DNA from: Halalkalibacter suaedae
GTDB taxonomy: Bacteria; Bacillota; Bacilli; Bacillales; Bacillaceae_D
Direction: 5' to 3'
Length of the DNA stretch: 64,000 nt
Assembly: GCF_017939705.1 (NCBI RefSeq)
Contig: NZ_JAGKSQ010000005.1
Coordinates: 310,001-374,000, forward strand
Position numbers and translations under genes: made by a program. How positions within the stretch are numbered: position 1 is the first letter of the stretch; every line of letters starts with the position of its first letter. Shown piece by piece: positions 1 to 64,000 of this stretch. Under the pieces are notes generated by a model. That model ran no database searches. It was not told the origin of the DNA and worked only from the letters and a program-made list of their open reading frames with translations.

Positions 1-405
1 AATATAAATCAATAGAGCCCCCCAAATAATAAAAGGAATGTTTCTTAAAATTGATACAAATCCACGAGTAATCACCCGTACTGTTTTAAATTTGTTGGTA
101 TTTTCTGAGATTAGTACCCCAAAAATAAACGCAAGAACTGTAGAAATATAGGTGGAGATGACTGCATATCCAAGTGTATCAACTACTGCCGGAATATATC
201 GTTGTATATTCTCAGCGTTAGGTGGAAGAAATTTTTCAAAGAAAAACATGATAAAGTTTGGTAATCCCATGAGCATGTCGATGAAGGAAATTTCTAAATA
301 ATAGATCGAAAAGATCAACATAACCATAATGACTGTCACAATCACATAGGTTCTTTTGGAATCTCTTTGCTCGACTGGTATCTTATGAAGGCTTATGTTA
401 CTCAT
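1..405 (-). CDS. phnE: Phosphonate/phosphite ABC transporter permease (N-terminal part)
   Basis: Inner-membrane permease of a PhnCDE-type importer. The visible 135 codons start at an ATG at 405 and run off the left edge of the window, so the C-terminal half is missing. A hydrophobic segment follows a short charged N-terminus, and a second hydrophobic region (near residues 65-80) precedes the permease motif area with sequence like ILRNIPFIIWGALL. The start overlaps the phnC stop by 8 nt (ATGAGTAA), which indicates translational coupling in the order phnD-phnC-phnE. The family assignment rests on position after phnC and on the permease-like sequence; phosphonate and phosphite uptake cannot be told apart. 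Confidence 0.85.
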   Translation of the reverse strand, partial: MSNISLHKIPVEQRDSKRTYVIVTVIMVMLIFSIYYLEISFIDMLMGLPNFIMFFFEKFLPPNAENIQRYIPAVVDTLGYAVISTYISTVLAFIFGVLISENTNKFKTVRVITRGFVSILRNIPFIIWGALLIYI

Positions 406-1249
406 CGTTTTGCCCCACAGCCATTTTTTTGATCAGTCCTACCTGATTCTCCACCTCTGTACCAAACACATGCCCTCCCTCACCCTGAAGCTTCATTTGC
501 GATTCTTTTCCTTCATATATATCTTTAATTAATTCATCTGTTAAATGAGATGGAGCTCCATCAAATACAACCTCACCTTGTTTGATCCCAATAATACGTG
601 TAGCAAACTTCTTAGCGTAATCCACTTGGTGAAGATTCACTATACAAGTTAGCCGCTTTTCTTGAGAAATCGTATGGAGCTGCTGCATCACGATATTGGC
701 TGAGAGAGGATCTAGTGAAGCAATCGGTTCATCCGCAAGCAACAATTTAGGCCTCTGTAAAATCGCACGACAAATCCCTACCCTTTGCATTTGGCCCCCT
801 GAAAGTTCATCTGCTCGTTTATAAATTTGATCTTGAAGCCCCACTTTCCTAAGAAGTTCAACAGCTTCCTTCTTATCTTCATAGGGATAAAGTCCAAACA
901 AACTCCTGTATAAAGGAATATTACTTAACTGGCCATGGAGCACATTTTTAATCACATTTGTTCTACCAATCAAGTTATAATGTTGAAAGATCATCCCAAT
1001 TTTAGATCTTTCTTTTCTTAATTTCCGACCAGTTAATTTCTCCAGAGGCTGTCCATCGAAAATAATTGCTCCTTCCGACGGGTCCACAATTCGATTGATG
1101 CAACGAATAAAGGTAGACTTCCCAGCACCAGATGGACCGATAACAACAATGAACTCACCTGGATAGAAATCTAACGAAATTCCTTTCAAAGCTCTTGTAT
1201 CTTTTCCATAAATTTTCCCTAAATTTCTTATTGATAATAGTGGCTTCAT
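398..1249 (-). CDS. phnC: Phosphonate/phosphite ABC transporter ATP-binding protein PhnC
   Basis: ATPase subunit that powers import of phosphonates or related phosphorus oxyanions. Visible motifs are Walker A GPSGAGKST (residues 38-46), Q-loop near residue 89, signature LSGGQ (149-153), Walker B LLLADEP (169-175) and the switch histidine near 207. At 283 aa it is about 30 residues longer than many PhnC proteins because of a C-terminal tail. The ATG lies 1 nt after the phnD stop, and its ribosome binding site (GAGGAAG) is inside the end of phnD, so the two are coupled. The downstream gene is the permease phnE. Confidence 0.93.
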   Translation of the reverse strand: MKPLLSIRNLGKIYGKDTRALKGISLDFYPGEFIVVIGPSGAGKSTFIRCINRIVDPSEGAIIFDGQPLEKLTGRKLRKERSKIGMIFQHYNLIGRTNVIKNVLHGQLSNIPLYRSLFGLYPYEDKKEAVELLRKVGLQDQIYKRADELSGGQMQRVGICRAILQRPKLLLADEPIASLDPLSANIVMQQLHTISQEKRLTCIVNLHQVDYAKKFATRIIGIKQGEVVFDGAPSHLTDELIKDIYEGKESQMKLQGEGGHVFGTEVENQVGLIKKMAVGQNDE

Positions 1250-1250
1250 T

Positions 1251-2183
1251 TTATTCTTCTTCCTCTAGAGCATTGATAGCTTCTAGCATCTCAATCGTAG
1301 GATCATAGTAGTCTGGTTCTGTCGCTACAAAACGAGCACTCGGATCATTATGAACCGCTTCAAAATATTCTTCATTTTCAAACGATAGAAACGCATCTCT
1401 TAAAGCTGTTTTAAAATCCTCAGGTAAATCCTCACGAATAATATAAGAGGCATCAGGAATATTCTGTGTCCGGCCAACAATTTTAAAATCGTCTTCTTTA
1501 AGACTTCCTGCTTCAACCATCATATCTAGCACACCAACAGCCACTGCCGCCGCATCAAAATCCCCCATCACTACACCCATTACACTGTTTGGCTGAGATT
1601 CAGAAAACGTAACATTTTCAAAAAAGTATCCTGATTGCTCAACTAAATCCGGGTCCAGATCGAACTCTTGGACCAAACTTCCCTTTGGATAAAGATAACC
1701 AGAAGAAGAAGCTGCATTTACAAATGCAAAGTTCTTTCCTTTTAAATCGTCCATGCTATTGATTTTTTCATTATCTCCTTTTGTAATAAATGCAGTGTAA
1801 TATTCATAGTCTGCAATTTGAGGAGTAACTAATAATTCAGCACCTGCAACTCGTTTTGCTTGATAATAGCTCATTGGACTAGCAAGCATAATATCTAAAT
1901 TCCCACTCGCTAATGCTTCAATTCCAACAGCATAGCTGCCACCTTCATATTCTTTTACTTCAACACCTAATTCTTTAGCAAGATGCTCTCGCAATTCAGT
2001 ATGCATAGAAGCTGCATTAGGATTGTTTTCATTTGGCATTTGAACGAGTGCCAGTTCTTCCGGCCATTCATTATTCGCTGTATCAGCGGAAGTAGAAGTT
2101 GATGCACTCTCACCATTTCCACACGCTGCTAAGGCAGATACAAGCCCTACTGTTAAAAAAATTTTTGATAATTTAATCATCAT
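1251..2183 (-). CDS. phnD: Phosphonate/phosphite ABC transporter substrate-binding lipoprotein PhnD
   Basis: Extracytoplasmic solute receptor of the importer, anchored as a lipoprotein. The signal peptide ends in the lipobox LAAC (Cys21). The mature part carries PhnD-family features such as the SxPMSYYQAKR segment and the AAASSSGYLYP-like ligand loop. The longest frame begins at 2231, but AAGGAG lies about 10 nt before the tandem ATG-ATG at 2183/2180, so the start is placed at 2183 (310 aa). First gene of phnD-phnC-phnE; a PhoP-box-like array and a -10 element lie upstream. The exact ligand (phosphonate, phosphite or hypophosphite) is not decided by sequence. Confidence 0.92.
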   Translation of the reverse strand: MMIKLSKIFLTVGLVSALAACGNGESASTSTSADTANNEWPEELALVQMPNENNPNAASMHTELREHLAKELGVEVKEYEGGSYAVGIEALASGNLDIMLASPMSYYQAKRVAGAELLVTPQIADYEYYTAFITKGDNEKINSMDDLKGKNFAFVNAASSSGYLYPKGSLVQEFDLDPDLVEQSGYFFENVTFSESQPNSVMGVVMGDFDAAAVAVGVLDMMVEAGSLKEDDFKIVGRTQNIPDASYIIREDLPEDFKTALRDAFLSFENEEYFEAVHNDPSARFVATEPDYYDPTIEMLEAINALEEEE

Positions 2184-2336
2184 TTTTTGACATCTCCTTT
2201 TCAAAGTAAATTTAATAATCAGCTGAATCACTTACTTTTTACAACTCTTAAAAACTTTGAACTTCTCTCTTTACGCAATATTTAAATTCCTTCTAATATC
2301 TCCTCACCTCAACGGTATTCAAGTTGTATACAAGTT

Positions 2337-2342
2337 ATAATA
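2337..2342 (-). promoter_or_regulatory. Candidate -10 element of the phnDCE promoter
   Basis: On the minus strand TATTAT (2342-2337), overlapped by TATAAC, lies about 155 nt upstream of the phnD start and about 34 nt downstream of the PhoP-box-like array. No good -35 hexamer is seen at 17 bp, as is usual for activator-dependent PhoP promoters. The distance from the array is somewhat longer than typical, so the assignment is tentative. Confidence 0.35.
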
Positions 2343-2375
2343 TACAGGTGAATTTTTAAACTGTTATTTACCTGA

Positions 2376-2413
2376 CGTAAAAGTTAAGTTAATATTCGTG
2401 AAGAAATTGTAAA
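2376..2413 (-). promoter_or_regulatory. PhoP-box-like array upstream of phnD
   Basis: Minus strand shows four TT(T/C/A)ACA-like hexamers in phase: TTTACA (2413-2408), TTCACG (2402-2397), TTAACT (2392-2387) and TTTACG (2381-2376), with periods of 11, 10 and 11 bp. Bacillus PhoP binds repeats of TT(A/C/T)ACA spaced by about 5 bp. The position upstream of a phosphorus-compound importer fits phosphate-starvation control. Function is inferred from sequence and context only. Confidence 0.6.
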
Positions 2414-2627
2414 TCTGTGGTAATGACTCAGATCATTACTAGAGGGGGAGAAGCACTTTACAGAGAATTTTATTTTTTTGGGCGGTTGCTGATTTAGGTT
2501 TTACTATGAGTTACGCATAGCTCTAGGGATAATGAAACATGTTAGTGAGAACCTTCCGTCAAAATGCATCAAGAAAAAAATTTTATATTAACCTCTATTA
2601 AAAACGATTTAATCCTTAGTAAACAAA
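2414..2627. other. Intergenic stretch without recognised feature
   Basis: AT-rich spacer between the phn promoter region and the tRNA-Val transcript terminator. No convincing reading frame with a ribosome binding site and no clear RNA structure was seen. Confidence 0.5.
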
Positions 2628-2664
2628 AAAACGTGGGTCCTCTCTAAGTGAGAACCCACGTTTT
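2628..2664 (-). terminator. Rho-independent terminator after tRNA-Val / kinase
   Basis: An 11-bp stem AAAACGTGGGT / ACCCACGTTTT with extra internal pairing is followed on the minus strand by TTTTTTTGTTT. It ends the minus-strand transcript carrying tRNA-Val. Confidence 0.85.
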
Positions 2665-2792
2665 AAAAACGGTTATGTGTGATGTTAGTTTTGGCTGATT
2701 CGTCGTCAAGATGTCGGCATTACACTTGTGAAGTAAAGCTAATGGGAAGAAGACAAAAAGAAAAACCCTTGTTATACAAGAGTTTTAGGGTA

Positions 2793-2865
2793 TGACCCGT
2801 ATTGGGATCGAACCAATGACCTCCACCCTGTCAAGGTGGCGCTCTCCCAGCTGAGCTAACGGATC
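2793..2865 (-). tRNA. trnV-GAC: tRNA-Val (anticodon GAC)
   Basis: A complete 73-nt cloverleaf: acceptor GATCCGT/ACGGGTC, D-arm GCTC/GAGC, anticodon stem CCACC/GGTGG with loop TTGACAG, and T-arm ATTGG-TTCGATC-CCAAT. The loop places GAC at positions 34-36, so it reads GUC/GUU valine codons. The discriminator is A. The 3' CCA is not encoded and must be added after transcription. It sits alone between the histidine kinase and a terminator. Confidence 0.93.
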
Positions 2866-2976
2866 AAGATGTAATATATACTTTCGACATTCATTATTTT
2901 ATAAGAAATATTGAATGAAGTCAATATGTATTTCATTCTTTTTTTAAAAAACATTCCTCCCCCCTTTCAAGATCCG

Positions 2977-4704
2977 CTAGCTTGCGGTATCATCTGGATT
3001 TCCACCAAATAGACTTAGTTGTGTGTCGATCATTGGTAGATTGATTGTAACGACCGTTCCTTCATCTAAATGACTATTGATTTTAATTGTTCCATGATGA
3101 TTTTCAATAATCTTATAACAAACCATTAAGCCGAGACCGATTCCTTTTCCTTTAATTGAGTAGAATGGTTCCCCTAGCTTCTTTACTTGATCGATATGCA
3201 TTCCGCAGCCATTGTCCCTAATTTCGGCAATGAGTTCATTATTTTCAACGGAGATTTCTACTTCTATCGTCCCTTCGTCCTCTAATGCCTCCACTGAATT
3301 TTTTAGAAGATTGATGAATACTTGCTTCATCTGATGTCTAACACATTCAAATGCAGTTGTCTCAACACCTTTTAGCACAAGGGTAGCACTTTTCATTAAT
3401 GCTTCGTTTTCTATAACTTTGAAGCTTTCCTCGATAATGTCTTTGAGAAAGACCGTTTCTGCTTTTAACGAACGTGGCCTAGCGACAAGTAGTAATTCTT
3501 CGACAATATCATCAATTTGTTTCAATTCCTCGCTTATAATACTTTGATATGGCTCTAGTTTTTGACCAGTGATTTCCAAAAATCCTTTAACTGTTGTAAG
3601 CGGATTACGAATTTCATGGGCGATCCCTGCAGCTAGCTCGCCAATGACCTCCATTTTCTCAGCCTTACGCCGTAGCTCTTCCTTTTCTTGAATCTTTGTC
3701 AGATCACGGGCAACGATCACAAATGATTTGATGCTGCCATAAAGACCAATAACAGGAGTCGCTCTACCTTCAAATAACTGATAGCTTCCGTCCGCTCGTT
3801 TTTTGCGGTACATCAGACCATCACAGGCTTTTCTTGTCGTTCTCATTGTACGGAAAATTTCTTGAATCCTTCGACGATCATGTGGATGAATATAATCAAG
3901 GTAATTTCTTCCGACTAATCGATCTGGGTTATAGCCGAGAATATGCTCATGTGATTTTGAGACCAACCGATAGAAGCCTGTCGGATCTACCAACGCTATG
4001 ACATCAAATGAATTCTCAACAATTGTTTTGTATTGGTTTTCATTATCAAAAAATAAGTCCTTATATTGAATTTCTTCCTTAATAATACCGTAAAGGCACA
4101 CGACTTTATTGTCTTCAATTATCGGAACAGCCATGACATAAATATGCTTTAATTGACCATATGCCTTTACTGTCGCTCGAAATGTTTGGATTTCTCCTGT
4201 GAGTGCCTTTTGAAAGTACGTTTCGATTGCTGCTCTTTCCTCTTCAAGTGGGAGCAGGTGCTCATAGTGTAATCCGCTCACGATCTCACTCTTCTGCCCT
4301 AGCAACTCCAATGCTTTCTCATTTAATTCTATGAAACAGCCATCAGGTCCCAACAAAAAGATCGCATCCTTGCCTTGCATAAAATAGGTGAGATAATGAA
4401 AGTCATCTTTTTCTTCTTTTAATTGAATAAGTGTGTAAGCTAGACTCTCTCCATCAAGGATTGTTCTGGCGTCTGCTTGAACCTGACCAGATAAGATCGT
4501 CTCTTCTTCTAGGTATAGTGCTGGATTTGCTATTGTATCAGTTATTTCCGTTAGAGAAATAACTTGAGAGATTTCTTTTGCTTTATCATTCATTGCTGCT
4601 ATTTGGCCTTTTTCCTTGGCTTTATCCCAGACGTAGAGCATTGTCGCCGTCTTCATATCATCAATCATTTGGTGAAATACATTGATTTGTGCCTCAGGAT
4701 TCAT
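2977..4704 (-). CDS. PAS-domain sensor histidine kinase (soluble, sporulation-kinase-like)
   Basis: A 575-aa two-component kinase without membrane segments, so probably cytoplasmic. An N-terminal region of unclear fold is followed by two PAS domains (about residues 130-215 and 225-345), a HisKA dimerisation domain with phospho-acceptor motif HEIRNPLT (about residues 363-370), and a HATPase domain with N box (INLLKNSVEAL), G1 (DNGCGM) and G2 (GKGIGLGL) boxes. The domain layout resembles the soluble kinases that feed the Spo0F/Spo0A phosphorelay, and no response regulator lies next to it, which also fits an orphan phosphorelay kinase. That role is inferred. The ribosome binding site GAGAGG precedes the ATG by about 9 nt. 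Confidence 0.88.
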   Translation of the reverse strand: MNPEAQINVFHQMIDDMKTATMLYVWDKAKEKGQIAAMNDKAKEISQVISLTEITDTIANPALYLEEETILSGQVQADARTILDGESLAYTLIQLKEEKDDFHYLTYFMQGKDAIFLLGPDGCFIELNEKALELLGQKSEIVSGLHYEHLLPLEEERAAIETYFQKALTGEIQTFRATVKAYGQLKHIYVMAVPIIEDNKVVCLYGIIKEEIQYKDLFFDNENQYKTIVENSFDVIALVDPTGFYRLVSKSHEHILGYNPDRLVGRNYLDYIHPHDRRRIQEIFRTMRTTRKACDGLMYRKKRADGSYQLFEGRATPVIGLYGSIKSFVIVARDLTKIQEKEELRRKAEKMEVIGELAAGIAHEIRNPLTTVKGFLEITGQKLEPYQSIISEELKQIDDIVEELLLVARPRSLKAETVFLKDIIEESFKVIENEALMKSATLVLKGVETTAFECVRHQMKQVFINLLKNSVEALEDEGTIEVEISVENNELIAEIRDNGCGMHIDQVKKLGEPFYSIKGKGIGLGLMVCYKIIENHHGTIKINSHLDEGTVVTINLPMIDTQLSLFGGNPDDTAS

Positions 4705-4854
4705 ATCATCATTCCTCTCTAGCGATTGATCATATATACCTATAATCCTCTCTATACAAAGTTCGACAATTCTAAGCTTAACCCTTTTATTGATTGACCA
4801 TATTCATATGAGATTTGACTTTTCATTCTTATGACCTAGTTCCATACATTACCT

Positions 4855-4883
4855 TTGAAATCGAATGTTCGTTCTTATATAAT
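4855..4883 (+). promoter_or_regulatory. SigA promoter of the Y-family polymerase gene
   Basis: -35 TTGAAA (4855-4860), a 17-bp spacer, and -10 TATAAT (4878-4883). The spacer contains a LexA/SOS-box-like sequence. Confidence 0.75.
4862..4875 (+). promoter_or_regulatory. LexA (SOS) box 1
   Basis: CGAATGTTCGTTCT agrees at 11 of 14 positions with the Bacillus consensus CGAACRNRYGTTYC and lies inside the promoter spacer, where LexA binding would block RNA polymerase. Confidence 0.6.
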
Positions 4884-4890
4884 TATAACA

Positions 4891-4904
4891 CAAACATACG
4901 TTCT
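4891..4904 (+). promoter_or_regulatory. LexA (SOS) box 2
   Basis: CAAACATACGTTCT agrees at 12 of 14 positions with the Bacillus consensus and lies just downstream of the -10 element. Together with box 1 it brackets the -10. Confidence 0.6.
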
Positions 4905-4922
4905 ATAAAAAGGGGTATCTTG

Positions 4923-6155
4923 ATGAAACAAACGATTTTTCTAATTGATATGGAATCATTTTATGCTTCAATTGAAAAAAACTTTTACCCTGAGTCACGC
5001 GGACGACCAACTGTCGTCTCAGGAGATCCGAAACGGCGAAGTGGGGTTATTCTTGCCGCATGTCCCATTGCTAAATCCTACGGTATTAAAAATGCCGAGC
5101 GCTTATGGGAAGCTGAACAAAAATGTGATCACCTATTTATTATCAAACCAAAAATGGAGACATACGTGAATGTATCTGTCCAAATTACCGCTATCCTTAA
5201 ACGCTTCACAGATTTAGTTGAGCCTTACTCCATTGACGAACAATTTATGGATGTTACAGGCACTTTGCATCATTTCTCTTCTACTCAGGAGTTAGCTCTG
5301 ACGATTCAAGAAACCATTATGGCTGAGACAGGGGTTTTTGCAAGAATTGGCATAGGTGAGAACAAACTTCTTGCGAAGATGGCCTGTGATCGTTTTGCCA
5401 AAAAAAGCAAAACTGGCTTATTTACGTTACGATTAGCGGATGTTGAATCAACGATGTGGCCATTGCCAATTAAATCGCTATTTGGCGTAAGCGGACGGAT
5501 GGAGCGTCATTTTCATAACATGGGTGTGCGAACAATTGGACAATTAGCACAAATGCCACTCGAGCGCCTAAAGCAGAAATGGGGCATTCCTGGTCATGTA
5601 TTATGGCTTAATGCTCATGGAGAAGATAGCTCAACAGTTCAGGTGATGTCACTTCAAGGTGAGAAGGGGATTGGACACGCGATGACTCTTCCTCGTGATT
5701 ACCATAGCTTAACAGAAATTAAAGTCATTCTGCTTGAGCTTTGCGAAGAGGTTGCTTCAAGAGCCCGTGCTGCCCACCAAGTCGGTGAAACAGTGAAGGT
5801 CTTTGCCAAAGGGGCAAATTATGATTTACCGAGTTCTTTTTTACGTCAACGCCCATTACCAACCCCAACAAACTATGGCATGGATTTATTCGATGTCGCT
5901 GTACCTCTATTTATTCAATTTTGGGATCAGCAGCCCGTTCGCCAACTCGGGATAACATTAACCAAGTTAAGCTCCGATCACGCTCGACAATTAAGTTTGT
6001 TTGAAACAAATTGGGAAGAGAAGGACAAAATTGGAGAGGCAATGGATGCAATTAATTTACGATACGGAAAGGCTTCTATCATCCGTGCCTCATCACTCAC
6101 ACAAGCAGGTCAAGCAACTGAAAGAGCGAAGAAAATTGGCGGCCACTATATTTAA
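4923..6155 (+). CDS. Y-family DNA polymerase, UvrX/YqjW type (translesion synthesis)
   Basis: An error-prone lesion-bypass polymerase of the UmuC/DinB superfamily. The catalytic metal ligands are visible as DMESFYAS (Asp9) and SIDEQFMDVTG (Asp105, Glu106). The SIDEQFMD form is that of the UvrX/YqjW branch; DinB usually has SIDEAYLD. A helix-hairpin-helix and little-finger region follow, and a QLSLF motif resembling a beta-clamp binding peptide lies near residue 355. The longest frame begins at 4815, but AAGGGG precedes the ATG at 4923, which gives a family-like N-terminus and 410 aa. Two SOS boxes and a SigA promoter lie directly upstream. A strong terminator follows. Confidence 0.92.
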   Translation: MKQTIFLIDMESFYASIEKNFYPESRGRPTVVSGDPKRRSGVILAACPIAKSYGIKNAERLWEAEQKCDHLFIIKPKMETYVNVSVQITAILKRFTDLVEPYSIDEQFMDVTGTLHHFSSTQELALTIQETIMAETGVFARIGIGENKLLAKMACDRFAKKSKTGLFTLRLADVESTMWPLPIKSLFGVSGRMERHFHNMGVRTIGQLAQMPLERLKQKWGIPGHVLWLNAHGEDSSTVQVMSLQGEKGIGHAMTLPRDYHSLTEIKVILLELCEEVASRARAAHQVGETVKVFAKGANYDLPSSFLRQRPLPTPTNYGMDLFDVAVPLFIQFWDQQPVRQLGITLTKLSSDHARQLSLFETNWEEKDKIGEAMDAINLRYGKASIIRASSLTQAGQATERAKKIGGHYI

Positions 6156-6162
6156 AAAAGGC

Positions 6163-6204
6163 AAAAGGGATCTAAAAAGTGTTACACCTTTTTAGATCCC
6201 TTTT
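6163..6204 (+). terminator. Terminator of the Y-family polymerase gene
   Basis: A 17-bp near-perfect stem (6163-6179 with 6188-6204) ends in TTTT. It may also act on the opposite strand. Confidence 0.85.
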
Positions 6205-6239
6205 ATCATTTTATAAAAACAAGTGATAATATATGTACT

Positions 6240-6314
6240 TGGCGCGCCTAGTAGGACTCGAACCTACAACGCAAGAATCGGAATCTTGAATGATATCCCT
6301 TTCACCATAGGCGC
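6240..6314 (-). tRNA. trnR-CCG: tRNA-Arg (anticodon CCG)
   Basis: A cloverleaf with acceptor GCGCCTA/TAGGCGC, anticodon stem CAAGA/TCTTG and loop TTCCGAT (anticodon CCG), T-arm GTAGG-TTCGAGT-CCTAC, discriminator G, and an encoded 3' CCA. It reads the rare CGG arginine codon. It stands alone between two protein genes. Confidence 0.94.
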
Positions 6315-6383
6315 ATAACGACCTATTCTAATCTAACGCAAGAGAGAACATAAGTCAAACTCTTTTCTCTCTTGCATCGATTC

Positions 6384-6743
6384 TTAAGCTTTAGTAGCTG
6401 GTGTTCCTTCTTCTAGCATTTCATTAAAACGCTCACTAATATCTTCTTCAGAGTAACCAGCCTCACCAAGACGTGATGCAAGATTTTTAGCCCACAACTC
6501 TAAACGTTGAGCCATCTTTGCATACTTTTTCGCTTCAGGTCCTTTTCCTCTTGAACGACCTTCTGCATTGGACATTACATTCTCAACGATGAATAAACTT
6601 TTCCAGACCATTTCTTCATCTAAAGATTCACTTTGCTCTCCTAATTGATCAAGAACTTGCTTATAATACGAGCTAAACTCTTTAAATGAAATTTCCTCAT
6701 CCATATTTAGATACACTTGAATTTGTTCATATAACGCTTGCAT
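6384..6743 (-). CDS. Hypothetical acidic helical protein (119 aa)
   Basis: I do not recognise this family. The protein appears cytoplasmic: no signal peptide or membrane segment, rich in Glu, Met and Ala, with predicted helical stretches and a basic insert near the middle (EGRSRGKGPEAKKYAK). The longest frame starts with GTG at 6752, but GGAG would then be only 1 nt away. With the ATG at 6743 the spacing is about 10 nt, so that start is preferred. It stands alone between tRNA-Arg and the bacilliredoxin terminator. Good ribosome binding site and codon use make it a likely real gene. Confidence 0.75.
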   Translation of the reverse strand: MQALYEQIQVYLNMDEEISFKEFSSYYKQVLDQLGEQSESLDEEMVWKSLFIVENVMSNAEGRSRGKGPEAKKYAKMAQRLELWAKNLASRLGEAGYSEEDISERFNEMLEEGTPATKA

Positions 6744-6840
6744 GTCATGCACTCTCCTTTTTTTACGTATTTCGCATTATACCATATTTTACTTTCAGGT
6801 GCAGATGCCATATCAAAAATAGCTCAGAATAAAAAGCGTA

Positions 6841-6883
6841 AGGCCACTGAAGAAAGGTGATATCACACCTTTTTCAGTGGCCT
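6841..6883 (-). terminator. Terminator of the bacilliredoxin gene
   Basis: Stem 6841-6859 pairs with 6866-6883 with one mismatch region. The minus strand continues with TACGCTTTTT. Confidence 0.75.
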
Positions 6884-6924
6884 CTAAAGGAATGTTGCCC
6901 TTTAAGCTTTTAGTCTTTCTCCTA

Positions 6925-7347
6925 TTAACAATGCTCATCGAAAGCTTTTTCAAGTTTTTGAACAACCTGAATTGGTTCATGACCCTCGATCTCAAAGCGT
7001 TCAACCATTGTAATAATCTTCCCGTCCTTTAACAAGGCAAATGATGGAGAAGACGGTGCATAGCCTTCAAAGAAATCTCTAGCTCTTGCTGTTGCTTCCT
7101 TATCTTGTCCTGCAAATACCGTCACAAAACGGTCAGGAGTTTTGTCATAGTTCTTAACATAGGCAGCAGCCGGACGAGCAATCCCGCCAGCACATCCACA
7201 TACTGAGTTAACCATCACAAGCGTTGTCCCCTCTTGTTTAACAATCTCCTCTACCTCTTCAGCTGTTGTTAATTGCTGATAACCTGCTTCTACCATCTCT
7301 TGACGTGCCACTTGAACAACATCATTCATAAAGAAATTAAATTCCAT
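6925..7347 (-). CDS. brxB: Bacilliredoxin BrxB (YqiW/YphP family)
   Basis: A thiol-disulfide protein of the DUF1094 family that removes bacillithiol from S-bacillithiolated proteins after oxidative stress. The thioredoxin-like fold carries the family's CGC active site (SVCGCAGG, near residues 49-55). The longest frame opens with GTG at 7359, but the ribosome binding site AAGGTGG fits the ATG at 7347, which gives the usual N-terminus MEFNFFMND and 140 aa. In B. subtilis yqiW lies directly downstream of the bkd operon; here the zinc lipoprotein gene and repeats lie between them. Confidence 0.92.
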
Positions 7348-7454
7348 TCTTTTTTCCACCTTTCATAAACAATCGCGTACCCTTATTGTAACCCCTTTTT
7401 TTTATAAAACCAATGTATAAGTCCCAAAAGGCGTAACTTTCTAATTTTGTGAGT

Positions 7455-7495
7455 AACGAAAAATCCTGTAATATTGGCATACAGGATTTTTCGTT
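7455..7495 (-). terminator. Terminator of the zinc-binding lipoprotein gene
   Basis: A 16-bp perfect stem (7455-7470 with 7480-7495) lies about 30 nt after the stop codon, with AT-rich sequence on both sides. Confidence 0.8.
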
Positions 7496-7524
7496 AAATA
7501 AACTATTTGAATTGATCTGTAATT

Positions 7525-8691
7525 TTACTTTAGAGCCATTTCTAACGCTTCAATGTTTTTACGCATTAGTGAAAAATAATCTTCATTATTACTGACATCT
7601 TCCTCAACTAATGCTTCTAGGTTATGAAGATATAATGTCTCGGCACCAACTTCTTCTTGAACAACTTCAGCAAGCTTTGTTGGTATGTTTTGCTCAAGCA
7701 TTACATAGTTAAGATCATATTCTTGTGCATAATTAATAATTTCCTCAAGCTGTTTTTGAGACGGCTCCTCCGTTGGTGACATACCCGAAATACCGATTTG
7801 CTCTAATCCATAACGCTCTTCCCAATAGCCATATCCAGCATGTGATACAAGAAACGTTTTCTTCGAAGAAGCATCTACCATTGCTTGGAAATCAGCATCA
7901 AGTGCTTCAAGATCAGCTTTCAACGAATTAAAATTATCTGTGAACGTTTGTTCCTGTTCTGGCATCAGCTCAACTAGAGCATTTTTTATATTCTCTGCAA
8001 GAGTGATTGCCAAAATCGGGTCGATCCATAAGTGCGGGTCTTCATCATGACTATGAGCATGTGCTTCCTCTTCCTCATGAGCGTGTGCTTCCTCTTCCTC
8101 ATGAGCATGTGCTTCCTCTTCCTCGTGAGCATGTGCTTCCTCTTCCTCATGAGCATGTGCTTCCTCTTCCTCGTGAGCATGCGCTTCCTCTTCCTCATGA
8201 GCATGTGCTTCCTCTTCCTCATGAGCATGTGCTTCCTCTTCCTCATGAGCATGTGCTTCCTCTTCCTCGTGAGCGTGTGCTTCCTCTTCAACTGACTCAC
8301 TATCTAGTAACGAAATTCCTTCAGATGCCTCAACGACTGCTACATCTTCATTTTCAAGTGTAGCAATTACTGCATCAGCAAACCCTTCAAGTCCGGCACC
8401 ATTATAAATAAATGCATCACCTTCAGCTACTTCAATCATTTCTTTCGCTGTTGGTTCAAATGTGTGAGCATCTGAACCAACTGGTACTAGATTTGTCACA
8501 TTAACAAACTCTCCACCAATTTTAGTAGCAAAATCTTCTAAAGGATAAATCGTCGTATATAATTGCAATTGCTCTACATCTGTATTTGCCTCTTCGGCTG
8601 GTGTTGATTCCTCCACTTCAGAACTACCACAGGCAGCCAGAAAAGCAGAAACAACAAGTAGAATAGGTAGTATTCGATATGTAAATTTCAT
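7525..8691 (-). CDS. Zinc-binding lipoprotein (ZnuA/AdcA-type) with ten-unit His/Glu repeat
   Basis: Extracytoplasmic metal receptor of the cluster A-I (TroA/ZnuA) family, lipid-anchored at Cys21 (lipobox LAAC). Likely metal ligands are His76 (GSDAHTFEP), His220 (DPHLWIDP), the histidine of LVSHAGYGYW, and a C-terminal acidic residue. The flexible loop before DPHLW, normally a modest His-rich stretch, is expanded to ten copies of the octapeptide AHAHEEEE (about residues 138-213). This explains the 388-aa length against about 310 for the family. A Zur-like box sits just before the ribosome binding site (AGGGG, 7 nt from ATG). No ATPase or permease gene for zinc uptake is adjacent, so the partners must be elsewhere. 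Confidence 0.9.
   Translation of the reverse strand: MKFTYRILPILLVVSAFLAACGSSEVEESTPAEEANTDVEQLQLYTTIYPLEDFATKIGGEFVNVTNLVPVGSDAHTFEPTAKEMIEVAEGDAFIYNGAGLEGFADAVIATLENEDVAVVEASEGISLLDSESVEEEAHAHEEEEAHAHEEEEAHAHEEEEAHAHEEEEAHAHEEEEAHAHEEEEAHAHEEEEAHAHEEEEAHAHEEEEAHAHSHDEDPHLWIDPILAITLAENIKNALVELMPEQEQTFTDNFNSLKADLEALDADFQAMVDASSKKTFLVSHAGYGYWEERYGLEQIGISGMSPTEEPSQKQLEEIINYAQEYDLNYVMLEQNIPTKLAEVVQEEVGAETLYLHNLEALVEEDVSNNEDYFSLMRKNIEALEMALK
8053..8291 (-). repeat. 24-bp tandem repeat, 10 units, inside the zinc lipoprotein gene
   Basis: Ten consecutive 24-bp units (first bases near 8055, 8079, 8103 and so on to 8271) encode AHAHEEEE. Units differ only at a few third positions (for example gagcat or gagcgt, cctcat or cctcgt), so copies are recent or homogenised. 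The repeat also makes long open frames in other frames and on the opposite strand; these are artefacts. Confidence 0.97.
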
Positions 8692-8703
8692 AACAATCCC
8701 CTT

Positions 8704-8718
8704 TCGAAATGATTACGT
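8704..8718 (-). promoter_or_regulatory. Zur box
   Basis: On the minus strand ACGTAATCATTTCGA matches the Bacillus Zur operator TCGTAATNATTACGA at 13 of 15 positions. It lies between the -10 element and the ribosome binding site of the zinc-binding lipoprotein gene, so Zn-loaded Zur would repress it. Confidence 0.7.
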
Positions 8719-8734
8719 TTTATCACAATTATGA

Positions 8735-8763
8735 ATTATATCGGAATCGTTCCTATTTGTAAA
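8735..8763 (-). promoter_or_regulatory. SigA promoter of the zinc-binding lipoprotein gene
   Basis: Minus strand -35 TTTACA (8763-8758), a 17-bp spacer and -10 TATAAT (8740-8735). The predicted transcript start is near 8728, which puts the Zur box at about +10 to +24. Confidence 0.7.
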
Positions 8764-8830
8764 CAAAAATAACGGAATTTAGCTATCAGAATTCTGAATC
8801 CAGCTAATGACTAACTAATTCAAAGCAAAA

Positions 8831-8868
8831 GATGGTTCAAAAGGTTGCGAAATACCTTTTGAACCATC
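8831..8868 (-). terminator. Terminator after the secreted 156-aa protein gene
   Basis: A 15-bp stem (8831-8845 with 8854-8868) is followed on the minus strand by TTTTGCTTTG, close after the stop codon at 8880. Confidence 0.8.
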
Positions 8869-8879
8869 CTTTCAACCAG

Positions 8880-9350
8880 TTATGAACTGGTTTTCATATT
8901 TAATCTTACTTTATAGTGTTCATTGAGCTGGTTATATTGATCAAACAGTTTCGGAAGAAGAGAACGTAATTGTTCCTCATCTCGTTTCTCTACTGCAAGT
9001 CTGAATGATTCTTGTAACTGACGATGCTTCTCTAACCACTCATCCCCGATACTGCTTTCCTGTTCAATCTCACCACGTTTTTTGGCTTCATTTAATTTTT
9101 TACGCAGTAGGTCTCGCTCTTTTTTTATCTCACGCCACTTCTCTATTTCGTCTGGTGCATATTTTTCAGCAAGCAACTCGTAATAGAAATCAAGATGGAC
9201 TTTAACTTCTTTTCTAACTTGCATTTCGCACTGCTGGCAGCTTTGCTCCTCATTTATTTCCTCTGCTTGAACAGGTGAAAAAACCGTTATTGCTAGGACG
9301 AGCAAACAAACAAATTGTCCAACAAGAAACAACTGATGAAAACGTTTCAT
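8880..9350 (-). CDS. Hypothetical secreted helical protein (156 aa)
   Basis: Family not recognised. An N-terminal signal peptide (MKRFHQLFLVG then a hydrophobic core, likely cleaved after VQA near residue 29) indicates export. The mature part is highly charged and helical, with a CxxC pair (SCQQCEM) shortly after the cleavage site and long Lys/Glu-rich coiled-coil-like segments. AGGGTGA precedes the ATG. It is monocistronic with its own terminator. The CxxC could bind metal or form a disulfide; nothing more can be said from sequence. Confidence 0.75.
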   Translation of the reverse strand: MKRFHQLFLVGQFVCLLVLAITVFSPVQAEEINEEQSCQQCEMQVRKEVKVHLDFYYELLAEKYAPDEIEKWREIKKERDLLRKKLNEAKKRGEIEQESSIGDEWLEKHRQLQESFRLAVEKRDEEQLRSLLPKLFDQYNQLNEHYKVRLNMKTSS

Positions 9351-9507
9351 GAACTGGTCACCCTTTCCTCATGGTTAGTTATAGCGTAACCAATGAAACG
9401 ACCAAACATGTAAATAAAAAGAAATGAAAGAAACTCCAAAACCAATACTTCTCCTCTAGTAAAGCTTTGGAGCTTCTTACATGTCCTAAACTCTTCAAAT
9501 CATAGAA
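9351..9507. other. Intergenic stretch without recognised feature
   Basis: Spacer between the secreted-protein gene and the terminator at 9508. It contains only a weak small inverted repeat (GGTTA/TAACC near 9374-9392). Confidence 0.4.
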
Positions 9508-9544
9508 AAACCGCCTCTGAGAAATGATTCACAGAACGCGGTTT
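9508..9544 (-). terminator. Probable terminator of the bkd operon
   Basis: Nested stem AAACCGC / GCGGTTT with inner TCTG/CAGA pairing, followed on the minus strand by TTTTTC. It is the first good minus-strand terminator after bkdB, about 620 bp beyond its stop codon. The palindromic repeats lie in between. Confidence 0.55.
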
Positions 9545-9732
9545 ATGTAATATCGTCTATTTTTCGATTGTTCTCAAGACTCATCTCAGTTCATAGCCCC
9601 TATGGGAAAACTTCATCTACTGGACAGATTAACAGTCATAATAGATAAACTTATGTACTAAAGAAGCCTAGGAATTCATTAGTCTTCAGATGAGTAGGTA
9701 ATTTGATCCACATCTCACCTCTAACTAAGCGG

Positions 9733-9854
9733 ACGGGATGGGTGGGCCGACTCCTGCAGGACATAAGGGCAATATGGAATTCCACCGGCAGAGCCGGTTA
9801 GTTCCATGCCCTCCGGCGGGTTTGTGCCCCCCATCCCGGTAGCGGAGTCGATGC
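9733..9854. repeat. GC-rich palindromic element (about 120 bp)
   Basis: A nested imperfect palindrome. GGGATGGGTGGG near 9733 faces CCCCCCATCCC near 9828, GACTCC (9749-9754) faces GGAGTC (9844-9849), and an inner stem ATGGAA...TTCCAT surrounds CCGGC/GCCGG. It is much more GC-rich than its surroundings. The architecture GACTCCTGC-GG, inner hairpin, and terminal AGCGGAGTC parallels the insert inside the neighbouring repeat at 9904, but the sequences differ. Confidence 0.6.
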
Positions 9855-9903
9855 TGTATTATGGCAATTCTCACTAATACCCAACTGTCCGGCAATAATC
9901 TAC

Positions 9904-10135
9904 AGGCTGGGACATAACTAAAGTGTATAACTGTATTACCGAAGAAAGCACTCATATAGCGGATGAAATATACGTAGACTCCTGCGGGATACAAAAGCCA
10001 AAGGTGAGACCCCACAGGCGTAGCCGAGGAGGCTCACCAGCTTCCCGCGGAAAGCGAAGTATATTTCAGGAGCGGTTTAAGTCCGCCACCTATCATTGTT
10101 CGGATTTGCTTTTAGTTAAATCACTTTTGTTCTAG
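9904..10135 (+). repeat. Dispersed repeat, long copy with 95-bp palindromic insert
   Basis: A 232-bp element starting AGGCTGGGACATAACTAAAG. It is clearly homologous to the reverse complement of 41245-41386 over both flanks. Relative to that copy it carries an extra 95 bp (9962-10056) between two GCG triplets. The insert is itself palindromic (GACTCCTGCGGG versus CCCGCGG; GGTGAG versus CTCACC). The right end has lost the matching terminal inverted repeat (TTGTTCTAG instead of TGTCCCAG). It encodes no plausible protein. Confidence 0.8.
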
Positions 10136-10161
10136 TAGATATCATCCCCGAATTGAAGCTT

Positions 10162-11427
10162 TCAATAAACAGAAGTCGTTTCAGCTGAGGTTTTTTCAAG
10201 GATTCCCTTCACTCTAGCAAGAAACTTACCACAAATTAACCCATCTAATACTCGATGATCAAGCGAGAGGCAGAGGTTAACCATGCTACGAATAGCAATC
10301 ATATCTCCTGCGTCACTTTCAATCACGACAGGACGTTTCACAATCGATTCAACAGACAGGATAGCAGCCTGTGGTTGATTTAAGATTGGTGTAGACAGGA
10401 TAGAACCGAAAGAACCTGTGTTATTAACAGTAAATGTCCCACCCTGCATATCGGAGCCTGTCATTTGTCCACTTCTTACTTTTTTCGCAAGATCTTGGAC
10501 ATCTCGACCAATCGCTTTAATCGATTTATCATCAGCATTCTTAATAACTGGCACATATAAGGCATCTTCTGTTGCGACCGCAATTGAAATGTGAACATCC
10601 TTCTTCTGAATAATCTTATCCCCTGCCCAAATCGCATTGACTTGTGGGAATTCCTTTAAGGCTTCAACAGCTGCCTTAATAAAGAAAGGAAGGAACGTTA
10701 AGTTAAAGCCTTCTTTATCCTTGAATTCACCCTTTATTTTATTACGATAGTTGACAAGATTTGTGACATCTACCTCAACCATCATCCAAGCATGAGGAGC
10801 TTCCTGCTTACTTTTAACCATATTAGCAGCAATTGATTTACGTACCCCTGATACAGGAATTTCCTTGTCACCGACTAGAGATTGAGATCGTTCAACAGCA
10901 GGAGAGCCTAAATTATTCTCTACCACTTTCTGTTCTGCAACTGGCTTCTTAGGTTCAACAGGAGAGACGGAAGGAACACCTTGATCAATTAGCTTTTGGA
11001 GATCCTTGCGTGTAATCCGACCACCTTTTCCAGAACCGGATACTTGTTCAAGATCAATCTCGTGCTCTGAAGCCATTCGAAGTACAGCAGGGGAATAGCG
11101 TCGTTTTTGTGAATCATCCCCAACAGATTGTTCATTGGTCACGATAGACTCGGACTTTTGAAGTGAATTGTCAGGTTGAACAACCTCCCCTTCAACATCG
11201 ATTGTACAAATCGGCACACCAACTTCAACCGTTTCATCCTCTTGGACAAGAAGTTCTTTGATAGTACCTGAAAAAGAAGACGGGACTTCTGCATTCACTT
11301 TATCTGTCATCACTTCAGCAATTGCTTCATACTTTTTAACAACTTGCCCCGGTTCGACGAGCCATTTACTAATTGTTCCCTCTGTTACACTTTCACCGAG
11401 CTGAGGCATTTTCATTTCCGTTGCCAT
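10162..11427 (-). CDS. bkdB: Branched-chain 2-oxoacid dehydrogenase E2, dihydrolipoyl acyltransferase
   Basis: Core subunit of the branched-chain keto-acid dehydrogenase complex. It passes acyl groups to CoA and so supplies isobutyryl-, isovaleryl- and 2-methylbutyryl-CoA, primers for branched fatty acids. Domains in order: lipoyl domain with the lipoylated lysine in MTDKVNAEVPS (near residue 43), Ala/Pro/Glu-rich linker, E3-binding domain (SPAVLRMASEHEIDL, about 113-150), and the 2-oxoacid dehydrogenase acyltransferase domain with catalytic HRVLDG near the C-terminus. At 421 aa it has normal length. Last gene of bcd-lpdV-bkdAA-bkdAB-bkdB, 13 nt after bkdAB. Confidence 0.96.
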   Translation of the reverse strand: MATEMKMPQLGESVTEGTISKWLVEPGQVVKKYEAIAEVMTDKVNAEVPSSFSGTIKELLVQEDETVEVGVPICTIDVEGEVVQPDNSLQKSESIVTNEQSVGDDSQKRRYSPAVLRMASEHEIDLEQVSGSGKGGRITRKDLQKLIDQGVPSVSPVEPKKPVAEQKVVENNLGSPAVERSQSLVGDKEIPVSGVRKSIAANMVKSKQEAPHAWMMVEVDVTNLVNYRNKIKGEFKDKEGFNLTFLPFFIKAAVEALKEFPQVNAIWAGDKIIQKKDVHISIAVATEDALYVPVIKNADDKSIKAIGRDVQDLAKKVRSGQMTGSDMQGGTFTVNNTGSFGSILSTPILNQPQAAILSVESIVKRPVVIESDAGDMIAIRSMVNLCLSLDHRVLDGLICGKFLARVKGILEKTSAETTSVY

Positions 11428-11440
11428 ATCCGTTCCCTCC

Positions 11441-12424
11441 TTAAAATTCAGCTAATTCCCGCATTGCTTTTTCTACTTTATCAGGATTAATCATAAAGTA
11501 TTTTTCCATCGGCGGGGCGTACGGCATTGCCGGTACGTCTGGACCAGCTAAACGTTTAATTGGGGCATCTAAATCAAAAAGACAATGCTCAGCAATGATT
11601 GCTGCCACTTCCCCCATGATACTACCTTCTTTATTCGCTTCTGTTACAAGTAAAACTTTACCAGTCAAGCGAGCAGCCTCGATAATTGCTTCTTGGTCCA
11701 ATGGATAGACGGTTCGTAAATCAAGAATATGAACAGAGATGCCATCCTGTTCTAGTCTTTCTGCGGCTTGAAGGGCGAAATGAACAGACAAGCCATATGT
11801 AATGACCGTGATATCCGTACCCTCTTTTTTCACATCTGCTTTTCCAATTGGCAGAGTATAATCATCATCTGGAACTTCACCTTTAATTAGGCGATACGCA
11901 CGCTTATGTTCAAAAAAGAGCACTGGATCATTGTCGCGAATTGCTGCTTTTAATAACCCCTTCACATCATAAGGTGTTGATGGCATAACAATCTTTAATC
12001 CTGGAACATTAGCAAACAGAGCCTCCACTGATTGAGAATGGTATAGAGCACCATGAACTCCACCACCGTAAGGAGCTCGAATGACAATTGGGCAATTCCA
12101 ATCATTATTTGAGCGGTAGCGTATTTTAGCTGCTTCCGAAACAATTTGATTGACTGCTGGCATAATAAAATCAGCAAATTGCATTTCCGCTACTGGACGC
12201 ATCCCATACATCGCTGCTCCAATTCCGACACCAGCAATCGCTGATTCTGCAAGCGGTGTATCAATGACACGTTGTTCTCCAAATTGTTCATACAAACCGT
12301 TTGTCGCTCTGAAAACACCACCTCGTGCACCAACATCCTCACCAAGAACAAACACCTTTTCATCTCGTTCCATTTCTTCCTTCAATGCAAGAGTAACTGC
12401 ATCAATATATGAAATTATAGCCAT
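11441..12424 (-). CDS. bkdAB: Branched-chain 2-oxoacid dehydrogenase E1 beta subunit
   Basis: Beta subunit of the thiamine-diphosphate-dependent decarboxylase of the BKD complex; with BkdAA it forms an alpha2-beta2 E1. At 327 aa it has the transketolase pyrimidine-binding domain at the N-terminus (GEDVGARGGVFRAT, PLAESAIAGVGIGAA) and the transketolase C-terminal domain (DLRTVYPLDQEAI). It sits 15 nt after bkdAA in the operon. Assignment to the branched-chain rather than the pyruvate complex rests on the linked bcd and lpdV genes. Confidence 0.95.
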   Translation of the reverse strand: MAIISYIDAVTLALKEEMERDEKVFVLGEDVGARGGVFRATNGLYEQFGEQRVIDTPLAESAIAGVGIGAAMYGMRPVAEMQFADFIMPAVNQIVSEAAKIRYRSNNDWNCPIVIRAPYGGGVHGALYHSQSVEALFANVPGLKIVMPSTPYDVKGLLKAAIRDNDPVLFFEHKRAYRLIKGEVPDDDYTLPIGKADVKKEGTDITVITYGLSVHFALQAAERLEQDGISVHILDLRTVYPLDQEAIIEAARLTGKVLLVTEANKEGSIMGEVAAIIAEHCLFDLDAPIKRLAGPDVPAMPYAPPMEKYFMINPDKVEKAMRELAEF

Positions 12425-12439
12425 TGTATACCCTCCTTT

Positions 12440-13441
12440 CTAACGATCCTCATAGACATGTTGCAAAGCGTGCTCTGGATCTGCAAATGGTGCTTGTTCT
12501 GCATAATCCGTCGCTTCATCAATTTCTTTCGTTAAACGCTTTTTCATTTCATCAAGACGTTCCTCTGTAAGCACACCCTCATTACGTAAATAATCAGCAA
12601 ACGTAATAATTGGATCAAGTCTTTTGGCCTCTTCGACTTCCTCACGTGCACGGTACGCACGGTCATCATCATCACTTGAGTGTGGTGTTAAACGATAACA
12701 AATCGTTTCAATAAGTGTTGGACCTTCGCCGTTCAGACCACGCTCACAAGCCTCTTTCACAACCTCATATACAGCTAATGGATCATTACCATCAACAGTG
12801 AAACCAGGCATCCCATATCCTATCGCTCGATCTGAAACATTTTTACAAGCAAGTTGTTTTTCAAGCGGAACCGAAATCGCATATTTATTGTTTTCACACA
12901 TGAAAATAACCGGTAATTTATGAACTCCAGCAAAGTTAGCTCCTTCGTGGAAATCTCCTTGGTTTGAAGAACCTTCACCAAAAGTGGCAAATGTCATAAA
13001 CTTCTTGTTTTCAAGTCGTCCACCAAGTGCAATCCCAACAGCATGTGGCACCTGTGTTGTAACAGGAGATGATCCTGTTACGATGCGATTTTTCTTTTGT
13101 CCAAAGTGACCAGGCATTTGTCTCCCACCTGAATTAGGATCCTCTGCTTTTGCAAAGGCAGATAACATAATATCCTGCACCGTCATTCCAAATGTTAAGA
13201 CAACACCCATATCACGATAGTACGGCAAAATATAGTCATTTTCCCGGTCAAGAGCAAACGCGGCACCGACTTGTGCTGCTTCCTGACCCTGACATGAAAC
13301 AACAAAAGGAATTTTTCCAGCACGGTTCAGCAACCACAGACGCTCATCTACCATACGAGCTAATAACATTTTTTCATAAATATCTAAAACCATTTGGTCG
13401 GTTAGACCAAGGGCTTGATGTCGATTTTCACCCATTTTCAT
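12440..13441 (-). CDS. bkdAA: Branched-chain 2-oxoacid dehydrogenase E1 alpha subunit
   Basis: Alpha subunit of E1, which decarboxylates branched 2-oxo acids with thiamine diphosphate. Visible are the E1-alpha fold, the ThDP/Mg motif starting at FGEGSSNQGDFHEG and ending ENNKYAIS, and the phosphorylation-loop-like region RLTPHSSDDDD. At 333 aa it is normal length. It starts with ATG at 13441 14 nt after lpdV; an internal in-frame ATG at 13435 (MKMGEN) is an alternative. Confidence 0.95.
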   Translation of the reverse strand: MKMGENRHQALGLTDQMVLDIYEKMLLARMVDERLWLLNRAGKIPFVVSCQGQEAAQVGAAFALDRENDYILPYYRDMGVVLTFGMTVQDIMLSAFAKAEDPNSGGRQMPGHFGQKKNRIVTGSSPVTTQVPHAVGIALGGRLENKKFMTFATFGEGSSNQGDFHEGANFAGVHKLPVIFMCENNKYAISVPLEKQLACKNVSDRAIGYGMPGFTVDGNDPLAVYEVVKEACERGLNGEGPTLIETICYRLTPHSSDDDDRAYRAREEVEEAKRLDPIITFADYLRNEGVLTEERLDEMKKRLTKEIDEATDYAEQAPFADPEHALQHVYEDR

Positions 13442-13455
13442 AAACCTCCTTCTTA

Positions 13456-14880
13456 TTACGAATGAATCGCTTTACCATCAATCGCAAGTGCGGCTTCTCC
13501 TAAAATCTCAGAGAGCGTTGGATGGGGATGAATCATTTCGGCTACCTCAAAATGAGCAGCATCCAATAATTTAGCTAGTCCCGCTTCTGAAATAAGATCA
13601 GTAACATTCGGCCCGAGCATATGCACACCGATTAAATCTTGATTCGCTGCATTGACGATGACTTTGACAAATCCATCCGTTTCTCCAAAAACAAGGGCCT
13701 TCCCAATCGCCTTAAAAGGAAACTTAGCCACTTTCACTTGATACCCCTGCTCTACTGCTTCTGCTTCGGTTAGACCCACACTGGCCATCTCAGGGGCACT
13801 ATAGATACATTTAGGTACGGTAGTATAATCAATCGGTACAGGATTCTTCCCAGCCAAGTGATCGACTGCCAAAATCCCTTCATGAGAAGCGACATGGGCA
13901 AGCTGAAGTCCACCGATGACATCGCCAATTGCATAAATATGAGATTCCTTTGTCTGATTATATTTATTAACAGAGATTACACCACGGTCTAGCTCAATAT
14001 CCGTGTTATCAAGGCCAATATCATTCACGTTCGCCACACGCCCAATCGAAAGCAGGAGCTTTTCAGCTTCAAATTGCTCGACTGTTCCATCACACTCCAC
14101 CTGAATTTGAAGACCGTTTTCATTGGTTTGGATTGTATCTGGACGTATAGTAGCATTTGTCACTATTTTTATTCCTTTTTGCTTCAACAACCTTGCTGCC
14201 TCTTTCGCAATATCGCGATCTTCAGTTGGCAGCAATGTCGGTCCGAACTCTAGTATGGTTACATCCACTCCGAAATCAGCGAACATCGAGGCCCATTCTA
14301 CCCCAATGACTCCACCACCAACAATTAACATCGAGGATGGTAACTCAGTTAACTTAAGTGCTTCTTCAGACGTTAATACATATGTACCATCCACTTCAAG
14401 TCCTTCTAGAGTGCGAGGGGATGAGCCTGTTGCAATGATGACATATTTCGGAATAAGCATTGAATTTTCTTCGCCATCCGTTCGTTCAACAGAGATCGTC
14501 CCAGGAGAAGGTGAGAAAATCGACGGTCCTAAAATACGTCCTCTTCCATAAAAGACATCGATCTTCCCTTTTTTCATCAGCTGCTGTACACCGCGGTAGA
14601 GTTGGTCAACAATCGTTTCCTTTCGATTTTGAACTTGCTCAAAATCTAGCTCTACTTGTCCTGTTTTCACACCGAATTGGGCAGCTCTTTTCGTTGTCGC
14701 AAATACTTCTGCACTCCTTAGCAAAGCCTTACTAGGAATGCACCCTTTATGTAAACATGTTCCACCAAGCTTTTCCTTTTCAACGACTGCTACTTTCAAA
14801 CCATATTGTGCAGCTCGAATGGCTGCGACATATCCGCCTGTTCCTCCACCTAAAATGACAAGATCATATTCTTCAGCCAT
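13456..14880 (-). CDS. lpdV: Dihydrolipoyl dehydrogenase of the BKD complex (E3)
   Basis: Flavoprotein that reoxidises the lipoyl groups of E2 with NAD. It shows the FAD-binding GGGTGGYVAAIRAAQ motif (residues 11-25), the redox disulfide GGTCLHKGCIPSK (about 39-51), a central NAD-binding GGGVIGVEWASMF, the second FAD motif IGDVIGGLQLAHVASHEG, and the C-terminal catalytic HPHPTLSE. 474 aa. It lies 44 bp after bcd; in B. subtilis buk sits between these two genes but is absent here. Confidence 0.96.
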   Translation of the reverse strand: MAEEYDLVILGGGTGGYVAAIRAAQYGLKVAVVEKEKLGGTCLHKGCIPSKALLRSAEVFATTKRAAQFGVKTGQVELDFEQVQNRKETIVDQLYRGVQQLMKKGKIDVFYGRGRILGPSIFSPSPGTISVERTDGEENSMLIPKYVIIATGSSPRTLEGLEVDGTYVLTSEEALKLTELPSSMLIVGGGVIGVEWASMFADFGVDVTILEFGPTLLPTEDRDIAKEAARLLKQKGIKIVTNATIRPDTIQTNENGLQIQVECDGTVEQFEAEKLLLSIGRVANVNDIGLDNTDIELDRGVISVNKYNQTKESHIYAIGDVIGGLQLAHVASHEGILAVDHLAGKNPVPIDYTTVPKCIYSAPEMASVGLTEAEAVEQGYQVKVAKFPFKAIGKALVFGETDGFVKVIVNAANQDLIGVHMLGPNVTDLISEAGLAKLLDAAHFEVAEMIHPHPTLSEILGEAALAIDGKAIHS

Positions 14881-14924
14881 AGCTGCCTCCTTAAATAAAA
14901 ACCTGTGCTCGTCCTCATCTTTAT

Positions 14925-16019
14925 TTAACGACGAGATAAAATATGATGACCATCTTTTAGAAATTGACGACGTGACCGACTCATGCGTTCAATTCTTTCC
15001 TCAGCCATTCGATCTGCAGCTTTGAAAGTAGGAATTTGGTCGCGTTTGGCAATAGCAAAAACATCATCAAGATTTTGGTAAATTCCTTCAACCTTCTTCA
15101 ACGCACGCTCTGCATTATAGCCTTTTAGTTCATCAGCAATATTAATAACTCCACCTGCATTAATAATATAATCCGGTGCGTAGACAATTCCTAGCTCATG
15201 AATCAGATGGCCATGACGATCTTCTTTTAATTGGTTATTAGCCGCTCCTGCAATGACCGTTGCTTTTAAGCGTGGAATTGTTTGATCATTAATAATTCCA
15301 CCAAGTGCACATGGTGCAAAAATATCACAATCAACTCCATAAATTTCGTCAATATTGACTGCCTTTGCATTAAAATCATTGACAGCACGTTCAACCGATT
15401 CCTTATTAATATCTGTTACAACTAAGGCAGCACCTTCTTCGCTTAGATGCTTACATAAGTGGTAAGCTACATTCCCTACCCCTTGTACAGCAACCGTTTT
15501 GCCAGAAAGATCATCTGAACCAAATGCTTCCTTCGCTGCCGACTTCATACCTACATAGACCCCGTATGCTGTAACTGGGGACGGATTACCTGAAGATCCA
15601 AATGCAGGAGAAATCCCTGCAACATAATCAGTTTCCTCATAGATTAAATCCATGTCCTGTACCGTTGTCCCAACATCTTCTGCTGTAATATAGCGACCAT
15701 TTAACCCTTGAATATAACGACCGAATGCTCTAAACATTTCCTCATTTTTATCTTTCCGAGGATCACCTATAATGACAGTTTTGCCACCGCCAAGATTTAG
15801 ACCGGCCGCTGCATTTTTGTAAGTCATGCCTTTAGCAAGACGGAGAGCATCTTCAAAAGCATCTGCTTCATTCTCATATGTCCACATTCTTGTTCCCCCA
15901 AGTGCTGGGCCAAGAGTTGTGTCATGGATGGCAATAATCGCCTTTAACCCGGATTGCTTATCCTGACAGATAACTACTTGTTCATAATCATATTGTTCCA
16001 TGTACGTAAATAATTCCAT
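14925..16019 (-). CDS. bcd: Leucine (branched-chain amino acid) dehydrogenase
   Basis: NAD-dependent oxidative deamination of Leu, Ile and Val to the 2-oxo acids used by the BKD complex. 364 aa, Glu/Leu/Phe/Val dehydrogenase family. It shows the catalytic glycine-rich [11 protein letters not shown] segment (lysine near residue 81), a second catalytic lysine in [12 protein letters not shown] (near 69), and the Rossmann motif [11 protein letters not shown]. First gene of the operon, with GGAAG upstream of the ATG. No ptb, buk or bkdR is adjacent, and no clear SigL (-24/-12) promoter was found upstream. Confidence 0.95.
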
Positions 16020-16266
16020 AACTGGTCACTTCCTTATCGTAATCTATAGGTGTGAGGCGATGCCCCTTTTAGGTCACAGTCCAACTTCCATTTTATCTTA
16101 TGTGAGTTCTACTCTCCAATTTTAATACTTGGTCTTAAAGGTTACTTTTAAATTCTCTTTTCTTCAACTATTACGCAAATGACACAAAAATGCAACCACT
16201 AACATGTACACAGTTAATAAATTCAGCTAAAATGTATATATGTATAATAAGAAAGAGGTTTAAAAA

Positions 16267-16512
16267 ATGGGACGGTTTATTGCTTTAATGATTTTAGTCA
16301 TTCCAGGAATTATAGCAGGATATGGAATTAAGCTGATGAGAGACACCCTTTTTCAGATTGTGAATAGTCCATTTACTTCCTTAACATTACAATTTGTCAT
16401 TGGTTTTATTCTATTTCTAGCTGGACTAAGCTTCATCGGTGGCTTTATATTCTATCGGGATAAAAAGAACGGGAAGATTGCCCCACGATTTTCAAAAAGA
16501 AAAGGTGACTAA
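16267..16512 (+). CDS. yqzF: Small membrane protein, DUF2627 family (YqzF)
   Basis: An 81-aa protein with two predicted membrane helices (about residues 4-24 and 38-62) separated by a short loop and ending in a basic cytoplasmic tail (KKNGKIAPRFSKRKGD). The start is supported by AAAGAGG 8 nt upstream of the ATG. It is transcribed divergently from bcd and convergently with the glycosyltransferase cluster, sharing the terminator at its 3' end. The function of the family is unknown to me. Confidence 0.8.
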   Translation: MGRFIALMILVIPGIIAGYGIKLMRDTLFQIVNSPFTSLTLQFVIGFILFLAGLSFIGGFIFYRDKKNGKIAPRFSKRKGD

Positions 16513-16541
16513 TGTTGACGAATGTCAATTAGTCACCTTTT
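16500..16541. terminator. Bidirectional terminator between yqzF and the steA cluster
   Basis: Stem 16500-16512 pairs with 16529-16541 and is extended by TTGAC/GTCAA. Flanking A and T runs allow use in both directions. It overlaps the stop codons of both convergent genes. Confidence 0.8.
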
Positions 16542-17324
16542 GCTTATTCCGATTTGATCGATATACCTTAGCACCCGAACCCTCTCAATTAAAGCAGAGA
16601 AAGATTTCTTCTCGGCTAACAAAATAAAGAAAGCAACAATACCAATGATCCCTATTTGAATTAGCAGTGACGTATGATGAATAAACACAACCGCAAATAT
16701 CGCTCCAATTACTGTTGCTCCATTATCGCCAAGCATTGCTTTTTTATGACCTTCAAGAATAAATAATAGATAAAATATAGTCAAAAGAATAATCACAAAC
16801 GTAAAAGGTGGTACTGGTAAGATCACCATTAGAAATGCTGATAAAACAAAAGCAACTTTCCAGACTCTAAGTGGACGTGTATCAAATAAATTCATCATAT
16901 GTGGTAATCCTGTCAATAAAAGAAATGCAGCTAATCCAGCTAAAAACTCAGTTTGCTCACTCCATACAAAGATGAGAGCTATAACCATTGTTCCAACTGC
17001 TTTTAAAAGACCTGTTGTTACCGAACGATGTTTGATCGAATGAAATAGATGCCCCTTTAAGCCCTTTGGAAATGGACTTCCGTATGCATCATCAATGAAG
17101 CCAAGAACCCATATTGTTAGAATATAGATAAACGCCATCAGATTTAACGATGGTATCAACGCAGGTGGAAACGCAAATAGGACAGCATAACTGTATACAA
17201 CGACTACTCCTAAATTATAAGGAATCTTCCTGCCTTGATAATTTTCTACAGAGAGGTCCAGCGAGTGAAAGGCAATCATACTTAAATAGGCAATTATTGG
17301 CATTGTAAGTAGAAACACAATCAT
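16533..17324 (-). CDS. MraY/WecA-like membrane glycosyl-1-phosphate transferase homologue
   Basis: A polytopic membrane protein of 263 aa with about eight to nine predicted helices. It keeps vestiges of the polyprenyl-phosphate sugar-1-phosphate transferase family: GFIDDAYG (near residues 95-102, DDxxG-type Mg motif), a central MNLFDTRPLRVWK where MraY/WecA have NLxDGxDG, and GDNGATVIGA (near 198-207). The central motif departs from the consensus, so activity is uncertain. The ATG overlaps the glycosyltransferase stop (ATGA), and it is last in steA-GT2-this gene. The cluster suggests a role in cell-envelope glycan or septal assembly; this is inferred. Confidence 0.75.
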   Translation of the reverse strand: MIVFLLTMPIIAYLSMIAFHSLDLSVENYQGRKIPYNLGVVVVYSYAVLFAFPPALIPSLNLMAFIYILTIWVLGFIDDAYGSPFPKGLKGHLFHSIKHRSVTTGLLKAVGTMVIALIFVWSEQTEFLAGLAAFLLLTGLPHMMNLFDTRPLRVWKVAFVLSAFLMVILPVPPFTFVIILLTIFYLLFILEGHKKAMLGDNGATVIGAIFAVVFIHHTSLLIQIGIIGIVAFFILLAEKKSFSALIERVRVLRYIDQIGISKR

Positions 17325-17986
17325 GAGCCCGCACCTCTCAGCTGTTTTTCAATTTCAATCCATTGCTTTAAGCGATGATAAAAACCTCTAATCGATTTCC
17401 CCATCTCCCTATGAGTCATCGTTGTCGGGACCTCTAAAAAGGTTGCCCCAGCATTAAGCAAATCAATCGTCATTTGTGCCTCAATCCCAAACCCGACATA
17501 CTTTCTCTCAATTAGAAAAGGAAGCCATTTGCGATGAAAAACTCGTTGACCTGACAGGGGGGCCTGAAGATGCTTCCCTGTTTTTTGATAGACAAGTGAT
17601 TGGACTCTTCTCTTAACGATACCCATGCCTGCTTTTTTTCCTGGTGAGATCATAGAGATCGTTAAGTCCACTTGCTTATTTAGAACTGGTGCAAGCAAAC
17701 GACGTACTTCCACAGAACTCTCTCCTAAATCGGCATCTAAGCAAGCTATATAGTCTCCCTCAGCTTCTTTCCACCCTTTCTGAAGGGCTTGTCCTTTTCC
17801 TTCGTTTCGATTAAGCACAACTAGCTTGTCTGCATACTGACTTGCAATCCTTTTGGTTTCATCAATGCTACCATCATCAACAACAATAATTTCACTATTT
17901 CTTAGTTGCAGGTTCTTGAGGCTCTTCAGCGTTTGTTCGATTCGGTCTGATTCATTATAGGCAGGTATCACAATTGACAAGTTCAT
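17321..17986 (-). CDS. Family 2 glycosyltransferase
   Basis: A GT-A-fold glycosyltransferase of about 221 aa, cytoplasmic or peripheral. Motifs: SIVIPAYNESDRIEQTL at the N-terminus, nucleotide-binding VDDGSIDET, and the DxD-type LDADLGE. The longest frame starts at 18010, but GAGGTG precedes the ATG at 17986, whose first base is also the last base of the steA stop codon (TAATG). That start is preferred. Substrate unknown; the resemblance is to dolichol-phosphate-mannose-synthase-like enzymes that load a polyprenyl carrier. Confidence 0.88.
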   Translation of the reverse strand: MNLSIVIPAYNESDRIEQTLKSLKNLQLRNSEIIVVDDGSIDETKRIASQYADKLVVLNRNEGKGQALQKGWKEAEGDYIACLDADLGESSVEVRRLLAPVLNKQVDLTISMISPGKKAGMGIVKRRVQSLVYQKTGKHLQAPLSGQRVFHRKWLPFLIERKYVGFGIEAQMTIDLLNAGATFLEVPTTMTHREMGKSIRGFYHRLKQWIEIEKQLRGAGS

Positions 17987-19101
17987 TACAACACCTCTTT
18001 CTTTTTCCAAGATGGAATCCTTTCTTGGAAAAACGTTTGAATCATCGAAATGATTGATGGCTTTTCAAAACGACTTAGCCCGAAAACAGGCAAAGTGGGC
18101 TTTGAATATAATTGATGAATTCCTTTAAGGTCTGTAATACGTTCACCAGCCTGCATTCTCGCAAGCCAAGTTGCCCCCATTCCAGCTCTTCCCTTTTCTA
18201 AAAACTCGGTCATCCCTGTTCGACAACCAATTAGAAATAGTTTCCTTGCATCAGACCAGAACGCAGCTGTTAAAGCAACATCTTCACTAGTACCAACAAA
18301 ACGAATTAATTCTGCTTCAATCCCCATTTTCATTAATCGATCTTTCCCAGGTGAACGGCCATTAGGATGTTGATGACAAATAAGTGTGGCTCCACAGTTA
18401 AGTGTTTTTTCACTGATTGAATCCATGTCCCCAACAATAAAATCCGGACAAATTCGATATTTCATCAAACCATCAGCTGCCCCATCTACCGCAATGACGA
18501 TCGACTGTTTTCTTTTTAGTGTAGGATAAAGTGCTTTTATGTCCTTTTCATAATCCGTATTTCTAGCAACAATGAACACCGTTTCACCGCGTAATTTTTT
18601 CAGTGGAATTGGAAGTACTGGCTTCTCTTTAAACCAATCACACTCTTGACTAGCATAATGAAGTGTATTTTTAACAAAATCCTCAAATTGATTAGGATAA
18701 TTGGTTATAGCCAAGCTTTCTTTCCTTTTAATGACGTGATCATCATATGACAGTAATTCTGCAACACATTCGGTTTCTCCATCTTTTTCAACATATAACC
18801 CGTTTTGATAAATAAATGCCTGCTCCCCTTTATAAGGAGAATCCCTATTGAAAATAGATATAATATCAAAGACCGCAATGCCTGCCTTTAAAAGCGTTCT
18901 CACATGCCTTTGTGTATACTTCCCACTCATTGATGTTTTCGCATTAATTACAGCCTTTACCTTTGCTTGAATTAAGCCATTTACAGCGACACCATCTAAG
19001 TCTTCATGCCATAAATAAACAATACTTTTCTTAGGAAGGTATTGAAGTAATTTTTTTGTCTGCTTATGTTCATAAATAGGACCTTTTATGACTTCAAACA
19101 T
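17986..19101 (-). CDS. steA: SteA-like protein (putative cytokinetic ring / thiamin-pyrophosphokinase-fold protein)
   Basis: Homologue of the COG4825 family named SteA in actinobacteria, where it is linked to septation. 371 aa, with a thiamin-pyrophosphokinase-like central region (FIVGDMDSISE, VAVDGAADGLMKY) and a C-terminal part that in the family carries a membrane-proximal segment. The longest frame begins at 19143, but AAAGAGGG lies 8 nt before the ATG at 19101 (MFEVIKGP), so that start is used. It heads the three-gene cluster with the two glycosyl transferase genes and lies downstream of spo0A. Role inferred from family only. Confidence 0.8.
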   Translation of the reverse strand: MFEVIKGPIYEHKQTKKLLQYLPKKSIVYLWHEDLDGVAVNGLIQAKVKAVINAKTSMSGKYTQRHVRTLLKAGIAVFDIISIFNRDSPYKGEQAFIYQNGLYVEKDGETECVAELLSYDDHVIKRKESLAITNYPNQFEDFVKNTLHYASQECDWFKEKPVLPIPLKKLRGETVFIVARNTDYEKDIKALYPTLKRKQSIVIAVDGAADGLMKYRICPDFIVGDMDSISEKTLNCGATLICHQHPNGRSPGKDRLMKMGIEAELIRFVGTSEDVALTAAFWSDARKLFLIGCRTGMTEFLEKGRAGMGATWLARMQAGERITDLKGIHQLYSKPTLPVFGLSRFEKPSIISMIQTFFQERIPSWKKKEVL

Positions 19102-19171
19102 GTTATAACCCTCTTTATACCGTTTGGTCATAATATGAACCATTTCGAGCTTTTTTATGAATGTTAAACGA

Positions 19172-19225
19172 AAATAGAGAATGCCTTATAAGGGGAAATC
19201 TCCCTTTTAAAGACATTCTCTATTT
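19172..19225 (-). terminator. Terminator of the glutamine-rich protein gene
   Basis: A long stem with outer arm AAATAGAGAATG (19172-19183) pairing with CATTCTCTATTT (19214-19225) and inner pairing of AAGGGGA with TCCCTTTT. Confidence 0.7.
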
Positions 19226-19246
19226 GACTTCTTCAATAATCAAAAG

Positions 19247-19567
19247 TTACTTCAGTTGATTATCTCTGCTTGCCATTGCTGTCGCTTGAGCTTGCTGAAC
19301 CTGCTGTTGCGCTTGAGCAACTTGTTGTTGCTCTTGACTCACTTTGTTTTGAGCTTGTTGGAGCTGTTGACCTACTTGCTGTAATTGCTGCTGAGCCTGC
19401 TGTAGCTCTTGGTTTTCAGTTTGAAATTGTTGCTGTGCTTGTTGAACAGCTTGCTGTGCTTGTTGCATTTGCTGCGGACTTGAAACTTGTTGAAGTGCTT
19501 GTTGAGCCATTTGCAAAGCTTGCTGCGCCTGTTGTAACTGCTGTTGCTGTTGGTTAGATTGTGTCAT
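19247..19567 (-). CDS. Glutamine-rich coiled-coil protein (106 aa)
   Basis: An extreme low-complexity protein: 52 of 106 residues are Gln, most others Ala, with Leu/Val at roughly heptad spacing (LQQAQQALQMAQQALQQV), which suggests a continuous helical coiled coil. No signal peptide or membrane segment. GGAGG lies 10 nt before the ATG, and a dedicated terminator follows, so it looks like a real single-gene unit. It lies between spo0A and steA. I know of no function; spore-associated small Gln-rich proteins are one possibility, without direct evidence. Confidence 0.75.
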   Translation of the reverse strand: MTQSNQQQQQLQQAQQALQMAQQALQQVSSPQQMQQAQQAVQQAQQQFQTENQELQQAQQQLQQVGQQLQQAQNKVSQEQQQVAQAQQQVQQAQATAMASRDNQLK

Positions 19568-19652
19568 CTTTTAAATGCCTCCCAAGGAAATTTTGGATCG
19601 CTCCAATGTTAGAGTGCCTAGCATCAGAGCAATTTATCCCGACAAAACAAAA

Positions 19653-19682
19653 AAGCATTTCCCTTTAATAATGGAAATGCTT
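19653..19682 (-). terminator. Terminator of spo0A
   Basis: A 10-bp stem AAGCATTTCC / GGAAATGCTT is followed on the minus strand by TTTTTTGTTTTG, about 45 nt past the stop codon. Confidence 0.85.
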
Positions 19683-19728
19683 CGCCAGAATTCAGTTATT
19701 CCTTCGTTGGATCCGAATCCTTACCCTT

Positions 19729-20538
19729 TCATGAGACCTTATGCTCAATCCTTAATTTATCAGCAACCATAGCGATAAACTCACTATTCGTTGGCTTAGC
19801 TTTTGAGTGACTAACCGTGTATCCAAATAAGCTAGAGATCGAATCAATATTTCCACGACTCCATGCAACTTCAATCGCATGTCTAATCGCTCGTTCTACC
19901 CGGCTAGAGGTCGTGTTAAATTTCTTAGCAATGTCTGGATATAATACTTTTGTGATTGAACCCAATAATTCAATATCATTATAAACCATTGTGATGGCTT
20001 CTCTTAAATACATATATCCCTTAATATGTGCCGGAACACCAATTTCATGAATAATACTAGTAATACTAGCATCTAGGTTTTGACCGCCACCACGCGCCTC
20101 CAATTGATGGGTCGATGATAAATATGAAGATTGATTAGATGAGGGCTGTAAAAATGATTTCTTTTGCCCACTGACTTCGCGAATGTTAGAGATTAATACT
20201 TCCATATCAAACGGCTTCAATACGTAGTAAGATGCTCCTAAGTCAACAGCTTTCTTTGTTACATCTTCTTGACCAAAAGCAGTTAACATAATAATGTTGG
20301 GTTTCTTAGTCAGATTTAATGCATTCATTCTCTCAAGCACAGCTAGACCGTCTAGATGTGGCATGATGATATCTAAGATAAGAACATCTGGCTGTTTCTC
20401 CTCGATCAATGTTAAACATTCCTGGCCATTATAAGCTGTCCCAATCACTTGCATATCATTTTGAGCCGAAATATATTCATTTAGTAAGTTTACTAACTCA
20501 CGATTATCATCGGCAATACACACCTTTACTTTTTGCAC
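19729..20538 (-). CDS. spo0A: Sporulation master regulator Spo0A
   Basis: Response regulator and transcription factor that starts sporulation when phosphorylated through the phosphorelay. 269 aa. The receiver domain has acidic pocket Asp10/Asp11, phospho-acceptor Asp56 (VLILDIIMP) and lysine in YVLKPFD. The C-terminal DNA-binding domain contains the highly conserved [16 protein letters not shown] helix and [11 protein letters not shown]. Translation starts with GTG, as in B. subtilis, with GAGGGGG about 8 nt upstream. It lies in the usual order downstream of spoIVB, with SigH and 0A-box signals in front. Confidence 0.98.
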
Positions 20539-20581
20539 AAAAAATCCCCCTCAGTTTCCAGTTGTTATGTCCTTATAAACT

Positions 20582-20608
20582 TTTCGACATAGAGCCAGTA
20601 TATCCTTT
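20582..20608 (-). promoter_or_regulatory. SigH-type promoter of spo0A overlapping a 0A box
   Basis: Minus strand -35 AAAGGATAT (20608-20600), an 11-bp spacer and -10 GTCGAAA (20588-20582) fit the SigH consensus RNAGGAWWW/RNNGAAT except for the last base. The -10 overlaps a 0A box TGTCGAA (20589-20583), the arrangement expected for the sporulation-induced, autoregulated spo0A promoter. Confidence 0.65.
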
Positions 20609-20671
20609 TATTTTTTTGTTTTTATTTATTTTTTTTATCTTTTCTAACGTTTTCTTTCATTTACTGCTAAT

Positions 20672-20720
20672 TTCGACCAGTTTCGATATTTGACAAAAGA
20701 TAAAGCTTATTTTTGTCGAA
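20672..20720. promoter_or_regulatory. Cluster of upstream 0A boxes
   Basis: TGTCGAA on the plus strand (20714-20720, within TTTTGTCGAAAAA), TTTGTCAAA on the minus strand (20697-20689), and a weaker GGTCGAA on the minus strand (20678-20672). These match the Spo0A site TTTGTCRAA and imply feedback control of spo0A. Confidence 0.6.
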
Positions 20721-20765
20721 AAATCTTTATTTCTAGTCCATCATATCAGACTTTTCACAAAAAAA

Positions 20766-20797
20766 GAAGTCAAAACGATTTAACTCGCTTTGACTCC
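20766..20797 (-). terminator. Terminator of spoIVB
   Basis: A 13-bp stem (20766-20778 with 20785-20797) whose loop contains the spoIVB stop codon. The minus strand continues with TTCTTTTTTTG. Confidence 0.7.
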
Positions 20798-22066
20798 ATT
20801 TTTATTAGAAAAGTCCGTTACACCAGCTTCATCTAACATCCAGCTTATATGACATCCATATCCTGAAGTGGGGTCATTTACAAAGACATGTGTAACAGCA
20901 CCAATAATTTTTCCATCTTGAATAATGGGGCTTCCACTCATCCCTTGAACAATTCCACCAGTCGCTTCAAGAAGTCTAGGATCAGTCACCTTGATCACCA
21001 TGCCCTTTGTTGCTGGTTGTTTCTGCGGAACAGAACTCACGATTTCAATATCAAATTCTTCAACCTCTTCACCCTCAACAACTGTCAAAATCTTGGCTGG
21101 ACCTTCCTTAACATGTGTTGATAAAGAGATCGGCATTTTCTCGTCCCGAACATTATTTTTCAGATCAGCATGCTTTAGCGTTCCAAAAATGCCAAACGAG
21201 CTATTTTTTTCAATCGTTCCAAGCACATCGCGTTGATTTGATAAACTGGCAAGCTTTTCACCAGGATCACCATTGCTACCTTTTTCAATTGATGTCACAG
21301 AGGATCGAATAATCTGTCCATCATGAACGACAATTGGCTTTTGTGTATCGACATCTGATATCACATGACCTAAAGCTCCATATTTTCCCGATTCAGGATC
21401 ATAAAACGTTAAGGTTCCAACACCTGCTGCTGAATCGCGAATATATAGCCCCATTCGGTAAGAATGTTCTCCTTTTGCCTTAAGCGGCTGGAGTTCTTTT
21501 TCGAAAACTTTTTTCTCACGCTTAACCTTGATTGCTAACTTTCGATTTTCTTCACCAGCTGCTTGGACATATTCCCCAACTTGACTCATGCGTTGAATTT
21601 CATGTCCGTCAATATGAGTTATCATATCTCCAACTTCAATTCCAGACACTTCCCCGGGGGAATTACTACCATCCTCTGTTTCAATAAGGTGATGTCCGAC
21701 CACAAGGACACCTTCAGTATTTAACTTGACCCCAATCGACTGACCGCCAGGAACGACTTCCTTTTTAGGCAGAACATCCACATCAATTGATTTTACTGGA
21801 AAATTAGCTACTTCCATTGATACATTCTGCTGTGTTGATTCACTATTACTTCTCATGCCCTGAAAAGTATCTGCGGTTGGTGCTGTAGAAACTGAAATTG
21901 CTTTTAGTGATTGTGTTGCTTCAACGATCGGTGTCATATCACCTTCAAATACAGTCATACTTGTCGGAATTGTAACCCATTCACGTACATCCTCCGAAAA
22001 TCCTACACTCATGACAAGTAAAAAAAGAATGACACCTATTGATTTTCTAATTGTTTCGCCTCTCAT
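20780..22066 (-). CDS. spoIVB: SpoIVB serine peptidase (sigma-K checkpoint signal)
   Basis: Forespore-secreted S55-family peptidase that cleaves SpoIVFA and so releases pro-sigma-K processing in the mother cell. 428 aa: N-terminal membrane anchor (about residues 8-24), a PDZ domain around [17 protein letters not shown], then the peptidase domain with likely catalytic His in [12 protein letters not shown] and Ser in [16 protein letters not shown] lies one codon upstream (22069); the ATG at 22066 gives 9-nt spacing from GGAG and is preferred. Order recN-spoIVB-spo0A is as in B. subtilis. Confidence 0.96.
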
Positions 22067-22161
22067 CACTTCACTCTCCTAGCTCCTTGCCCACACCTCC
22101 AAAATTGGCTGTACTACTAATGTTACCTTGAAACCCTACATTTATAACTAGAACAAAAAGA

Positions 22162-22189
22162 AAAAGCTATCCTTTATTAGGTAGCTTTT
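22162..22189 (-). terminator. Terminator of recN
   Basis: Stem AAAAGCTATC (22162-22171) pairs with GGTAGCTTTT (22180-22189). The minus strand continues with TTTTTGTTC after the first arm. Confidence 0.75.
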
Positions 22190-22197
22190 CAAAAAGA

Positions 22198-23916
22198 TTA
22201 TTTTTTGAAATTCCCAGCCAATTCTAACAATTCTTCAGCATGCTGTTTTGTTAGATCGGTCACTTCTACTCCTGAAATCATTCTTGCAATTTCATTCACC
22301 TTTTCATTACGTGTTAATGGAGTAACAGAGGTCTTGACCCGGTTATTATCCTCTTGCTTAGTAATATAGAGGTGAGTATCTGCCATTGCAGCTACTTGTG
22401 GTAAATGAGTGATACACAGCACTTGAGAACCGATAGAAATTCCGTGAATTTTTTCAGCAATCGCTTGAGCCACTCGACCACTAACACCCGTATCCACTTC
22501 GTCAAAAATAACCGAAGTGATTCCTTCTTGATTTGAGAAAATCGATTTAATTGCTAACATAATTCTGGAGATTTCTCCGCCAGAAGCAACCTTGGCAAGT
22601 GGTTTAAGAGGCTCACCTGGATTCGTCGATAAATAGAATTCAATCGTATCGATGCCATCCTCACCGAATGGGATTTTTTGACCATCAATGAGAGGAGCGA
22701 CCTTTCCGATCGAACGTCGCTCGACCTTCACCTCAAACGTTGTTTTCTCCATATATAACGACCGTAATTGTTTAAGTATCTCTGTCGTCAGCTTTGCTGC
22801 GGCTGATTTCCTAAGCTCGGTAAGTGACTTTGCTTCAACCAATAAATCATTCCAAAGAGCTTGCAACTCTTCTTGGAGTTTTGAAATTCGGTCGTCCTTA
22901 TGCACAATTAAATCTAAATCCTCTTCAACTCGAGATGCATACTCCAAAATTTCTTCTACGGTAGACCCATATTTCCGCTTTAAACGTTGAAGATCATGAA
23001 GACGACTTTCAACAAACTCAAGACGTGCAGGATCAAATTCGATTGAGTCCATCTTGTCACGAAGTGTAAAAGCAGCTTCTTCAAGAAGGAAAAAACTATT
23101 GCTCGTTGATTCGTGTAAATCTTTTAAGTCTTTATCAATCGTGACCGCTTCTTCAAGATGAGTAATTGCATTTGATAGGAAGTCTAGTCCTCGCCCCTCA
23201 CCATATAGGCTTTGATAGCTATCCTGTAACAGTGAAAATAATTTCTCACTATGACTTAATTTATGACGCTCTTCAAATAATTCCTCATCTTCATTCGGTT
23301 CGAGCTTTGCCTCTTCAATCTCAGCTAATTGATATTGATAAAGATCAACTTTTTGAGCCATTTCTTGTTCATTATCACTCAGTTGATCAATTTGTTTCTG
23401 CAATTGCAACGCTTGCTTGTACAACTTCTGATAATCAGACTTAGTTTGATTTATATTCTGACGAACAAAGCCATCAAGCATCGCTTTATGATGCTCTGGT
23501 TGCATAAGAGCTTGATGCTCATGCTGTCCGTGAATATCAACAAGAGATTGACCAATTTCACGTAGGATCGCAATCGTGACAAGCTTACCATTAATCCGAC
23601 AAATACTTTTTCCTTGTGCCGTCATATCGCGACGCAAAATAAACATTTGATCCGATACATCAATCCCCAGTTCATTTGCTTTTTTGACAGCACGATGGTT
23701 TTCTTCAACGATAAAGAGTCCCTCTAATTCAGCACGCTTTTCCCCGTATCTCACGTACTCTGATGAGCCACGACCACCTAAAAGCAAACCAATAGCATCA
23801 ATAATAATTGATTTCCCTGCACCTGTTTCTCCCGTTAAAACGGTCAATCCTTTTTCAAAAGGAACCGTCAACTCATCTATGATGGCAAAATGTTTGATCG
23901 ATAATTCGATTAGCAA
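22198..23916 (-). CDS. recN: DNA repair protein RecN
   Basis: SMC-like ATPase that acts early at double-strand breaks. 572 aa. N-terminal Walker A GETGAGKS (residues 29-36), two long coiled-coil arms around a hinge in the middle, a C-terminal ABC signature with LASGGEISRIMLA, and Walker B VIFDEVDTGVSG. It is 12 nt downstream of argR, a conserved linkage in Bacilli, and ends at its own terminator. Confidence 0.97.
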   Translation of the reverse strand: MLIELSIKHFAIIDELTVPFEKGLTVLTGETGAGKSIIIDAIGLLLGGRGSSEYVRYGEKRAELEGLFIVEENHRAVKKANELGIDVSDQMFILRRDMTAQGKSICRINGKLVTIAILREIGQSLVDIHGQHEHQALMQPEHHKAMLDGFVRQNINQTKSDYQKLYKQALQLQKQIDQLSDNEQEMAQKVDLYQYQLAEIEEAKLEPNEDEELFEERHKLSHSEKLFSLLQDSYQSLYGEGRGLDFLSNAITHLEEAVTIDKDLKDLHESTSNSFFLLEEAAFTLRDKMDSIEFDPARLEFVESRLHDLQRLKRKYGSTVEEILEYASRVEEDLDLIVHKDDRISKLQEELQALWNDLLVEAKSLTELRKSAAAKLTTEILKQLRSLYMEKTTFEVKVERRSIGKVAPLIDGQKIPFGEDGIDTIEFYLSTNPGEPLKPLAKVASGGEISRIMLAIKSIFSNQEGITSVIFDEVDTGVSGRVAQAIAEKIHGISIGSQVLCITHLPQVAAMADTHLYITKQEDNNRVKTSVTPLTRNEKVNEIARMISGVEVTDLTKQHAEELLELAGNFKK

Positions 23917-23928
23917 ACTTCCTCACCC

Positions 23929-24378
23929 CTATAGCATTTCTAAAAATCGTTCTGTTAACACTGGACCTTCTTCTTTATTTTTGACTATAAGCAGAATCGT
24001 ATCGTCCCCACAAATCGTTCCCATAATTTCAGTCCAGTCCAAATTATCAATTAAGGCACCAATAGAATTGGCGTTTCCTGGTAATGTCTTAATGACAATG
24101 AGGTTCTCTGAACGGTCAATACTTACAAAGCTGTCCATTAACGCTCTTTTGAGCTTCTGTAATGGGTTGAAACGTTGATCCGCTGGCAAGCTATATTTAT
24201 AGCGTCCATCCATCATTGGAACTTTTACTAAATGCAATTCCTTTATATCCCTAGAAACAGTTGCCTGAGTAATGTTGTATCCGGCTTCACGTAATTCCTC
24301 AACAAGATCATCTTGGGTTTCAATTTCATTGTTTGCAATAATATCACGAATTTTAATATGTCGTTGTCCTTTATTCAT
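23929..24378 (-). CDS. argR: Arginine repressor ArgR/AhrC
   Basis: Hexameric regulator that represses arginine synthesis and activates catabolism with arginine as co-effector. 149 aa: winged-helix DNA-binding domain ([34 protein letters not shown]) and C-terminal oligomerisation/arginine-binding domain with [11 protein letters not shown]. The longest frame starts at 24408, but AGGTGG precedes ATG 24378 by 6 nt, and [13 protein letters not shown] is the standard N-terminus. Next gene downstream is recN. Confidence 0.96.
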
Positions 24379-24471
24379 CATTAACCACCTATTTCTTCCC
24401 TTTTCCATTCATTAACTACATTATCTACATAAATGTGAGGGATTACAACAAAATACTTAGGAAGACGGGAA

Positions 24472-24513
24472 AAAGAGGTTACTCAAATAAATTTTACTTT
24501 GAATAACCTCTTT
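24472..24513 (-). terminator. Terminator of the dxs/tlyA operon
   Basis: A 16-bp stem with one mismatch (24472-24487 with 24498-24513) lies just after the tlyA stop codon; A/T runs flank both sides. Confidence 0.8.
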
Positions 24514-24517
24514 TCAT

Positions 24518-25351
24518 TTAGTCTTCGAGCGGTGCCTTTAGTTGCTGATGTGCAATCTCAACCACTTCTTTTATCGATCGTTGTTCCTTCATTTCGCCAA
24601 CTGCTTGTTCACCCTGATAATGTAGATGCATAATAAATTCAATATTACCTTCTCCACCCTTTATTGGTGAAAAATCAAGCCCACTTACAATATACCCTTC
24701 AGCTATTGAGAAAGACGTGATTCTGTTCAAAACATCCTCATGTACACTTTTATCTCTAACGATTCCTTTTTTTCCTACCTGGTCACGTCCAGCCTCAAAT
24801 TGTGGTTTCACCAAGGCTACGATATCACTGTTTGGAGAAAGGACCGTTTTCAAAACGGGTAAAATCAAGGTTAACGATATAAATGAAACATCAATTGTCG
24901 CAAATTGAGGCAATCCTTTTGATAAATCTTCAGGCTTAATGTAACGAAAATTCGTTCGTTCCATTACTGTGACACGCTCATCCTGACGTAACTTCCAGGC
25001 AAGTTGATTGTAGCCAACATCCAACGCATACACTCCAACTGCACCGTTTTGCAAAGAACAATCAGTAAAACCTCCTGTAGATGCACCGATATCTAAGACT
25101 AACTTATCTTGAATTGAAATCGGAAAAACGGATAATGCTTTTTCTAACTTTAGACCGCCACGACTTACGTAGGGTAGAGGCTTTCCTTTTAATTCAAGAG
25201 GGGCATCACGATCAATTTTTAAGCCTGGCTTATCAATTCGTTCTGTATCTGAAAACACTAAACCAGCCATTATGCATCGCTTTGCCTTTTCTCTTGTTTC
25301 AATTAACCCTCGTTCCACCAGTAAAACGTCTACTCGTTCTTTCTTTGTCAT
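24518..25351 (-). CDS. yqxC: TlyA family rRNA (cytidine-2'-O)-methyltransferase (YqxC)
   Basis: Putative 2'-O-methyltransferase of 16S/23S rRNA. 277 aa: N-terminal S4 RNA-binding domain (RVDVLLVERGLIETREKAKRC...), then an FtsJ-like SAM-dependent domain with DIGASTGGFTDCSLQ and VALVKPQFE. It begins 4 nt after dxs, last gene of the long housekeeping operon. Assignment to TlyA/YqxC is firm; the exact rRNA target in this organism is not known. Confidence 0.93.
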   Translation of the reverse strand: MTKKERVDVLLVERGLIETREKAKRCIMAGLVFSDTERIDKPGLKIDRDAPLELKGKPLPYVSRGGLKLEKALSVFPISIQDKLVLDIGASTGGFTDCSLQNGAVGVYALDVGYNQLAWKLRQDERVTVMERTNFRYIKPEDLSKGLPQFATIDVSFISLTLILPVLKTVLSPNSDIVALVKPQFEAGRDQVGKKGIVRDKSVHEDVLNRITSFSIAEGYIVSGLDFSPIKGGEGNIEFIMHLHYQGEQAVGEMKEQRSIKEVVEIAHQQLKAPLED

Positions 25352-25355
25352 GCGA

Positions 25356-27245
25356 TTAAGCCCTTTTTCTTTTCTTTGGTAGCATTGTTAAAAGCTCTTC
25401 TACTACTTTATTTTCTGTCAAACCAATCTCTTCAAGTAATTCATCAACACTACCATGCTCAATAAATTGATCAGGAATTCCCATTCTTTTTATCTCCATG
25501 TTGTGATAACTATTGTCATGGAAAAACTCAAGAACAGCACTTCCGAAACCACCTTGGAGAGCTGCTTCCTCAAGCGTAATGATTGGCATTGTTGCTAGTG
25601 CTAGCTCCTTTAGGAGAGCTTCATCTAATGGCTTGACAGAATTAGCATTTACTAATTTCACCGATATTCCCTGTGCTTCTAGCTGCTTAATCGCTGCTTC
25701 TGCTACAGGAAGCATCGTTCCAAAGGTTAAAATACAGGCATCCGAACCATCTTGGATCGTTTCCCACTGACCGATTGGTAGCTTCTTCAATTGATCATCC
25801 ATTTTAATTCCGTATCCATTTCCTCGTGGATATCTTACAGCAATTGGACCATCATCATATTGAGTTGCTGTATAGATCATATGCTGAAGTTCATTTTCAT
25901 CTTTCGGCATTAGGATCTTCATATTTGGTAAATGACGTAGAAACGCAATATCAAATACACCTTGGTGCGTTTCACCATCTGCTCCTACAAGCCCTGCTCG
26001 ATCAATAGCAAAGACTACATTTAGATTTTGTCTACAAACGTCATGAACGATCTGGTCATAGCCGCGTTGTAAAAATGTTGAGTAAACAGCAAAGACAGGT
26101 TTCATTCCTTGTGTAGCTAAACCTCCGGCCATTGTGGTAGCATGCTGTTCAGCAATACCAACATCAAACATCCGCTCTGGAAATTCTTTAGCGAAAACGT
26201 CAAGTTTTGTTCCACCAGGCATTGCTGCTGTTAATGCAACAATCCGTTTGTCTTCACGAGCTATTTTCTTGAGCGTTTCAGCAAAGACACCACTATAACT
26301 AGGTGGTCCAGGCTTTTTAACGACTTCACCCGACTCAATTTTGTAAGGTCCTAGTCCATGCCAAGTTCCTTTCGCATCATTTTCAGCAGGCTCGTACCCT
26401 TTGCCTTTTTTCGTTAAGACGTGAATCAGCACAGGACCTTTCGTTTTCTTTGCATACTTTAAATTTTCAGCCAAGTCGTCCAGATCATGACCATCAACCG
26501 GTCCTAAATACGTAAATCCTAGCTCTTCAAAGAAAATCCCAGAAACAAGTAAATATTTCAAACTGTCTTTGACACGCTCTGCTGTTGAAGCAATCTTCCC
26601 ACCAAAGGCAGGTATTTTCTTAAGTAATTGTTCAAGCTCTTCCTTCGCTTTCTTATACTTACCAGCTGTACGTAAACGACCGAGCACATTGTGAAGGGCA
26701 CCGACATTTGGTGCGATTGACATTTCATTATCGTTTAAGATAACAATTAGATTTGTTTGTTCATGTCCAATATGGTTCAAAGCTTCTAATGCCATACCGC
26801 CTGTTAGTGCACCGTCTCCAATTACTGCAATAACGGATTCATCTGTTCCCTTTAAATCACGTGCAGTAGCCATTCCCATTGCTGCAGATAATGAGGTTGA
26901 GCTATGACCGGTTTCCCAAACATCATGCTCGCTTTCATTACGCTTCGGAAACCCGCATAATCCCTTATACTGACGGAGCTGATCAAATTGATCTGCACGT
27001 CCTGTAAGAATCTTATGAACATATGCTTGATGACCAACGTCCCAAATAAATTTATCTTTTGGACTATCAAACAGCTGATGTAATGTAAGCGTTAACTCAA
27101 CAACACCTAAATTGGGTCCTAGATGTCCACCAGTAATCGATAATTTTTCAATAAGGAAATGGCGAATGTCTTTAGCCAAGTCTTCTAATTGTTCTTTTGT
27201 GTAGTTCTGTAGTTCGCTTGGGTCTTTAAATCCCTCTAGGTTCAT
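25356..27245 (-). CDS. dxs: 1-deoxy-D-xylulose-5-phosphate synthase
   Basis: First enzyme of the MEP isoprenoid pathway: condenses pyruvate and glyceraldehyde-3-phosphate with thiamine diphosphate. 629 aa, transketolase-like. Visible are [13 protein letters not shown], the ThDP motif [15 protein letters not shown] through [25 protein letters not shown] and the C-terminal domain. It lies 10 nt after oapA. Together with ispA upstream it frames the OLE RNA with isoprenoid genes, the known genomic setting of OLE. Confidence 0.97.
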
Positions 27246-27255
27246 AAAGGAACCC

Positions 27256-27861
27256 TCACTTTCGAGTCAGTTTATCTTTTTTCTTTTTTCCATTTGGTGA
27301 AAAGATCTTGATTTTAAATTTTGCTTCTAATAAATGTAGTAATCTGCCCACTTGAAATATGATTTGGGTGGAGTAGTGAATCGCTAACGTTTTTCCAAGT
27401 GCTTTACCGCCTACAGTTAGAGCGGCAACGACACTTGTAAAAAGAATCGATATAGCAAACTGCTGGTAGGAAGTATCACTATAGCCTAACTGAAGTGATA
27501 ATTGTAACACAACGTATGCAGATGCTGTCCCACTAATAATTCCAGAAATATCTCCAATTACATCATTACAAAAATTAGCAAATTTATCAGCGTTTCTCGT
27601 AATTAAAACGGCGTGTCTGGCTCCACCTAAGCGTTCAGAAGCCATCGCGTGAAATGGTTTCTCATCTGCGGCAGTTGCCGCCACCCCTATTGTATCAAAG
27701 AATACCCCTAAAAACACAATAATAAAGACAATCACCATACCGATTGCCCACGTTACGCCACTTAGTATGAACGTCGAGATAACTGAAAAAATAGCCGCTA
27801 GCACTAATGTGATAACGGCAATTCCGATACTCCAGCGTACGGACTTCTGTAGAGTTTTCAT
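27256..27861 (-). CDS. oapA: OLE RNA-associated membrane protein OapA
   Basis: Membrane protein known to bind OLE RNA and hold it at the cell membrane. 201 aa with about four predicted helices (about residues 11-32, 38-60, 106-128, 135-157), a cytoplasmic loop with [34 protein letters not shown] written here only as landmark residues D56, E67 and R77, and a basic C-terminal tail ([10 protein letters not shown]). The gene directly follows OLE RNA and precedes dxs, the diagnostic arrangement. The AGGTGA site is about 12-13 nt from the ATG, longer than usual, so translation may be weak. Confidence 0.93.
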
Positions 27862-27890
27862 TATATATATTAATCACCTTTATAATTATA

Positions 27891-28500
27891 TTATGTAGAG
27901 GAGTGGTCATTTAAAGAGTAAACTCTGTAGCTTAGGTCCAGTAGGATTTCCCATACCAGCTCCAATGCGTCGCCGCACTGGCGGTTTCCCTTTATACCGA
28001 TATTGACGCTGTCACCAAACGCCAGACTGGATTACCACTTAGTCTACACTGAAATCCCCTTTAAATGTCTATCGAACAGTCTAGGAGTTTTCCTCGGCAA
28101 CCCCTTGCCAATCTTTTATCCTCTTTTGCAGAGCAGATTTCATATAGGTTAAGGCACCATCTGTTGGCCGACAGATTAAATACCTCGTTTTCCATAATCC
28201 CCTCTAACTCCACTCAAGGCAGGCTACGCTGCAGACAAGCTCCCTAGCTTGCCTTACAGGTTCATACCTTTTGCTCTAGTGACCGATACCAACGTATGGA
28301 CTAAGCAAAAGGCCTCCACGGTAGGAGGGTCCTCGCCCACATGCCTTTGTGGATCGCCCTACTACCTCTCCCCCAGCTTAGACCCAAGGCTGGGCGCCTC
28401 AAGCCAAAACAAGGGGCTTCATCGATGTGCCCTTTGGCGGATTTTTAGCCCCGCCTTCAAGATTGGAGGACTGACTAGAATACTGCACCACTCTCATATA
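27891..28500 (-). ncRNA. ole: OLE RNA (ornate large extremophilic RNA)
   Basis: A roughly 610-nt non-coding, structure-rich, relatively GC-rich region between ispA and oapA. Evidence: length and position are exactly those of OLE in B. halodurans relatives; oapA follows; no reading frame with a ribosome binding site exists on the minus strand; and the two ends are complementary (5' GAGAGTGGT near 28495-28487, 3' ACCACTCCTC near 27907-27898), closing the molecule. Many internal hairpins are visible, such as GGCGGGGC/GCCCC and paired GCAAAAGG and CCTTTTGC segments. OLE with OapA is a membrane ribonucleoprotein tied to tolerance of short-chain alcohols, cold and magnesium. Exact ends are estimates. 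Confidence 0.92.
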
Positions 28501-28505
28501 ATTCT

Positions 28506-28534
28506 ATTATAACATGCATGGATTCCAAGCTCAA
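28506..28534 (-). promoter_or_regulatory. SigA promoter of OLE RNA
   Basis: Minus strand -35 TTGAGC (28534-28529), a 17-bp spacer and -10 TATAAT (28511-28506). Predicted start near 28500-28498 coincides with the 5' end of the terminal pairing. It lies in the 50-bp gap after the ispA stop, so OLE can be made independently of the upstream operon. Confidence 0.75.
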
Positions 28535-28552
28535 TGGAAATGCATCCCTACA

Positions 28553-29440
28553 TTAATGATCACGATTTGCTACATAGTCGGTTAAAGCCAACAGTAAATC
28601 ATGATTCATCTCTACATGATATAGATATTCCTTCGCTTTTGTGATATGCTCAGTTAATTTTCTTTTAGCCCCATCAAGCCCAAGCAGGTTAGGATAGGTG
28701 CTCTTGTTATTATCGGTATCACTCCCGACGGGCTTTCCAATCGTTTCGGCGTCACCTTCAACATCTAGAATATCATCTTTAATTTGAAATAAAAGACCAA
28801 GCTCTTTAGAGAATTTTCTTAAATAGATTACATCCTTTTCACTAGCACCAGCCAAGATCGCTCCTGAAATGATTGAACATGTTAAAAGATCACCCGTTTT
28901 ATGGTCATGAACATACATAAGCTCGTCTAAAGTAAGTGTTCTTTTTTCACCTGCAATATCAGCTACTTGCCCACCAACCATGCCTTCTGGACCCGCTGCC
29001 TTTGCAATTTCGCTAATCAGCTGTAGCTTCTGCTCTGCTGTCAAAGTTGGTTCGCTAAGCTTGGAAATTATTTCAAAGCTATAAGTCAATAGAGCATCCC
29101 CTGCCAATATAGCGATCGCTTCACCATACACTTTATGATTAGTTGGTTTTCCCCGTCTAAGATCATCATCATCCATCGATGGCAGATCATCATGAATTAA
29201 TGAATATGTATGAATCATTTCAATTGCACAGGCGACATCTAGCCCTATTTCAACAGGTTTTCCGAAACTATGTAATGTTGCATTTAATAAAGCTGGTCGA
29301 ATGCGTTTTCCTCCAGCATTTAAGGAATACAACATGGATTGTTTTAATTCGATTGGAGCATTTAGTCGATTAATATGCTCTGGTAATTTTCGTTCAACCG
29401 CTTCTCTTTGCTCTCTCATAAAAGACATCAAATCTGTCAC
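28553..29440 (-). CDS. ispA: Polyprenyl (farnesyl) diphosphate synthase
   Basis: Condenses isopentenyl diphosphate with allylic diphosphates to make farnesyl diphosphate, the precursor of undecaprenyl phosphate and quinone tails. 295 aa. First aspartate-rich motif DDLPSMDDDD, second DDILD, GGKRIRPAL near the N-terminus and GxxV-type GGQVAD. Starts at GTG 29440, with CAGGAGG 10 nt upstream and only 2 nt after the xseB stop; an ATG four codons in is the alternative. It is followed by OLE RNA. Confidence 0.96.
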   Translation of the reverse strand: MTDLMSFMREQREAVERKLPEHINRLNAPIELKQSMLYSLNAGGKRIRPALLNATLHSFGKPVEIGLDVACAIEMIHTYSLIHDDLPSMDDDDLRRGKPTNHKVYGEAIAILAGDALLTYSFEIISKLSEPTLTAEQKLQLISEIAKAAGPEGMVGGQVADIAGEKRTLTLDELMYVHDHKTGDLLTCSIISGAILAGASEKDVIYLRKFSKELGLLFQIKDDILDVEGDAETIGKPVGSDTDNNKSTYPNLLGLDGAKRKLTEHITKAKEYLYHVEMNHDLLLALTDYVANRDH

Positions 29441-29442
29441 AG

Positions 29443-29676
29443 TTACTCTTCCTCCTGAAACGTGAGTACTTCAATCTCACCATCTTCATGAAGAATCTGA
29501 TCCATTTGTTTTTCGACCTTTTCTAATTTTTCATGACAAAGCTTTGACAGGGCCATCCCTTCTTGGAACATACCAATAGCTTCTTCTAAAGGAACATCGC
29601 CTTGTTCGAGCTTTTCAACAACTTCCTCTAATTCGGTCATCGCTTCTTCAAATGTTTTGTCTTTTTGATCAGTCAT
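29443..29676 (-). CDS. xseB: Exodeoxyribonuclease VII small subunit
   Basis: 77-aa acidic helical protein that binds XseA; family signature [26 protein letters not shown] at the N-terminus (seen as FEEAM...[10 protein letters not shown]). Overlaps the end of xseA by 8 nt, the usual coupling. Together they degrade single-stranded DNA to large acid-insoluble oligonucleotides. Confidence 0.96.
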
Positions 29677-31036
29677 GTTTCACTTCCTCCTCTTTCACAG
29701 GGCTTTTCTTCACCACTCGACAAAGAATCATCCCATCTCGCAGACGGAGGTCAAGCTCTGATCCTTCCTGAACTTGCTTTGTCGATTTGATCAACGTTTT
29801 ATTTTTATCATAAGCAAGATTATAGCCGCGGTCCATTAATCTTAATGGACTAAGGAGATGTAACTCACTAATATGCTTCTCAAATGGTTGACGTTTTGCT
29901 TTGATTTGCTCCTGCATTGCTTTTGTTAATCGTTGCTTTAGTTGCATTCGTTTATCTTTTGCAGTGATCATTTGATTGTTTGGATGCATTCGTTTCAATC
30001 GTTGATCTAATAAATTTAGCTGTTCAACTGGCTTTTTTCGAGTCATCTCGATGGCTCTTTTTAGTCGATCTAAATAGTTGTCTAATTGTTGCTCCTTTTG
30101 TTTCACTAATTGCTCAGGATAGCGAAAAGCATACGATCGGTTCATCCGTTCAAGCTTGGACTTTTCACGTGAAATTTGTTCCTTTACTCGATGGGCTAAG
30201 CGTTTATTCAAACTTATTAATGTACGTTTGATTTCTTGATAATCAGGAACAGCTAGCTCTGCCGCTCCCGTTGGTGTAGGTGCTCGTAGATCAGCAACAA
30301 AATCACTAATCGTATAGTCTGTTTCGTGACCAACTGCAGAAATAATCGGAACGGTTGCCCCTGCAATCGTTCTGACAACATCCTCGTCATTAAATGCCCA
30401 TAATTCTTCAATCGAGCCACCACCACGACCAACAATTAAGACGTCGAAGCAATTCGCTGCATCTACTTGGCGAATTGCTCTAACTATTGATCCAGGTGCT
30501 TGTCCACCCTGTACGAGTACAGGAAGTAATGTAATTTGTGCAATAGGATAGCGTCTTTTCAAAGTTGAGACAATATCTTGAATTGCTGCACCTGTGGGCG
30601 ATGTAATAACAGCAATACGATTCGGAAAAGTAGGAATAGCTTTTTTGCGAGTCTCTGAAAATAGTCCCTCAGCCTCCAGCGTAGCCTTGAGTTTTTCGTA
30701 AGCTAAATACAAGCTACCTATCCCATCAGGCTGCATTTCCTTCGCATAGAGTTGATATTGTCCATAAGGCTCATACACATTGATTTCACCACGAATTAAC
30801 ACCTTCATGCCATTTTCAGGCTTGAATGCTAAGAATCGATTATTCCCCGCAAACATAACAGCTTGAATTCGTGATTGCTGATCCTTTACTGTAAAGTACA
30901 AATGACCACGACTATGTAGCTTCACATTCGATAACTCGCCACGGATCCATACATCAGTCAAAATTGCATCTTCTTCTAACAAAGATTTAATATAGCGAGT
31001 GACCTCCGATATCGTTAAAATCGATTGTTCGGACAT
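29669..31036 (-). CDS. xseA: Exodeoxyribonuclease VII large subunit
   Basis: Catalytic subunit for bidirectional single-strand exonuclease activity. 455 aa: N-terminal OB-fold (residues about 10-105), the central catalytic domain with [28 protein letters not shown] and [29 protein letters not shown] landmarks, then a long Lys/Gln-rich coiled coil. Lies 8 nt after folD and overlaps xseB. Confidence 0.96.
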
Positions 31037-31044
31037 TTGCTCAC

Positions 31045-31890
31045 CTATTTGCGACTTTCAGCTGATTGAATGGTATTCTCAAGTAACATCGTAATTGTCA
31101 TCGGACCAACGCCACCTGGTACTGGAGTAAGATATGATGCTTTTTCTTTGACACCATCAAAATCAACGTCTCCACATAATTTGCCATCAACGCGGTTAAT
31201 TCCAACATCAACAACAACAGCACCTTCTTTGACATCTTCTGCTGTGACAAATTTCGGTCTACCAATTGCAACAATTAGAATATCGGCTTGAGTCGTTAAG
31301 TTCCTCATATCTTTTGTTCTTGAATGACAATAAGTCACTGTTGCATTTTCATTTAATAGCAATTGACCAACTGGCTTTCCAACGATATTACTACGGCCAA
31401 CAATCACTGCATGCTTGCCCTCTAAATCGATAGAAGCTTCCTTTAGCATTTCAACTACTCCATATGGGGTACATGGTAAGAACGTCTTTTCCCCTGTCAT
31501 CATTTTCCCGATATTAATTGGATGAAAGCCATCGACATCCTTATTTGGAGCAATTCGTTCAATTACTGCTTGCTCTGAAATATGAGCTGGAATTGGTAAC
31601 TGTACCAGTATTCCATCAATCGCTGGATCTTCATTTAAACGATCAATTTCAACTAAAAGCTCTTGTTCTGTAATACTATCTGGTCTCTCTATTAATTCTG
31701 AATAAATCCCGACCTCAGCACATGCCTTCTGTTTCCCTCGAACATAACTCTGCGAAGCAGCATTATCCCCTATCAGAATAACGGCTAATCCTGGAGTAAT
31801 ATTCTCCACTGCTAGTTGCTCAATCTTACTTTTCATTTGTTCTCTCTTTTTTGCTGCAAGCTCTTTACCATTCAATAATGTTGCTGACAT
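31045..31890 (-). CDS. folD: Methylenetetrahydrofolate dehydrogenase / cyclohydrolase
   Basis: Bifunctional enzyme that interconverts 5,10-methylene- and 10-formyl-tetrahydrofolate. 281 aa. Shows the substrate-site YVRGKQKACAEVGI (lysine in YxxxK), DGILVQLPIPAHI, the NADP-binding VIVGRSNIVGKPVGQLL, and C-terminal TPVPGGVGPMTI. A GTG at 31899 opens the longest frame but overlaps nusB; the ATG at 31890 has GGGGAG upstream at good spacing and gives MSATLLNG. Confidence 0.96.
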   Translation of the reverse strand: MSATLLNGKELAAKKREQMKSKIEQLAVENITPGLAVILIGDNAASQSYVRGKQKACAEVGIYSELIERPDSITEQELLVEIDRLNEDPAIDGILVQLPIPAHISEQAVIERIAPNKDVDGFHPINIGKMMTGEKTFLPCTPYGVVEMLKEASIDLEGKHAVIVGRSNIVGKPVGQLLLNENATVTYCHSRTKDMRNLTTQADILIVAIGRPKFVTAEDVKEGAVVVDVGINRVDGKLCGDVDFDGVKEKASYLTPVPGGVGPMTITMLLENTIQSAESRK

Positions 31891-31895
31891 AAAGC

Positions 31896-32291
31896 TCACT
31901 CCCCTTTTATTTTTTCAAGTGCTTTTGATAATACACCATTCACGAACTTCCCTGATTCTTCTCCCCCGAATGCTTTGGCTAATTCGATTCCCTCGTTAAA
32001 TGTTACATTCACAGGTATATCTTCTATGTATTTCATTTCGTAAATGGTCATCCTTACAATCGCTCGATCCACTAGACCCATTCGTTCAATTGTCCAACCT
32101 TGCAGACTCTCTGAGATGATTTGGTCGATCGTGTTCTTTTGTTCAATCGTACCATTAACTAATTGAAGCATAAACTCACTTGGAGTTTCTTCCTCTACAA
32201 CGCTTTTGATCGCTATATCTAATTCGCTATCAGCTAAATCAATTTGGTAGAGTGCTTGTGCGGCTCTAAGTCTCGCTACTCTTCGGTTCAT
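31896..32291 (-). CDS. nusB: Transcription antitermination factor NusB
   Basis: RNA-binding factor that with NusE binds boxA of rRNA operons. 131 aa, all-helical, RRVARLRAAQALYQIDL at the N-terminus and NEGIELAKAFGGEESGKFVNGVL near the C-terminus are typical. AAAGGAG is about 7 nt upstream of ATG. First gene of nusB-folD-xseA-xseB-ispA-OLE-oapA-dxs-yqxC; a terminator separates it from yqhY upstream. Confidence 0.96.
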   Translation of the reverse strand: MNRRVARLRAAQALYQIDLADSELDIAIKSVVEEETPSEFMLQLVNGTIEQKNTIDQIISESLQGWTIERMGLVDRAIVRMTIYEMKYIEDIPVNVTFNEGIELAKAFGGEESGKFVNGVLSKALEKIKGE

Positions 32292-32507
32292 CTTTGTAAA
32301 CTCCTTTAATTAACTAACATAATTGTATTGATCATAGCATACCATGTTTTTCTAAAACAGAACATAGAACAAGATTAAATTGGGATTACCTATACTGACT
32401 ACAGTAACTTTCCAGTCACCTTTTCTACTTATTTTAACGTAAAACAAATAAATGGAAATTAACTTTTTCTTTAGATGCTATTAGTATCTTGCCCAAAAAA
32501 AGGAAAA

Positions 32508-32534
32508 GACAGTCAAGGTCAAACCTTAACTGTC
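32508..32534 (-). terminator. Terminator of the accB-accC-yqhY operon
   Basis: A 12-bp stem GACAGTCAAGGT / ACCTTAACTGTC with a 3-nt loop. On the minus strand TTTTCCTTTTTTT follows. Confidence 0.85.
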
Positions 32535-32547
32535 TAAGTACATTCAC

Positions 32548-32949
32548 TTATTTTCCCTCTTCATCAAGGTGCTCATGTGTTTCAAATTGAACACCAACAA
32601 CATGAACATTAACTGCTTGAATATCAATTGCCGTCATCGTTTGAAGAGCTTGCTTAATATTTGATTGAATCAGATTGGCGATTTCTGGAACAGATACACC
32701 ATAAGTAATCACAACAGAGACATCAACGATAATTCCTTCTTCGTCAAGCTCAACCTTGACACCTTTACCATGATTCTTTCTACCAAGCTTCTCTGCAACT
32801 CCAGTTGCGAAGTTACCACGCATTGTTGCAACCCCATCAACTTCAGATGCAGCAATTCCAGCAATAACTTCAATCACTTCAGGTGAGATTTCAATCTTAC
32901 CTAGTTCGGACTTTTGTTCTTCTAGTTCTAAAATGTGATTTTCATTCAT
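32548..32949 (-). CDS. yqhY: Asp23/Gls24 family protein YqhY
   Basis: 133-aa conserved Firmicutes protein of the alkaline shock protein 23 family; segments [19 protein letters not shown] and [19 protein letters not shown] are characteristic. In B. subtilis YqhY is linked to acetyl-CoA carboxylase control, which fits its place directly after accB-accC. Its ATG overlaps the accC stop (ATGA), and a terminator follows, so the three genes form one unit. Confidence 0.93.
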
Positions 32950-34331
32950 TTGATTTCCTCCAATTGATCAGAATGTAATGTAGCAGACATAACATCATGT
33001 TTTTCAAGGAATTTCGTATTAAAATCACCTGAGACAAATGTTTCATTTTGAAGAAGCCTTAAATGAAATGGAATTGTTGTCTCAACGCCTCCAATTTCAA
33101 ACTCTTCTAATGCACGGATCATTTTCGCGATCGCTTCAGATCTAGTTGACCCATGTGTAATGACTTTAGCGATCATGGAATCATAAAAAGGAGATATAAC
33201 ATACCCAGGATAAGCTGCCGAATCAACTCGAACACCGTATCCTCCAGGAGCTAAATAATTTGTAATCTTCCCTGGAGAAGGCATAAAGTTCTTCGAAGGG
33301 TTTTCTGCATTAATCCGACATTCGATAGACCACCCTTGGAACGTTATTTCCTCTTGTGTCCAAGAAAGCTCTTCCCCATTCGCTACTCTTATTTGTTCCT
33401 TAATTAAGTCAATTCCTGTTACCATTTCTGTAACTGGATGTTCTACTTGGATCCGAGTATTCATCTCCATGAAGTAAAATTCCCCAGTGTTATGGTCAAA
33501 AATAAATTCAACTGTTCCAGCACCAGAGTATTGAACCGCCTTCGCTGCATTAACAGCAGCTTCACCCATTTCTCTTCTTTTCTCAGGAGAAATAGCTGGG
33601 GACGGTGTTTCTTCTAGCAGCTTCTGTAGTCTTCTTTGAATGCTACAATCTCTTTCACCAAGATGAATCACATTACCATGATTGTCAGCAAGTACTTGAA
33701 TCTCGACATGACGAAAATCTTCTATATATTTTTCAATATACACTCCTGGGTTACCAAAAGCTGTCGCTGCTTCCTGCTGCGTAATGTTCATACCTTTTTT
33801 TAACTCATCAGGTGTTCTGGCAACACGGATTCCTTTACCGCCACCACCTGCTGTTGCTTTAATAATAACCGGAAACTGAATTTCTTCTGCAACCTTTAGT
33901 CCTGCTTCTACTGTTTCAACAATTCCCTTTGAACCAGGAACAATAGGTACACCAGCCTTCGCCATCGTTTCGCGTGCAACATCCTTTGTTCCCATTTGGT
34001 TAATCGCATGAGGACTTGGACCAATAAAAACAATATTACATGCTGCACAAATCTCAGCAAAATCAGCGTTTTCCGCTAAAAAACCATACCCTGGGTGAAT
34101 AGCATCCACCTCGGTTAACGTTGCTACACTCATAATATTCGTGATGTTTAGATAGCTCTTATTCGAAGCCGTCGGACCAATACAATAAGCCTCGTCCGCT
34201 AAACGAACGTGTAAGGAATCTTTGTCGGCTTCTGAAAAAACGGCAACGGTTTCGACATCTAACTCTCGACAGGCACGAATAATTCGTACAGCAATCTCCC
34301 CTCGGTTAGCAATCAAGATTTTTTTGATCAT
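32946..34331 (-). CDS. accC: Acetyl-CoA carboxylase, biotin carboxylase subunit
   Basis: ATP-dependent carboxylation of the biotin on AccB, first step of malonyl-CoA synthesis. 461 aa. N-terminal [20 protein letters not shown]-grasp with [14 protein letters not shown] (glycine-rich loop), [26 protein letters not shown] and the C-terminal domain. AGGAGAGAG precedes the ATG. 17 nt after accB. Confidence 0.97.
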
Positions 34332-34348
34332 GAATTCTCTCTCCTATT

Positions 34349-34840
34349 TTAACCAAGCTCGACAACAAATAACGGTTGACCGTATTCAACAAGCTCTCCA
34401 TTTTCGGCAAGGACTTCAACAATCTTCCCTTTTACTTCTGCTTCAATTTCGTTCATTAATTTCATTGCTTCTACAATACAAATAATTGAACTTTCTGTAA
34501 CGAGATCACCTTGCTTAACATATGCATCAGCATCAGGTGATGGAGAAGAATAAAAAGTTCCAACCATTGGTGACGTAATTGTATGTACATTTTCATTTTT
34601 TTCTACAGCAGGTGGTGCCGTTTCCTCTTTTACAACTGAAGGTGCTGGCGTTGGTGCCGGTGGCTGTGCAACAGCGACTGGTGCTGGTGGTGGTGTAGAA
34701 GTAATACCCTCACTTGCAACCGGTAGTGTTTGTTGTTTCTTTAGTTGAAGCTTTGTTCCATCTTGTTCAAATTTAAGCTCATCGACGTTCGATTCATCTA
34801 ACGCTTTTATAAGCTCTTTTAACTCTTTTACATTTAACAT
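34349..34840 (-). CDS. accB: Acetyl-CoA carboxylase, biotin carboxyl carrier protein
   Basis: 163 aa: short N-terminal helix region (MLNVKELKELIKAL), a Pro/Ala/Val-rich flexible linker, and the C-terminal biotinyl domain with the biotin-accepting lysine in CIVEAMKLMNEIEAE. It shuttles CO2 between AccC and the carboxyltransferase. First gene of accB-accC-yqhY with GGAGTG upstream of the ATG. Confidence 0.97.
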   Translation of the reverse strand: MLNVKELKELIKALDESNVDELKFEQDGTKLQLKKQQTLPVASEGITSTPPPAPVAVAQPPAPTPAPSVVKEETAPPAVEKNENVHTITSPMVGTFYSSPSPDADAYVKQGDLVTESSIICIVEAMKLMNEIEAEVKGKIVEVLAENGELVEYGQPLFVVELG

Positions 34841-34930
34841 CGTATGAACACTCCTTTCTAACCACTGCCTATTAAAAATGATAATAAAAAATAAATGTAG
34901 GATAGTGGTCTGACCATTCCCAATTATACT

Positions 34931-34959
34931 ATTATGCCACTAAATAAATAGTTCGACAA
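34931..34959 (-). promoter_or_regulatory. Candidate SigA promoter of accBC-yqhY
   Basis: Minus strand -35 TTGTCG (34959-34954), 17-bp spacer, -10 CATAAT (34936-34931). A second -10-like TATAAT lies just downstream (34928-34923) without a matching -35. Confidence 0.45.
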
Positions 34960-35015
34960 CAACAAGTTTATCCCTGCCACTGTGTATAACTGACTCACTC
35001 GACAAGAGGTAATGA

Positions 35016-35378
35016 TCACTCTTCAGTTGAAGGTGTTTCTTCTACTACACGTGTAGCCGTTTCTTTCTTATACTGACGAAATACCGGGTACTCAGAAAGA
35101 TTATCTGGAATTTTTCCGTTTTCTAATAAGATAATCTTGACAATATTTTTGTTGCGGGCCATATGGAACTTGTCCCCATATTCATTTTCTTTCGTGTATC
35201 GCTTTAAATTTTCGTAATCTTCTTCCTGGATTGATACCTTATATGAATCATTGTCCTCATCTTCGACCTGTTGTTCAAAACCAATTTCAAATTCTACAAT
35301 TTGAATATGATCATTCTTCATATTACGTGTTTGCTCGAGTACTGCTTTTGCTCCCTCAGTTAAATCGTTCCATTCCAT
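35016..35378 (-). CDS. Hypothetical acidic protein (120 aa)
   Basis: Not recognised. No signal peptide or membrane segment; strongly acidic overall with a beta-like middle (HIQIVEFEIGFEQQVEDED) and a C-terminal disordered tail ending ETPSTEE. GAGGAG precedes the ATG with about 9-nt spacing. Located between accB and the spoIIIA terminator, transcribed in the same direction; single gene. Its codon use looks normal for the neighbourhood, which supports a real gene. Confidence 0.75.
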   Translation of the reverse strand: MEWNDLTEGAKAVLEQTRNMKNDHIQIVEFEIGFEQQVEDEDNDSYKVSIQEEDYENLKRYTKENEYGDKFHMARNKNIVKIILLENGKIPDNLSEYPVFRQYKKETATRVVEETPSTEE

Positions 35379-35503
35379 TTACATTCGCTCCTCATCTGTA
35401 AGTTCTTTGCGTATTATATCATAGACAAATGAGCGGATGCACCTTCATTTCTGTTCTCTTTGTTTAAGACACTCTTAACACTTAACAAAAACTAAGAAAG
35501 AAA

Positions 35504-35545
35504 AGGTGTCTCAAAAGGCTGTGTTTATTTACCTTTTGGACACCT
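35504..35545 (-). terminator. Terminator of the spoIIIA operon
   Basis: A 14-bp stem (35504-35518 with 35532-35545) just after spoIIIAH. The minus strand continues TTTTCTTTCTT. Confidence 0.85.
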
Positions 35546-35553
35546 CGCCCTAC

Positions 35554-36195
35554 CTATTTATTTGCACCAGTGTGACCAACTGCTACTTTTGTTTTATCTA
35601 AATCTAGGTTTAGCTGAGAGATCGCTAATTGAAGAACTTCATTCGCTTGCTCACGAGTTAATTCTTCTGATTGGACAATCACTCGTACTTGATCTTCCTC
35701 TGCCATAACAAGTGCATCCTCAAATCCTTTTGCGATAATTAATTTTTCAAGAACAAATTCGTCATTTTGAAGCTGATGTAAATCTGCTTCACTTTGATGT
35801 GCAGCTGCCTTTTCTTCTGCTGACGCTGTATCAGATGCTCTAATTTTAGTGAACTCTTCTTTCAAACGATCACGATTTGCTTGCAACTCCATACGAATGC
35901 TTGTGAATGTTTCATTTGATGAGATACTAGAGATTTCACCGAACTCACCATCTTCAACAACTTCTTCACCAGCTGCTTCTTCTTCAGCTACTTCCCCTTC
36001 AGCCGCTTCTTCTCCTTCTAACTCTTCAGATAGATTAACAACGACTTCATTTGCATCATTTCCACTTTCTTCTTCCTCACCGACAAAAGCAATCTCATCT
36101 GGTGATTGTCCACCAGGCATGACGTAATAAACCGATAATACAATAATTAAACTTAACATTGTTAACAACCATACTGTTTGCTTTTTTAAGACCAT
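35554..36195 (-). CDS. spoIIIAH: Stage III sporulation protein SpoIIIAH
   Basis: Mother-cell membrane protein whose extracellular YscJ/FliF-like domain pairs with forespore SpoIIQ to form the channel that joins both cells. 213 aa: one N-terminal membrane helix (about residues 7-26), an acidic Glu/Ala-rich linker, and the ring-building C-terminal domain (EFTKIRASDTASAEEKAAAHQ to the end). The ATG shares one base with the spoIIIAG stop. Last gene of the operon. Confidence 0.95.
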   Translation of the reverse strand: MVLKKQTVWLLTMLSLIIVLSVYYVMPGGQSPDEIAFVGEEEESGNDANEVVVNLSEELEGEEAAEGEVAEEEAAGEEVVEDGEFGEISSISSNETFTSIRMELQANRDRLKEEFTKIRASDTASAEEKAAAHQSEADLHQLQNDEFVLEKLIIAKGFEDALVMAEEDQVRVIVQSEELTREQANEVLQLAISQLNLDLDKTKVAVGHTGANK

Positions 36196-36860
36196 TATAA
36201 GTCCTCCTTAGTTTTCTTCGGCATGACCGAAATTCTATGTGTTGGTACATCTAAGACTCTACTAACTGCTTCAATTACCATGCTCTTACTATTTGCATTC
36301 TCTACTCCCTTGGCAACAACTAGAACTCCTCTTACCTCTGGTTTTTCTTTATGGACCAGGACGGGAACTTCCTTATCACCATTTCGAACGATAACAAGCT
36401 GCTCATCTTTAGAGAGATCATCAACTGTCCTCGTTCCACCTTCTCTGTCTGTTTCATCTGTTCGCTGCTCTTTCGATGAAATATTTTTCTCATACACAGC
36501 TCGCTCTGTCTCAGCTAAGTTAATCATGACTGAAACATCGGATAATCCAATGACTTGTTCAAGCACTTCTTTCAATTGATTTTCATAGCGCATTTCATAG
36601 TCTTTCATTGAATTCGGTTCGGCTGATGCTTCCTGCTTAAAAACAGCCTCATCCTCTTCCTCTTCTTCACTAAAGACTGGTAAGGATTGTTCATTATCTC
36701 CTGCTGGATTGGTCAGAAGGTTGCCTGTAATCATGAGGGCAACACCCACACAACCAAGAAGTACTAAATAATGGAGAGGTATCTTTCGTTTCTTACCGTT
36801 ATCAGACTTCTTAAAAATGGTTTGGATCCATTGTAGGTCCTTCTGCTCTTTGCGATTCAT
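36195..36860 (-). CDS. spoIIIAG: Stage III sporulation protein SpoIIIAG
   Basis: Ring-forming component of the SpoIIIA-SpoIIQ transenvelope channel. 221 aa: cytoplasmic N-terminus, one membrane helix (about residues 27-46), an acidic linker, and a periplasm-like ring domain with VSVMINLAETERAVYEKN and RGVLVVAKGVEN. The longest frame starts at 36917 but the ATG at 36860 overlaps the spoIIIAF stop (ATGA) and has GGGGGGA upstream, so it is used. Confidence 0.94.
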   Translation of the reverse strand: MNRKEQKDLQWIQTIFKKSDNGKKRKIPLHYLVLLGCVGVALMITGNLLTNPAGDNEQSLPVFSEEEEEDEAVFKQEASAEPNSMKDYEMRYENQLKEVLEQVIGLSDVSVMINLAETERAVYEKNISSKEQRTDETDREGGTRTVDDLSKDEQLVIVRNGDKEVPVLVHKEKPEVRGVLVVAKGVENANSKSMVIEAVSRVLDVPTHRISVMPKKTKEDL

Positions 36861-37519
36861 TTTGCTTGTTTCCCCCCTTCCCACGCTAATAAAATCTTTT
36901 CTGCAGGCACATTCCAATGGTCTGAGAGAAACTGTTGTACCCGTTCAAATTCCTTATTCGTGTCCACAGGTTCTTCTGTTATCCCGGATTCCGTTGTGTC
37001 GATTCGAACAACCTCGACAGGCTTTACCCCTGACGCACTTTGTTCCTCTCCCTCGTCTTCTGCCACTGTGTAAACATTGACATGGATCGCTTTGATTGCT
37101 GCTATAGCTTCGTCCATTGTCTCTAATCCTTGATCGGCTTCAAACTCGAGTACAACTTGGGATAATTCTAAATCATGTGTCTCACGTAATGTCTCTTCTA
37201 CTTGTTTCTCTAGTTGGACAGCCATCTGTTCAGAAATATATGCACGTTGTCCCATTTCTATATCTCTTTTTTGCAAATTTATTGCATCTTGTACTTTTTT
37301 TTCTGTATATTCCGATTCGTGAGACAGAGAAAACAGCCATTCATCAACGTCTTCAGTGAAAATTGATAGCAGGGGCTGAAGCATAACAACCAATAAGAGG
37401 AGCCCAACCACCATCCGCACATAGCGCTGCATGTTGGAATTAGGGAGCATTAATTCTAGTATGGTTGCAAGTAAGATTAAGAGAATAATATTCGTCAACC
37501 AATCTGTTAAAAATCCCAT
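36857..37519 (-). CDS. spoIIIAF: Stage III sporulation protein SpoIIIAF
   Basis: Membrane component of the SpoIIIA complex. 220 aa: two N-terminal membrane helices (about residues 9-25 and 34-52), then a soluble ring-building-like domain ending in VPAEKILLAWEGG. Lies 12 nt after spoIIIAE and overlaps spoIIIAG by 4 nt. Transcribed in the mother cell (SigE) in characterised species. Confidence 0.93.
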   Translation of the reverse strand: MGFLTDWLTNIILLILLATILELMLPNSNMQRYVRMVVGLLLLVVMLQPLLSIFTEDVDEWLFSLSHESEYTEKKVQDAINLQKRDIEMGQRAYISEQMAVQLEKQVEETLRETHDLELSQVVLEFEADQGLETMDEAIAAIKAIHVNVYTVAEDEGEEQSASGVKPVEVVRIDTTESGITEEPVDTNKEFERVQQFLSDHWNVPAEKILLAWEGGKQAK

Positions 37520-37531
37520 CAGACCCCTCCT

Positions 37532-38722
37532 TTACCTCATCATCAATGATAAATTACCAGCAGCCACCATAATTGTTATTGCTAGAAAGAACATCAAACA
37601 AACAATTGCTAATGATGCAAAAACAAAAATCACTGATTTCCCGATAATTGATAAACATTCAATAATTGGTCCCCCGCCTAATGGTTGCAATACAGCTGCT
37701 GATAGATTAAAGATAATAGCTAGAGACAACACCTTTAGTGCGGGAAATGCACATAACATTAACAAAATGCCTAGCCCCGCGATACCAACAGTATTTTTCA
37801 ATAATACAGATGCACTCAATACAGTATCTGCTGCATCTGTGAACATCCTTCCAACAACTGGAACAAGGTTTCCTGCAAGGAATTTAGCGGTTCGAATCGT
37901 CACACCATCTGAAACGGCTGTTGCTGCCCCCTGTACAGAAATAACCCCTAAGAATATCGTTAGAAATACACCAAGTGTTCCAACAGCGATGTTTCTTAGA
38001 AACGTAGCTAGTTTAGTTACTTTATAATGATCTGTCAGAGTACTTACAATGCTTAAAACTGCTGATAAAAATAACAACGGTAAGACAATTTTTTGAATAA
38101 GTAATCCACTCGTATTGACTAGAAAAATAATTAGTGGGTGAAAGAGAGCAGCTGAAGTTATGTTTCCTACAGCTGCCATCATTGCTAGCAGCAATGGCAA
38201 TAAAGCAATCATAAAATGAATCATTGAGCTTACTGCATCGGAGGCATATGTAATTGCCACTCGAAAACTATTTAAAGCAATAATCATTAAAACCATATAC
38301 GTAATGGCATAGGCTACTTTACTAATTGTATGTTGCTCAAATGCATTTTGAAGAGATTGTAGGATCATACAAAAAACAGTAAGTAGAATAAGAGAACCCA
38401 GTAGTTTTCCATTTACTAAAAGCTCATGAAGTAAATAGCGAACAAGTCCCATTCCCCACTCTTTAATGCTAAACTGCTTGTCTCCACGAATAAATTCCAT
38501 GAAGGATCCTTTTTGACTTTCGGGTAGAAATCCACCATATTCCGTAGATATCTCCTCCCAAAACATATGCACTTCATCTAATTGCAATTGTTCAATCTGT
38601 CTATCTACAAAATTAGTTTCGTCTGCCGGTTCACTTTCAGCAAAGCTGATTGGTGTCATTAGTGTAAAAAAGAAAGCTGCAAATATAACTGGGATAATGA
38701 AGGGCATCCGCACTCTTTTCAC
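37532..38722 (-). CDS. spoIIIAE: Stage III sporulation protein SpoIIIAE
   Basis: Large polytopic membrane protein of the feeding-tube complex. 396 aa: a cleavable signal-like N-terminus (MKRVRMPFIIPVIFAAFF...ISFAESE), a short extracellular segment, then about eight membrane helices. Conserved family segments FLVNTSGLLIQKIVLPLLFLSA and AKFLAGNLVPVVGRMFTDAADTV are present as landmarks (seen around residues 195 and 275). 11 nt after spoIIIAD. Confidence 0.95.
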   Translation of the reverse strand: MKRVRMPFIIPVIFAAFFFTLMTPISFAESEPADETNFVDRQIEQLQLDEVHMFWEEISTEYGGFLPESQKGSFMEFIRGDKQFSIKEWGMGLVRYLLHELLVNGKLLGSLILLTVFCMILQSLQNAFEQHTISKVAYAITYMVLMIIALNSFRVAITYASDAVSSMIHFMIALLPLLLAMMAAVGNITSAALFHPLIIFLVNTSGLLIQKIVLPLLFLSAVLSIVSTLTDHYKVTKLATFLRNIAVGTLGVFLTIFLGVISVQGAATAVSDGVTIRTAKFLAGNLVPVVGRMFTDAADTVLSASVLLKNTVGIAGLGILLMLCAFPALKVLSLAIIFNLSAAVLQPLGGGPIIECLSIIGKSVIFVFASLAIVCLMFFLAITIMVAAGNLSLMMR

Positions 38723-38733
38723 CTCAACTTCTT

Positions 38734-39123
38734 TTACGTTGGTAGTAAAGATAAGACCATCTCAATTACTGCTGTTAAGATTGGTATGGCCATAACAAGA
38801 ATCAAGATCTTACCTGCGAGTTCAATCTTTGAAGCAATTGAAGCTTGTCCTGCATCTTTGGCAATTTGTGCACCAAACTCGGCAATATAAGCGATACCAA
38901 TTATTTTTAAAATGGTTTGTAAATAGACCATGTTCATATTGGCTTGTTCAGCAATACCCTCTAGCATTTGTATGATTTTCGTGATCTCATCAATTAAAAA
39001 CAGAAAGATTGTAATACCAACAAAAACCGTTAGCATAAAAGCAAACAATGGCTTTTGTTCTTTAACAACGAGGGCTAGGAAGGTTGCGATCAGTCCTAAC
39101 CCGACGATTTGTATAATATCAAT
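38734..39123 (-). CDS. spoIIIAD: Stage III sporulation protein SpoIIIAD (apparent ATT start)
   Basis: Membrane protein of the SpoIIIA complex, about 129 aa with three to four helices and the strongly conserved ILKIIGIAYIAEFGAQIAKD segment. The first in-frame ATG (39048) is 25 codons too late and would remove the conserved IDIIQIVGLGLIATFLALVVKEQKP-like N-terminus. Upstream in the same frame there is no ATG, GTG or TTG: after an in-frame TGA (39132-39130) come GTT, GCG, ATT, GAT. ATT at 39123 lies 6 nt after the strong site GAGGGGTGA, so it is taken as the start. A base error in the codon aligned with ATG is the alternative. Confidence 0.82.
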   Translation of the reverse strand: MDIIQIVGLGLIATFLALVVKEQKPLFAFMLTVFVGITIFLFLIDEITKIIQMLEGIAEQANMNMVYLQTILKIIGIAYIAEFGAQIAKDAGQASIASKIELAGKILILVMAIPILTAVIEMVLSLLPT

Positions 39124-39136
39124 CGCAACTCACCCC

Positions 39137-39343
39137 TCACCCTTGAAAAAGAAAGACTCCTTTTATTTTTTGAAACAAGTCATCAACAATTGTTGCTACC
39201 ATATATAACACGACGACAAAACCAATCAATGTTACCCAGTGGGCCCAGTCTTCTTTTCCCATTTGTTTTAAAACGGTGTGGATCATTGCAACAACAATTC
39301 CAATTCCTGCAATTTGAAAAATGGTGTTCACATCATACACCAC
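39137..39343 (-). CDS. spoIIIAC: Stage III sporulation protein SpoIIIAC
   Basis: 68-aa membrane protein with two helices (about residues 7-28 and 36-58), a paralogue of the N-terminal part of SpoIIIAD; DVNTIFQIAGIGIVVAMIH is typical. It appears to start with GTG, with GGAGGGGGA about 7 nt upstream. It ends just before the spoIIIAD ribosome binding site. Confidence 0.93.
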   Translation of the reverse strand: MVYDVNTIFQIAGIGIVVAMIHTVLKQMGKEDWAHWVTLIGFVVVLYMVATIVDDLFQKIKGVFLFQG

Positions 39344-39365
39344 GACCTCTCCCCCTCCTATTCAG

Positions 39366-39878
39366 TTACAGCATTAGAATGACAATGAGCAAGCCCGATA
39401 AGAAACCTAAGCTTTTAATCATTTTTTCATAGCGCTGTTGCCTTTCTCTAGCCTCCTGTTCCTCTCGATCTAAGTGAGAAAGGGTTAGCTTAATCTGTTT
39501 CTGCTGCTGTTGTCGGTCATGCTGTCCAAGAGTAGCACCGAATTGCAGCATGACTTCACGTTCACTCTCTAGCATTGATGTTTGGGCCCAAGTTTCCTTC
39601 AAGCTTTCCTGCCATGCTTCATAGGCAGTCTCTTCCTTATTGATTAAACGTTTTGAAAAGCATTCAAAAAAGGAGGAAACTGGTTTAGGTAACTGCTTCG
39701 AGATATTCTCACTCGCCTCAGCAAGTGGGGTTAGTCCATACATCATTTCTGCCTCTAGTGATTGAATCGCGACTTTAAGTTGCCTTAATTGCTTAGGTCT
39801 ATCACTTAACCTTTTCGCGAACTCAAATCCAATCCACGTCGTTATGAAAATAATGATTGCCGCCCCAATCAATTTCAT
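39366..39878 (-). CDS. spoIIIAB: Stage III sporulation protein SpoIIIAB
   Basis: 170 aa: N-terminal and C-terminal membrane helices around a helical soluble domain, similar to type II secretion GspF-like proteins. Segments RPKQLRQLKVAIQSLEAEMMYG and the C-terminal KSLGFLSGLLIVILML landmarks are present. ATG overlaps the spoIIIAA stop by 4 nt. Confidence 0.94.
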   Translation of the reverse strand: MKLIGAAIIIFITTWIGFEFAKRLSDRPKQLRQLKVAIQSLEAEMMYGLTPLAEASENISKQLPKPVSSFFECFSKRLINKEETAYEAWQESLKETWAQTSMLESEREVMLQFGATLGQHDRQQQQKQIKLTLSHLDREEQEARERQQRYEKMIKSLGFLSGLLIVILML

Positions 39879-40810
39879 GAGCGTGACACCAGATCTTTGC
39901 GAAGTTGATTTCTAACTCTTTTTACAACACCTGGTCTCGTCGTTCTCGTAAGCTCTACACAGCGCTCAAAAGCGTGTTGTTCAAACAATGGCTTCAAGGC
40001 AGGACGCCTCTCAACGTCCTCTAATGAATAGCCGTGAGCAGTTGTCATCACTTTGACACCTGCATGCAAGGCCTCCTGCACTGCACGAACATCTTCCTCG
40101 CGTCCGATCTCATCAACAATGATCACATCAGGACTCATTGAACGAATAAGCATCATCATTCCCTCTGCTTTTGGACAGCCATCTAAAACATCTACTCTTG
40201 ATCCAAGCTCTAGTTGTGGGACACCTCTCATACTAGCCGCAATTTCAGACCGTTCATCAACGATTCCAACCTTTAATGGAGCAATATTACGAGATGGAAT
40301 CCCCTCACTAATCAGACGAGCTACATCTCGTAACAATGTCGTTTTTCCAGTTTGGGGTGGCCCAATAAATAAAGTATTCATCCACCGTCCTTCATATAGC
40401 TGTGAAACAAGTCGCTCACCAGCACCAATCGTCTGTCTAGCAACACGTATATTAAATGAGCTTACGTCTCTTAACGTTTTGACTTGACCATGATCCAGCA
40501 CAACTTTTCCAGCAAGTCCAACTCGATGTCCGCCCTGTAAGGTAATAAATCCTCTACGCAATTCCTCTTCAAAGGCATACATCGAATATTGACTTAGTTG
40601 ATTTAGTAGAAATTTGGCATCCTCTGCCTTTACAATATAAAAATCATTTTTCACTGATGGATAGTAAGGAATCCCAGCTGAAATGATTTCTAACGGTCGA
40701 CCTACACGAAGGCGGATTTCTTCAATTGCTGTAAGAATAGTAGGTTGAACTTGGTTAATTAATCGACGAATCTCTTCTGGCAATACTGGTACAATATCTT
40801 GAATCAACAC
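39875..40810 (-). CDS. spoIIIAA: Stage III sporulation ATPase SpoIIIAA
   Basis: Cytoplasmic secretion-type ATPase that drives the SpoIIIA-SpoIIQ channel. 311 aa with Walker A GPPQTGKTTLL (near residues 149-159), Walker B DVIIVDEIGREED, and EVATIARRE-like arginine-rich regions around RLRVGRPLEI. First gene of the operon AA-AB-AC-AD-AE-AF-AG-AH, 12 nt after yqhV; yqhV may share its transcript. Confidence 0.96.
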   Translation of the reverse strand: MLIQDIVPVLPEEIRRLINQVQPTILTAIEEIRLRVGRPLEIISAGIPYYPSVKNDFYIVKAEDAKFLLNQLSQYSMYAFEEELRRGFITLQGGHRVGLAGKVVLDHGQVKTLRDVSSFNIRVARQTIGAGERLVSQLYEGRWMNTLFIGPPQTGKTTLLRDVARLISEGIPSRNIAPLKVGIVDERSEIAASMRGVPQLELGSRVDVLDGCPKAEGMMMLIRSMSPDVIIVDEIGREEDVRAVQEALHAGVKVMTTAHGYSLEDVERRPALKPLFEQHAFERCVELTRTTRPGVVKRVRNQLRKDLVSRS

Positions 40811-40822
40811 CCTCTCCTCCTT

Positions 40823-41104
40823 TTACTTTCGAATCCCAATAAGGATTAGAATGACACCTGATGCAATGAAAACAATTTTGGAAATAGATAATTGATCCTT
40901 CATTCCAACAAGACCAATTGCTATTGACGTAACCAAAATGGTTGGACCAATAATTGCTAACATCGCATTAAGAGCAATCGCTTTTTCTACACTATTAAAT
41001 TTCAAAATGAGACCAGCGACCGTTAATTCAATCATTCCGGAAACAAAACGTAGACCAACCATAATGAGTAATGTCATTTCAATCGTATAAAACCAGCTTT
41101 TCAT
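40823..41104 (-). CDS. yqhV: Small membrane protein YqhV (DUF2619)
   Basis: 93 aa, three predicted helices (about residues 8-32, 40-62, 70-90). It lies directly upstream of spoIIIAA in many Bacilli and is expected to be expressed with the operon in the mother cell. Function unknown. ATG preceded by GAGGTGG-type site. Confidence 0.85.
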   Translation of the reverse strand: MKSWFYTIEMTLLIMVGLRFVSGMIELTVAGLILKFNSVEKAIALNAMLAIIGPTILVTSIAIGLVGMKDQLSISKIVFIASGVILILIGIRK

Positions 41105-41172
41105 AGATCCACCTCTTAAATGTCACTTTGTACAACCTTATGAAGCATTGTCCACATTCAGAACAAAAAAAA

Positions 41173-41212
41173 GGAGTAAATAAAAAGGTGATCACACCTT
41201 TTTACTTACTCC
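41173..41212 (-). terminator. Terminator downstream of efp
   Basis: An 18-bp nearly perfect stem (41173-41190 with 41195-41212). The minus strand continues with TTTTTTTTG. It follows efp with the dispersed repeat in between. Confidence 0.85.
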
Positions 41213-41244
41213 TTGAAACGTTTATATTATTTAATTTCCAAAAA

Positions 41245-41386
41245 GAGGCTGGGACAAAAGTGATGTAACTAATAGAAAATCTGAACAATGGTGGTTGGTG
41301 GACGTATACCGCTCCTGAAAAATACTTCGCTACATGAATGCATTGTTCGGTATTTCAGTTAGATACTTTAGTAATGTCCCAGACTC
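41245..41386 (-). repeat. Dispersed repeat, short copy with terminal inverted repeats
   Basis: A 142-bp element bounded by GAGGCTGGGACA (41245-41256) and TGTCCCAGACTC (41375-41386), inverted repeats with one mismatch. Its reverse complement matches both flanks of the 9904-10135 element (for example AGGAGCGGT, CATTGTTC, ATCACTTTTGT), but lacks the 95-bp palindromic insert. No coding capacity. It sits between efp and its terminator. Confidence 0.85.
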
Positions 41387-41397
41387 TACTGCTTCAG

Positions 41398-41955
41398 TTA
41401 TGCTCTTGATACATAAGAGCTATTACGTGTATCAATAATTAACATTTCTCCTTGGTTAACAAAGAAAGGAACTTGTACAGTCAAGCCAGTTTCAAGTGTT
41501 GCAGGCTTTGTTCCACCTGACGCTGTATCACCCTTGATTCCTGGTTCTGTTTCAACGACTTCAAGTTCAACCGTATTTGGAACTTCGACACCTAATGTTT
41601 CGCCTTGGAATGTCATGATTTGAACAACCATGTTTTCCTTTAGAAATTTAAGCTCGTGTTCAATTTGTGCTGTAGGTAGTTCAATTTGCTCATATGATTC
41701 GTTATCCATAAATGCATGCATATCAGCACTTGCATAAAGGTATTGCATACGACGGTTTTCAATATGAGCTTTCGCTACCTTTTCACCTGCACGGAATGTC
41801 TTCTCTTGAATCGCACCATTTCGTAAGTTACGAAGCTTTGAGCGTACAAAAGCAGCTCCTTTTCCTGGTTTTACATGTTGGAAATCAAGAACCTGCCAAA
41901 TGCCACCATCCACTTCAATTGTTAAACCTGTCTTAAAATCATTAACTGAAATCAT
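41398..41955 (-). CDS. efp: Elongation factor P
   Basis: Rescues ribosomes stalled at polyproline. 185 aa with three beta-barrel domains; [23 protein letters not shown]-terminus landmarks, the loop tip [13 protein letters not shown] (lysine near residue 32, the position that carries a 5-aminopentanol group in B. subtilis), and the signature [22 protein letters not shown]. Located downstream of yqhT as usual. Confidence 0.97.
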
Positions 41956-42020
41956 TATTATTCCTCCATCTTTCCGTTCTGTGACATTAAATCAACGTTA
42001 ATACTATACCACAAGTAGCA

Positions 42021-43088
42021 CTACTCCCCTACATAAATTAACTCTTTTGGGGAATGTGTAAACGACTGATTTCCATTAGCTGTAATTAAGGTGTCATCTT
42101 CAATTCTCGTTCCACCAACACCTGAGATATAAATCCCTGGCTCGACTGTTACAACCATACCCGGTTCAAGAAGGGTATTCGACTTCATAGACAAGCCCGG
42201 ACCTTCATGAACTTCTAGTCCAAGGCCATGACCAGTTGAATGACCGAAATACTCTCCATAGCCTTTTTCTTTGATATAATCTCTTGTTAAGGCATCAGCC
42301 TGCATTCCTGTTAGGCCAGGCTTAATCCCTTCCATTCCTAAAAGTTGGGCTTGGTATACAGTCTGATAGATATCCTGTAACTGTTCACTGATTTGGCCAA
42401 CCGCGACAGTTCTAGTGATATCAGAACAATAGCCATTATACAATGCTCCGAAATCGAGAGTAACCAGCTCCCCGCTTTCAATTATCTTTTTACTCGCGAC
42501 ACCATGAGGCAGAGCGGAACGGTATCCAGAAGCAACGATAATATCAAAGGAAGAGCTAGTTGCTCCTTGCTTTCTCATAAAAAATTCTAATTCGTTTGAT
42601 ACTTCTAGCTCGGTCATACCAGGTCGGATGAATGTGGTGATATGTGAAAAGGCAGCATCTGCAATATCCGCTGCGTCTTGAATAATCTTAATCTCACTTG
42701 CATCCTTAAACATTCTAATTTTTTCAACTAGGCCAGTAACTGGAACAAACGTCGCATTCACTAATTTGTCGTAAATTTGATGAAATTCATATGTAAGATG
42801 CGATTGTTCAAAACCTAATTTAGTGATACCGAGTCTTTCAACCTGTTTTGCTACTTCTTCGAAAATAGGGCCTTGATGCTGGACGATCTCAAATCCTTTT
42901 GCTTGTTCTTGAGCTTGCTCAACATAACGAAAATCAGTAATGAAGACTGCTTGCTTTTCAGAAATAAGAACAACACCAGCAGTTCCTGAGAATTGTGATA
43001 TGTACCTTCTGTTATAAGAACTAGTTATTAATAATGCATCAATTCCATGGTCAGCGAACTGTGTTCGTAGTGCCTCAATTCGACTCAT
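42021..43088 (-). CDS. yqhT: Xaa-Pro aminopeptidase family protein YqhT
   Basis: M24 metallopeptidase, probably removing N-terminal residues before proline. 355 aa: N-terminal creatinase-like domain and C-terminal pita-bread domain with metal ligands visible in LVTLDFGALYNGYCSDITRTVAVG, GHSTGHGLGLEVHEGP, VTVEPGIY and GGTRIEDDTLIT landmarks. The longest frame starts at 43154, but AAGGAGAG precedes the ATG at 43088, directly after the aroQ stop. Confidence 0.93.
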   Translation of the reverse strand: MSRIEALRTQFADHGIDALLITSSYNRRYISQFSGTAGVVLISEKQAVFITDFRYVEQAQEQAKGFEIVQHQGPIFEEVAKQVERLGITKLGFEQSHLTYEFHQIYDKLVNATFVPVTGLVEKIRMFKDASEIKIIQDAADIADAAFSHITTFIRPGMTELEVSNELEFFMRKQGATSSSFDIIVASGYRSALPHGVASKKIIESGELVTLDFGALYNGYCSDITRTVAVGQISEQLQDIYQTVYQAQLLGMEGIKPGLTGMQADALTRDYIKEKGYGEYFGHSTGHGLGLEVHEGPGLSMKSNTLLEPGMVVTVEPGIYISGVGGTRIEDDTLITANGNQSFTHSPKELIYVGE

Positions 43089-43089
43089 A

Positions 43090-43527
43090 TTAAATCTCTC
43101 CTTCTTCCATAAGCGCCAACAGAGCAAGGTGGTAGCCCTTAAAACCAAGTCCAACGATTTGCCCTCTTGAAACTGCCGCAGTCACAGATTCATGACGAAA
43201 TGCTTCTCTTGCATGGACATTTGACAAATGGACTTCAATAACTGGAACAGAAACACTTGCAATTGCATCTCGAATTGCGTAGCTATAGTGAGTGAATGCA
43301 CCTGGATTTAGAATAACCCCTGCACCTACATCACCTGCTGCATGTATCCAATTAATTAGTTGACCTTCTTCATTTGACTGAAAACAGCTAACTTCACAGC
43401 TAGTTTGTTTTCCTTTTTCTTTAATAAATGCTTCTAAATCGCTAAGTGTTTCATGTCCATATACATTCGGCTCTCTTAAGCCTAAACGATTTAAATTTGG
43501 TCCATTAATTACATACACCTGTTTCAA
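43090..43527 (-). CDS. aroQ: Type II 3-dehydroquinate dehydratase
   Basis: Third step of the shikimate pathway. 145 aa. Visible are NGPNLNRLGLREPNVYG (with catalytic Arg and Tyr), NSNEEGQLINWIH-type FQSNEEGQLINWIH, NPGAFTHYSYAIRDA and EVHLSNVHAREAFRHES. The longest frame begins with GTG at 43539, where the ribosome binding site would abut the start. The TTG at 43527 has 11-nt spacing and gives the family-like N-terminus MKQVYVINGPN. Confidence 0.94.
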   Translation of the reverse strand: MKQVYVINGPNLNRLGLREPNVYGHETLSDLEAFIKEKGKQTSCEVSCFQSNEEGQLINWIHAAGDVGAGVILNPGAFTHYSYAIRDAIASVSVPVIEVHLSNVHAREAFRHESVTAAVSRGQIVGLGFKGYHLALLALMEEGEI

Positions 43528-43608
43528 TGGGCTACCCACTCCTCACGTCTTTTTGCCTTGTATTCTATCTAACATTGTAGCATATTTCAGCAAAAAGAGA
43601 GGGGACAA

Positions 43609-44082
43609 TTAACTTTGTTGGTGTTGTTCAGCATATTCAAATGAAATTGAGTAACCAATAAATGTACCATATAAAACATAAAGGCATATAGATGTAATAA
43701 TCGTATTGACATCTAAATTCTGTAATGCTTTTAAACCTGGGAAGATTGGATTTAAAACAAAGAAAACAATAAACCATAGAACCAATCCGAAAACAACGCC
43801 AACCCACATTTTATTTATCTTTTGTAGGATTAGCTTATATAAAAAAGCCACTCCAATTGAAAGCACGGCAATTAATCCAATACCAACTAGTTGTCCCATA
43901 TAGGTATCTTTCCAATCTCCAAGTGCAAAAGGCATAAGTGCTAATGCAGGTCCTACGCGAATAAAATTAAAGTAGAAAGCAAAATAACCAACGAGCGACC
44001 AGATTATGCCACCAAACAATCCAATCAACGCAACCTTACCTCCAAAAGACATTTGTTCAACTTCTGTTTTATTTTCCATCAT
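43609..44082 (-). CDS. yqhR: Conserved membrane protein YqhR
   Basis: About 157 aa with four to five predicted membrane helices and a conserved FNFIRVGPALALMPFALGDWK loop landmark. GGAGGTG precedes tandem ATG codons (44082 and 44079), which are preferred to the longest frame at 44133. Function unknown. It lies upstream of aroQ as in B. subtilis. Confidence 0.88.
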   Translation of the reverse strand: MMENKTEVEQMSFGGKVALIGLFGGIIWSLVGYFAFYFNFIRVGPALALMPFALGDWKDTYMGQLVGIGLIAVLSIGVAFLYKLILQKINKMWVGVVFGLVLWFIVFFVLNPIFPGLKALQNLDVNTIITSICLYVLYGTFIGYSISFEYAEQHQQS

Positions 44083-44309
44083 TACAACACCTCCATTTGT
44101 TAGTATGTCCCAACAAAGGTGGTGAAAATCCACGAATGAAAAGCATTTTCTTTGTCTATATTTAGTAATAAAGGCTATTTTTCAATGCAACTCTATTTAG
44201 ACAATTAGAGGATTATTAAGATATCATGTAGAATTAGTAACAAGGATTGATCAATTGATAAAATGAACATTTCACTTATTAATGTGACCTATTGGAGGTG
44301 GGCAAACTG

Positions 44310-44711
44310 ATGCAATCGATCATGAAATACGTCATTCCTGCTGTCCTTATATTAGCTGTTATTGGACTTGTATTAAACCCTTTCGATTTCTTAAGGCAAA
44401 TAGTAACGATTGCTGTTATTGCAGGTATTATCTTCCTTATATACAGACTATATATGTCACGTAAATATGGGATCCCCTTTTTGCCATCTCAATCTGGACC
44501 TTCTCGTGCCCAAATCAGGAAAGCGAAACGAACAAGTACTCAAAAAGTGACCCAACCACCCTCGAAGTTCCGTCCAAGAACTAGCTCAGGAAATTCAAAA
44601 AGCAAAAAGAAATCTGAACCTCTTTTGAAAAAAAGACGTGAGGACCATCAATTAACCGTAATAGAAGGCAAAAAAAATAAAAGCAAAAAAAAGAATCGAG
44701 CACTTTTTTAA
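44310..44711 (+). CDS. yqhP: SA1362/YqhP family membrane protein
   Basis: 133 aa: two hydrophobic helices near the N-terminus (about residues 7-24 and 29-47) and a long, very basic, Ser/Lys-rich cytoplasmic tail (KSKKKSEPLLKKRRED, KKNKSKKKNRALF). GGAGGTG lies 9 nt before the ATG at 44310, so the upstream in-frame TTG at 44292 is rejected. It is divergent from yqhR. Function unknown. Confidence 0.85.
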   Translation: MQSIMKYVIPAVLILAVIGLVLNPFDFLRQIVTIAVIAGIIFLIYRLYMSRKYGIPFLPSQSGPSRAQIRKAKRTSTQKVTQPPSKFRPRTSSGNSKSKKKSEPLLKKRREDHQLTVIEGKKNKSKKKNRALF

Positions 44712-44726
44712 CGCTCGATTCTTTTT
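44688..44726. terminator. Bidirectional terminator between yqhP and yqhO
   Basis: A 14-bp stem AAAAAGAATCGAGC / GCTCGATTCTTTTT serves both convergent genes and overlaps the yqhP stop. Confidence 0.85.
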
Positions 44727-45621
44727 AATAGCTCCATTTCTTTAAAAATTTCTCTGCTTCGTTTCTCCCCAGTAAAATCAAATCTTCTTTTTGCTCATCT
44801 GACAATGAAAAATCGGTTGCTTTAATATCCTGAACTGGAATAAAGACAATATTCCTTGCATGTTCATCATCAATATATCGAATATCATGAGCATTGCTCA
44901 TCGTTTCAAATAAGGCTCGATACATATCAACCGCGTTTTTTATTTTATTTGACGGAAGTTCTTTAATCTCAGGAGTTAATTGAAATCCAATGGCTGGTTT
45001 TTTCCACCTTTTTGTAGCACCGTCCATGAATAACCACATTGGAAAATTACTTAAAATTCCTCCATCAACAATATAAGAAGGTTTCCCCCCACCGGCACGA
45101 CTATATATCTTTACTGGTTCAAAGAAAAATGGGATACTGCAGCTCATTCGAATAGCCCTAGCTACTGGAAATCGTTCAGGTATGACGCCATACTTCTGCA
45201 AATCATCTGGTAAAACTAGCAACCGTCCTTTTGATAGATCAGATGCGATAATTTTCAATGAACCATTGGGTAGATCATCAAAAGTCCTAATTCCACGTGC
45301 TTCTAATACTGTCTTTAACCATTGTTCTAACGCATCCCCACGATAAAGCCCAAGACGAAAATACATATGAATCCATTTCGCCATCGGAAAAGGGAGATAC
45401 GACATTCGCTCATCTTTAAACTCTTCAACGTCCAGCTCATTCAACAAACTAAATAACTCCTCGCTACTATACCCTGCTTGAATTAGTGCGGCGATAATGG
45501 CACCTGCACTCGAACCAGCTAAACGATCGAACTCATATCCTTGCTCCTCCATAATTTGCAGGGCACCGACAAAAGCAAAGGCCTTTACTCCACCACCCGC
45601 AAATACTCCGTCGACTTTCAT
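44725..45621 (-). CDS. yqhO: Patatin-like phospholipase YqhO
   Basis: Predicted serine lipase/acyl hydrolase. 298 aa. Oxyanion glycine-rich loop AGGGVKAFAF (residues 8-17), nucleophile elbow GSSAGA (near 37-42), and catalytic aspartate in DGGILSNFP (near 189-197). These three motifs make it a complete patatin-type enzyme. Substrate unknown. GGAGG-type site precedes the ATG. Confidence 0.9.
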   Translation of the reverse strand: MKVDGVFAGGGVKAFAFVGALQIMEEQGYEFDRLAGSSAGAIIAALIQAGYSSEELFSLLNELDVEEFKDERMSYLPFPMAKWIHMYFRLGLYRGDALEQWLKTVLEARGIRTFDDLPNGSLKIIASDLSKGRLLVLPDDLQKYGVIPERFPVARAIRMSCSIPFFFEPVKIYSRAGGGKPSYIVDGGILSNFPMWLFMDGATKRWKKPAIGFQLTPEIKELPSNKIKNAVDMYRALFETMSNAHDIRYIDDEHARNIVFIPVQDIKATDFSLSDEQKEDLILLGRNEAEKFLKKWSY

Positions 45622-45683
45622 ATTTATCGCCTCCTTTTAAAGACTATGAAACGAACAAGCTGATACGTGCCTAAAACGTAAAA

Positions 45684-45708
45684 AAAACATTCTCTACTGG
45701 AATGTTTT
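45684..45708 (-). terminator. Terminator of mntR
   Basis: A 9-bp stem AAAACATTC / GAATGTTTT overlaps the end of mntR. The minus strand continues TTTTTTTTACG. Confidence 0.75.
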
Positions 45709-46135
45709 AATTAGATTCTTCACTATTCTGCTTTTGAATTTGCTCTAATACTTCTCTTCGCTTAGGGTCCTCTTGAAAATATTGGACAAGATCACCAATT
45801 CGATCAATCGCATCCCAGCTTAAATGATGTTCAATTCCTTCCACGTCTTGGTAAATATATTCATTATGGACACCGATCATTCTAAGAAAGTTTTCTAATA
45901 GTTCATGACGATAAACTAATCGTTTTCCGATTTTTTTCCCTTTACTAGTTAGAATTAATCCACGATAACGTTCATAAATTAAGTAGTCGCTTTTGTCTAG
46001 CTTTTGGACCATTTTTGTGACAGATGAAGGGTGGACTTCTAATGCCTCTGCAATATCGGAAACGCGAGCGTACCCTTTTTCCTCAATTAGTATATATATA
46101 CGTTCTAAATAATCTTCCATACTAGGTGTTGGCAT
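45707..46135 (-). CDS. mntR: Manganese transport regulator MntR
   Basis: DtxR-family Mn(II)-dependent repressor of manganese uptake. 142 aa. N-terminal winged helix with [34 protein letters not shown], and metal ligands including Asp8, Glu and His residues in [16 protein letters not shown]. The longest frame starts at 46234; the ATG at 46135 has GGAGGGG upstream and the standard N-terminus. Close homologue of B. subtilis MntR along its whole length. Confidence 0.97.
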
Positions 46136-46198
46136 TATGTCCCCTCCAAAGTTAATCACCGCTCGAAACGATGCAACATAAAAAAGTGTAACACTACT

Positions 46199-46227
46199 AT
46201 AGTACACAAATTTTTTGGAGAGGACAA
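46199..46227 (-). promoter_or_regulatory. Candidate SigA promoter of mntR
   Basis: Minus strand -35 TTGTCC (46227-46222), a 17-bp spacer and -10 TACTAT (46204-46199), between the splB stop and mntR. Confidence 0.5.
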
Positions 46228-46241
46228 TGCTCATTAGCGAA

Positions 46242-47267
46242 TTAAGTAAAATACTCGATCTTGGCTTGTGGAAAAAAATGTCCGATATAAGATTGAATCG
46301 TTTCTTTTAATTCATCTGCTTCCTCATTCTTATAGACATATTTCCCTCGTCCATATCTTCCCCATTTGTATTTACGTTCTTCCTCATTCATCTCAAGCTT
46401 AGATTTTGGATACCTTTTCTGTATGATGTTTTTAGCGGTTTTTGTAAACCGATGCTGGATTAGCTCAAACGTCAGATCCTTTTTCGCATACAGAGGAAGA
46501 ATTGCCTCTAGTCGTTCGAATAACTCATGATATCCTTCTTTCCAATTCTCATGTCTGATTAGCGGGGCGACAATAAAACCTAAAGGATAATCGGCCTTTG
46601 CAACCTTCCCTGCAGCTTCAATTCGTTCAAGGAATGAAGAGGTTCCTGGTTCATATTGTTTGATCACGTGATCTGAGTTAACACTAAACCTGAAACGAGT
46701 ATTCCCATTATGTTTCGCGTCAAGTAGATGATCAACATGCTTATACTTAGTGACAAATCGTAACCGGCCTGAGTCCGTTTGTCCAATATGCTCGATTGTC
46801 TTTTTTAATGAATGGGTTAAATGATCTAGACCAACAACATCAGATGTACAGGCAGCTTCAAATCTTGTAATTTCAGGTTCTCTTTCCTTAATGTATTGGT
46901 CAGCTGCATCAAAAATCTCATCAAGATTTACATACGTTCGAATATAAGGTTTGTTGCCAAGGGTTGTTTGCAAATAACAATAATGACAATGCCCCATACA
47001 CCCAGTTGCAAGAGGAATTGCGTACTCAGCAGACGGTTTCGATGTATCAAACTTCAATGTTTTTCTAACACCGATGACTAATGTTGATTTCGCGTTGCGG
47101 TATTGCTGTAGCTCGTTCTTTCCTGGAATGTTTCTCACCTGATTATGGGAGGTGGTTTCCCTAATTTCTACGCCCTTCTTCTCAAATTTCTCTTTTAATT
47201 CACGACCAAGTGGATAATCAAGTGCTCCTGGTTCAATATAGACCAGCTGTGGTTCAAATGCTTTCAT
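46242..47267 (-). CDS. splB: Spore photoproduct lyase
   Basis: Radical-SAM enzyme that reverses the spore photoproduct (thymine dimer) during germination. 341 aa. Iron-sulfur motif CMGHCHYC (CxxxCxxC, near residues 90-97), [13 protein letters not shown] context, the VGLDHL and RFSVNSD regions, and C-terminal substrate residues ([10 protein letters not shown]). In B. subtilis it is transcribed in the forespore by SigG; no splA lies upstream here. Confidence 0.96.
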
Positions 47268-47344
47268 CTTCTTTGCACCTCTCTTTTACTATTAGCATGT
47301 TCACTTGGTCGCCCTTTCCTTCTGTTAATTATTAGAAAAAAAAA

Positions 47345-47377
47345 GACGTATTAGTGGCCGTTTGCCTCTAATACGTC
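47345..47377 (-). terminator. Terminator of nrdJ
   Basis: A 10-bp stem GACGTATTAG / CTAATACGTC. The minus strand continues with TTTTTTTTTC. Confidence 0.88.
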
Positions 47378-47386
47378 AAATTTATT

Positions 47387-49936
47387 TTATAATCCACACT
47401 TCAATTGAGCACCACAACTTGTGCACGTGTTACAACCACCGATATCTTCAACATGTCCTTCTCGACATACTGGGCAGGTATTACCTACTTCAGAACCTAT
47501 CGTTACATCTGTTGAGCGAATATCAGTTACCGTGTCGACTACAGCTTTATTTGTATTTTGTACACCTGTTTCATTATCATCAAAACGGTTATCCTCCGCC
47601 TTTAACGATAGAACCTGTGCATCCCGACTACCGTCAACATATACAGTCCCACCTTTTGCTCCACCGCTATAAAGACGTTCATATACAGCTTGAACCTGTT
47701 CTACTGTATATCCTCTAGGTGCGTTAACCGTCTTTGAAAGAGAGCTATCAACCCAACGCTGGATAATACACTGAACATCAGCGTGAGCTTCAGGTGCTAA
47801 TTCCATTGTTGAAATGAACCACTCAGGTAACTGATTAGGATCTGCTTCTGGATGTTCTTTTAGATAATCCTCTACAATTCCAGCTTTCACTTCAATAAAC
47901 TTCCCTAAACGACCGCTGCGGAAATATGAAAATGAGAAATACGGTTCAAGCCCTGTTGAAACACCAACCATCGTTCCTGTGCTACCAGTTGGAGCAACCG
48001 TAAGAAGATGAGAGTTTCTAATTCCATATTTCAATATTCCTTCGCGAATATCCTCAGGCATTTGTTGCATATAGCCTGAATGAATAAAGTTATTACGAAG
48101 AGCGGCTGTCTGTTCTTCTGTTTCACCAACTAAAAATGGAAAGCTTCCTTTTTCCTTTGCAAGCTCAATACTAGTTCTATATGCAGTTGTCGCAATTGTT
48201 TCAAACACACGATCAACCATAGCATTACCTTCATTCGAACCATATACAGTTTGGCAATAAATCAGTAAATCATGCAAGCCCATAACACCAAGGCCAACAC
48301 GACGCTCACCCTTGGCCTGCTTTGTATTTTCTTCTAAAAAGTATGGTGTCGCATCAATAACGTTATCTTGCATGCGTACCCCTACTTCAACTGTTTTCTT
48401 TAGCTTTTCATAATCCACTGTTTTTGTTTCTTTGTCTGCCATTTCAGCTAAATTAATTGCAGCTAAATTACAAACTGAAAAAGGTGCTAGTGGTTGCTCA
48501 CCACATGGGTTCGTCGCAACGACCTTTTGTCCATATGCTGTCGCATTCGTTTTTTCATTTGCATTATCAATAAAGAAAATACCTGGCTCTGCACTATATG
48601 TTGCACAAATATTAATAAGATTCCAAAGTTCTTTTGCCTTGATTAAACGATATGTTCTAATAGTATGCCCGAGTTTTTTCCATTCTCTGACATCGCCTAT
48701 TTCATGCCAGCTTAGGTTGTATTCGTTCATTTGTTCTTCATTATAGTTTTCTACATCTGGAAAACGAAGTGCATATTCTTCATCATTTTCGACTGCTTCC
48801 ATAAATTCTTTTGTTAAACAAACAGAAATATTCGCACCAGTGAGGAATTCAGAATTATTAACGGTATACGTTCCACCGATTTGTAACTTTTCTTCTGCTT
48901 CTTTGATCACTTTTGGATCAAATCCGCCTTGACCCTCCATCGTCTTAAAGTTAATAATACCTTGGTACATTGCTTCCTCAACTTGTGTAAGCGGGGTAAA
49001 GGAAAGCTTGTCCTTAACTAATTTCTGGATCTGTTGATCATTTGAGTTTTCAAGCAAGAAACGTAAAATTCTTGGGTTTTGCATTTTTGAAATAATAAAT
49101 TCTAAAATATCTGGATGCCAATCGGCGAGCATGATCATCTGGGCCCCACGTCTTGATCCACCTTGCTCGACAAGATGAGTAAGCTTTGCAATATCATCTA
49201 ACCACGAAACTGATCCTGATGATTTCCCATTGACTCCACGAGCAAGCGTGTTACGAGGTCTAAGTGTTGAACCATTTGTTCCAACTCCACCACCACGGCT
49301 CATTATTTCCATCACTTGTTTACGGTGCTCTGATATTCCTTCTCTTGAATCTCGAACATATGGCATAACGTAACAGTTAAAGTATGTCACATCCGTCTCT
49401 GCACCAGCTCCGTACAATACACGACCTGCCGGGATAAAGTTCAATGACACTAACTGATGATAGAATTGTTTAAATACCTCTTGCCGTTTTTCTTCAGTTG
49501 TTTCAACGGAGGCTAGCCCTGTTGCGTTACGCTTTGCAATTTGTTCATAGTATAATTCTAGAGGCTTTTCAATGGTTTCAATAGACCGATAGACAATACC
49601 TGTTTCTGCAGCCTCTCCCTCAAGTACACCTCTAAATTCCTCATCCACCAATACTTTTACTTGGTTGTTATCACGATTTAATTCCACTACAAAACCATAC
49701 CCTCTTGCTGGAAACTTAGGGTCGTCTTTTACTGTTAAAACAACAAAGTCTCCCTCTTTAAGAGTCTTCTTCTCTGTGTCCTTAAATGTATAACGATCAA
49801 GCATTACAAGACGGGAGACACCTTTTTTTGTTTGGTGCATATCCTCTGTAATTGGATGTACTTGTGGAAATAACTCAATATCCTCGTTTAAACTGTTAAT
49901 ATTGAGACGCATTACATTTGTCATTGTCATGGCCAT
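47387..49936 (-). CDS. nrdJ: Adenosylcobalamin-dependent ribonucleotide reductase (class II)
   Basis: Reduces ribonucleotides with a B12-derived radical and needs no oxygen. 849 aa: N-terminal extension, barrel domain with NPCGEQPLAPFSVCNLAAINL (active-site Cys and Asn-x-Cys-x-Glu), GVGTNGSTLRPRNT, and the APTGSTGTMVGVSTGLEP segment. The C-terminal zinc-ribbon-like tail has four CxxC-type pairs (CPVC, CNTC, CTSC) for re-reduction. GAGGAGG precedes the ATG. Two NrdR-like boxes lie upstream. No riboswitch for cobalamin is apparent. Confidence 0.95.
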   Translation of the reverse strand: MAMTMTNVMRLNINSLNEDIELFPQVHPITEDMHQTKKGVSRLVMLDRYTFKDTEKKTLKEGDFVVLTVKDDPKFPARGYGFVVELNRDNNQVKVLVDEEFRGVLEGEAAETGIVYRSIETIEKPLELYYEQIAKRNATGLASVETTEEKRQEVFKQFYHQLVSLNFIPAGRVLYGAGAETDVTYFNCYVMPYVRDSREGISEHRKQVMEIMSRGGGVGTNGSTLRPRNTLARGVNGKSSGSVSWLDDIAKLTHLVEQGGSRRGAQMIMLADWHPDILEFIISKMQNPRILRFLLENSNDQQIQKLVKDKLSFTPLTQVEEAMYQGIINFKTMEGQGGFDPKVIKEAEEKLQIGGTYTVNNSEFLTGANISVCLTKEFMEAVENDEEYALRFPDVENYNEEQMNEYNLSWHEIGDVREWKKLGHTIRTYRLIKAKELWNLINICATYSAEPGIFFIDNANEKTNATAYGQKVVATNPCGEQPLAPFSVCNLAAINLAEMADKETKTVDYEKLKKTVEVGVRMQDNVIDATPYFLEENTKQAKGERRVGLGVMGLHDLLIYCQTVYGSNEGNAMVDRVFETIATTAYRTSIELAKEKGSFPFLVGETEEQTAALRNNFIHSGYMQQMPEDIREGILKYGIRNSHLLTVAPTGSTGTMVGVSTGLEPYFSFSYFRSGRLGKFIEVKAGIVEDYLKEHPEADPNQLPEWFISTMELAPEAHADVQCIIQRWVDSSLSKTVNAPRGYTVEQVQAVYERLYSGGAKGGTVYVDGSRDAQVLSLKAEDNRFDDNETGVQNTNKAVVDTVTDIRSTDVTIGSEVGNTCPVCREGHVEDIGGCNTCTSCGAQLKCGL

Positions 49937-50037
49937 TGATTGTTTCCTCCTCTTTCAACAAAAGATAATTTCATAGATCTTCTGCTCGTCCTATGCTGAA
50001 ATATTCTTGGGTAAGCTTACCACAGAGCAATACATAT
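49937..50037. other. nrdJ leader
   Basis: About 100 nt between the NrdR-like boxes and the nrdJ start. No cobalamin riboswitch core or terminator was recognised. Confidence 0.4.
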
Positions 50038-50086
50038 ATTCAACATATAGTGTTAAACTTTATAATAAATATACTATATATAGTAA
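50038..50086 (-). promoter_or_regulatory. Paired NrdR-like boxes upstream of nrdJ
   Basis: ATACTATATATAGTAA (50071-50086) matches the NrdR box ACACWATATWTWGTGT closely, with the perfect core ACTATATATAGT. A weaker second half (CAACATATAGTGT, about 50041-50053) lies 33 bp away, a typical tandem spacing of about three helical turns. A TATTAT/TATAAA -10-like stretch lies between them. NrdR represses ribonucleotide reductase genes. Confidence 0.6.
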
Positions 50087-50265
50087 TACATCTTGTTCTT
50101 TATTTAATTTGTCAACTTTAAAATAGCTCAATTTAGCTTGAATAAATTAGTTTGAATGCATTTTTAGTAGATATTTCACTTATTTTGAACGATTTTGTCA
50201 GTTGCATCACACGATAATAGAAAAAGAATTGATGTACCAAAGCTTTCACATATGTCATAAAATAA

Positions 50266-50296
50266 TTGACAAAAAAAATTTTTTTTGTTCTCATAA
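50266..50296 (+). promoter_or_regulatory. Candidate promoter of dat
   Basis: -35 TTGACA (50266-50271) is perfect, but the nearest -10-like CATAAA is 20 bp away across an A7T8 tract. The tract may bend DNA. The rest of the 50087-50265 spacer shows nothing recognisable. Confidence 0.35.
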
Positions 50297-50351
50297 ATGA
50301 AGGAAACAACTTCTACATATGTAAGAAAAAAAGGGCAGCTGGAGGAACTAT

Positions 50352-51179
50352 ATGGAGTATGTACTAATCAATCAATCCATTTTACCTAAGGAAGAAGCAT
50401 ATATAAACATCAACGATCGTGGCTATCATTTCGGGGACGGCATATATGAGGTCATCCGCATATATGAACAAAAACCATTCGCTCTAGATTTACATCTATC
50501 TCGTCTCGCGTCTAGTGCAGAGAAGCTTGATTTGCCGCTACCTTATTCGATAGAGGAGCTCAAGGTATTACTATTATCATTAGTAGAAAAAAACACGATC
50601 ACTAACGGGACGATTTATTTTCAAGTGACTCGTGGAATTGCTCCACGTAATCACTTGTATTCTCGTGAAACAGAAAGTACCTTAACTGCATTTACGCAGG
50701 TGTTCGCAAGTGACAAGCAACTAGAAGATGGCATTCACGTATGGCTCACACCTGATATTCGCTGGTTACGTTGTGATATAAAAACAATTAATCTATTAGG
50801 TAACGTTCTAGCCAAACGGGAAGCAGCAGATAATCAATGTCACGAAGCGATCATGCACCGGGATCGTATCTTAACTGAAGGGTCCTCATCAAATCTTTTT
50901 TTAGTTAAGGATCATGTTCTATATACACATCCAGCGACAAATTTAATCCTTAACGGAATTACAAGACAAATCGTCATTCAATTAGCATTGAATGAAGGGA
51001 TCGATGTCATTGAGGAACCGTTCCCTTTTGACGTTCTTGAGCATGCTGATGAAGCATTTATTACTAGCACTTCAATGGAAATAACACCAATTAATCAAGT
51101 AAAAGGTGAACTTACTACAACCATTCCACTTGGACCAGTGACAAAAAGACTTAGAGATCTGTTTAAAAACCAGCTTTAA
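50352..51179 (+). CDS. dat: D-amino acid aminotransferase
   Basis: PLP enzyme that makes D-Glu from D-Ala and 2-oxoglutarate for the cell wall. 275 aa, class IV fold. N-terminal DRGYHFGDGIYEVIRIY, catalytic lysine in CDIKTINLLGNVLAK (near residue 143), ITEGSSSNLF-type LTEGSSSNLFLV and TSTSMEITPI near the C-terminus. GGAGGAAC precedes the ATG by about 5-6 nt. The only plus-strand enzyme gene in this stretch; convergent with lipM. Confidence 0.95.
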   Translation: MEYVLINQSILPKEEAYININDRGYHFGDGIYEVIRIYEQKPFALDLHLSRLASSAEKLDLPLPYSIEELKVLLLSLVEKNTITNGTIYFQVTRGIAPRNHLYSRETESTLTAFTQVFASDKQLEDGIHVWLTPDIRWLRCDIKTINLLGNVLAKREAADNQCHEAIMHRDRILTEGSSSNLFLVKDHVLYTHPATNLILNGITRQIVIQLALNEGIDVIEEPFPFDVLEHADEAFITSTSMEITPINQVKGELTTTIPLGPVTKRLRDLFKNQL

Positions 51180-51185
51180 ATTGAG

Positions 51186-51218
51186 GAAGGCCGTCAACTG
51201 GGAACATTGACAGCCTTC
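51186..51218. terminator. Bidirectional terminator between dat and lipM
   Basis: Stem GAAGGCCGTCAA / TTGACAGCCTTC with a 9-nt loop lies in the 42-bp gap between the convergent genes. Confidence 0.75.
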
Positions 51219-51221
51219 TTT

Positions 51222-52058
51222 CTATCTACGATAATTCCATTCGTCGTTAGCATAGCGTTCTTGTGCAATTTGTTTCACAACTTTTTCCTCTGCCTCTGAA
51301 AGTGTATACGATTCCAACTCAATATTTAACCCTTTTTCAAATCCTTTTTTAAAGGATTGCTTTGCTTCTACCATTGATAGTGGAACTTCACGTAAGGCAT
51401 TGATCGCAACAGCTTTATTTTTGAAGTTTCTTTGCATTCTTTCTCTTAGCCTCTCACTTGAATATAGAAAGAGATCAAATAGCTTGTCTTCATCAATATC
51501 AAGGATAATCGAGCCATGCTGTAAGATAACACCCTTTTGCCGCGTTTGAGCACTTCCAGCTACTTTTCTTCCCTCAACGACAAGCTCATACCAAGAAGGT
51601 GCATCAAAACACACTGCTGATCGGGGATTCTTTAGTGCATTTTTTTCTTCCTCTGATCTCGGTATCGAAAAATAAGCATCAAGCCCAACATCTTTAAAGC
51701 CCTCAAGAATTCCTTCTGATATGACTCGATACGCCTCTGTCACTGTTGCTGGCATATTCGGATGGTCTTCGGATACAATTACACTATAGGTTAACTCTTG
51801 ATCATGAAGTACCCCCCTGCCACCAGTCGGTCTGCGAACAAACCCTAAGCCATATTCTCGAACCTTTTCCATATTTATTTCCTGATGTACTTTTTGAAAA
51901 TAACCAATTGATAGTGTTGCTGGATCCCAGCCATAAAAACGAATCGTTGGAGGAATCATCCCTTTGCTATGCCAATCAAGTAACGCTTCATCCAAAGCCA
52001 TATTATATGCTGGTGAACAATTACCTGAATCAATAAAACGCCAAGTTTCTTTCATCAT
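51222..52058 (-). CDS. lipM: Octanoyltransferase LipM
   Basis: Moves octanoyl groups from acyl-carrier protein to GcvH, first step of lipoic acid synthesis in Bacillus. 278 aa, the exact length of B. subtilis LipM. Signature [18 protein letters not shown], acyl-thioester cysteine in [13 protein letters not shown] (near 150), and lysine in [11 protein letters not shown]. Start moved from 52103 to 52058 to match the family N-terminus [12 protein letters not shown]. Functionally tied to the neighbouring glycine cleavage system and to BkdB, which both use lipoyl domains. Confidence 0.96.
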
Positions 52059-52204
52059 CATCTCTTCTTTCCGCATTAGTCGTCTCCATTTTAACAGAGC
52101 CAAACCAACTCGCCAACATATCCCACTTCTAGTAATTGCGAAATTATGTGAAGACCTATATAATTAAACAAGATGTAAGAGAGAAAAGGGAGTGTCACGA
52201 ACGA

Positions 52205-52585
52205 ATGGATCTTTATGTGTTTCTTATTCTTTTAATTGTTATCTTAATCGTTATCTACAGTCGATTTCTTCACAAGCCAAAATATTTAACTACATTAACT
52301 CAGGAAGAGTTTGTACAAGGCTATCGCAAGGCTCAACTAATTGACGTACGTGAACCTCGTGAGTTTGATGGAGGACACATCCTAGGGGCACGAAACATTC
52401 CAATGTCACAGCTTCGTCAACGCCTAAATGAAGTTCGAACAGATCAGCCGGTGTATTTGTACTGCCAATCGAGTGCTAGAAGTAAGCAAGCTGCTCAAAT
52501 TTTAAAAAAGAAACGTGGTATTACAAATATTCACCATTTAAAGGGCGGCTTCAAGCAGTGGACAGGCAAAATTAAAAAGAAATAA
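52205..52585 (+). CDS. yqhL: Membrane-anchored rhodanese-like protein YqhL
   Basis: 126 aa: an N-terminal membrane helix (residues 2-20) and a rhodanese domain with active-site loop CQSSARSKQAA (Cys near 97), so persulfide transfer is possible. LIDVREPREFDGGHILGARNIPM is typical. ATG 52205 is preferred to the longest frame at 52136 because it gives the usual YqhL N-terminus; the AAAAGGGAG site is a little far (about 13 nt). Physiological substrate unknown. Confidence 0.9.
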   Translation: MDLYVFLILLIVILIVIYSRFLHKPKYLTTLTQEEFVQGYRKAQLIDVREPREFDGGHILGARNIPMSQLRQRLNEVRTDQPVYLYCQSSARSKQAAQILKKKRGITNIHHLKGGFKQWTGKIKKK

Positions 52586-52588
52586 AAA

Positions 52589-52629
52589 AAGAGGTATTCA
52601 AACGGTTATTCACCATTTGGGTACCTCTT
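52589..52629. terminator. Bidirectional terminator between yqhL and the LCP gene
   Basis: Outer stem AAGAGGTA / TACCTCTT with inner CAAACGGT / ACCATTTG lies between the two convergent genes; A and T runs on both sides. Confidence 0.8.
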
Positions 52630-52640
52630 ACTTTTTTTAA

Positions 52641-53591
52641 TTAATTTCCTAAAAATTCTTGAATGGCAAGTTGATTCTGCTCAAAATCGATTTCCAAAAC
52701 AGAACCAGCATGACTATAGCTTGCATCATAGAACGATTCATCAACTGGTATTCTAAGTGTTTCAATGTCATCTGGTTTTTTCAAGAGTATATCAGACATA
52801 AGCCCTAACACTTCTGTATTGCCGAGGTTCGTTTCAATATAAGGTTGGACTGTACCAACTACTCTAGGTAGCTTCGTAATTCCTGTTACACTTAGTACTT
52901 CTTCTTTGATTGCATTTAATACCTCTTGCTGACGAGCAACTCGTCCAAAGTCCCCCTCTGAGTCAGCACGGAAACGGGCATAACCTAGTAGCTCTTTCCC
53001 GTTTAACTGTTGGAGACCTGGCTCAATAACGACACCAATCTTCTCAGACATCCTCTTTTGCACATCAATTTCTACTCCGTCTGGTGCTAGTGCATCAACA
53101 GCAGCTTCAAACCCTTTGAAGTCAACAAGTGCATAATAATGAATATCAATATCGAAGTTTTGCTTTAACGTCGATCTTAAAAGTTCTGCTCCACCAAGAA
53201 AATAAGCAGTATTTATTTTGTAATTACGGTAACCAGGAATTTCGACATAAGTATCTCTCATAAACGAAACAAGCTTTGCCGTGTTTGCTTGAGGATCATA
53301 TTGGGCCACCATGATTGTATCTGTTCTTGCAGGTTCGTCATCTTCCCGGGCATCAACCCCAAGTAACAGAATATTAACCTTACCCAACTCATTCACAACT
53401 GCCCCGTTAAAGTCTTCAGGTTCTTTCACTTTCTCTGATTTCACTGCTGATTCACCAGCTTGTCTTCCTTCATTGTATTGAAAGATGATATAGCCAACTA
53501 AGCAGCCTAGAATTAGCAATAAAAATAGCAATATTTTAAGTAAACGTCTTCTCACTTTTGATTTTGATTTTTTGTAATCTTTTCTTCTCAT
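52641..53591 (-). CDS. LytR-CpsA-Psr (LCP) family wall polymer transferase
   Basis: Attaches anionic polymers such as teichoic acids to peptidoglycan from undecaprenyl carriers, outside the membrane. 316 aa: basic cytoplasmic N-terminus, one membrane helix (about residues 16-38), then the LCP domain with NILLLGVDAREDDEPARTDTIMV, RDTYVEIPGY and YARFRADSEGDFGRVARQQ (arginines that bind the pyrophosphate). AAGGACG lies upstream of the ATG. It is TagU/LytR-like; which paralogue cannot be decided. Confidence 0.92.
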   Translation of the reverse strand: MRRKDYKKSKSKVRRRLLKILLFLLLILGCLVGYIIFQYNEGRQAGESAVKSEKVKEPEDFNGAVVNELGKVNILLLGVDAREDDEPARTDTIMVAQYDPQANTAKLVSFMRDTYVEIPGYRNYKINTAYFLGGAELLRSTLKQNFDIDIHYYALVDFKGFEAAVDALAPDGVEIDVQKRMSEKIGVVIEPGLQQLNGKELLGYARFRADSEGDFGRVARQQEVLNAIKEEVLSVTGITKLPRVVGTVQPYIETNLGNTEVLGLMSDILLKKPDDIETLRIPVDESFYDASYSHAGSVLEIDFEQNQLAIQEFLGN

Positions 53592-53757
53592 CAGGTTCCG
53601 TCCTTCTCTAAATGTCTGCTAGACGCGTATAAAAATCAACAAACTTTGACTATTTTCTTATCATACCATAGATTGCTAGACAACGAGATGAACTTTTTCT
53701 AGAAATATTCATACCTATTTTTGGGCAAAATTTAAGCGACACTAATTATATGAAATT

Positions 53758-53794
53758 AAAAGTGCCTCTGAGAATCATTTCTCAAAGGCACTTT
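53758..53794 (-). terminator. Terminator of the gcv operon
   Basis: A 16-bp stem with one mismatch (53758-53774 with 53779-53794). The minus strand continues TTTTAATTTC. Lies about 45 nt after gcvPB. Confidence 0.82.
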
Positions 53795-53837
53795 GCTATA
53801 GTCTAAGGGATACTAAGCCCTTGGTACTATCTCGCTT

Positions 53838-55292
53838 TTATTGCTTATCATATTTTAAAATTGGTTTCCTAGCTGCTGTTGTTTCATCAAGTCTTGAAAT
53901 AACGGTATTATGTGGAGCTTCTTGGACAACTTCTGGAGTTTCTTCAACTTCACGAGCAATTTGAATCATTGCTTCAATAAATTCATCTAATGTTTCTTTC
54001 GACTCAGTTTCTGTCGGCTCAATCATCATGCATTCTTCTACATTTAAAGGGAAATAAATCGTAGGTGGATGATAGCCAAAATCAAGCAAACGCTTTGCAA
54101 TATCTAGTGTTCGAACACCCAATTTCTTTTGTCGACTGCCGGAGATAACAAATTCGTGTTTACAATGCTGCTTATAAGGAAGTTCGAAGTGTGGCTCTAA
54201 CCTTCTCATCATATAGTTAGCATTTAATACAGCATACTCCGATACTTTACGTAATCCGTCTGGTCCCATTGTACGGATGTACGTATAGGCTCTTACATTA
54301 ATACCAAAGTTTCCATAATAAGGCTTAACTCGGCCAATTGACTCTGGACGGTTATAATCTAACTCATATTTACCATCATTTTTGATGATAAGTGGTTTAG
54401 GTAAGTAAGGAATTAGGTCCTTTTTCACTCCAACTGGTCCAGAACCTGGTCCCCCACCACCATGTGGTCCTGTAAATGTTTTGTGAAGATTAAGGTGAAC
54501 AACATCAAAGCCCATATCTCCTGGTCGAGCAATCCCTAGAATGGCATTTGAATTGGCCCCATCATAATAGAGCTTTCCTCCAGCTTTATGGATAATCGAT
54601 GCCATCTCAACAATATTGCTCTCAAATAGACCAAGTGTATTCGGATTAGTTAGCATCAGAGCTGCTGTGTCCTCACCAACAACCTCATTAAGATGTTCAA
54701 GATCGACTAGACCATTTTCATCGGTACGTACAGTAACTGAATCAAACCCAGCCACTGTAGCAGATGCCGGATTGGTTCCATGAGCCGAATCAGGAACAAT
54801 CACTTTCGTACGGTGAAAATCTCCATTTGCTTCATGGAAGGCACGTATCATCATTAGTCCAGTCCACTCACCATGTGCTCCGGCTGCAGGCTGTAAAGTA
54901 ACTTCATCCATGCCTGTAATTTCCGCAAGAGATGTTTGCAGATCATATAATAATTCAAGAGCACCCTGGACTTGTTCAGCCGGTTGGTACGGATGAATAT
55001 GTGCAAGCCCTTCAAACCTCGCGACATTCTCATTAATCTTAGGATTATACTTCATTGTACAAGAACCTAACGGATAAAACCCTGAGTCAACACCATGATT
55101 TCTTTTTGATAGTGCTGTATAATGGCGCATAATATCTAACTCAGAAACCTCTGGTAACTCTGCTTCTGTTTCTCTAATAAACTCTGCAGGCACTAAATCA
55201 TTTATGTTTTGTTCTGGGACATCAAGTGTTGGTAGACTATGGCCGACACGTCCTGGCTTGCTTCGTTCAAAAATGAGCAACTGATCTGTCAT
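53838..55292 (-). CDS. gcvPB: Glycine dehydrogenase (decarboxylating) subunit 2
   Basis: PLP-containing half of split P-protein, which decarboxylates glycine and passes the aminomethyl group to lipoyl-GcvH. 484 aa. PLP lysine in [21 protein letters not shown] (near residue 268), and [13 protein letters not shown] near the N-terminus. Its ATG overlaps the gcvPA stop. Last gene of gcvT-gcvPA-gcvPB. Confidence 0.97.
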
Positions 55293-56638
55293 TATTGTAG
55301 CCCTCCCAATTCTTTAGCGAACATTTCAATTTCTTCCCTTGTTCGAACTTCTGTTACTGCGATGAGCATATGATTTTCAAGTGTGGGATTATCACGACCG
55401 AGATCATAGCCGCCAATGAAACCTTTTTCAAAGAGTTCTTGATTCACTTGCTCGACAGGTTTTGTTACCTTTACAACAAATTCATTAAAACTCGGTTGGT
55501 GATCATACGCTAACTCAACACCATTTTCCTTGAGCATTTTCTTCATATATGCTGCTTTTTGGACGTTTTGATAAGCCATTTCTCGCACACCTTTTTTGCC
55601 AATAGCTGTCATAGCAACTGAAGCTGCAAGTGCATTTAATGCTTGGTTTGAACAAATGTTAGAAGTCGCTTTTTCACGTCGAATATGTTGCTCACGTGCT
55701 TGAAGTGTAAGAACAAATCCTCTTTGTCCATGTTCATCAGTCGTTTGGCCGACAAGCCTTCCTGGTACTTTTCTCATCAATTTCTTTGTCGTTGCAAAAT
55801 ATCCACAATGAGGACCACCAAATTGAGTTGAAATCCCAAAAGGCTGTGCATCTCCAACCACAATATCTGCCCCAAATTCGCCAGGTGACTTCAATAGACC
55901 AAGAGAAAGGGGGTTACTTGAAACAACAAATAGTGCCTTTTCACTATGCGTAACCGCTTCTATTTCAGCAAGTGGCTCTAAGTTCCCAAAAAAGTTTGGA
56001 TATTGAACGACAACACAAGCTGCATTCTCATCGTAGACTTCTTTTAACTGCTCTAGATCTGTCACGCCATCCTTCGTGTCAATCTCAATCACGTTCAATC
56101 GTTGGCCGGTTGCATTTGTTTTTAATACGGCACGAGCCTCAGGATGGACAGATTTTGACACTAGAATCGTTTTCTTTTTTGTTTGTCCAGCACATAGCAT
56201 TGCCGCCTCTGCTAGTGCTGTTGGTCCATCATACATAGATGAATTAGCAAGATCCATTCCCGTTAATTCACAAATCATCGTTTGAAATTCAAAGATTGCT
56301 TGTAGTTCTCCTTGAGAGATTTCGGGCTGGTAAGGTGTATATGCTGTATAAAATTCAGAACGAGAAATGACATGGTCGACAATTGATGGAATATAATGCT
56401 CGTAGACCCCTGCCCCTAAAAAAGAAGGGACTTGCTTAATTGATACATTCTTACTTGCTAATCCTTGAAAGTAACGAACCAATTCCGGTTCACGCAAAGC
56501 TTCTTTTAACTTCATTTCACCATTAAATCGAATATCCTTTGGAATGTCAGAAAATAACTCTTCAATCGAATCGACTCCGATCACTTCAAGCATTTCCTTC
56601 TGATCAGCTTCAGTCATTGGTAAATAACGATGGTTCAT
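55292..56638 (-). CDS. gcvPA: Glycine dehydrogenase (decarboxylating) subunit 1
   Basis: Other half of split P-protein; forms the alpha2-beta2 enzyme with GcvPB. 448 aa. Typical segments [41 protein letters not shown] are present (landmarks around residues 75-110), [11 protein letters not shown] and [10 protein letters not shown]. 11 nt after gcvT; overlaps gcvPB by one base. Confidence 0.97.
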
Positions 56639-56649
56639 CTAAAGTCCCC

Positions 56650-57747
56650 CTAGCTCTTTTTGTAAAACGGTGTTGCGATCACTATAGCCTTCAAACGTTT
56701 TTTTCGTATTTGAACCTCAACTTCTGTCCCAAGTGCTGTGTGCGACTTATCAATAAGAACAAGACCCACATTTTTCTTTAACGTTGGAGACTGTGTCCCC
56801 GTTGTCACCGTCCCAACCTGAACTCCATTAACAAAAACCTCATACCCCGTACGTGGAATTCCTTTATCAATCATTTCAATCCCGACAAGTTTTCTTGTCA
56901 ATCCTTGTTCCTTTTGTTTTGCAAGAGCTTCTTTCCCGATGAAGTCAGCCTCTTTGTTTACTTTAACAGCAAAACCAATTCCAGCTTCGAGTGGAGAGAT
57001 ATCCTTCGATAGTTCTTGACCATATAACGGCAACCGTGCTTCAAAGCGGAGCGTATCACGAGCACCTAAACCACAAGGAACAATTCCCTCTGCTTGACCT
57101 TCACTTAGTATCGCTTTCCATAATACCGGTGCATGTATTGAATCACAGTACAACTCAAACCCATCTTCTCCTGTATAACCAGTTCGTGAAACCAGCACAT
57201 CGATACCAGCTATTTTTACTTGATCTACAAAATGAAAGAATGAAATTTCTGATAATGGAAAGGCTGTTTGCTTTTGTAGAATTTGTTCAGCTAATGGACC
57301 TTGAATTGCTAATTGAGCTACTTCGTCTGATATGTTAGTAATCGTAACAGCATCAATCTCATGCTCCTTCATCCAAGCAACATCTTTTTCAATATTAGAG
57401 GCATTTATTACTAGTAGAAAATGATCCTCTGCCTTACGGTATATTAATAAATCATCAACCGTCCCACCATTTTCATAGCACATCGCTGTGTACTGAGCTT
57501 GACCGTCAACTAGCTTAGAGACATCATTTGTAACAAGCCTTTGCAAATAGTCTAAAGCCTGATCCCCCTTCACCTCAACTTCACCCATGTGAGAGACATC
57601 GAAGAGACCTGCTTTTGTCCGAACAGCTTCATGTTCTTCTTTGATACTAGAAAACTGAACGGGTAAGTCCCAACCACCAAAATCAATCGTTTTTGCCCCA
57701 TATTCTAAATAAGTTTCAAATAAAGGTGTTTTCTTTAATTCTGTCAT
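56650..57747 (-). CDS. gcvT: Aminomethyltransferase (glycine cleavage T-protein)
   Basis: Releases ammonia and forms methylenetetrahydrofolate from aminomethyl-GcvH. 365 aa. [21 protein letters not shown] and [16 protein letters not shown]-terminal motifs, the catalytic-region [16 protein letters not shown], and C-terminal barrel with GxV-type [21 protein letters not shown]-like site upstream of ATG. First gene of the operon, directly behind the tandem glycine riboswitch. Confidence 0.97.
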
Positions 57748-57804
57748 CTTAGCCCTCCTCGTAATTAAGCTTCATTTCATTGAGATGCTTTCTAAATCAC
57801 TAAA

Positions 57805-57849
57805 AAAAGGACAGGGTTATACACATGAACTGTGTATAACCCTGTCCTT
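57805..57849 (-). terminator. Riboswitch expression-platform terminator
   Basis: A perfect 19-bp stem (57805-57823 with 57831-57849) is followed on the minus strand by TTTTTTTAG. Its promoter-proximal arm abuts the last helix of the second glycine aptamer, so ligand binding can decide whether it forms. Confidence 0.88.
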
Positions 57850-58030
57850 TAACCAGAAAGTTTCCTGTTGTTTAAACAAACGCCAGTGTCTTCGTGGGTG
57901 GCTCAAGTGAGCACTCTCCAGAGTCGCGTCAAATAAGAGTCTTCTTTACCTGAGAGATTCACAACTGATTTACAGAAATCGTTGCTTGCTCCTTCGGCGC
58001 TGCAGCAACTGCCACAGTCTCTCCCCTTAT
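57850..58030 (-). promoter_or_regulatory. Tandem glycine riboswitch of the gcv operon
   Basis: Two consecutive gcvT-type aptamers on the minus strand. Aptamer I (about 58030-57930) contains GGGGAGAGACTG, GCGCCGAAGGAGCAA and TCTCTCAGGTAAA; aptamer II (about 57925-57850) contains CTCTGGAGAGTG, GCCACCCACGAAGACA and CTTTCTGGTTAAAGGACAG. A terminator hairpin follows, which makes this an ON switch that lets gcvT-gcvPA-gcvPB be read when glycine is high. Confidence 0.93.
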
Positions 58031-58243
58031 CCTCATCCGCATCTTATGTAGTTGACTACTCATAATTTTGACTATTTTTGTCCATACTACTAATACATGA
58101 TTACTTCATTCGGTTTTCTATTAATATCCTAACAAGATAGGACACTTCTTGCAACTATTTTATTTAAAAACTTAAAGTTTCATACATTTTTGTCTTTTTC
58201 ATTCGGATATGGGTGTTCTTGAATAGGAGAAAGGGTGATATAA
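58031..58243. other. Divergent promoter region between gcv and yqhH
   Basis: About 210 bp of AT-rich DNA that must hold the promoters for the riboswitch leader (minus) and for yqhH (plus). I could not fix convincing -35/-10 pairs by eye. Confidence 0.4.
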
Positions 58244-59929
58244 ATGAAGATTGATCTACAATTTGATCAAGAATGGGCTGAACTATTTTCTGAACGTTTA
58301 CAGCAAGATGGACCCTGGTCTAATTGGGAAATGTTCAAATTAGCATATGAAGCAGAGGAGCATCAAATCATTCCAGATTTTCACGGATTGCTTGCTCCTA
58401 AACATCTTCCTCAATTAAAACCATTTCCACATCAAATCGAAGTCGCTAATACCGTCATTGAACAAATGAATGGTAAGGCAATCCTAGCTGATGAAGTTGG
58501 ACTTGGTAAAACAATTGAAGCCGGATTAATTTTAAAAGAATACATGATTCGAGGTCTTGTAAAAAAAGTCTTAATTCTTGTCCCTGCATCTCTCGTCTCA
58601 CAATGGGCAATCGAGTTAAATAGTAAATTTCATATCCCCGCTGTCGCTCAAAAAAAAGCATATGTATGGGAACAGTGTGAAGTTGTTGTCGCATCAATGG
58701 ATACAGCGAAGCGACAACCACATCGGGATATTGTCCTCGACCAACCATATGATCTCGTTATCATTGATGAAGCACACAAACTAAAAAACCCAAAAACAAA
58801 AAATTATGAGTTTATTAAACAGCTCAAAAAGAAATTTTGTTTACTTCTTACAGCAACACCTGTTCAAAATAAGCTAGAAGAAATCTTTAATCTCGTCTCA
58901 CTACTAAAACCTGGACATCTTGGCGATATCAGCTCATTTGAACAAGAATACCGTACAAACAAGCGTTCTCCTCGAAATGAAGAAAAGCTAAGAGAACTAG
59001 TTAACAAAGTCATGGTCCGTAATCGCCGAGAAGAAACAGGGATTGAATGGACGAAACGGATCGTTGAAACGGTCGACATTGAATTTAGCGATTCAGAACG
59101 GGCTTTTTATGATGAGATTGAACAATTAGCAGGAGATTCAAGTCATTTTGGCTTACTCACACTGAAACGAGAGCTATGTAGCAGCCGCGAAGCAGCCTTT
59201 ATGACATTAAAAAATATGATTGAGCGTGCTCATGCTGAGGAAAAAACACTACCAAAGGCTGAGAATTTACTAGCAAAAATAGGTGAGGTTGACGGACACG
59301 CTAAGGCTGAAAAAGCACTTGAGATTATCCAAAAAATTGACGATAAGGTGATTATCTTCACTGAATATCGAGCAACTCAGCTTTATTTACAATGGTATCT
59401 CAAACAAAATGGGATCTCTTCTGTTCCTTTTCGTGGTGGTTTCAAACGAGGCAAAAAGGATTGGATGAGACAACTATTTCAAAATCATGCACAGGTGCTA
59501 ATTGCTACTGAAGCTGGTGGTGAGGGAATTAACCTGCAATTTTGCAGCCATATTATCAATTACGATTTACCATGGAATCCAATGCGAATTGAACAAAGAA
59601 TCGGACGAATTCATAGACTTGGACAGCAAAATGATGTACATATCTATAATTTTGCTGTTAAGAATACGGTCGAACAGCATATTCTAAAGCTACTCTATGA
59701 AAAAATTGATTTATTTGAATCAGTCATTGGTGAATTAGATGAGATTTTGACTAAGATCAATCTCCCATCTGTAGAGGATTATGTTCAAGACATTCTGCTA
59801 ACCTCAGATTCAGAAGGAGAAATGCAAATCAAATTCGATCATCTTGCAGCAATTATGAATGATGCTGCTGAAGAAGCTAAGGACCATTCAGAGGAGGAAT
59901 CGATCGATGCAACAGCATCAAGTTCATGA
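58244..59929 (+). CDS. yqhH: SNF2-family DNA/RNA helicase YqhH
   Basis: Superfamily 2 translocase. 561 aa. Q-like N-terminus, motif I ADEVGLGKTIEAGLI (near residues 84-98), Ia VPASLVSQW, motif II IIDEAHKLKN, motif III TATPVQN, then the second RecA domain with VIIFTEYRATQ, ATEAGGEGINLQF and QRIGRIHRLGQ. The role in Bacillus is not established. AAAGGGTG lies upstream of the ATG; yqhG overlaps its 3' end by 23 nt, so the two are coupled. Divergent from gcvT as in B. subtilis. Confidence 0.95.
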   Translation: MKIDLQFDQEWAELFSERLQQDGPWSNWEMFKLAYEAEEHQIIPDFHGLLAPKHLPQLKPFPHQIEVANTVIEQMNGKAILADEVGLGKTIEAGLILKEYMIRGLVKKVLILVPASLVSQWAIELNSKFHIPAVAQKKAYVWEQCEVVVASMDTAKRQPHRDIVLDQPYDLVIIDEAHKLKNPKTKNYEFIKQLKKKFCLLLTATPVQNKLEEIFNLVSLLKPGHLGDISSFEQEYRTNKRSPRNEEKLRELVNKVMVRNRREETGIEWTKRIVETVDIEFSDSERAFYDEIEQLAGDSSHFGLLTLKRELCSSREAAFMTLKNMIERAHAEEKTLPKAENLLAKIGEVDGHAKAEKALEIIQKIDDKVIIFTEYRATQLYLQWYLKQNGISSVPFRGGFKRGKKDWMRQLFQNHAQVLIATEAGGEGINLQFCSHIINYDLPWNPMRIEQRIGRIHRLGQQNDVHIYNFAVKNTVEQHILKLLYEKIDLFESVIGELDEILTKINLPSVEDYVQDILLTSDSEGEMQIKFDHLAAIMNDAAEEAKDHSEEESIDATASSS

Positions 59930-60701
59930 CTTTCTAGAAAGATATTTTGAAGCAAACGATAGTCCAATTATTGAGGGGGATCGATCCTATTTAACAGTTC
60001 AACTATCAATTGAACTTGATAAATTATTAATGAATCGCCCTTTCTATTGGCACTATTTAGAGAAAACAGGAGCAGATCCCAATCCGATGAAGGTGACCTT
60101 TATAACTGATCAGACAAAGAAACCTGAGAACCTAAACGGGGAATTTGTTCATTTTGGTGCACCAAGACTTCGCCAACTTTTTTCATCCACTCGCGAGCTT
60201 GGAGGCGTGATTAGACTTTACGAAAATATAAATGCCTCTGGGCAAAAGTCAATTCCACTCCAGCCCTGGCTATGTATGAATGTCAAAGTTTCATTCCAAT
60301 GTGACCGAAAAAAAGATGTTCTTCTCTCTCTAGGACTTAATTTAATCCATGGTCAAATTGTTTTGAATTTCTTTGATAAGATACGTACAAAGGACTTAAC
60401 TCCTAGAATACCGGATTATTGTTTTACACTATCACCACTAATTACAGCAAAGAGTGGTCTAATCCGTCTTCAGAAAATGGTTCAAACCTATGCTGAAAAT
60501 GAAGATTCCTCTTGGGCAGAAGAGGCCATTACTAGATGGAATGAGGATTTAAATCTACTTGAGTCATTTTATGAGGAATACGAAGAAAAACCTGATAGCT
60601 ATCATTTAGAAAAGCAAGCCTTAGAGGAACAGTATAAGCCTAATATTCACGTCTCCATTATTAACGGCGGCATGTTCTATGTACAACAGCAGGTCTTTTA
60701 A
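59907..60701 (+). CDS. yqhG: Conserved protein YqhG
   Basis: 264 aa, soluble, Firmicutes-specific family of unknown function, consistently paired with yqhH. The longest frame starts at 59859, but GGAGGAA lies about 9 nt before the ATG at 59907 (MQQHQVHDFLERYF), inside the yqhH end. Mixed alpha/beta content, no recognisable catalytic motif; the C-terminal third is acidic and helical (ESFYEEYEEKPDS). Probably acts with the YqhH translocase; this is inferred from the overlap only. Confidence 0.88.
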   Translation: MQQHQVHDFLERYFEANDSPIIEGDRSYLTVQLSIELDKLLMNRPFYWHYLEKTGADPNPMKVTFITDQTKKPENLNGEFVHFGAPRLRQLFSSTRELGGVIRLYENINASGQKSIPLQPWLCMNVKVSFQCDRKKDVLLSLGLNLIHGQIVLNFFDKIRTKDLTPRIPDYCFTLSPLITAKSGLIRLQKMVQTYAENEDSSWAEEAITRWNEDLNLLESFYEEYEEKPDSYHLEKQALEEQYKPNIHVSIINGGMFYVQQQVF

Positions 60702-60773
60702 GAAAAAGGGTCTACTGTTCTGAGAATTATAATGCTCACTTAATAAGTCATAATGACACGAAAAAACAAAATA

Positions 60774-60804
60774 AAGCCCGTAATGATAAACAAATTACGG
60801 GCTT
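60774..60804. terminator. Bidirectional terminator between yqhG and yqgW
   Basis: An 11-bp stem AAGCCCGTAAT / ATTACGGGCTT with a 9-nt loop and flanking A/T runs between convergent genes. Confidence 0.85.
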
Positions 60805-60837
60805 AAAAAATAGATTCATTTGTATATGAGCTAAGTC

Positions 60838-61026
60838 TTAGTGACCTGTAGGTGCTCCGCCTCCAGTTGTGAGGATCGAAATAATCGTAGCAATTGAAAA
60901 CCATCCAAAAACCACAAATGAAATCCCTGCAAATCCAACAGCAAAGAAATTCTTACGACGAACCTCTCGAATAATCGCTACTGCACTAATCAATGCGACA
61001 ATTAAAAGTATGATAGATAAGAACAT
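60838..61026 (-). CDS. yqgW: Small membrane protein, DUF2759 (YqgW-like)
   Basis: 62 aa with two predicted helices (about residues 2-22 and 28-52) and a short Gly/Pro tail (GGGAPTGH). GGAGGGAAAG lies upstream of the ATG. Placement next to the yqgX and yqgY homologues supports the name. Function unknown. Confidence 0.7.
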   Translation of the reverse strand: MFLSIILLIVALISAVAIIREVRRKNFFAVGFAGISFVVFGWFSIATIISILTTGGGAPTGH

Positions 61027-61237
61027 TCTGACTTTCCCTCCTTATGTAAACAGATTGACTAGTCTAATTATAAGCATAAAAATGAATTAATCCGCTTATA
61101 ATTTTGACAAAGCGAGTACAAATACAATGTTACATTTAGTTTGGACATTTTACGTATATTTTACTCTTAATTATCCTGTTTGTCGAGATCCTTCTTCTAT
61201 TGTATGATAAAGCTACTACAAATTTGGAGGGAATCAA

Positions 61238-61873
61238 ATGAAATGGACACAACTTCCATTAGGTCCACTACAAACAAATGCCTATATTTTTGAAAATGCT
61301 GATAAAGAAGCAATTATTTTTGATCCAGGTGGAAATGGTCGTGAATTAGTAAGCTGGTTACAAGATCGTTCATTAAAGCCTCTAGCAATTTTACTAACGC
61401 ATGCTCATTTTGACCATATCGGGGCTGTCGACGAAGTTCGTGATGCCTTTTCATGTCCTGTCTATATCCATGAAAAGGAACAATATTGGTTGACCGATCC
61501 GGTTCAAAATGGCTCACAGCGTTTTCTCGGTAATGAAGGAATTATTGTAAAAAAGGCAGATAAAATTATTAAAAATGAATACACGCTCACCATTGGTTCT
61601 TTTCGCTTTGAGATGTTCGAAACACCAGGTCACTCTCCAGGAAGCATTTCTTACTATTGTAAAGAAGAAAATATCGTTTTCTCAGGAGATGTGTTGTTTG
61701 AACAAAGCATTGGCAGAACCGACTTAGCGGGTGGAAATGAGCAGCAACTCCTCTCAAGCATTCACCGAAAACTATTAGAACTACCTGAGGAAACAGTTGT
61801 CGCTTGTGGTCATGGACGTCCAACAACGATCGGCAAAGAGATGGACAGTAACCCTTTCTTGTCTGGTTTTTAA
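61238..61873 (+). CDS. yqgX: Metallo-beta-lactamase-fold hydrolase YqgX (glyoxalase II-like)
   Basis: 211 aa binuclear metal hydrolase. Motif THAHFDHIGA (near residues 55-64) supplies HxHxDH; further ligands lie in TPGHSPGS (His near 132), FSGDVLFEQSIGRTDL (Asp) and CGHGRPT (His). Best matches by eye are bacterial GloB2/YcbL-type thioester hydrolases; the substrate is not known. GGAGGG precedes the ATG. Transcribed opposite to its neighbours, with a bidirectional terminator at its 3' end. Confidence 0.92.
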   Translation: MKWTQLPLGPLQTNAYIFENADKEAIIFDPGGNGRELVSWLQDRSLKPLAILLTHAHFDHIGAVDEVRDAFSCPVYIHEKEQYWLTDPVQNGSQRFLGNEGIIVKKADKIIKNEYTLTIGSFRFEMFETPGHSPGSISYYCKEENIVFSGDVLFEQSIGRTDLAGGNEQQLLSSIHRKLLELPEETVVACGHGRPTTIGKEMDSNPFLSGF

Positions 61874-61898
61874 AAACAATATGATCAAATAACCAAAA

Positions 61899-61921
61899 AG
61901 AACCGCCATATCGGCGGTTCT
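61899..61921. terminator. Bidirectional terminator between yqgX and yqgY
   Basis: A 9-bp GC-rich stem AGAACCGCC / GGCGGTTCT with a 5-nt loop lies between the two convergent genes. Confidence 0.8.
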
Positions 61922-61938
61922 CTTCTTATGTAGCCAAA

Positions 61939-62184
61939 TTAATGATTACCAAAGCTTGGTACTAAAAGGAAGTGTGAATAATACGTAAATCCTACGAAGA
62001 AAATTGTACAGTAGGCACCAAAAATATAAATATACACACGCTCAGATAAGTTTAAATAACTTAATGCCAATAACGCCCCTGTTTGTGCGAAAAATAACAA
62101 AGCCATGTTAAACATATCACCTACAAAGAACAAAACAGCGAAAATCCCTGTCCAAAATGCTAAAACACGATACATACGATCCAT
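61939..62184 (-). CDS. yqgY: Small membrane protein, DUF2626 (YqgY)
   Basis: 81 aa with three predicted helices and the conserved MDRMYRVLAFWTGIFAVLFFVGDM start (landmark) and a C-terminal HFLLVPSFGNH. GGAGGG is about 8 nt upstream of the ATG. Single gene. Function unknown. Confidence 0.85.
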   Translation of the reverse strand: MDRMYRVLAFWTGIFAVLFFVGDMFNMALLFFAQTGALLALSYLNLSERVYIYIFGAYCTIFFVGFTYYSHFLLVPSFGNH

Positions 62185-62334
62185 TAAAATTTCCCTCCTT
62201 CACACACAAGTTACTACCCTGACTGTAGGAGTAATTGTAAAATAATATAATAATCCATGTAGTATTATTATATACATTGTTAATTAACTTGTAAATGGTG
62301 TAAGATTGGCAAAACTGTGTCTCATCTGAGAGCC

Positions 62335-62523
62335 TTACTTTTTATTCCGATGTCTTTTTATCAAAACAGAAAAGGCTAGTGGAATCATCCCGAACATATG
62401 AGAAGAGTATGGAAGTCGGTTTGCCTTGCGCTCTTCTTTCTCTGATCGTCTCAGTTCTCTAGGCTGATCCATTCTTCTAACAGCCTGCTGTGTAAGAAAT
62501 TTCACATAATCATTTAATGACAT
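62335..62523 (-). CDS. yqzE: YqzE family protein
   Basis: 62 aa, basic, with NDYVKFLTQQAVRRMDQPRE at the N-terminus and the family's FGMIPLAFSVLIKRH near the C-terminus, which may be a short membrane-associated helix. The longest frame opens with GTG at 62532; AGAGGTGA fits the ATG at 62523. In B. subtilis yqzE follows the comG operon; here aroK lies between them. Function unknown. Confidence 0.85.
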   Translation of the reverse strand: MSLNDYVKFLTQQAVRRMDQPRELRRSEKEERKANRLPYSSHMFGMIPLAFSVLIKRHRNKK

Positions 62524-62570
62524 GCTAATCACCTCTACTTATACTATAAGTAGTGTAACCATTTTGCTAT

Positions 62571-63068
62571 TTATTTAAGCAGTGATTTTAACTCTTGAAC
62601 AATAAAGTGGATACTTTTACCGGTAGTATTAATCGTATAGTCAGCTTCTTCATAAAATGGCAATCTCGATTGATATAATTTTTCAACATTGCTTTTATCC
62701 TCTTTCTCAAGCAATGGCCTTGTCGTATCGTCATTTAAACGTAAAAACACCTCTTCTAAATCACATTGTAAATAGATAATTTCACCCTTTTCTTTCATGA
62801 TTTCTCTATTTTCTGGACGCATGATAATTCCGCCACCAGTTGTTATGATTAGCTGATTTCCTGAGATCTGTTGTAATGCATTTGTTTCTAAGTCTCTAAA
62901 ATATGGCTCACCGTATTGTTTGAAAATCGTCGAGATGGATTGTCCTTCCATCTCTTCAATCCACTTATCTGTATCAGTTACTTGGTAACCCAGTGACTTT
63001 GCTAAAGCTTGCCCAACAGTTGTTTTACCTGAACCCATAAAACCCGTAATATATATATTATTTACCAT
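62571..63068 (-). CDS. aroK: Shikimate kinase
   Basis: Phosphorylates shikimate in the aromatic amino acid pathway. 165 aa. P-loop GFMGSGKTT (residues 8-16), shikimate-binding DTDKWIEE (33-40), FRDLE (near 58), TGGGIIMR (near 77) and lid arginine in DDTTRPLL. Its ATG overlaps the comGG stop, so it is read together with the competence operon. It is close in the window to aroQ but not in the same operon. Confidence 0.95.
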   Translation of the reverse strand: MVNNIYITGFMGSGKTTVGQALAKSLGYQVTDTDKWIEEMEGQSISTIFKQYGEPYFRDLETNALQQISGNQLIITTGGGIIMRPENREIMKEKGEIIYLQCDLEEVFLRLNDDTTRPLLEKEDKSNVEKLYQSRLPFYEEADYTINTTGKSIHFIVQELKSLLK

Positions 63069-63445
63069 GCTATCTCTCCTTCCACATACTGCTTAATTTC
63101 AGCTGTCTCCCAATTAATTTTGAACCAAGCATGTCGTTGATGCCCGGTTGTTAATATGGCAATTAACGAAATTGTACCCATTTGAGAGTTAGATTCATTT
63201 ACAATAAGTGTAACCTTACCAGAATCATATGAAAAGACAATATTTTCATTAGCTGCTGGAATTGTGCTCATCTTTTGCGACTCAACAATTCCAACTTGTA
63301 ACAATGACTCTAATTGCATGAAACGCTCTTGTTCACGTAATAGTTGTTCTTCTGAACTATATTGAGTAATATGAAAAATGGTTAGCCAGCTTACGAATAA
63401 ACATAGCATAATTGTCAGGGGATAAATAAAACCAGATTGATTCAT
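63062..63445 (-). CDS. comGG: Competence protein ComGG
   Basis: Minor pseudopilin of the competence pilus. 127 aa: an N-terminal hydrophobic helix (about residues 6-28, FIYPLTIMLCLFVSWLTIFH) lacking the standard FTLxE motif, as expected for ComGG, then a soluble domain. Assigned mainly by position after comGF. 3 nt gap to comGF; overlaps aroK. Confidence 0.85.
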   Translation of the reverse strand: MNQSGFIYPLTIMLCLFVSWLTIFHITQYSSEEQLLREQERFMQLESLLQVGIVESQKMSTIPAANENIVFSYDSGKVTLIVNESNSQMGTISLIAILTTGHQRHAWFKINWETAEIKQYVEGEIAW

Positions 63446-63448
63446 CCG

Positions 63449-63895
63449 TCACCTACTTTTATATAACGGTATAAGAGATTTACGATAGGTAAGACCATCT
63501 TGCATGATGACCTCACACTGAATGAGTATATCCTCATTGTCGCAATAGAACGTCTTTACCCCCTCGAGCATCAACACATGACCTGCTCCGTTTACGGTTC
63601 TTCTGATTTTTGTACTAGAATAAAGCTCAATTGTGATACGATCTCCATCTGCTTTATGAAGAATTAATTTGCCAGGTCTTAGATCTATGAAAGACGATTC
63701 TCTTACCTCATCAGATAAATGACTAAAGAAAACCGTCAACTCCCGGGGAGACGTGCTCCCCGTTTGTAGACCAGTTGCAACCGTTTGGATCATTGGTGGA
63801 AGGATGGATAGAATAAGGAGAAGAATAGATAAAACAATGAGTAATTCTATTAAAGTAAAGGCTTTTCTATCTAGCTGCAAGCAAGCATTCTTCAT
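63449..63895 (-). CDS. comGF: Competence protein ComGF
   Basis: Pseudopilin-like component of the DNA-uptake pilus. 148 aa with prepilin leader ending before FTLIELLIVLSILLLILS (the KAFTLIEL peptidase site near residue 11) and the class III signal features. GGGAGG is upstream of the ATG at 63895, preferred to 63907. Overlaps the comGE end by 29 nt. Confidence 0.9.
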   Translation of the reverse strand: MKNACLQLDRKAFTLIELLIVLSILLLILSILPPMIQTVATGLQTGSTSPRELTVFFSHLSDEVRESSFIDLRPGKLILHKADGDRITIELYSSTKIRRTVNGAGHVLMLEGVKTFYCDNEDILIQCEVIMQDGLTYRKSLIPLYKSR

Positions 63896-64000
63896 ACTCC
63901 CTCCCATTTTTCCCTATCCAATTAGCACAAATACTGACAAGTCCATTCTCTGTTACCTCACTAAAGAAAGTGACTTTATCATTAGATTTAGGGAACTGAA
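63867..64000 (-). CDS. comGE: Competence protein ComGE (C-terminal end)
   Basis: The last 43 codons of a frame that enters from the right edge and stops with TAG at 63867. It ends ...GREYEECLLAAR. Identity is inferred from position immediately upstream of comGF and from overlap of the two genes, as in other comG operons. The N-terminal pilin signal lies outside the window. Confidence 0.7.
   Translation of the reverse strand, partial: QFPKSNDKVTFFSEVTENGLVSICANWIGKNGREYEECLLAAR

Follow-up and report, generated by a model that had tools for sequence, protein, structure and literature searches.

OLE is a large structured RNA that acts together with a membrane protein in many Gram-positive bacteria, and of the conserved bacterial RNAs that lack an assigned biochemical function it is one of the largest. 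In Halalkalibacterium halodurans, OLE is an abundant RNA of ~630 nt with trans partners (passages of PMC9723947), and for the OLEs of other species an abundant, discrete RNA of about 600 to 640 nt has been published that is membrane-located and dimeric. Published work on the H. halodurans and clostridial OLEs covers membrane location, dimer formation, and protein sites, as well as roles in stress caused by Mg2+, cold, alcohol, or the carbon source. The copy described here, from a 64,000-nt stretch of DNA of Halalkalibacter suaedae that was analyzed as a whole (the window), is a new copy of this known RNA; the class, its partners, and the idea of a transmembrane RNA are already in print. Comparison with its relatives yields pairings that are missing from the Rfam model (P1 and P3/P3.1), a length constraint on P3, and a natural loss case, and the membrane-spanning and OLE-for-transporter ideas become cheap to test.

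A complete OLE RNA between ispA and oapA

A covariance-model scan of the window gave an RF01071 match at 28507-27887 on the minus strand that covers the model from end to end (positions 1-616 of 616; 515 bits, E = 3.8e-148), versus an Rfam gathering score of 50 for this family, and it is the sole such match in the host genome (30 contigs, 98.7% complete). The preliminary description, made from the letters, had placed an OLE RNA at 27891-28500 and had named a minus-strand hit of this model as its check. That check was passed by a wide margin over the whole model, and we regard it as practically certain that 27887-28507 encodes a complete, apparently intact, and typical OLE RNA. Identity to the 90 other aligned OLEs ranges from 87% (nearest) to 62% (farthest).

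Read along the minus strand, the gene order is xseA, xseB, ispA, OLE, oapA, dxs, a TlyA-like methyltransferase gene, argR, and recN, where xseB, ispA, dxs, and the methyltransferase gene were named by Pfam and xseA, argR, and recN from sequence. The polyprenyl synthetase gene ispA (28553-29440, minus strand; PF00348, E = 1e-59) lies upstream, and oapA (27256-27861, minus strand; 201 aa) and then dxs (25356-27245, minus strand; PF13292, E = 4e-122) lie downstream. The location between ispA and oapA, and the size, neighbors, and order that had been taken as those of OLE, all hold. The region had also been said to contain no plausible protein, in agreement with an open reading frame (ORF) list that has no minus-strand ORF of at least 60 aa wholly within OLE; a 71-aa minus-strand ORF begins in the last 24 nt of the RNA and enters oapA in another frame, and on the plus strand, ORFs of 60 and 87 aa run antisense to OLE.

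A sequence scan recovered the promoter that had been proposed at the 5' end, at 28534-28506 on the minus strand (TTGAGC-17-TATAAT, with TG before the -10). Since the interval 26000-30500 contains fewer promoter-like sites than its shuffles (6 versus a mean of 10.5), such a site taken alone proves little. The proposal is borne out by recurrence, with a promoter-type site standing before OLE in 74 of the 91 aligned OLEs, versus a mean of 4.2 and a maximum of 10 in 100 dinucleotide-shuffle sets, where a site needed at least 9 of 12 letters and a -10 ending 9 to 19 nt ahead of P1, a range chosen after the distances had been seen. Anywhere in 70 nt, a promoter-like site is found in 78 of the 91.

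Elsewhere in the window, we observe a single-aptamer glycine riboswitch match (57927-58036, minus strand; 57.6 bits), a gene for a zinc-type ABC substrate-binding protein (7525-8691, minus strand; named by eye) that carries an extended tandem array of HAHEEEEA-like histidine/glutamate units, and two isolated minus-strand tRNA genes, Val (gac) and Arg (ccg), at 2792-2866 and 6240-6314.

Secondary structure and covariation

We collected 110 distinct OLE sequences and aligned 91 of these. Across the 91, the 156 Rfam pairs present in the H. suaedae copy have 87.1% of cells paired, versus 39.6 to 45.8% when partners are slid by 1 to 3 columns, and 115 of the 156 pairs show changes on both sides. 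P7, P8, and the tip of P9, which lie in a poorly aligned part, are the weakest (53 to 60% paired). Conserved secondary structure backed by covariation, one of the features by which OLE is recognized, is thus found in this RNA.

The ends of the RNA are joined by P1, a helix of 7 bp whose strands are unpaired in RF01071, in which the 5' strand GAGTGGT (OLE 15-21; 28487-28493, minus strand) pairs with the 3' strand ACCACTC (OLE 601-607; 27901-27907, minus strand). P1 has 98.4% of its cells paired in the 91 OLEs and six of seven pairs double-changed, with relatives also carrying GGATGGT/ACCATCC, GGGTGGT/ACCACCC, and GAATGGT/ACCATTC, and 96.9% of cells are paired in 50 OLEs of 50 other families. 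The matching 5' and 3' ends of the preliminary description therefore stand as a 7-bp covarying helix, but the further letters quoted there give no direct extension of it (by eye, the next A faces C). In P2, the 5' strand CAGT-ATT-CTAG (OLE 23-33; 28475-28485, minus strand) pairs with the 3' strand CTAGACTG (OLE 424-431; 28077-28084, minus strand), with 99.9% of cells paired in the 91 sequences and 100% in the 50. There are two double-changed cells in all, and P2 is almost invariant, so that covariation says little about this helix.

A mutual-information scan of the 91-sequence alignment picked OLE 37-408, 39-406, and 45-396 with their neighbors, which fall in two covarying minus-strand helices, P3 (OLE 35-40 with 405-410; 28468-28473 with 28098-28103) and P3.1 (OLE 42-48 with 393-400; 28460-28466 with 28108-28115). 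Taken together, P3 and P3.1 have 92.5% of cells paired, versus 57.4% and 56.0% after a shift by one, and 188 double-changed cells versus 68.8 in shuffles. Changes on both sides are seen in 11 of 13 pairs, a figure reached by 95 of 500 shuffles, so that the support for P3/P3.1 rests on the other measures. The pairs were chosen on the same 91-sequence alignment, with the 50 distant OLEs as an independent check; in these, 86.7% of P3 cells and 93.2% of P3.1 cells are paired, with 200 double-changed cells. The stem OLE 35-48/393-410 evidently corresponds to the published P3/P3.1, for which passages of PMC12265935 that also list P1 and P2 give a length that "typically sums to 12 bp"; the names given here follow position and size. 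P1, P2, and P3/P3.1 are thus in print though absent from RF01071. The hairpin with the A-rich loop CTAAAAAT (OLE 53-72; 28436-28455, minus strand), presumably P4, has 99.8% of cells paired.

Among the top 80 mutual-information pairs, 52 are already known pairs. Isolated candidates for tertiary contacts, such as OLE 452-536 (GC in 83, AT in 7, GT in 1), were rejected, as by eye they seem to reflect one clade (Halobacillus, Thalassobacillus). The expectation that a new sequence would add covariation data was justified, with P1 and P3/P3.1, outside the Rfam model, covarying in relatives and this copy having a paired exchange at OLE 93-137.

Partner proteins

Another feature by which OLE is recognized is an oapA gene directly downstream that carries the DxxxD motif, and this arrangement is present here. 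The motif is said to be particular to OapA (passages of PMC11332333), and its residues D100 and D104, both changed in the published OapA mutant PM1 (passages of PMC9723947), are invariant in 20 aligned proteins. Host OapA is 62 to 91% identical to the 19 others in this alignment, and its top named matches are from Halalkalibacter species (up to 90%), with H. okhensis in first place.

With respect to protein family, OapA scores 19.7 bits against Pfam CNNM (PF01595) over residues 44-179 (20.7 bits in the genome search); the cut-off is 28.4 bits, and we therefore call OapA CNNM-like and not a family member. An AlphaFold model from the 20 sequences is poor (pLDDT 60.6, pTM 0.38), and the six best Foldseek matches of this poor model are CNNM proteins, the best at E = 0.021 and none at 0.001. 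A sequence profile search of the PDB with OapA gave one match, which is not credible (E = 0.86). Together, the sequence score and the model are suggestive of a weak resemblance of OapA to CNNM metal transporters.

The other partner genes, oapB, oapC, and bS21, are all in the host genome, a complement that is not universal in the OLE class. Host OapB matches PDB 7k9b ("OLE-associated protein B"; E = 4.9e-43) and is encoded between map and infA (neighbors named from sequence), OapC, which is YbxF, matches PDB 3v7e and 4lck (E of about 2e-20), and bS21 matches PF01165 (E = 3e-20).

Further oapA-like genes were seen in other genomes. Genome G115 encodes a second OapA-like protein (L139:2285-2914; 209 aa) that scores 189.9 bits against the OapA profile but has no Pfam match and no OLE in the 5-kb stretch at E = 0.1, the one OLE of the genome lying elsewhere; it may be a paralogue working without its own RNA. 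The second oapA-like gene of G072 (C1:468042-468579; L140), with no OLE near, is split over two frames and is probably a pseudogene.

Co-inheritance and loss of OLE

The preliminary description had called OLE rare, which our counts contradict: of 398 genomes from 267 genera drawn across the phylum, 284 genomes, in 182 genera, have an OLE match, as do 93 of 149 relatives, 92 of these full length and one broken. OLE is co-inherited with oapA and oapB. Among the relatives, oapA occurs in 94, namely, the same 93 as OLE plus G078, where a 34-residue stub remains and no OLE was found near it, and at all 80 oapA loci examined (kept from 348 found) an OLE match lies at most 250 nt upstream of oapA. 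All 92 genomes with intact OLE have oapB, versus 11 of the 57 without, where two of the 11 copies are partial and contain stops; within the host's own family oapB is present in 20/20 genomes with OLE and 0/21 without. Among OLE carriers generally, published figures put OapB at about 60% and OapC at 45% (passages of PMC11332333), and the tight link to oapB is therefore a feature of the host's order. OapC is present in 145 of the 149 relatives, so that its presence says nothing about OLE.

A natural case of loss is found within the genus of the model organism. Genome G020, of the same genus as H. halodurans (G014), retains broken stubs of both OLE and oapA, flanked by intact ispA and dxs genes (L112:5155-5612) and consisting of about 235 nt of the OLE 5' end, the first 65 oapA codons and, by eye, the apparent last oapA codons. 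The OLE remnant is changed at 9 of 86 columns that are invariant in the 91 and keeps 34 of 40 pairs of helices 1 to 4, the lowest of all (36 to 40 in the others, 40/40 in G014), and the genome has no oapB while oapC is kept. One sentence in the passages of PMC11332333 mentions defective OLE genes in rare species without OapA; an account of the G020 case was not found in the literature passages searched.

We also observed a full-length OLE (399.8 bits), with a CNNM-domain gene and dxs downstream of it, at L144:7983-8647 of NZ_AP023421.1, a 504-kb record labeled as a conjugative plasmid of Pusillibacter faecalis that is perhaps a second chromosome or a mislabeled piece. Mobility of OLE was considered and rejected, as there is no phage match and this is the one plasmid-labeled record.

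CNNM transporters and OLE

The host genome contains four CNNM-CBS-CorC (MpfA-type) genes (L130 to L133), two of them adjoining and divergent, and four such genes beside OLE are not predicted by a simple OLE-for-MpfA trade. G020, with its OLE stub, has four CNNM genes, and in the OLE-bearing G014 no CNNM match reaches E = 1e-20. CNNM genes number 2.11 on average in the 92 intact-OLE genomes and 3.18 in the 57 without (Mann-Whitney, P = 1.6e-7, ignoring kinship), and genus means are 1.90 with OLE versus 3.13 without, again by statistics that ignore kinship. When genera holding both OLE states are considered, one of four fits (0 versus 4; the others being 4 and 4 versus 4, 2 versus 2, and 6 and 3 versus 4), and among families holding both states three of seven fit a lower CNNM count with OLE. 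Replacement of OLE by MpfA as a rule was rejected on these counts.

Alternative explanations

The region could be read as a structured untranslated spacer or leader acting in cis on oapA or dxs, and not as a separate particle, since it stands directly before oapA, with ~25 nt from the RNA 3' end to the start codon, and the sequence scan of the locus found no strong terminator between the two. A separate particle is nevertheless favored by the full-length match to a family with an abundant ~630-nt RNA and trans partners in H. halodurans, by ends that are closed by the covarying helix P1, by an own promoter that recurs in relatives, and by co-loss with oapB, which is located elsewhere in the genome; the cis-acting reading is, in our view, extremely improbable. 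We also hold it very unlikely that this copy is decaying in a host that, with its four MpfA-type transporters, no longer needs OLE. The four CNNM-CBS-CorC genes would be in line with decay, as would two changes in J5/6 (28368-28371, minus strand), which adjoins the P5 pair OLE 93-137 (alignment of 91; the changes of this copy in J5/6 and in that pair lie at 28367-28371 and 28415). J5/6 is 1 nt shorter than in 87 of the 91 OLEs, a shortening common to three others, and A140, invariant in the 90 others including the aligned Halalkalibacter ones, is changed to G, which may be a sequencing error. Passages of PMC12054373 describe two alternative k-turns, 1a, to which J5/6 contributes one strand, and 1b, which involves J6/7. 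By eye, the letters of both strands are present at the P5 base, with J5/6 changed at OLE 140. The change of A140 to G presumably makes the J5/6 strand more like a canonical k-turn. Decay is opposed by the overall state of the locus: this copy departs at 2 of 231 columns that are conserved to at least 97% in the 90 others, and one of these departures is matched by its partner (U93 to C with A137 to G, a UA-to-CG exchange shared with one other sequence); of the 40 pairs of helices 1 to 4, 39 stand, versus 34 in the true remnant of G020 with its 9 of 86 changed columns; oapA is open over 201 codons with D100 and D104; and oapB is present. We thus retain the reading of an intact RNA.

Of what the comparison adds to the known OLE picture, the measured constraint on the length of P3 is the most useful, and here the alternatives carry more weight. 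P3 has been proposed to span the lipid bilayer, and by cryo-EM it projects away from domain 1 (passages of PMC12265935). If P3 spans the bilayer, a constraint on its length is expected even at positions where the sequence can vary. The P3 5' strand, which lies between P2 and P4, has 19 nt in all 91 aligned OLEs, and among the 50 distant ones 33 have 20 nt and 17 have 19 nt, whereas stems of similar variability (column homozygosity of 0.52 for P3, 0.53 for P9, 0.45 for P8, and 0.35 for P7) range over 22 to 55 nt (P7), 25 to 50 nt (P8), and 42 to 119 nt (P9). A 5' strand of 19 to 20 nt in 141/141 phylum-wide OLEs, versus widely varying P7 to P9, is what would be predicted if P3/P3.1 were a ruler set by membrane thickness, with a helix through the bilayer putting the 3' domain on the other side. 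The near-constant length, as read from the alignments, fits the published membrane-spanning proposal, without proving it. We lean toward a different cause, in which helix phasing or packing, in the RNA dimer or against OapA, holds the length. Other elements of the packed domains are near-fixed too (P4, 20 nt in 141/141; P5, 46 to 47 nt; P6, 46 to 50 nt; P12 to P15, 150 to 160 nt), and the P3 3' strand is looser, at 14 to 20 nt. Two points speak against packing, namely, that those near-fixed elements are conserved in letters (homozygosity of 0.70 to 0.91) and P3 is not (0.52), and that P3 points away from domain 1 in the cryo-EM work (passages of PMC12265935). On balance, we find it doubtful that P3 truly crosses the bilayer and consider the ruler model unlikely.

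Proposed working of the RNA and comparison with known OLE systems

By analogy, we infer that the published H. halodurans and clostridial picture holds in this host too. The RNA would be made from its own promoter, on the minus strand within the isoprenoid operon, and probably also in a longer transcript from which it would then be processed. P1 closes the ends of the RNA, and P2 and P3/P3.1 join the 5' domain (P4 to P9) to the 3' domain (P10 to P15). OapA, the product of the next gene, would hold OLE at the membrane, OapB would bind the 3' domain, and OapC and bS21 would bind the P5/P6 k-turn region. Taken as a whole, the explanation of the locus as a complete OLE RNA with its own promoter, forming an OapA-held membrane ribonucleoprotein with OapB, OapC, and bS21, appears very likely, and going by the described species it is likely that this membrane ribonucleoprotein is used in stress and metal-ion balance.

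Compared with MpfA/CorC-type CNNM transporters (PF01595), OapA shows a weak sequence match in residues 44-179 and gives CNNM proteins as the best folds of a poor model; it differs in scoring below the Pfam cut-off, in its 201-aa size without CBS or CorC domains, and in having DxxxD. The other Halalkalibacter OLEs share the gene order and are at most 87% identical to this copy, and none of those aligned carries its change at OLE 140. The closest described system is that of H. halodurans (RF01071), whose OLE is 84% identical over aligned letters, with the same neighbors, helices, and OapA residues D100 and D104. This copy differs from it in the UA-to-CG exchange at OLE 93-137, the A-to-G change at OLE 140, and the shorter J5/6, and whereas the H. 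halodurans genome is without a CNNM match at E = 1e-20, the H. suaedae genome has four.
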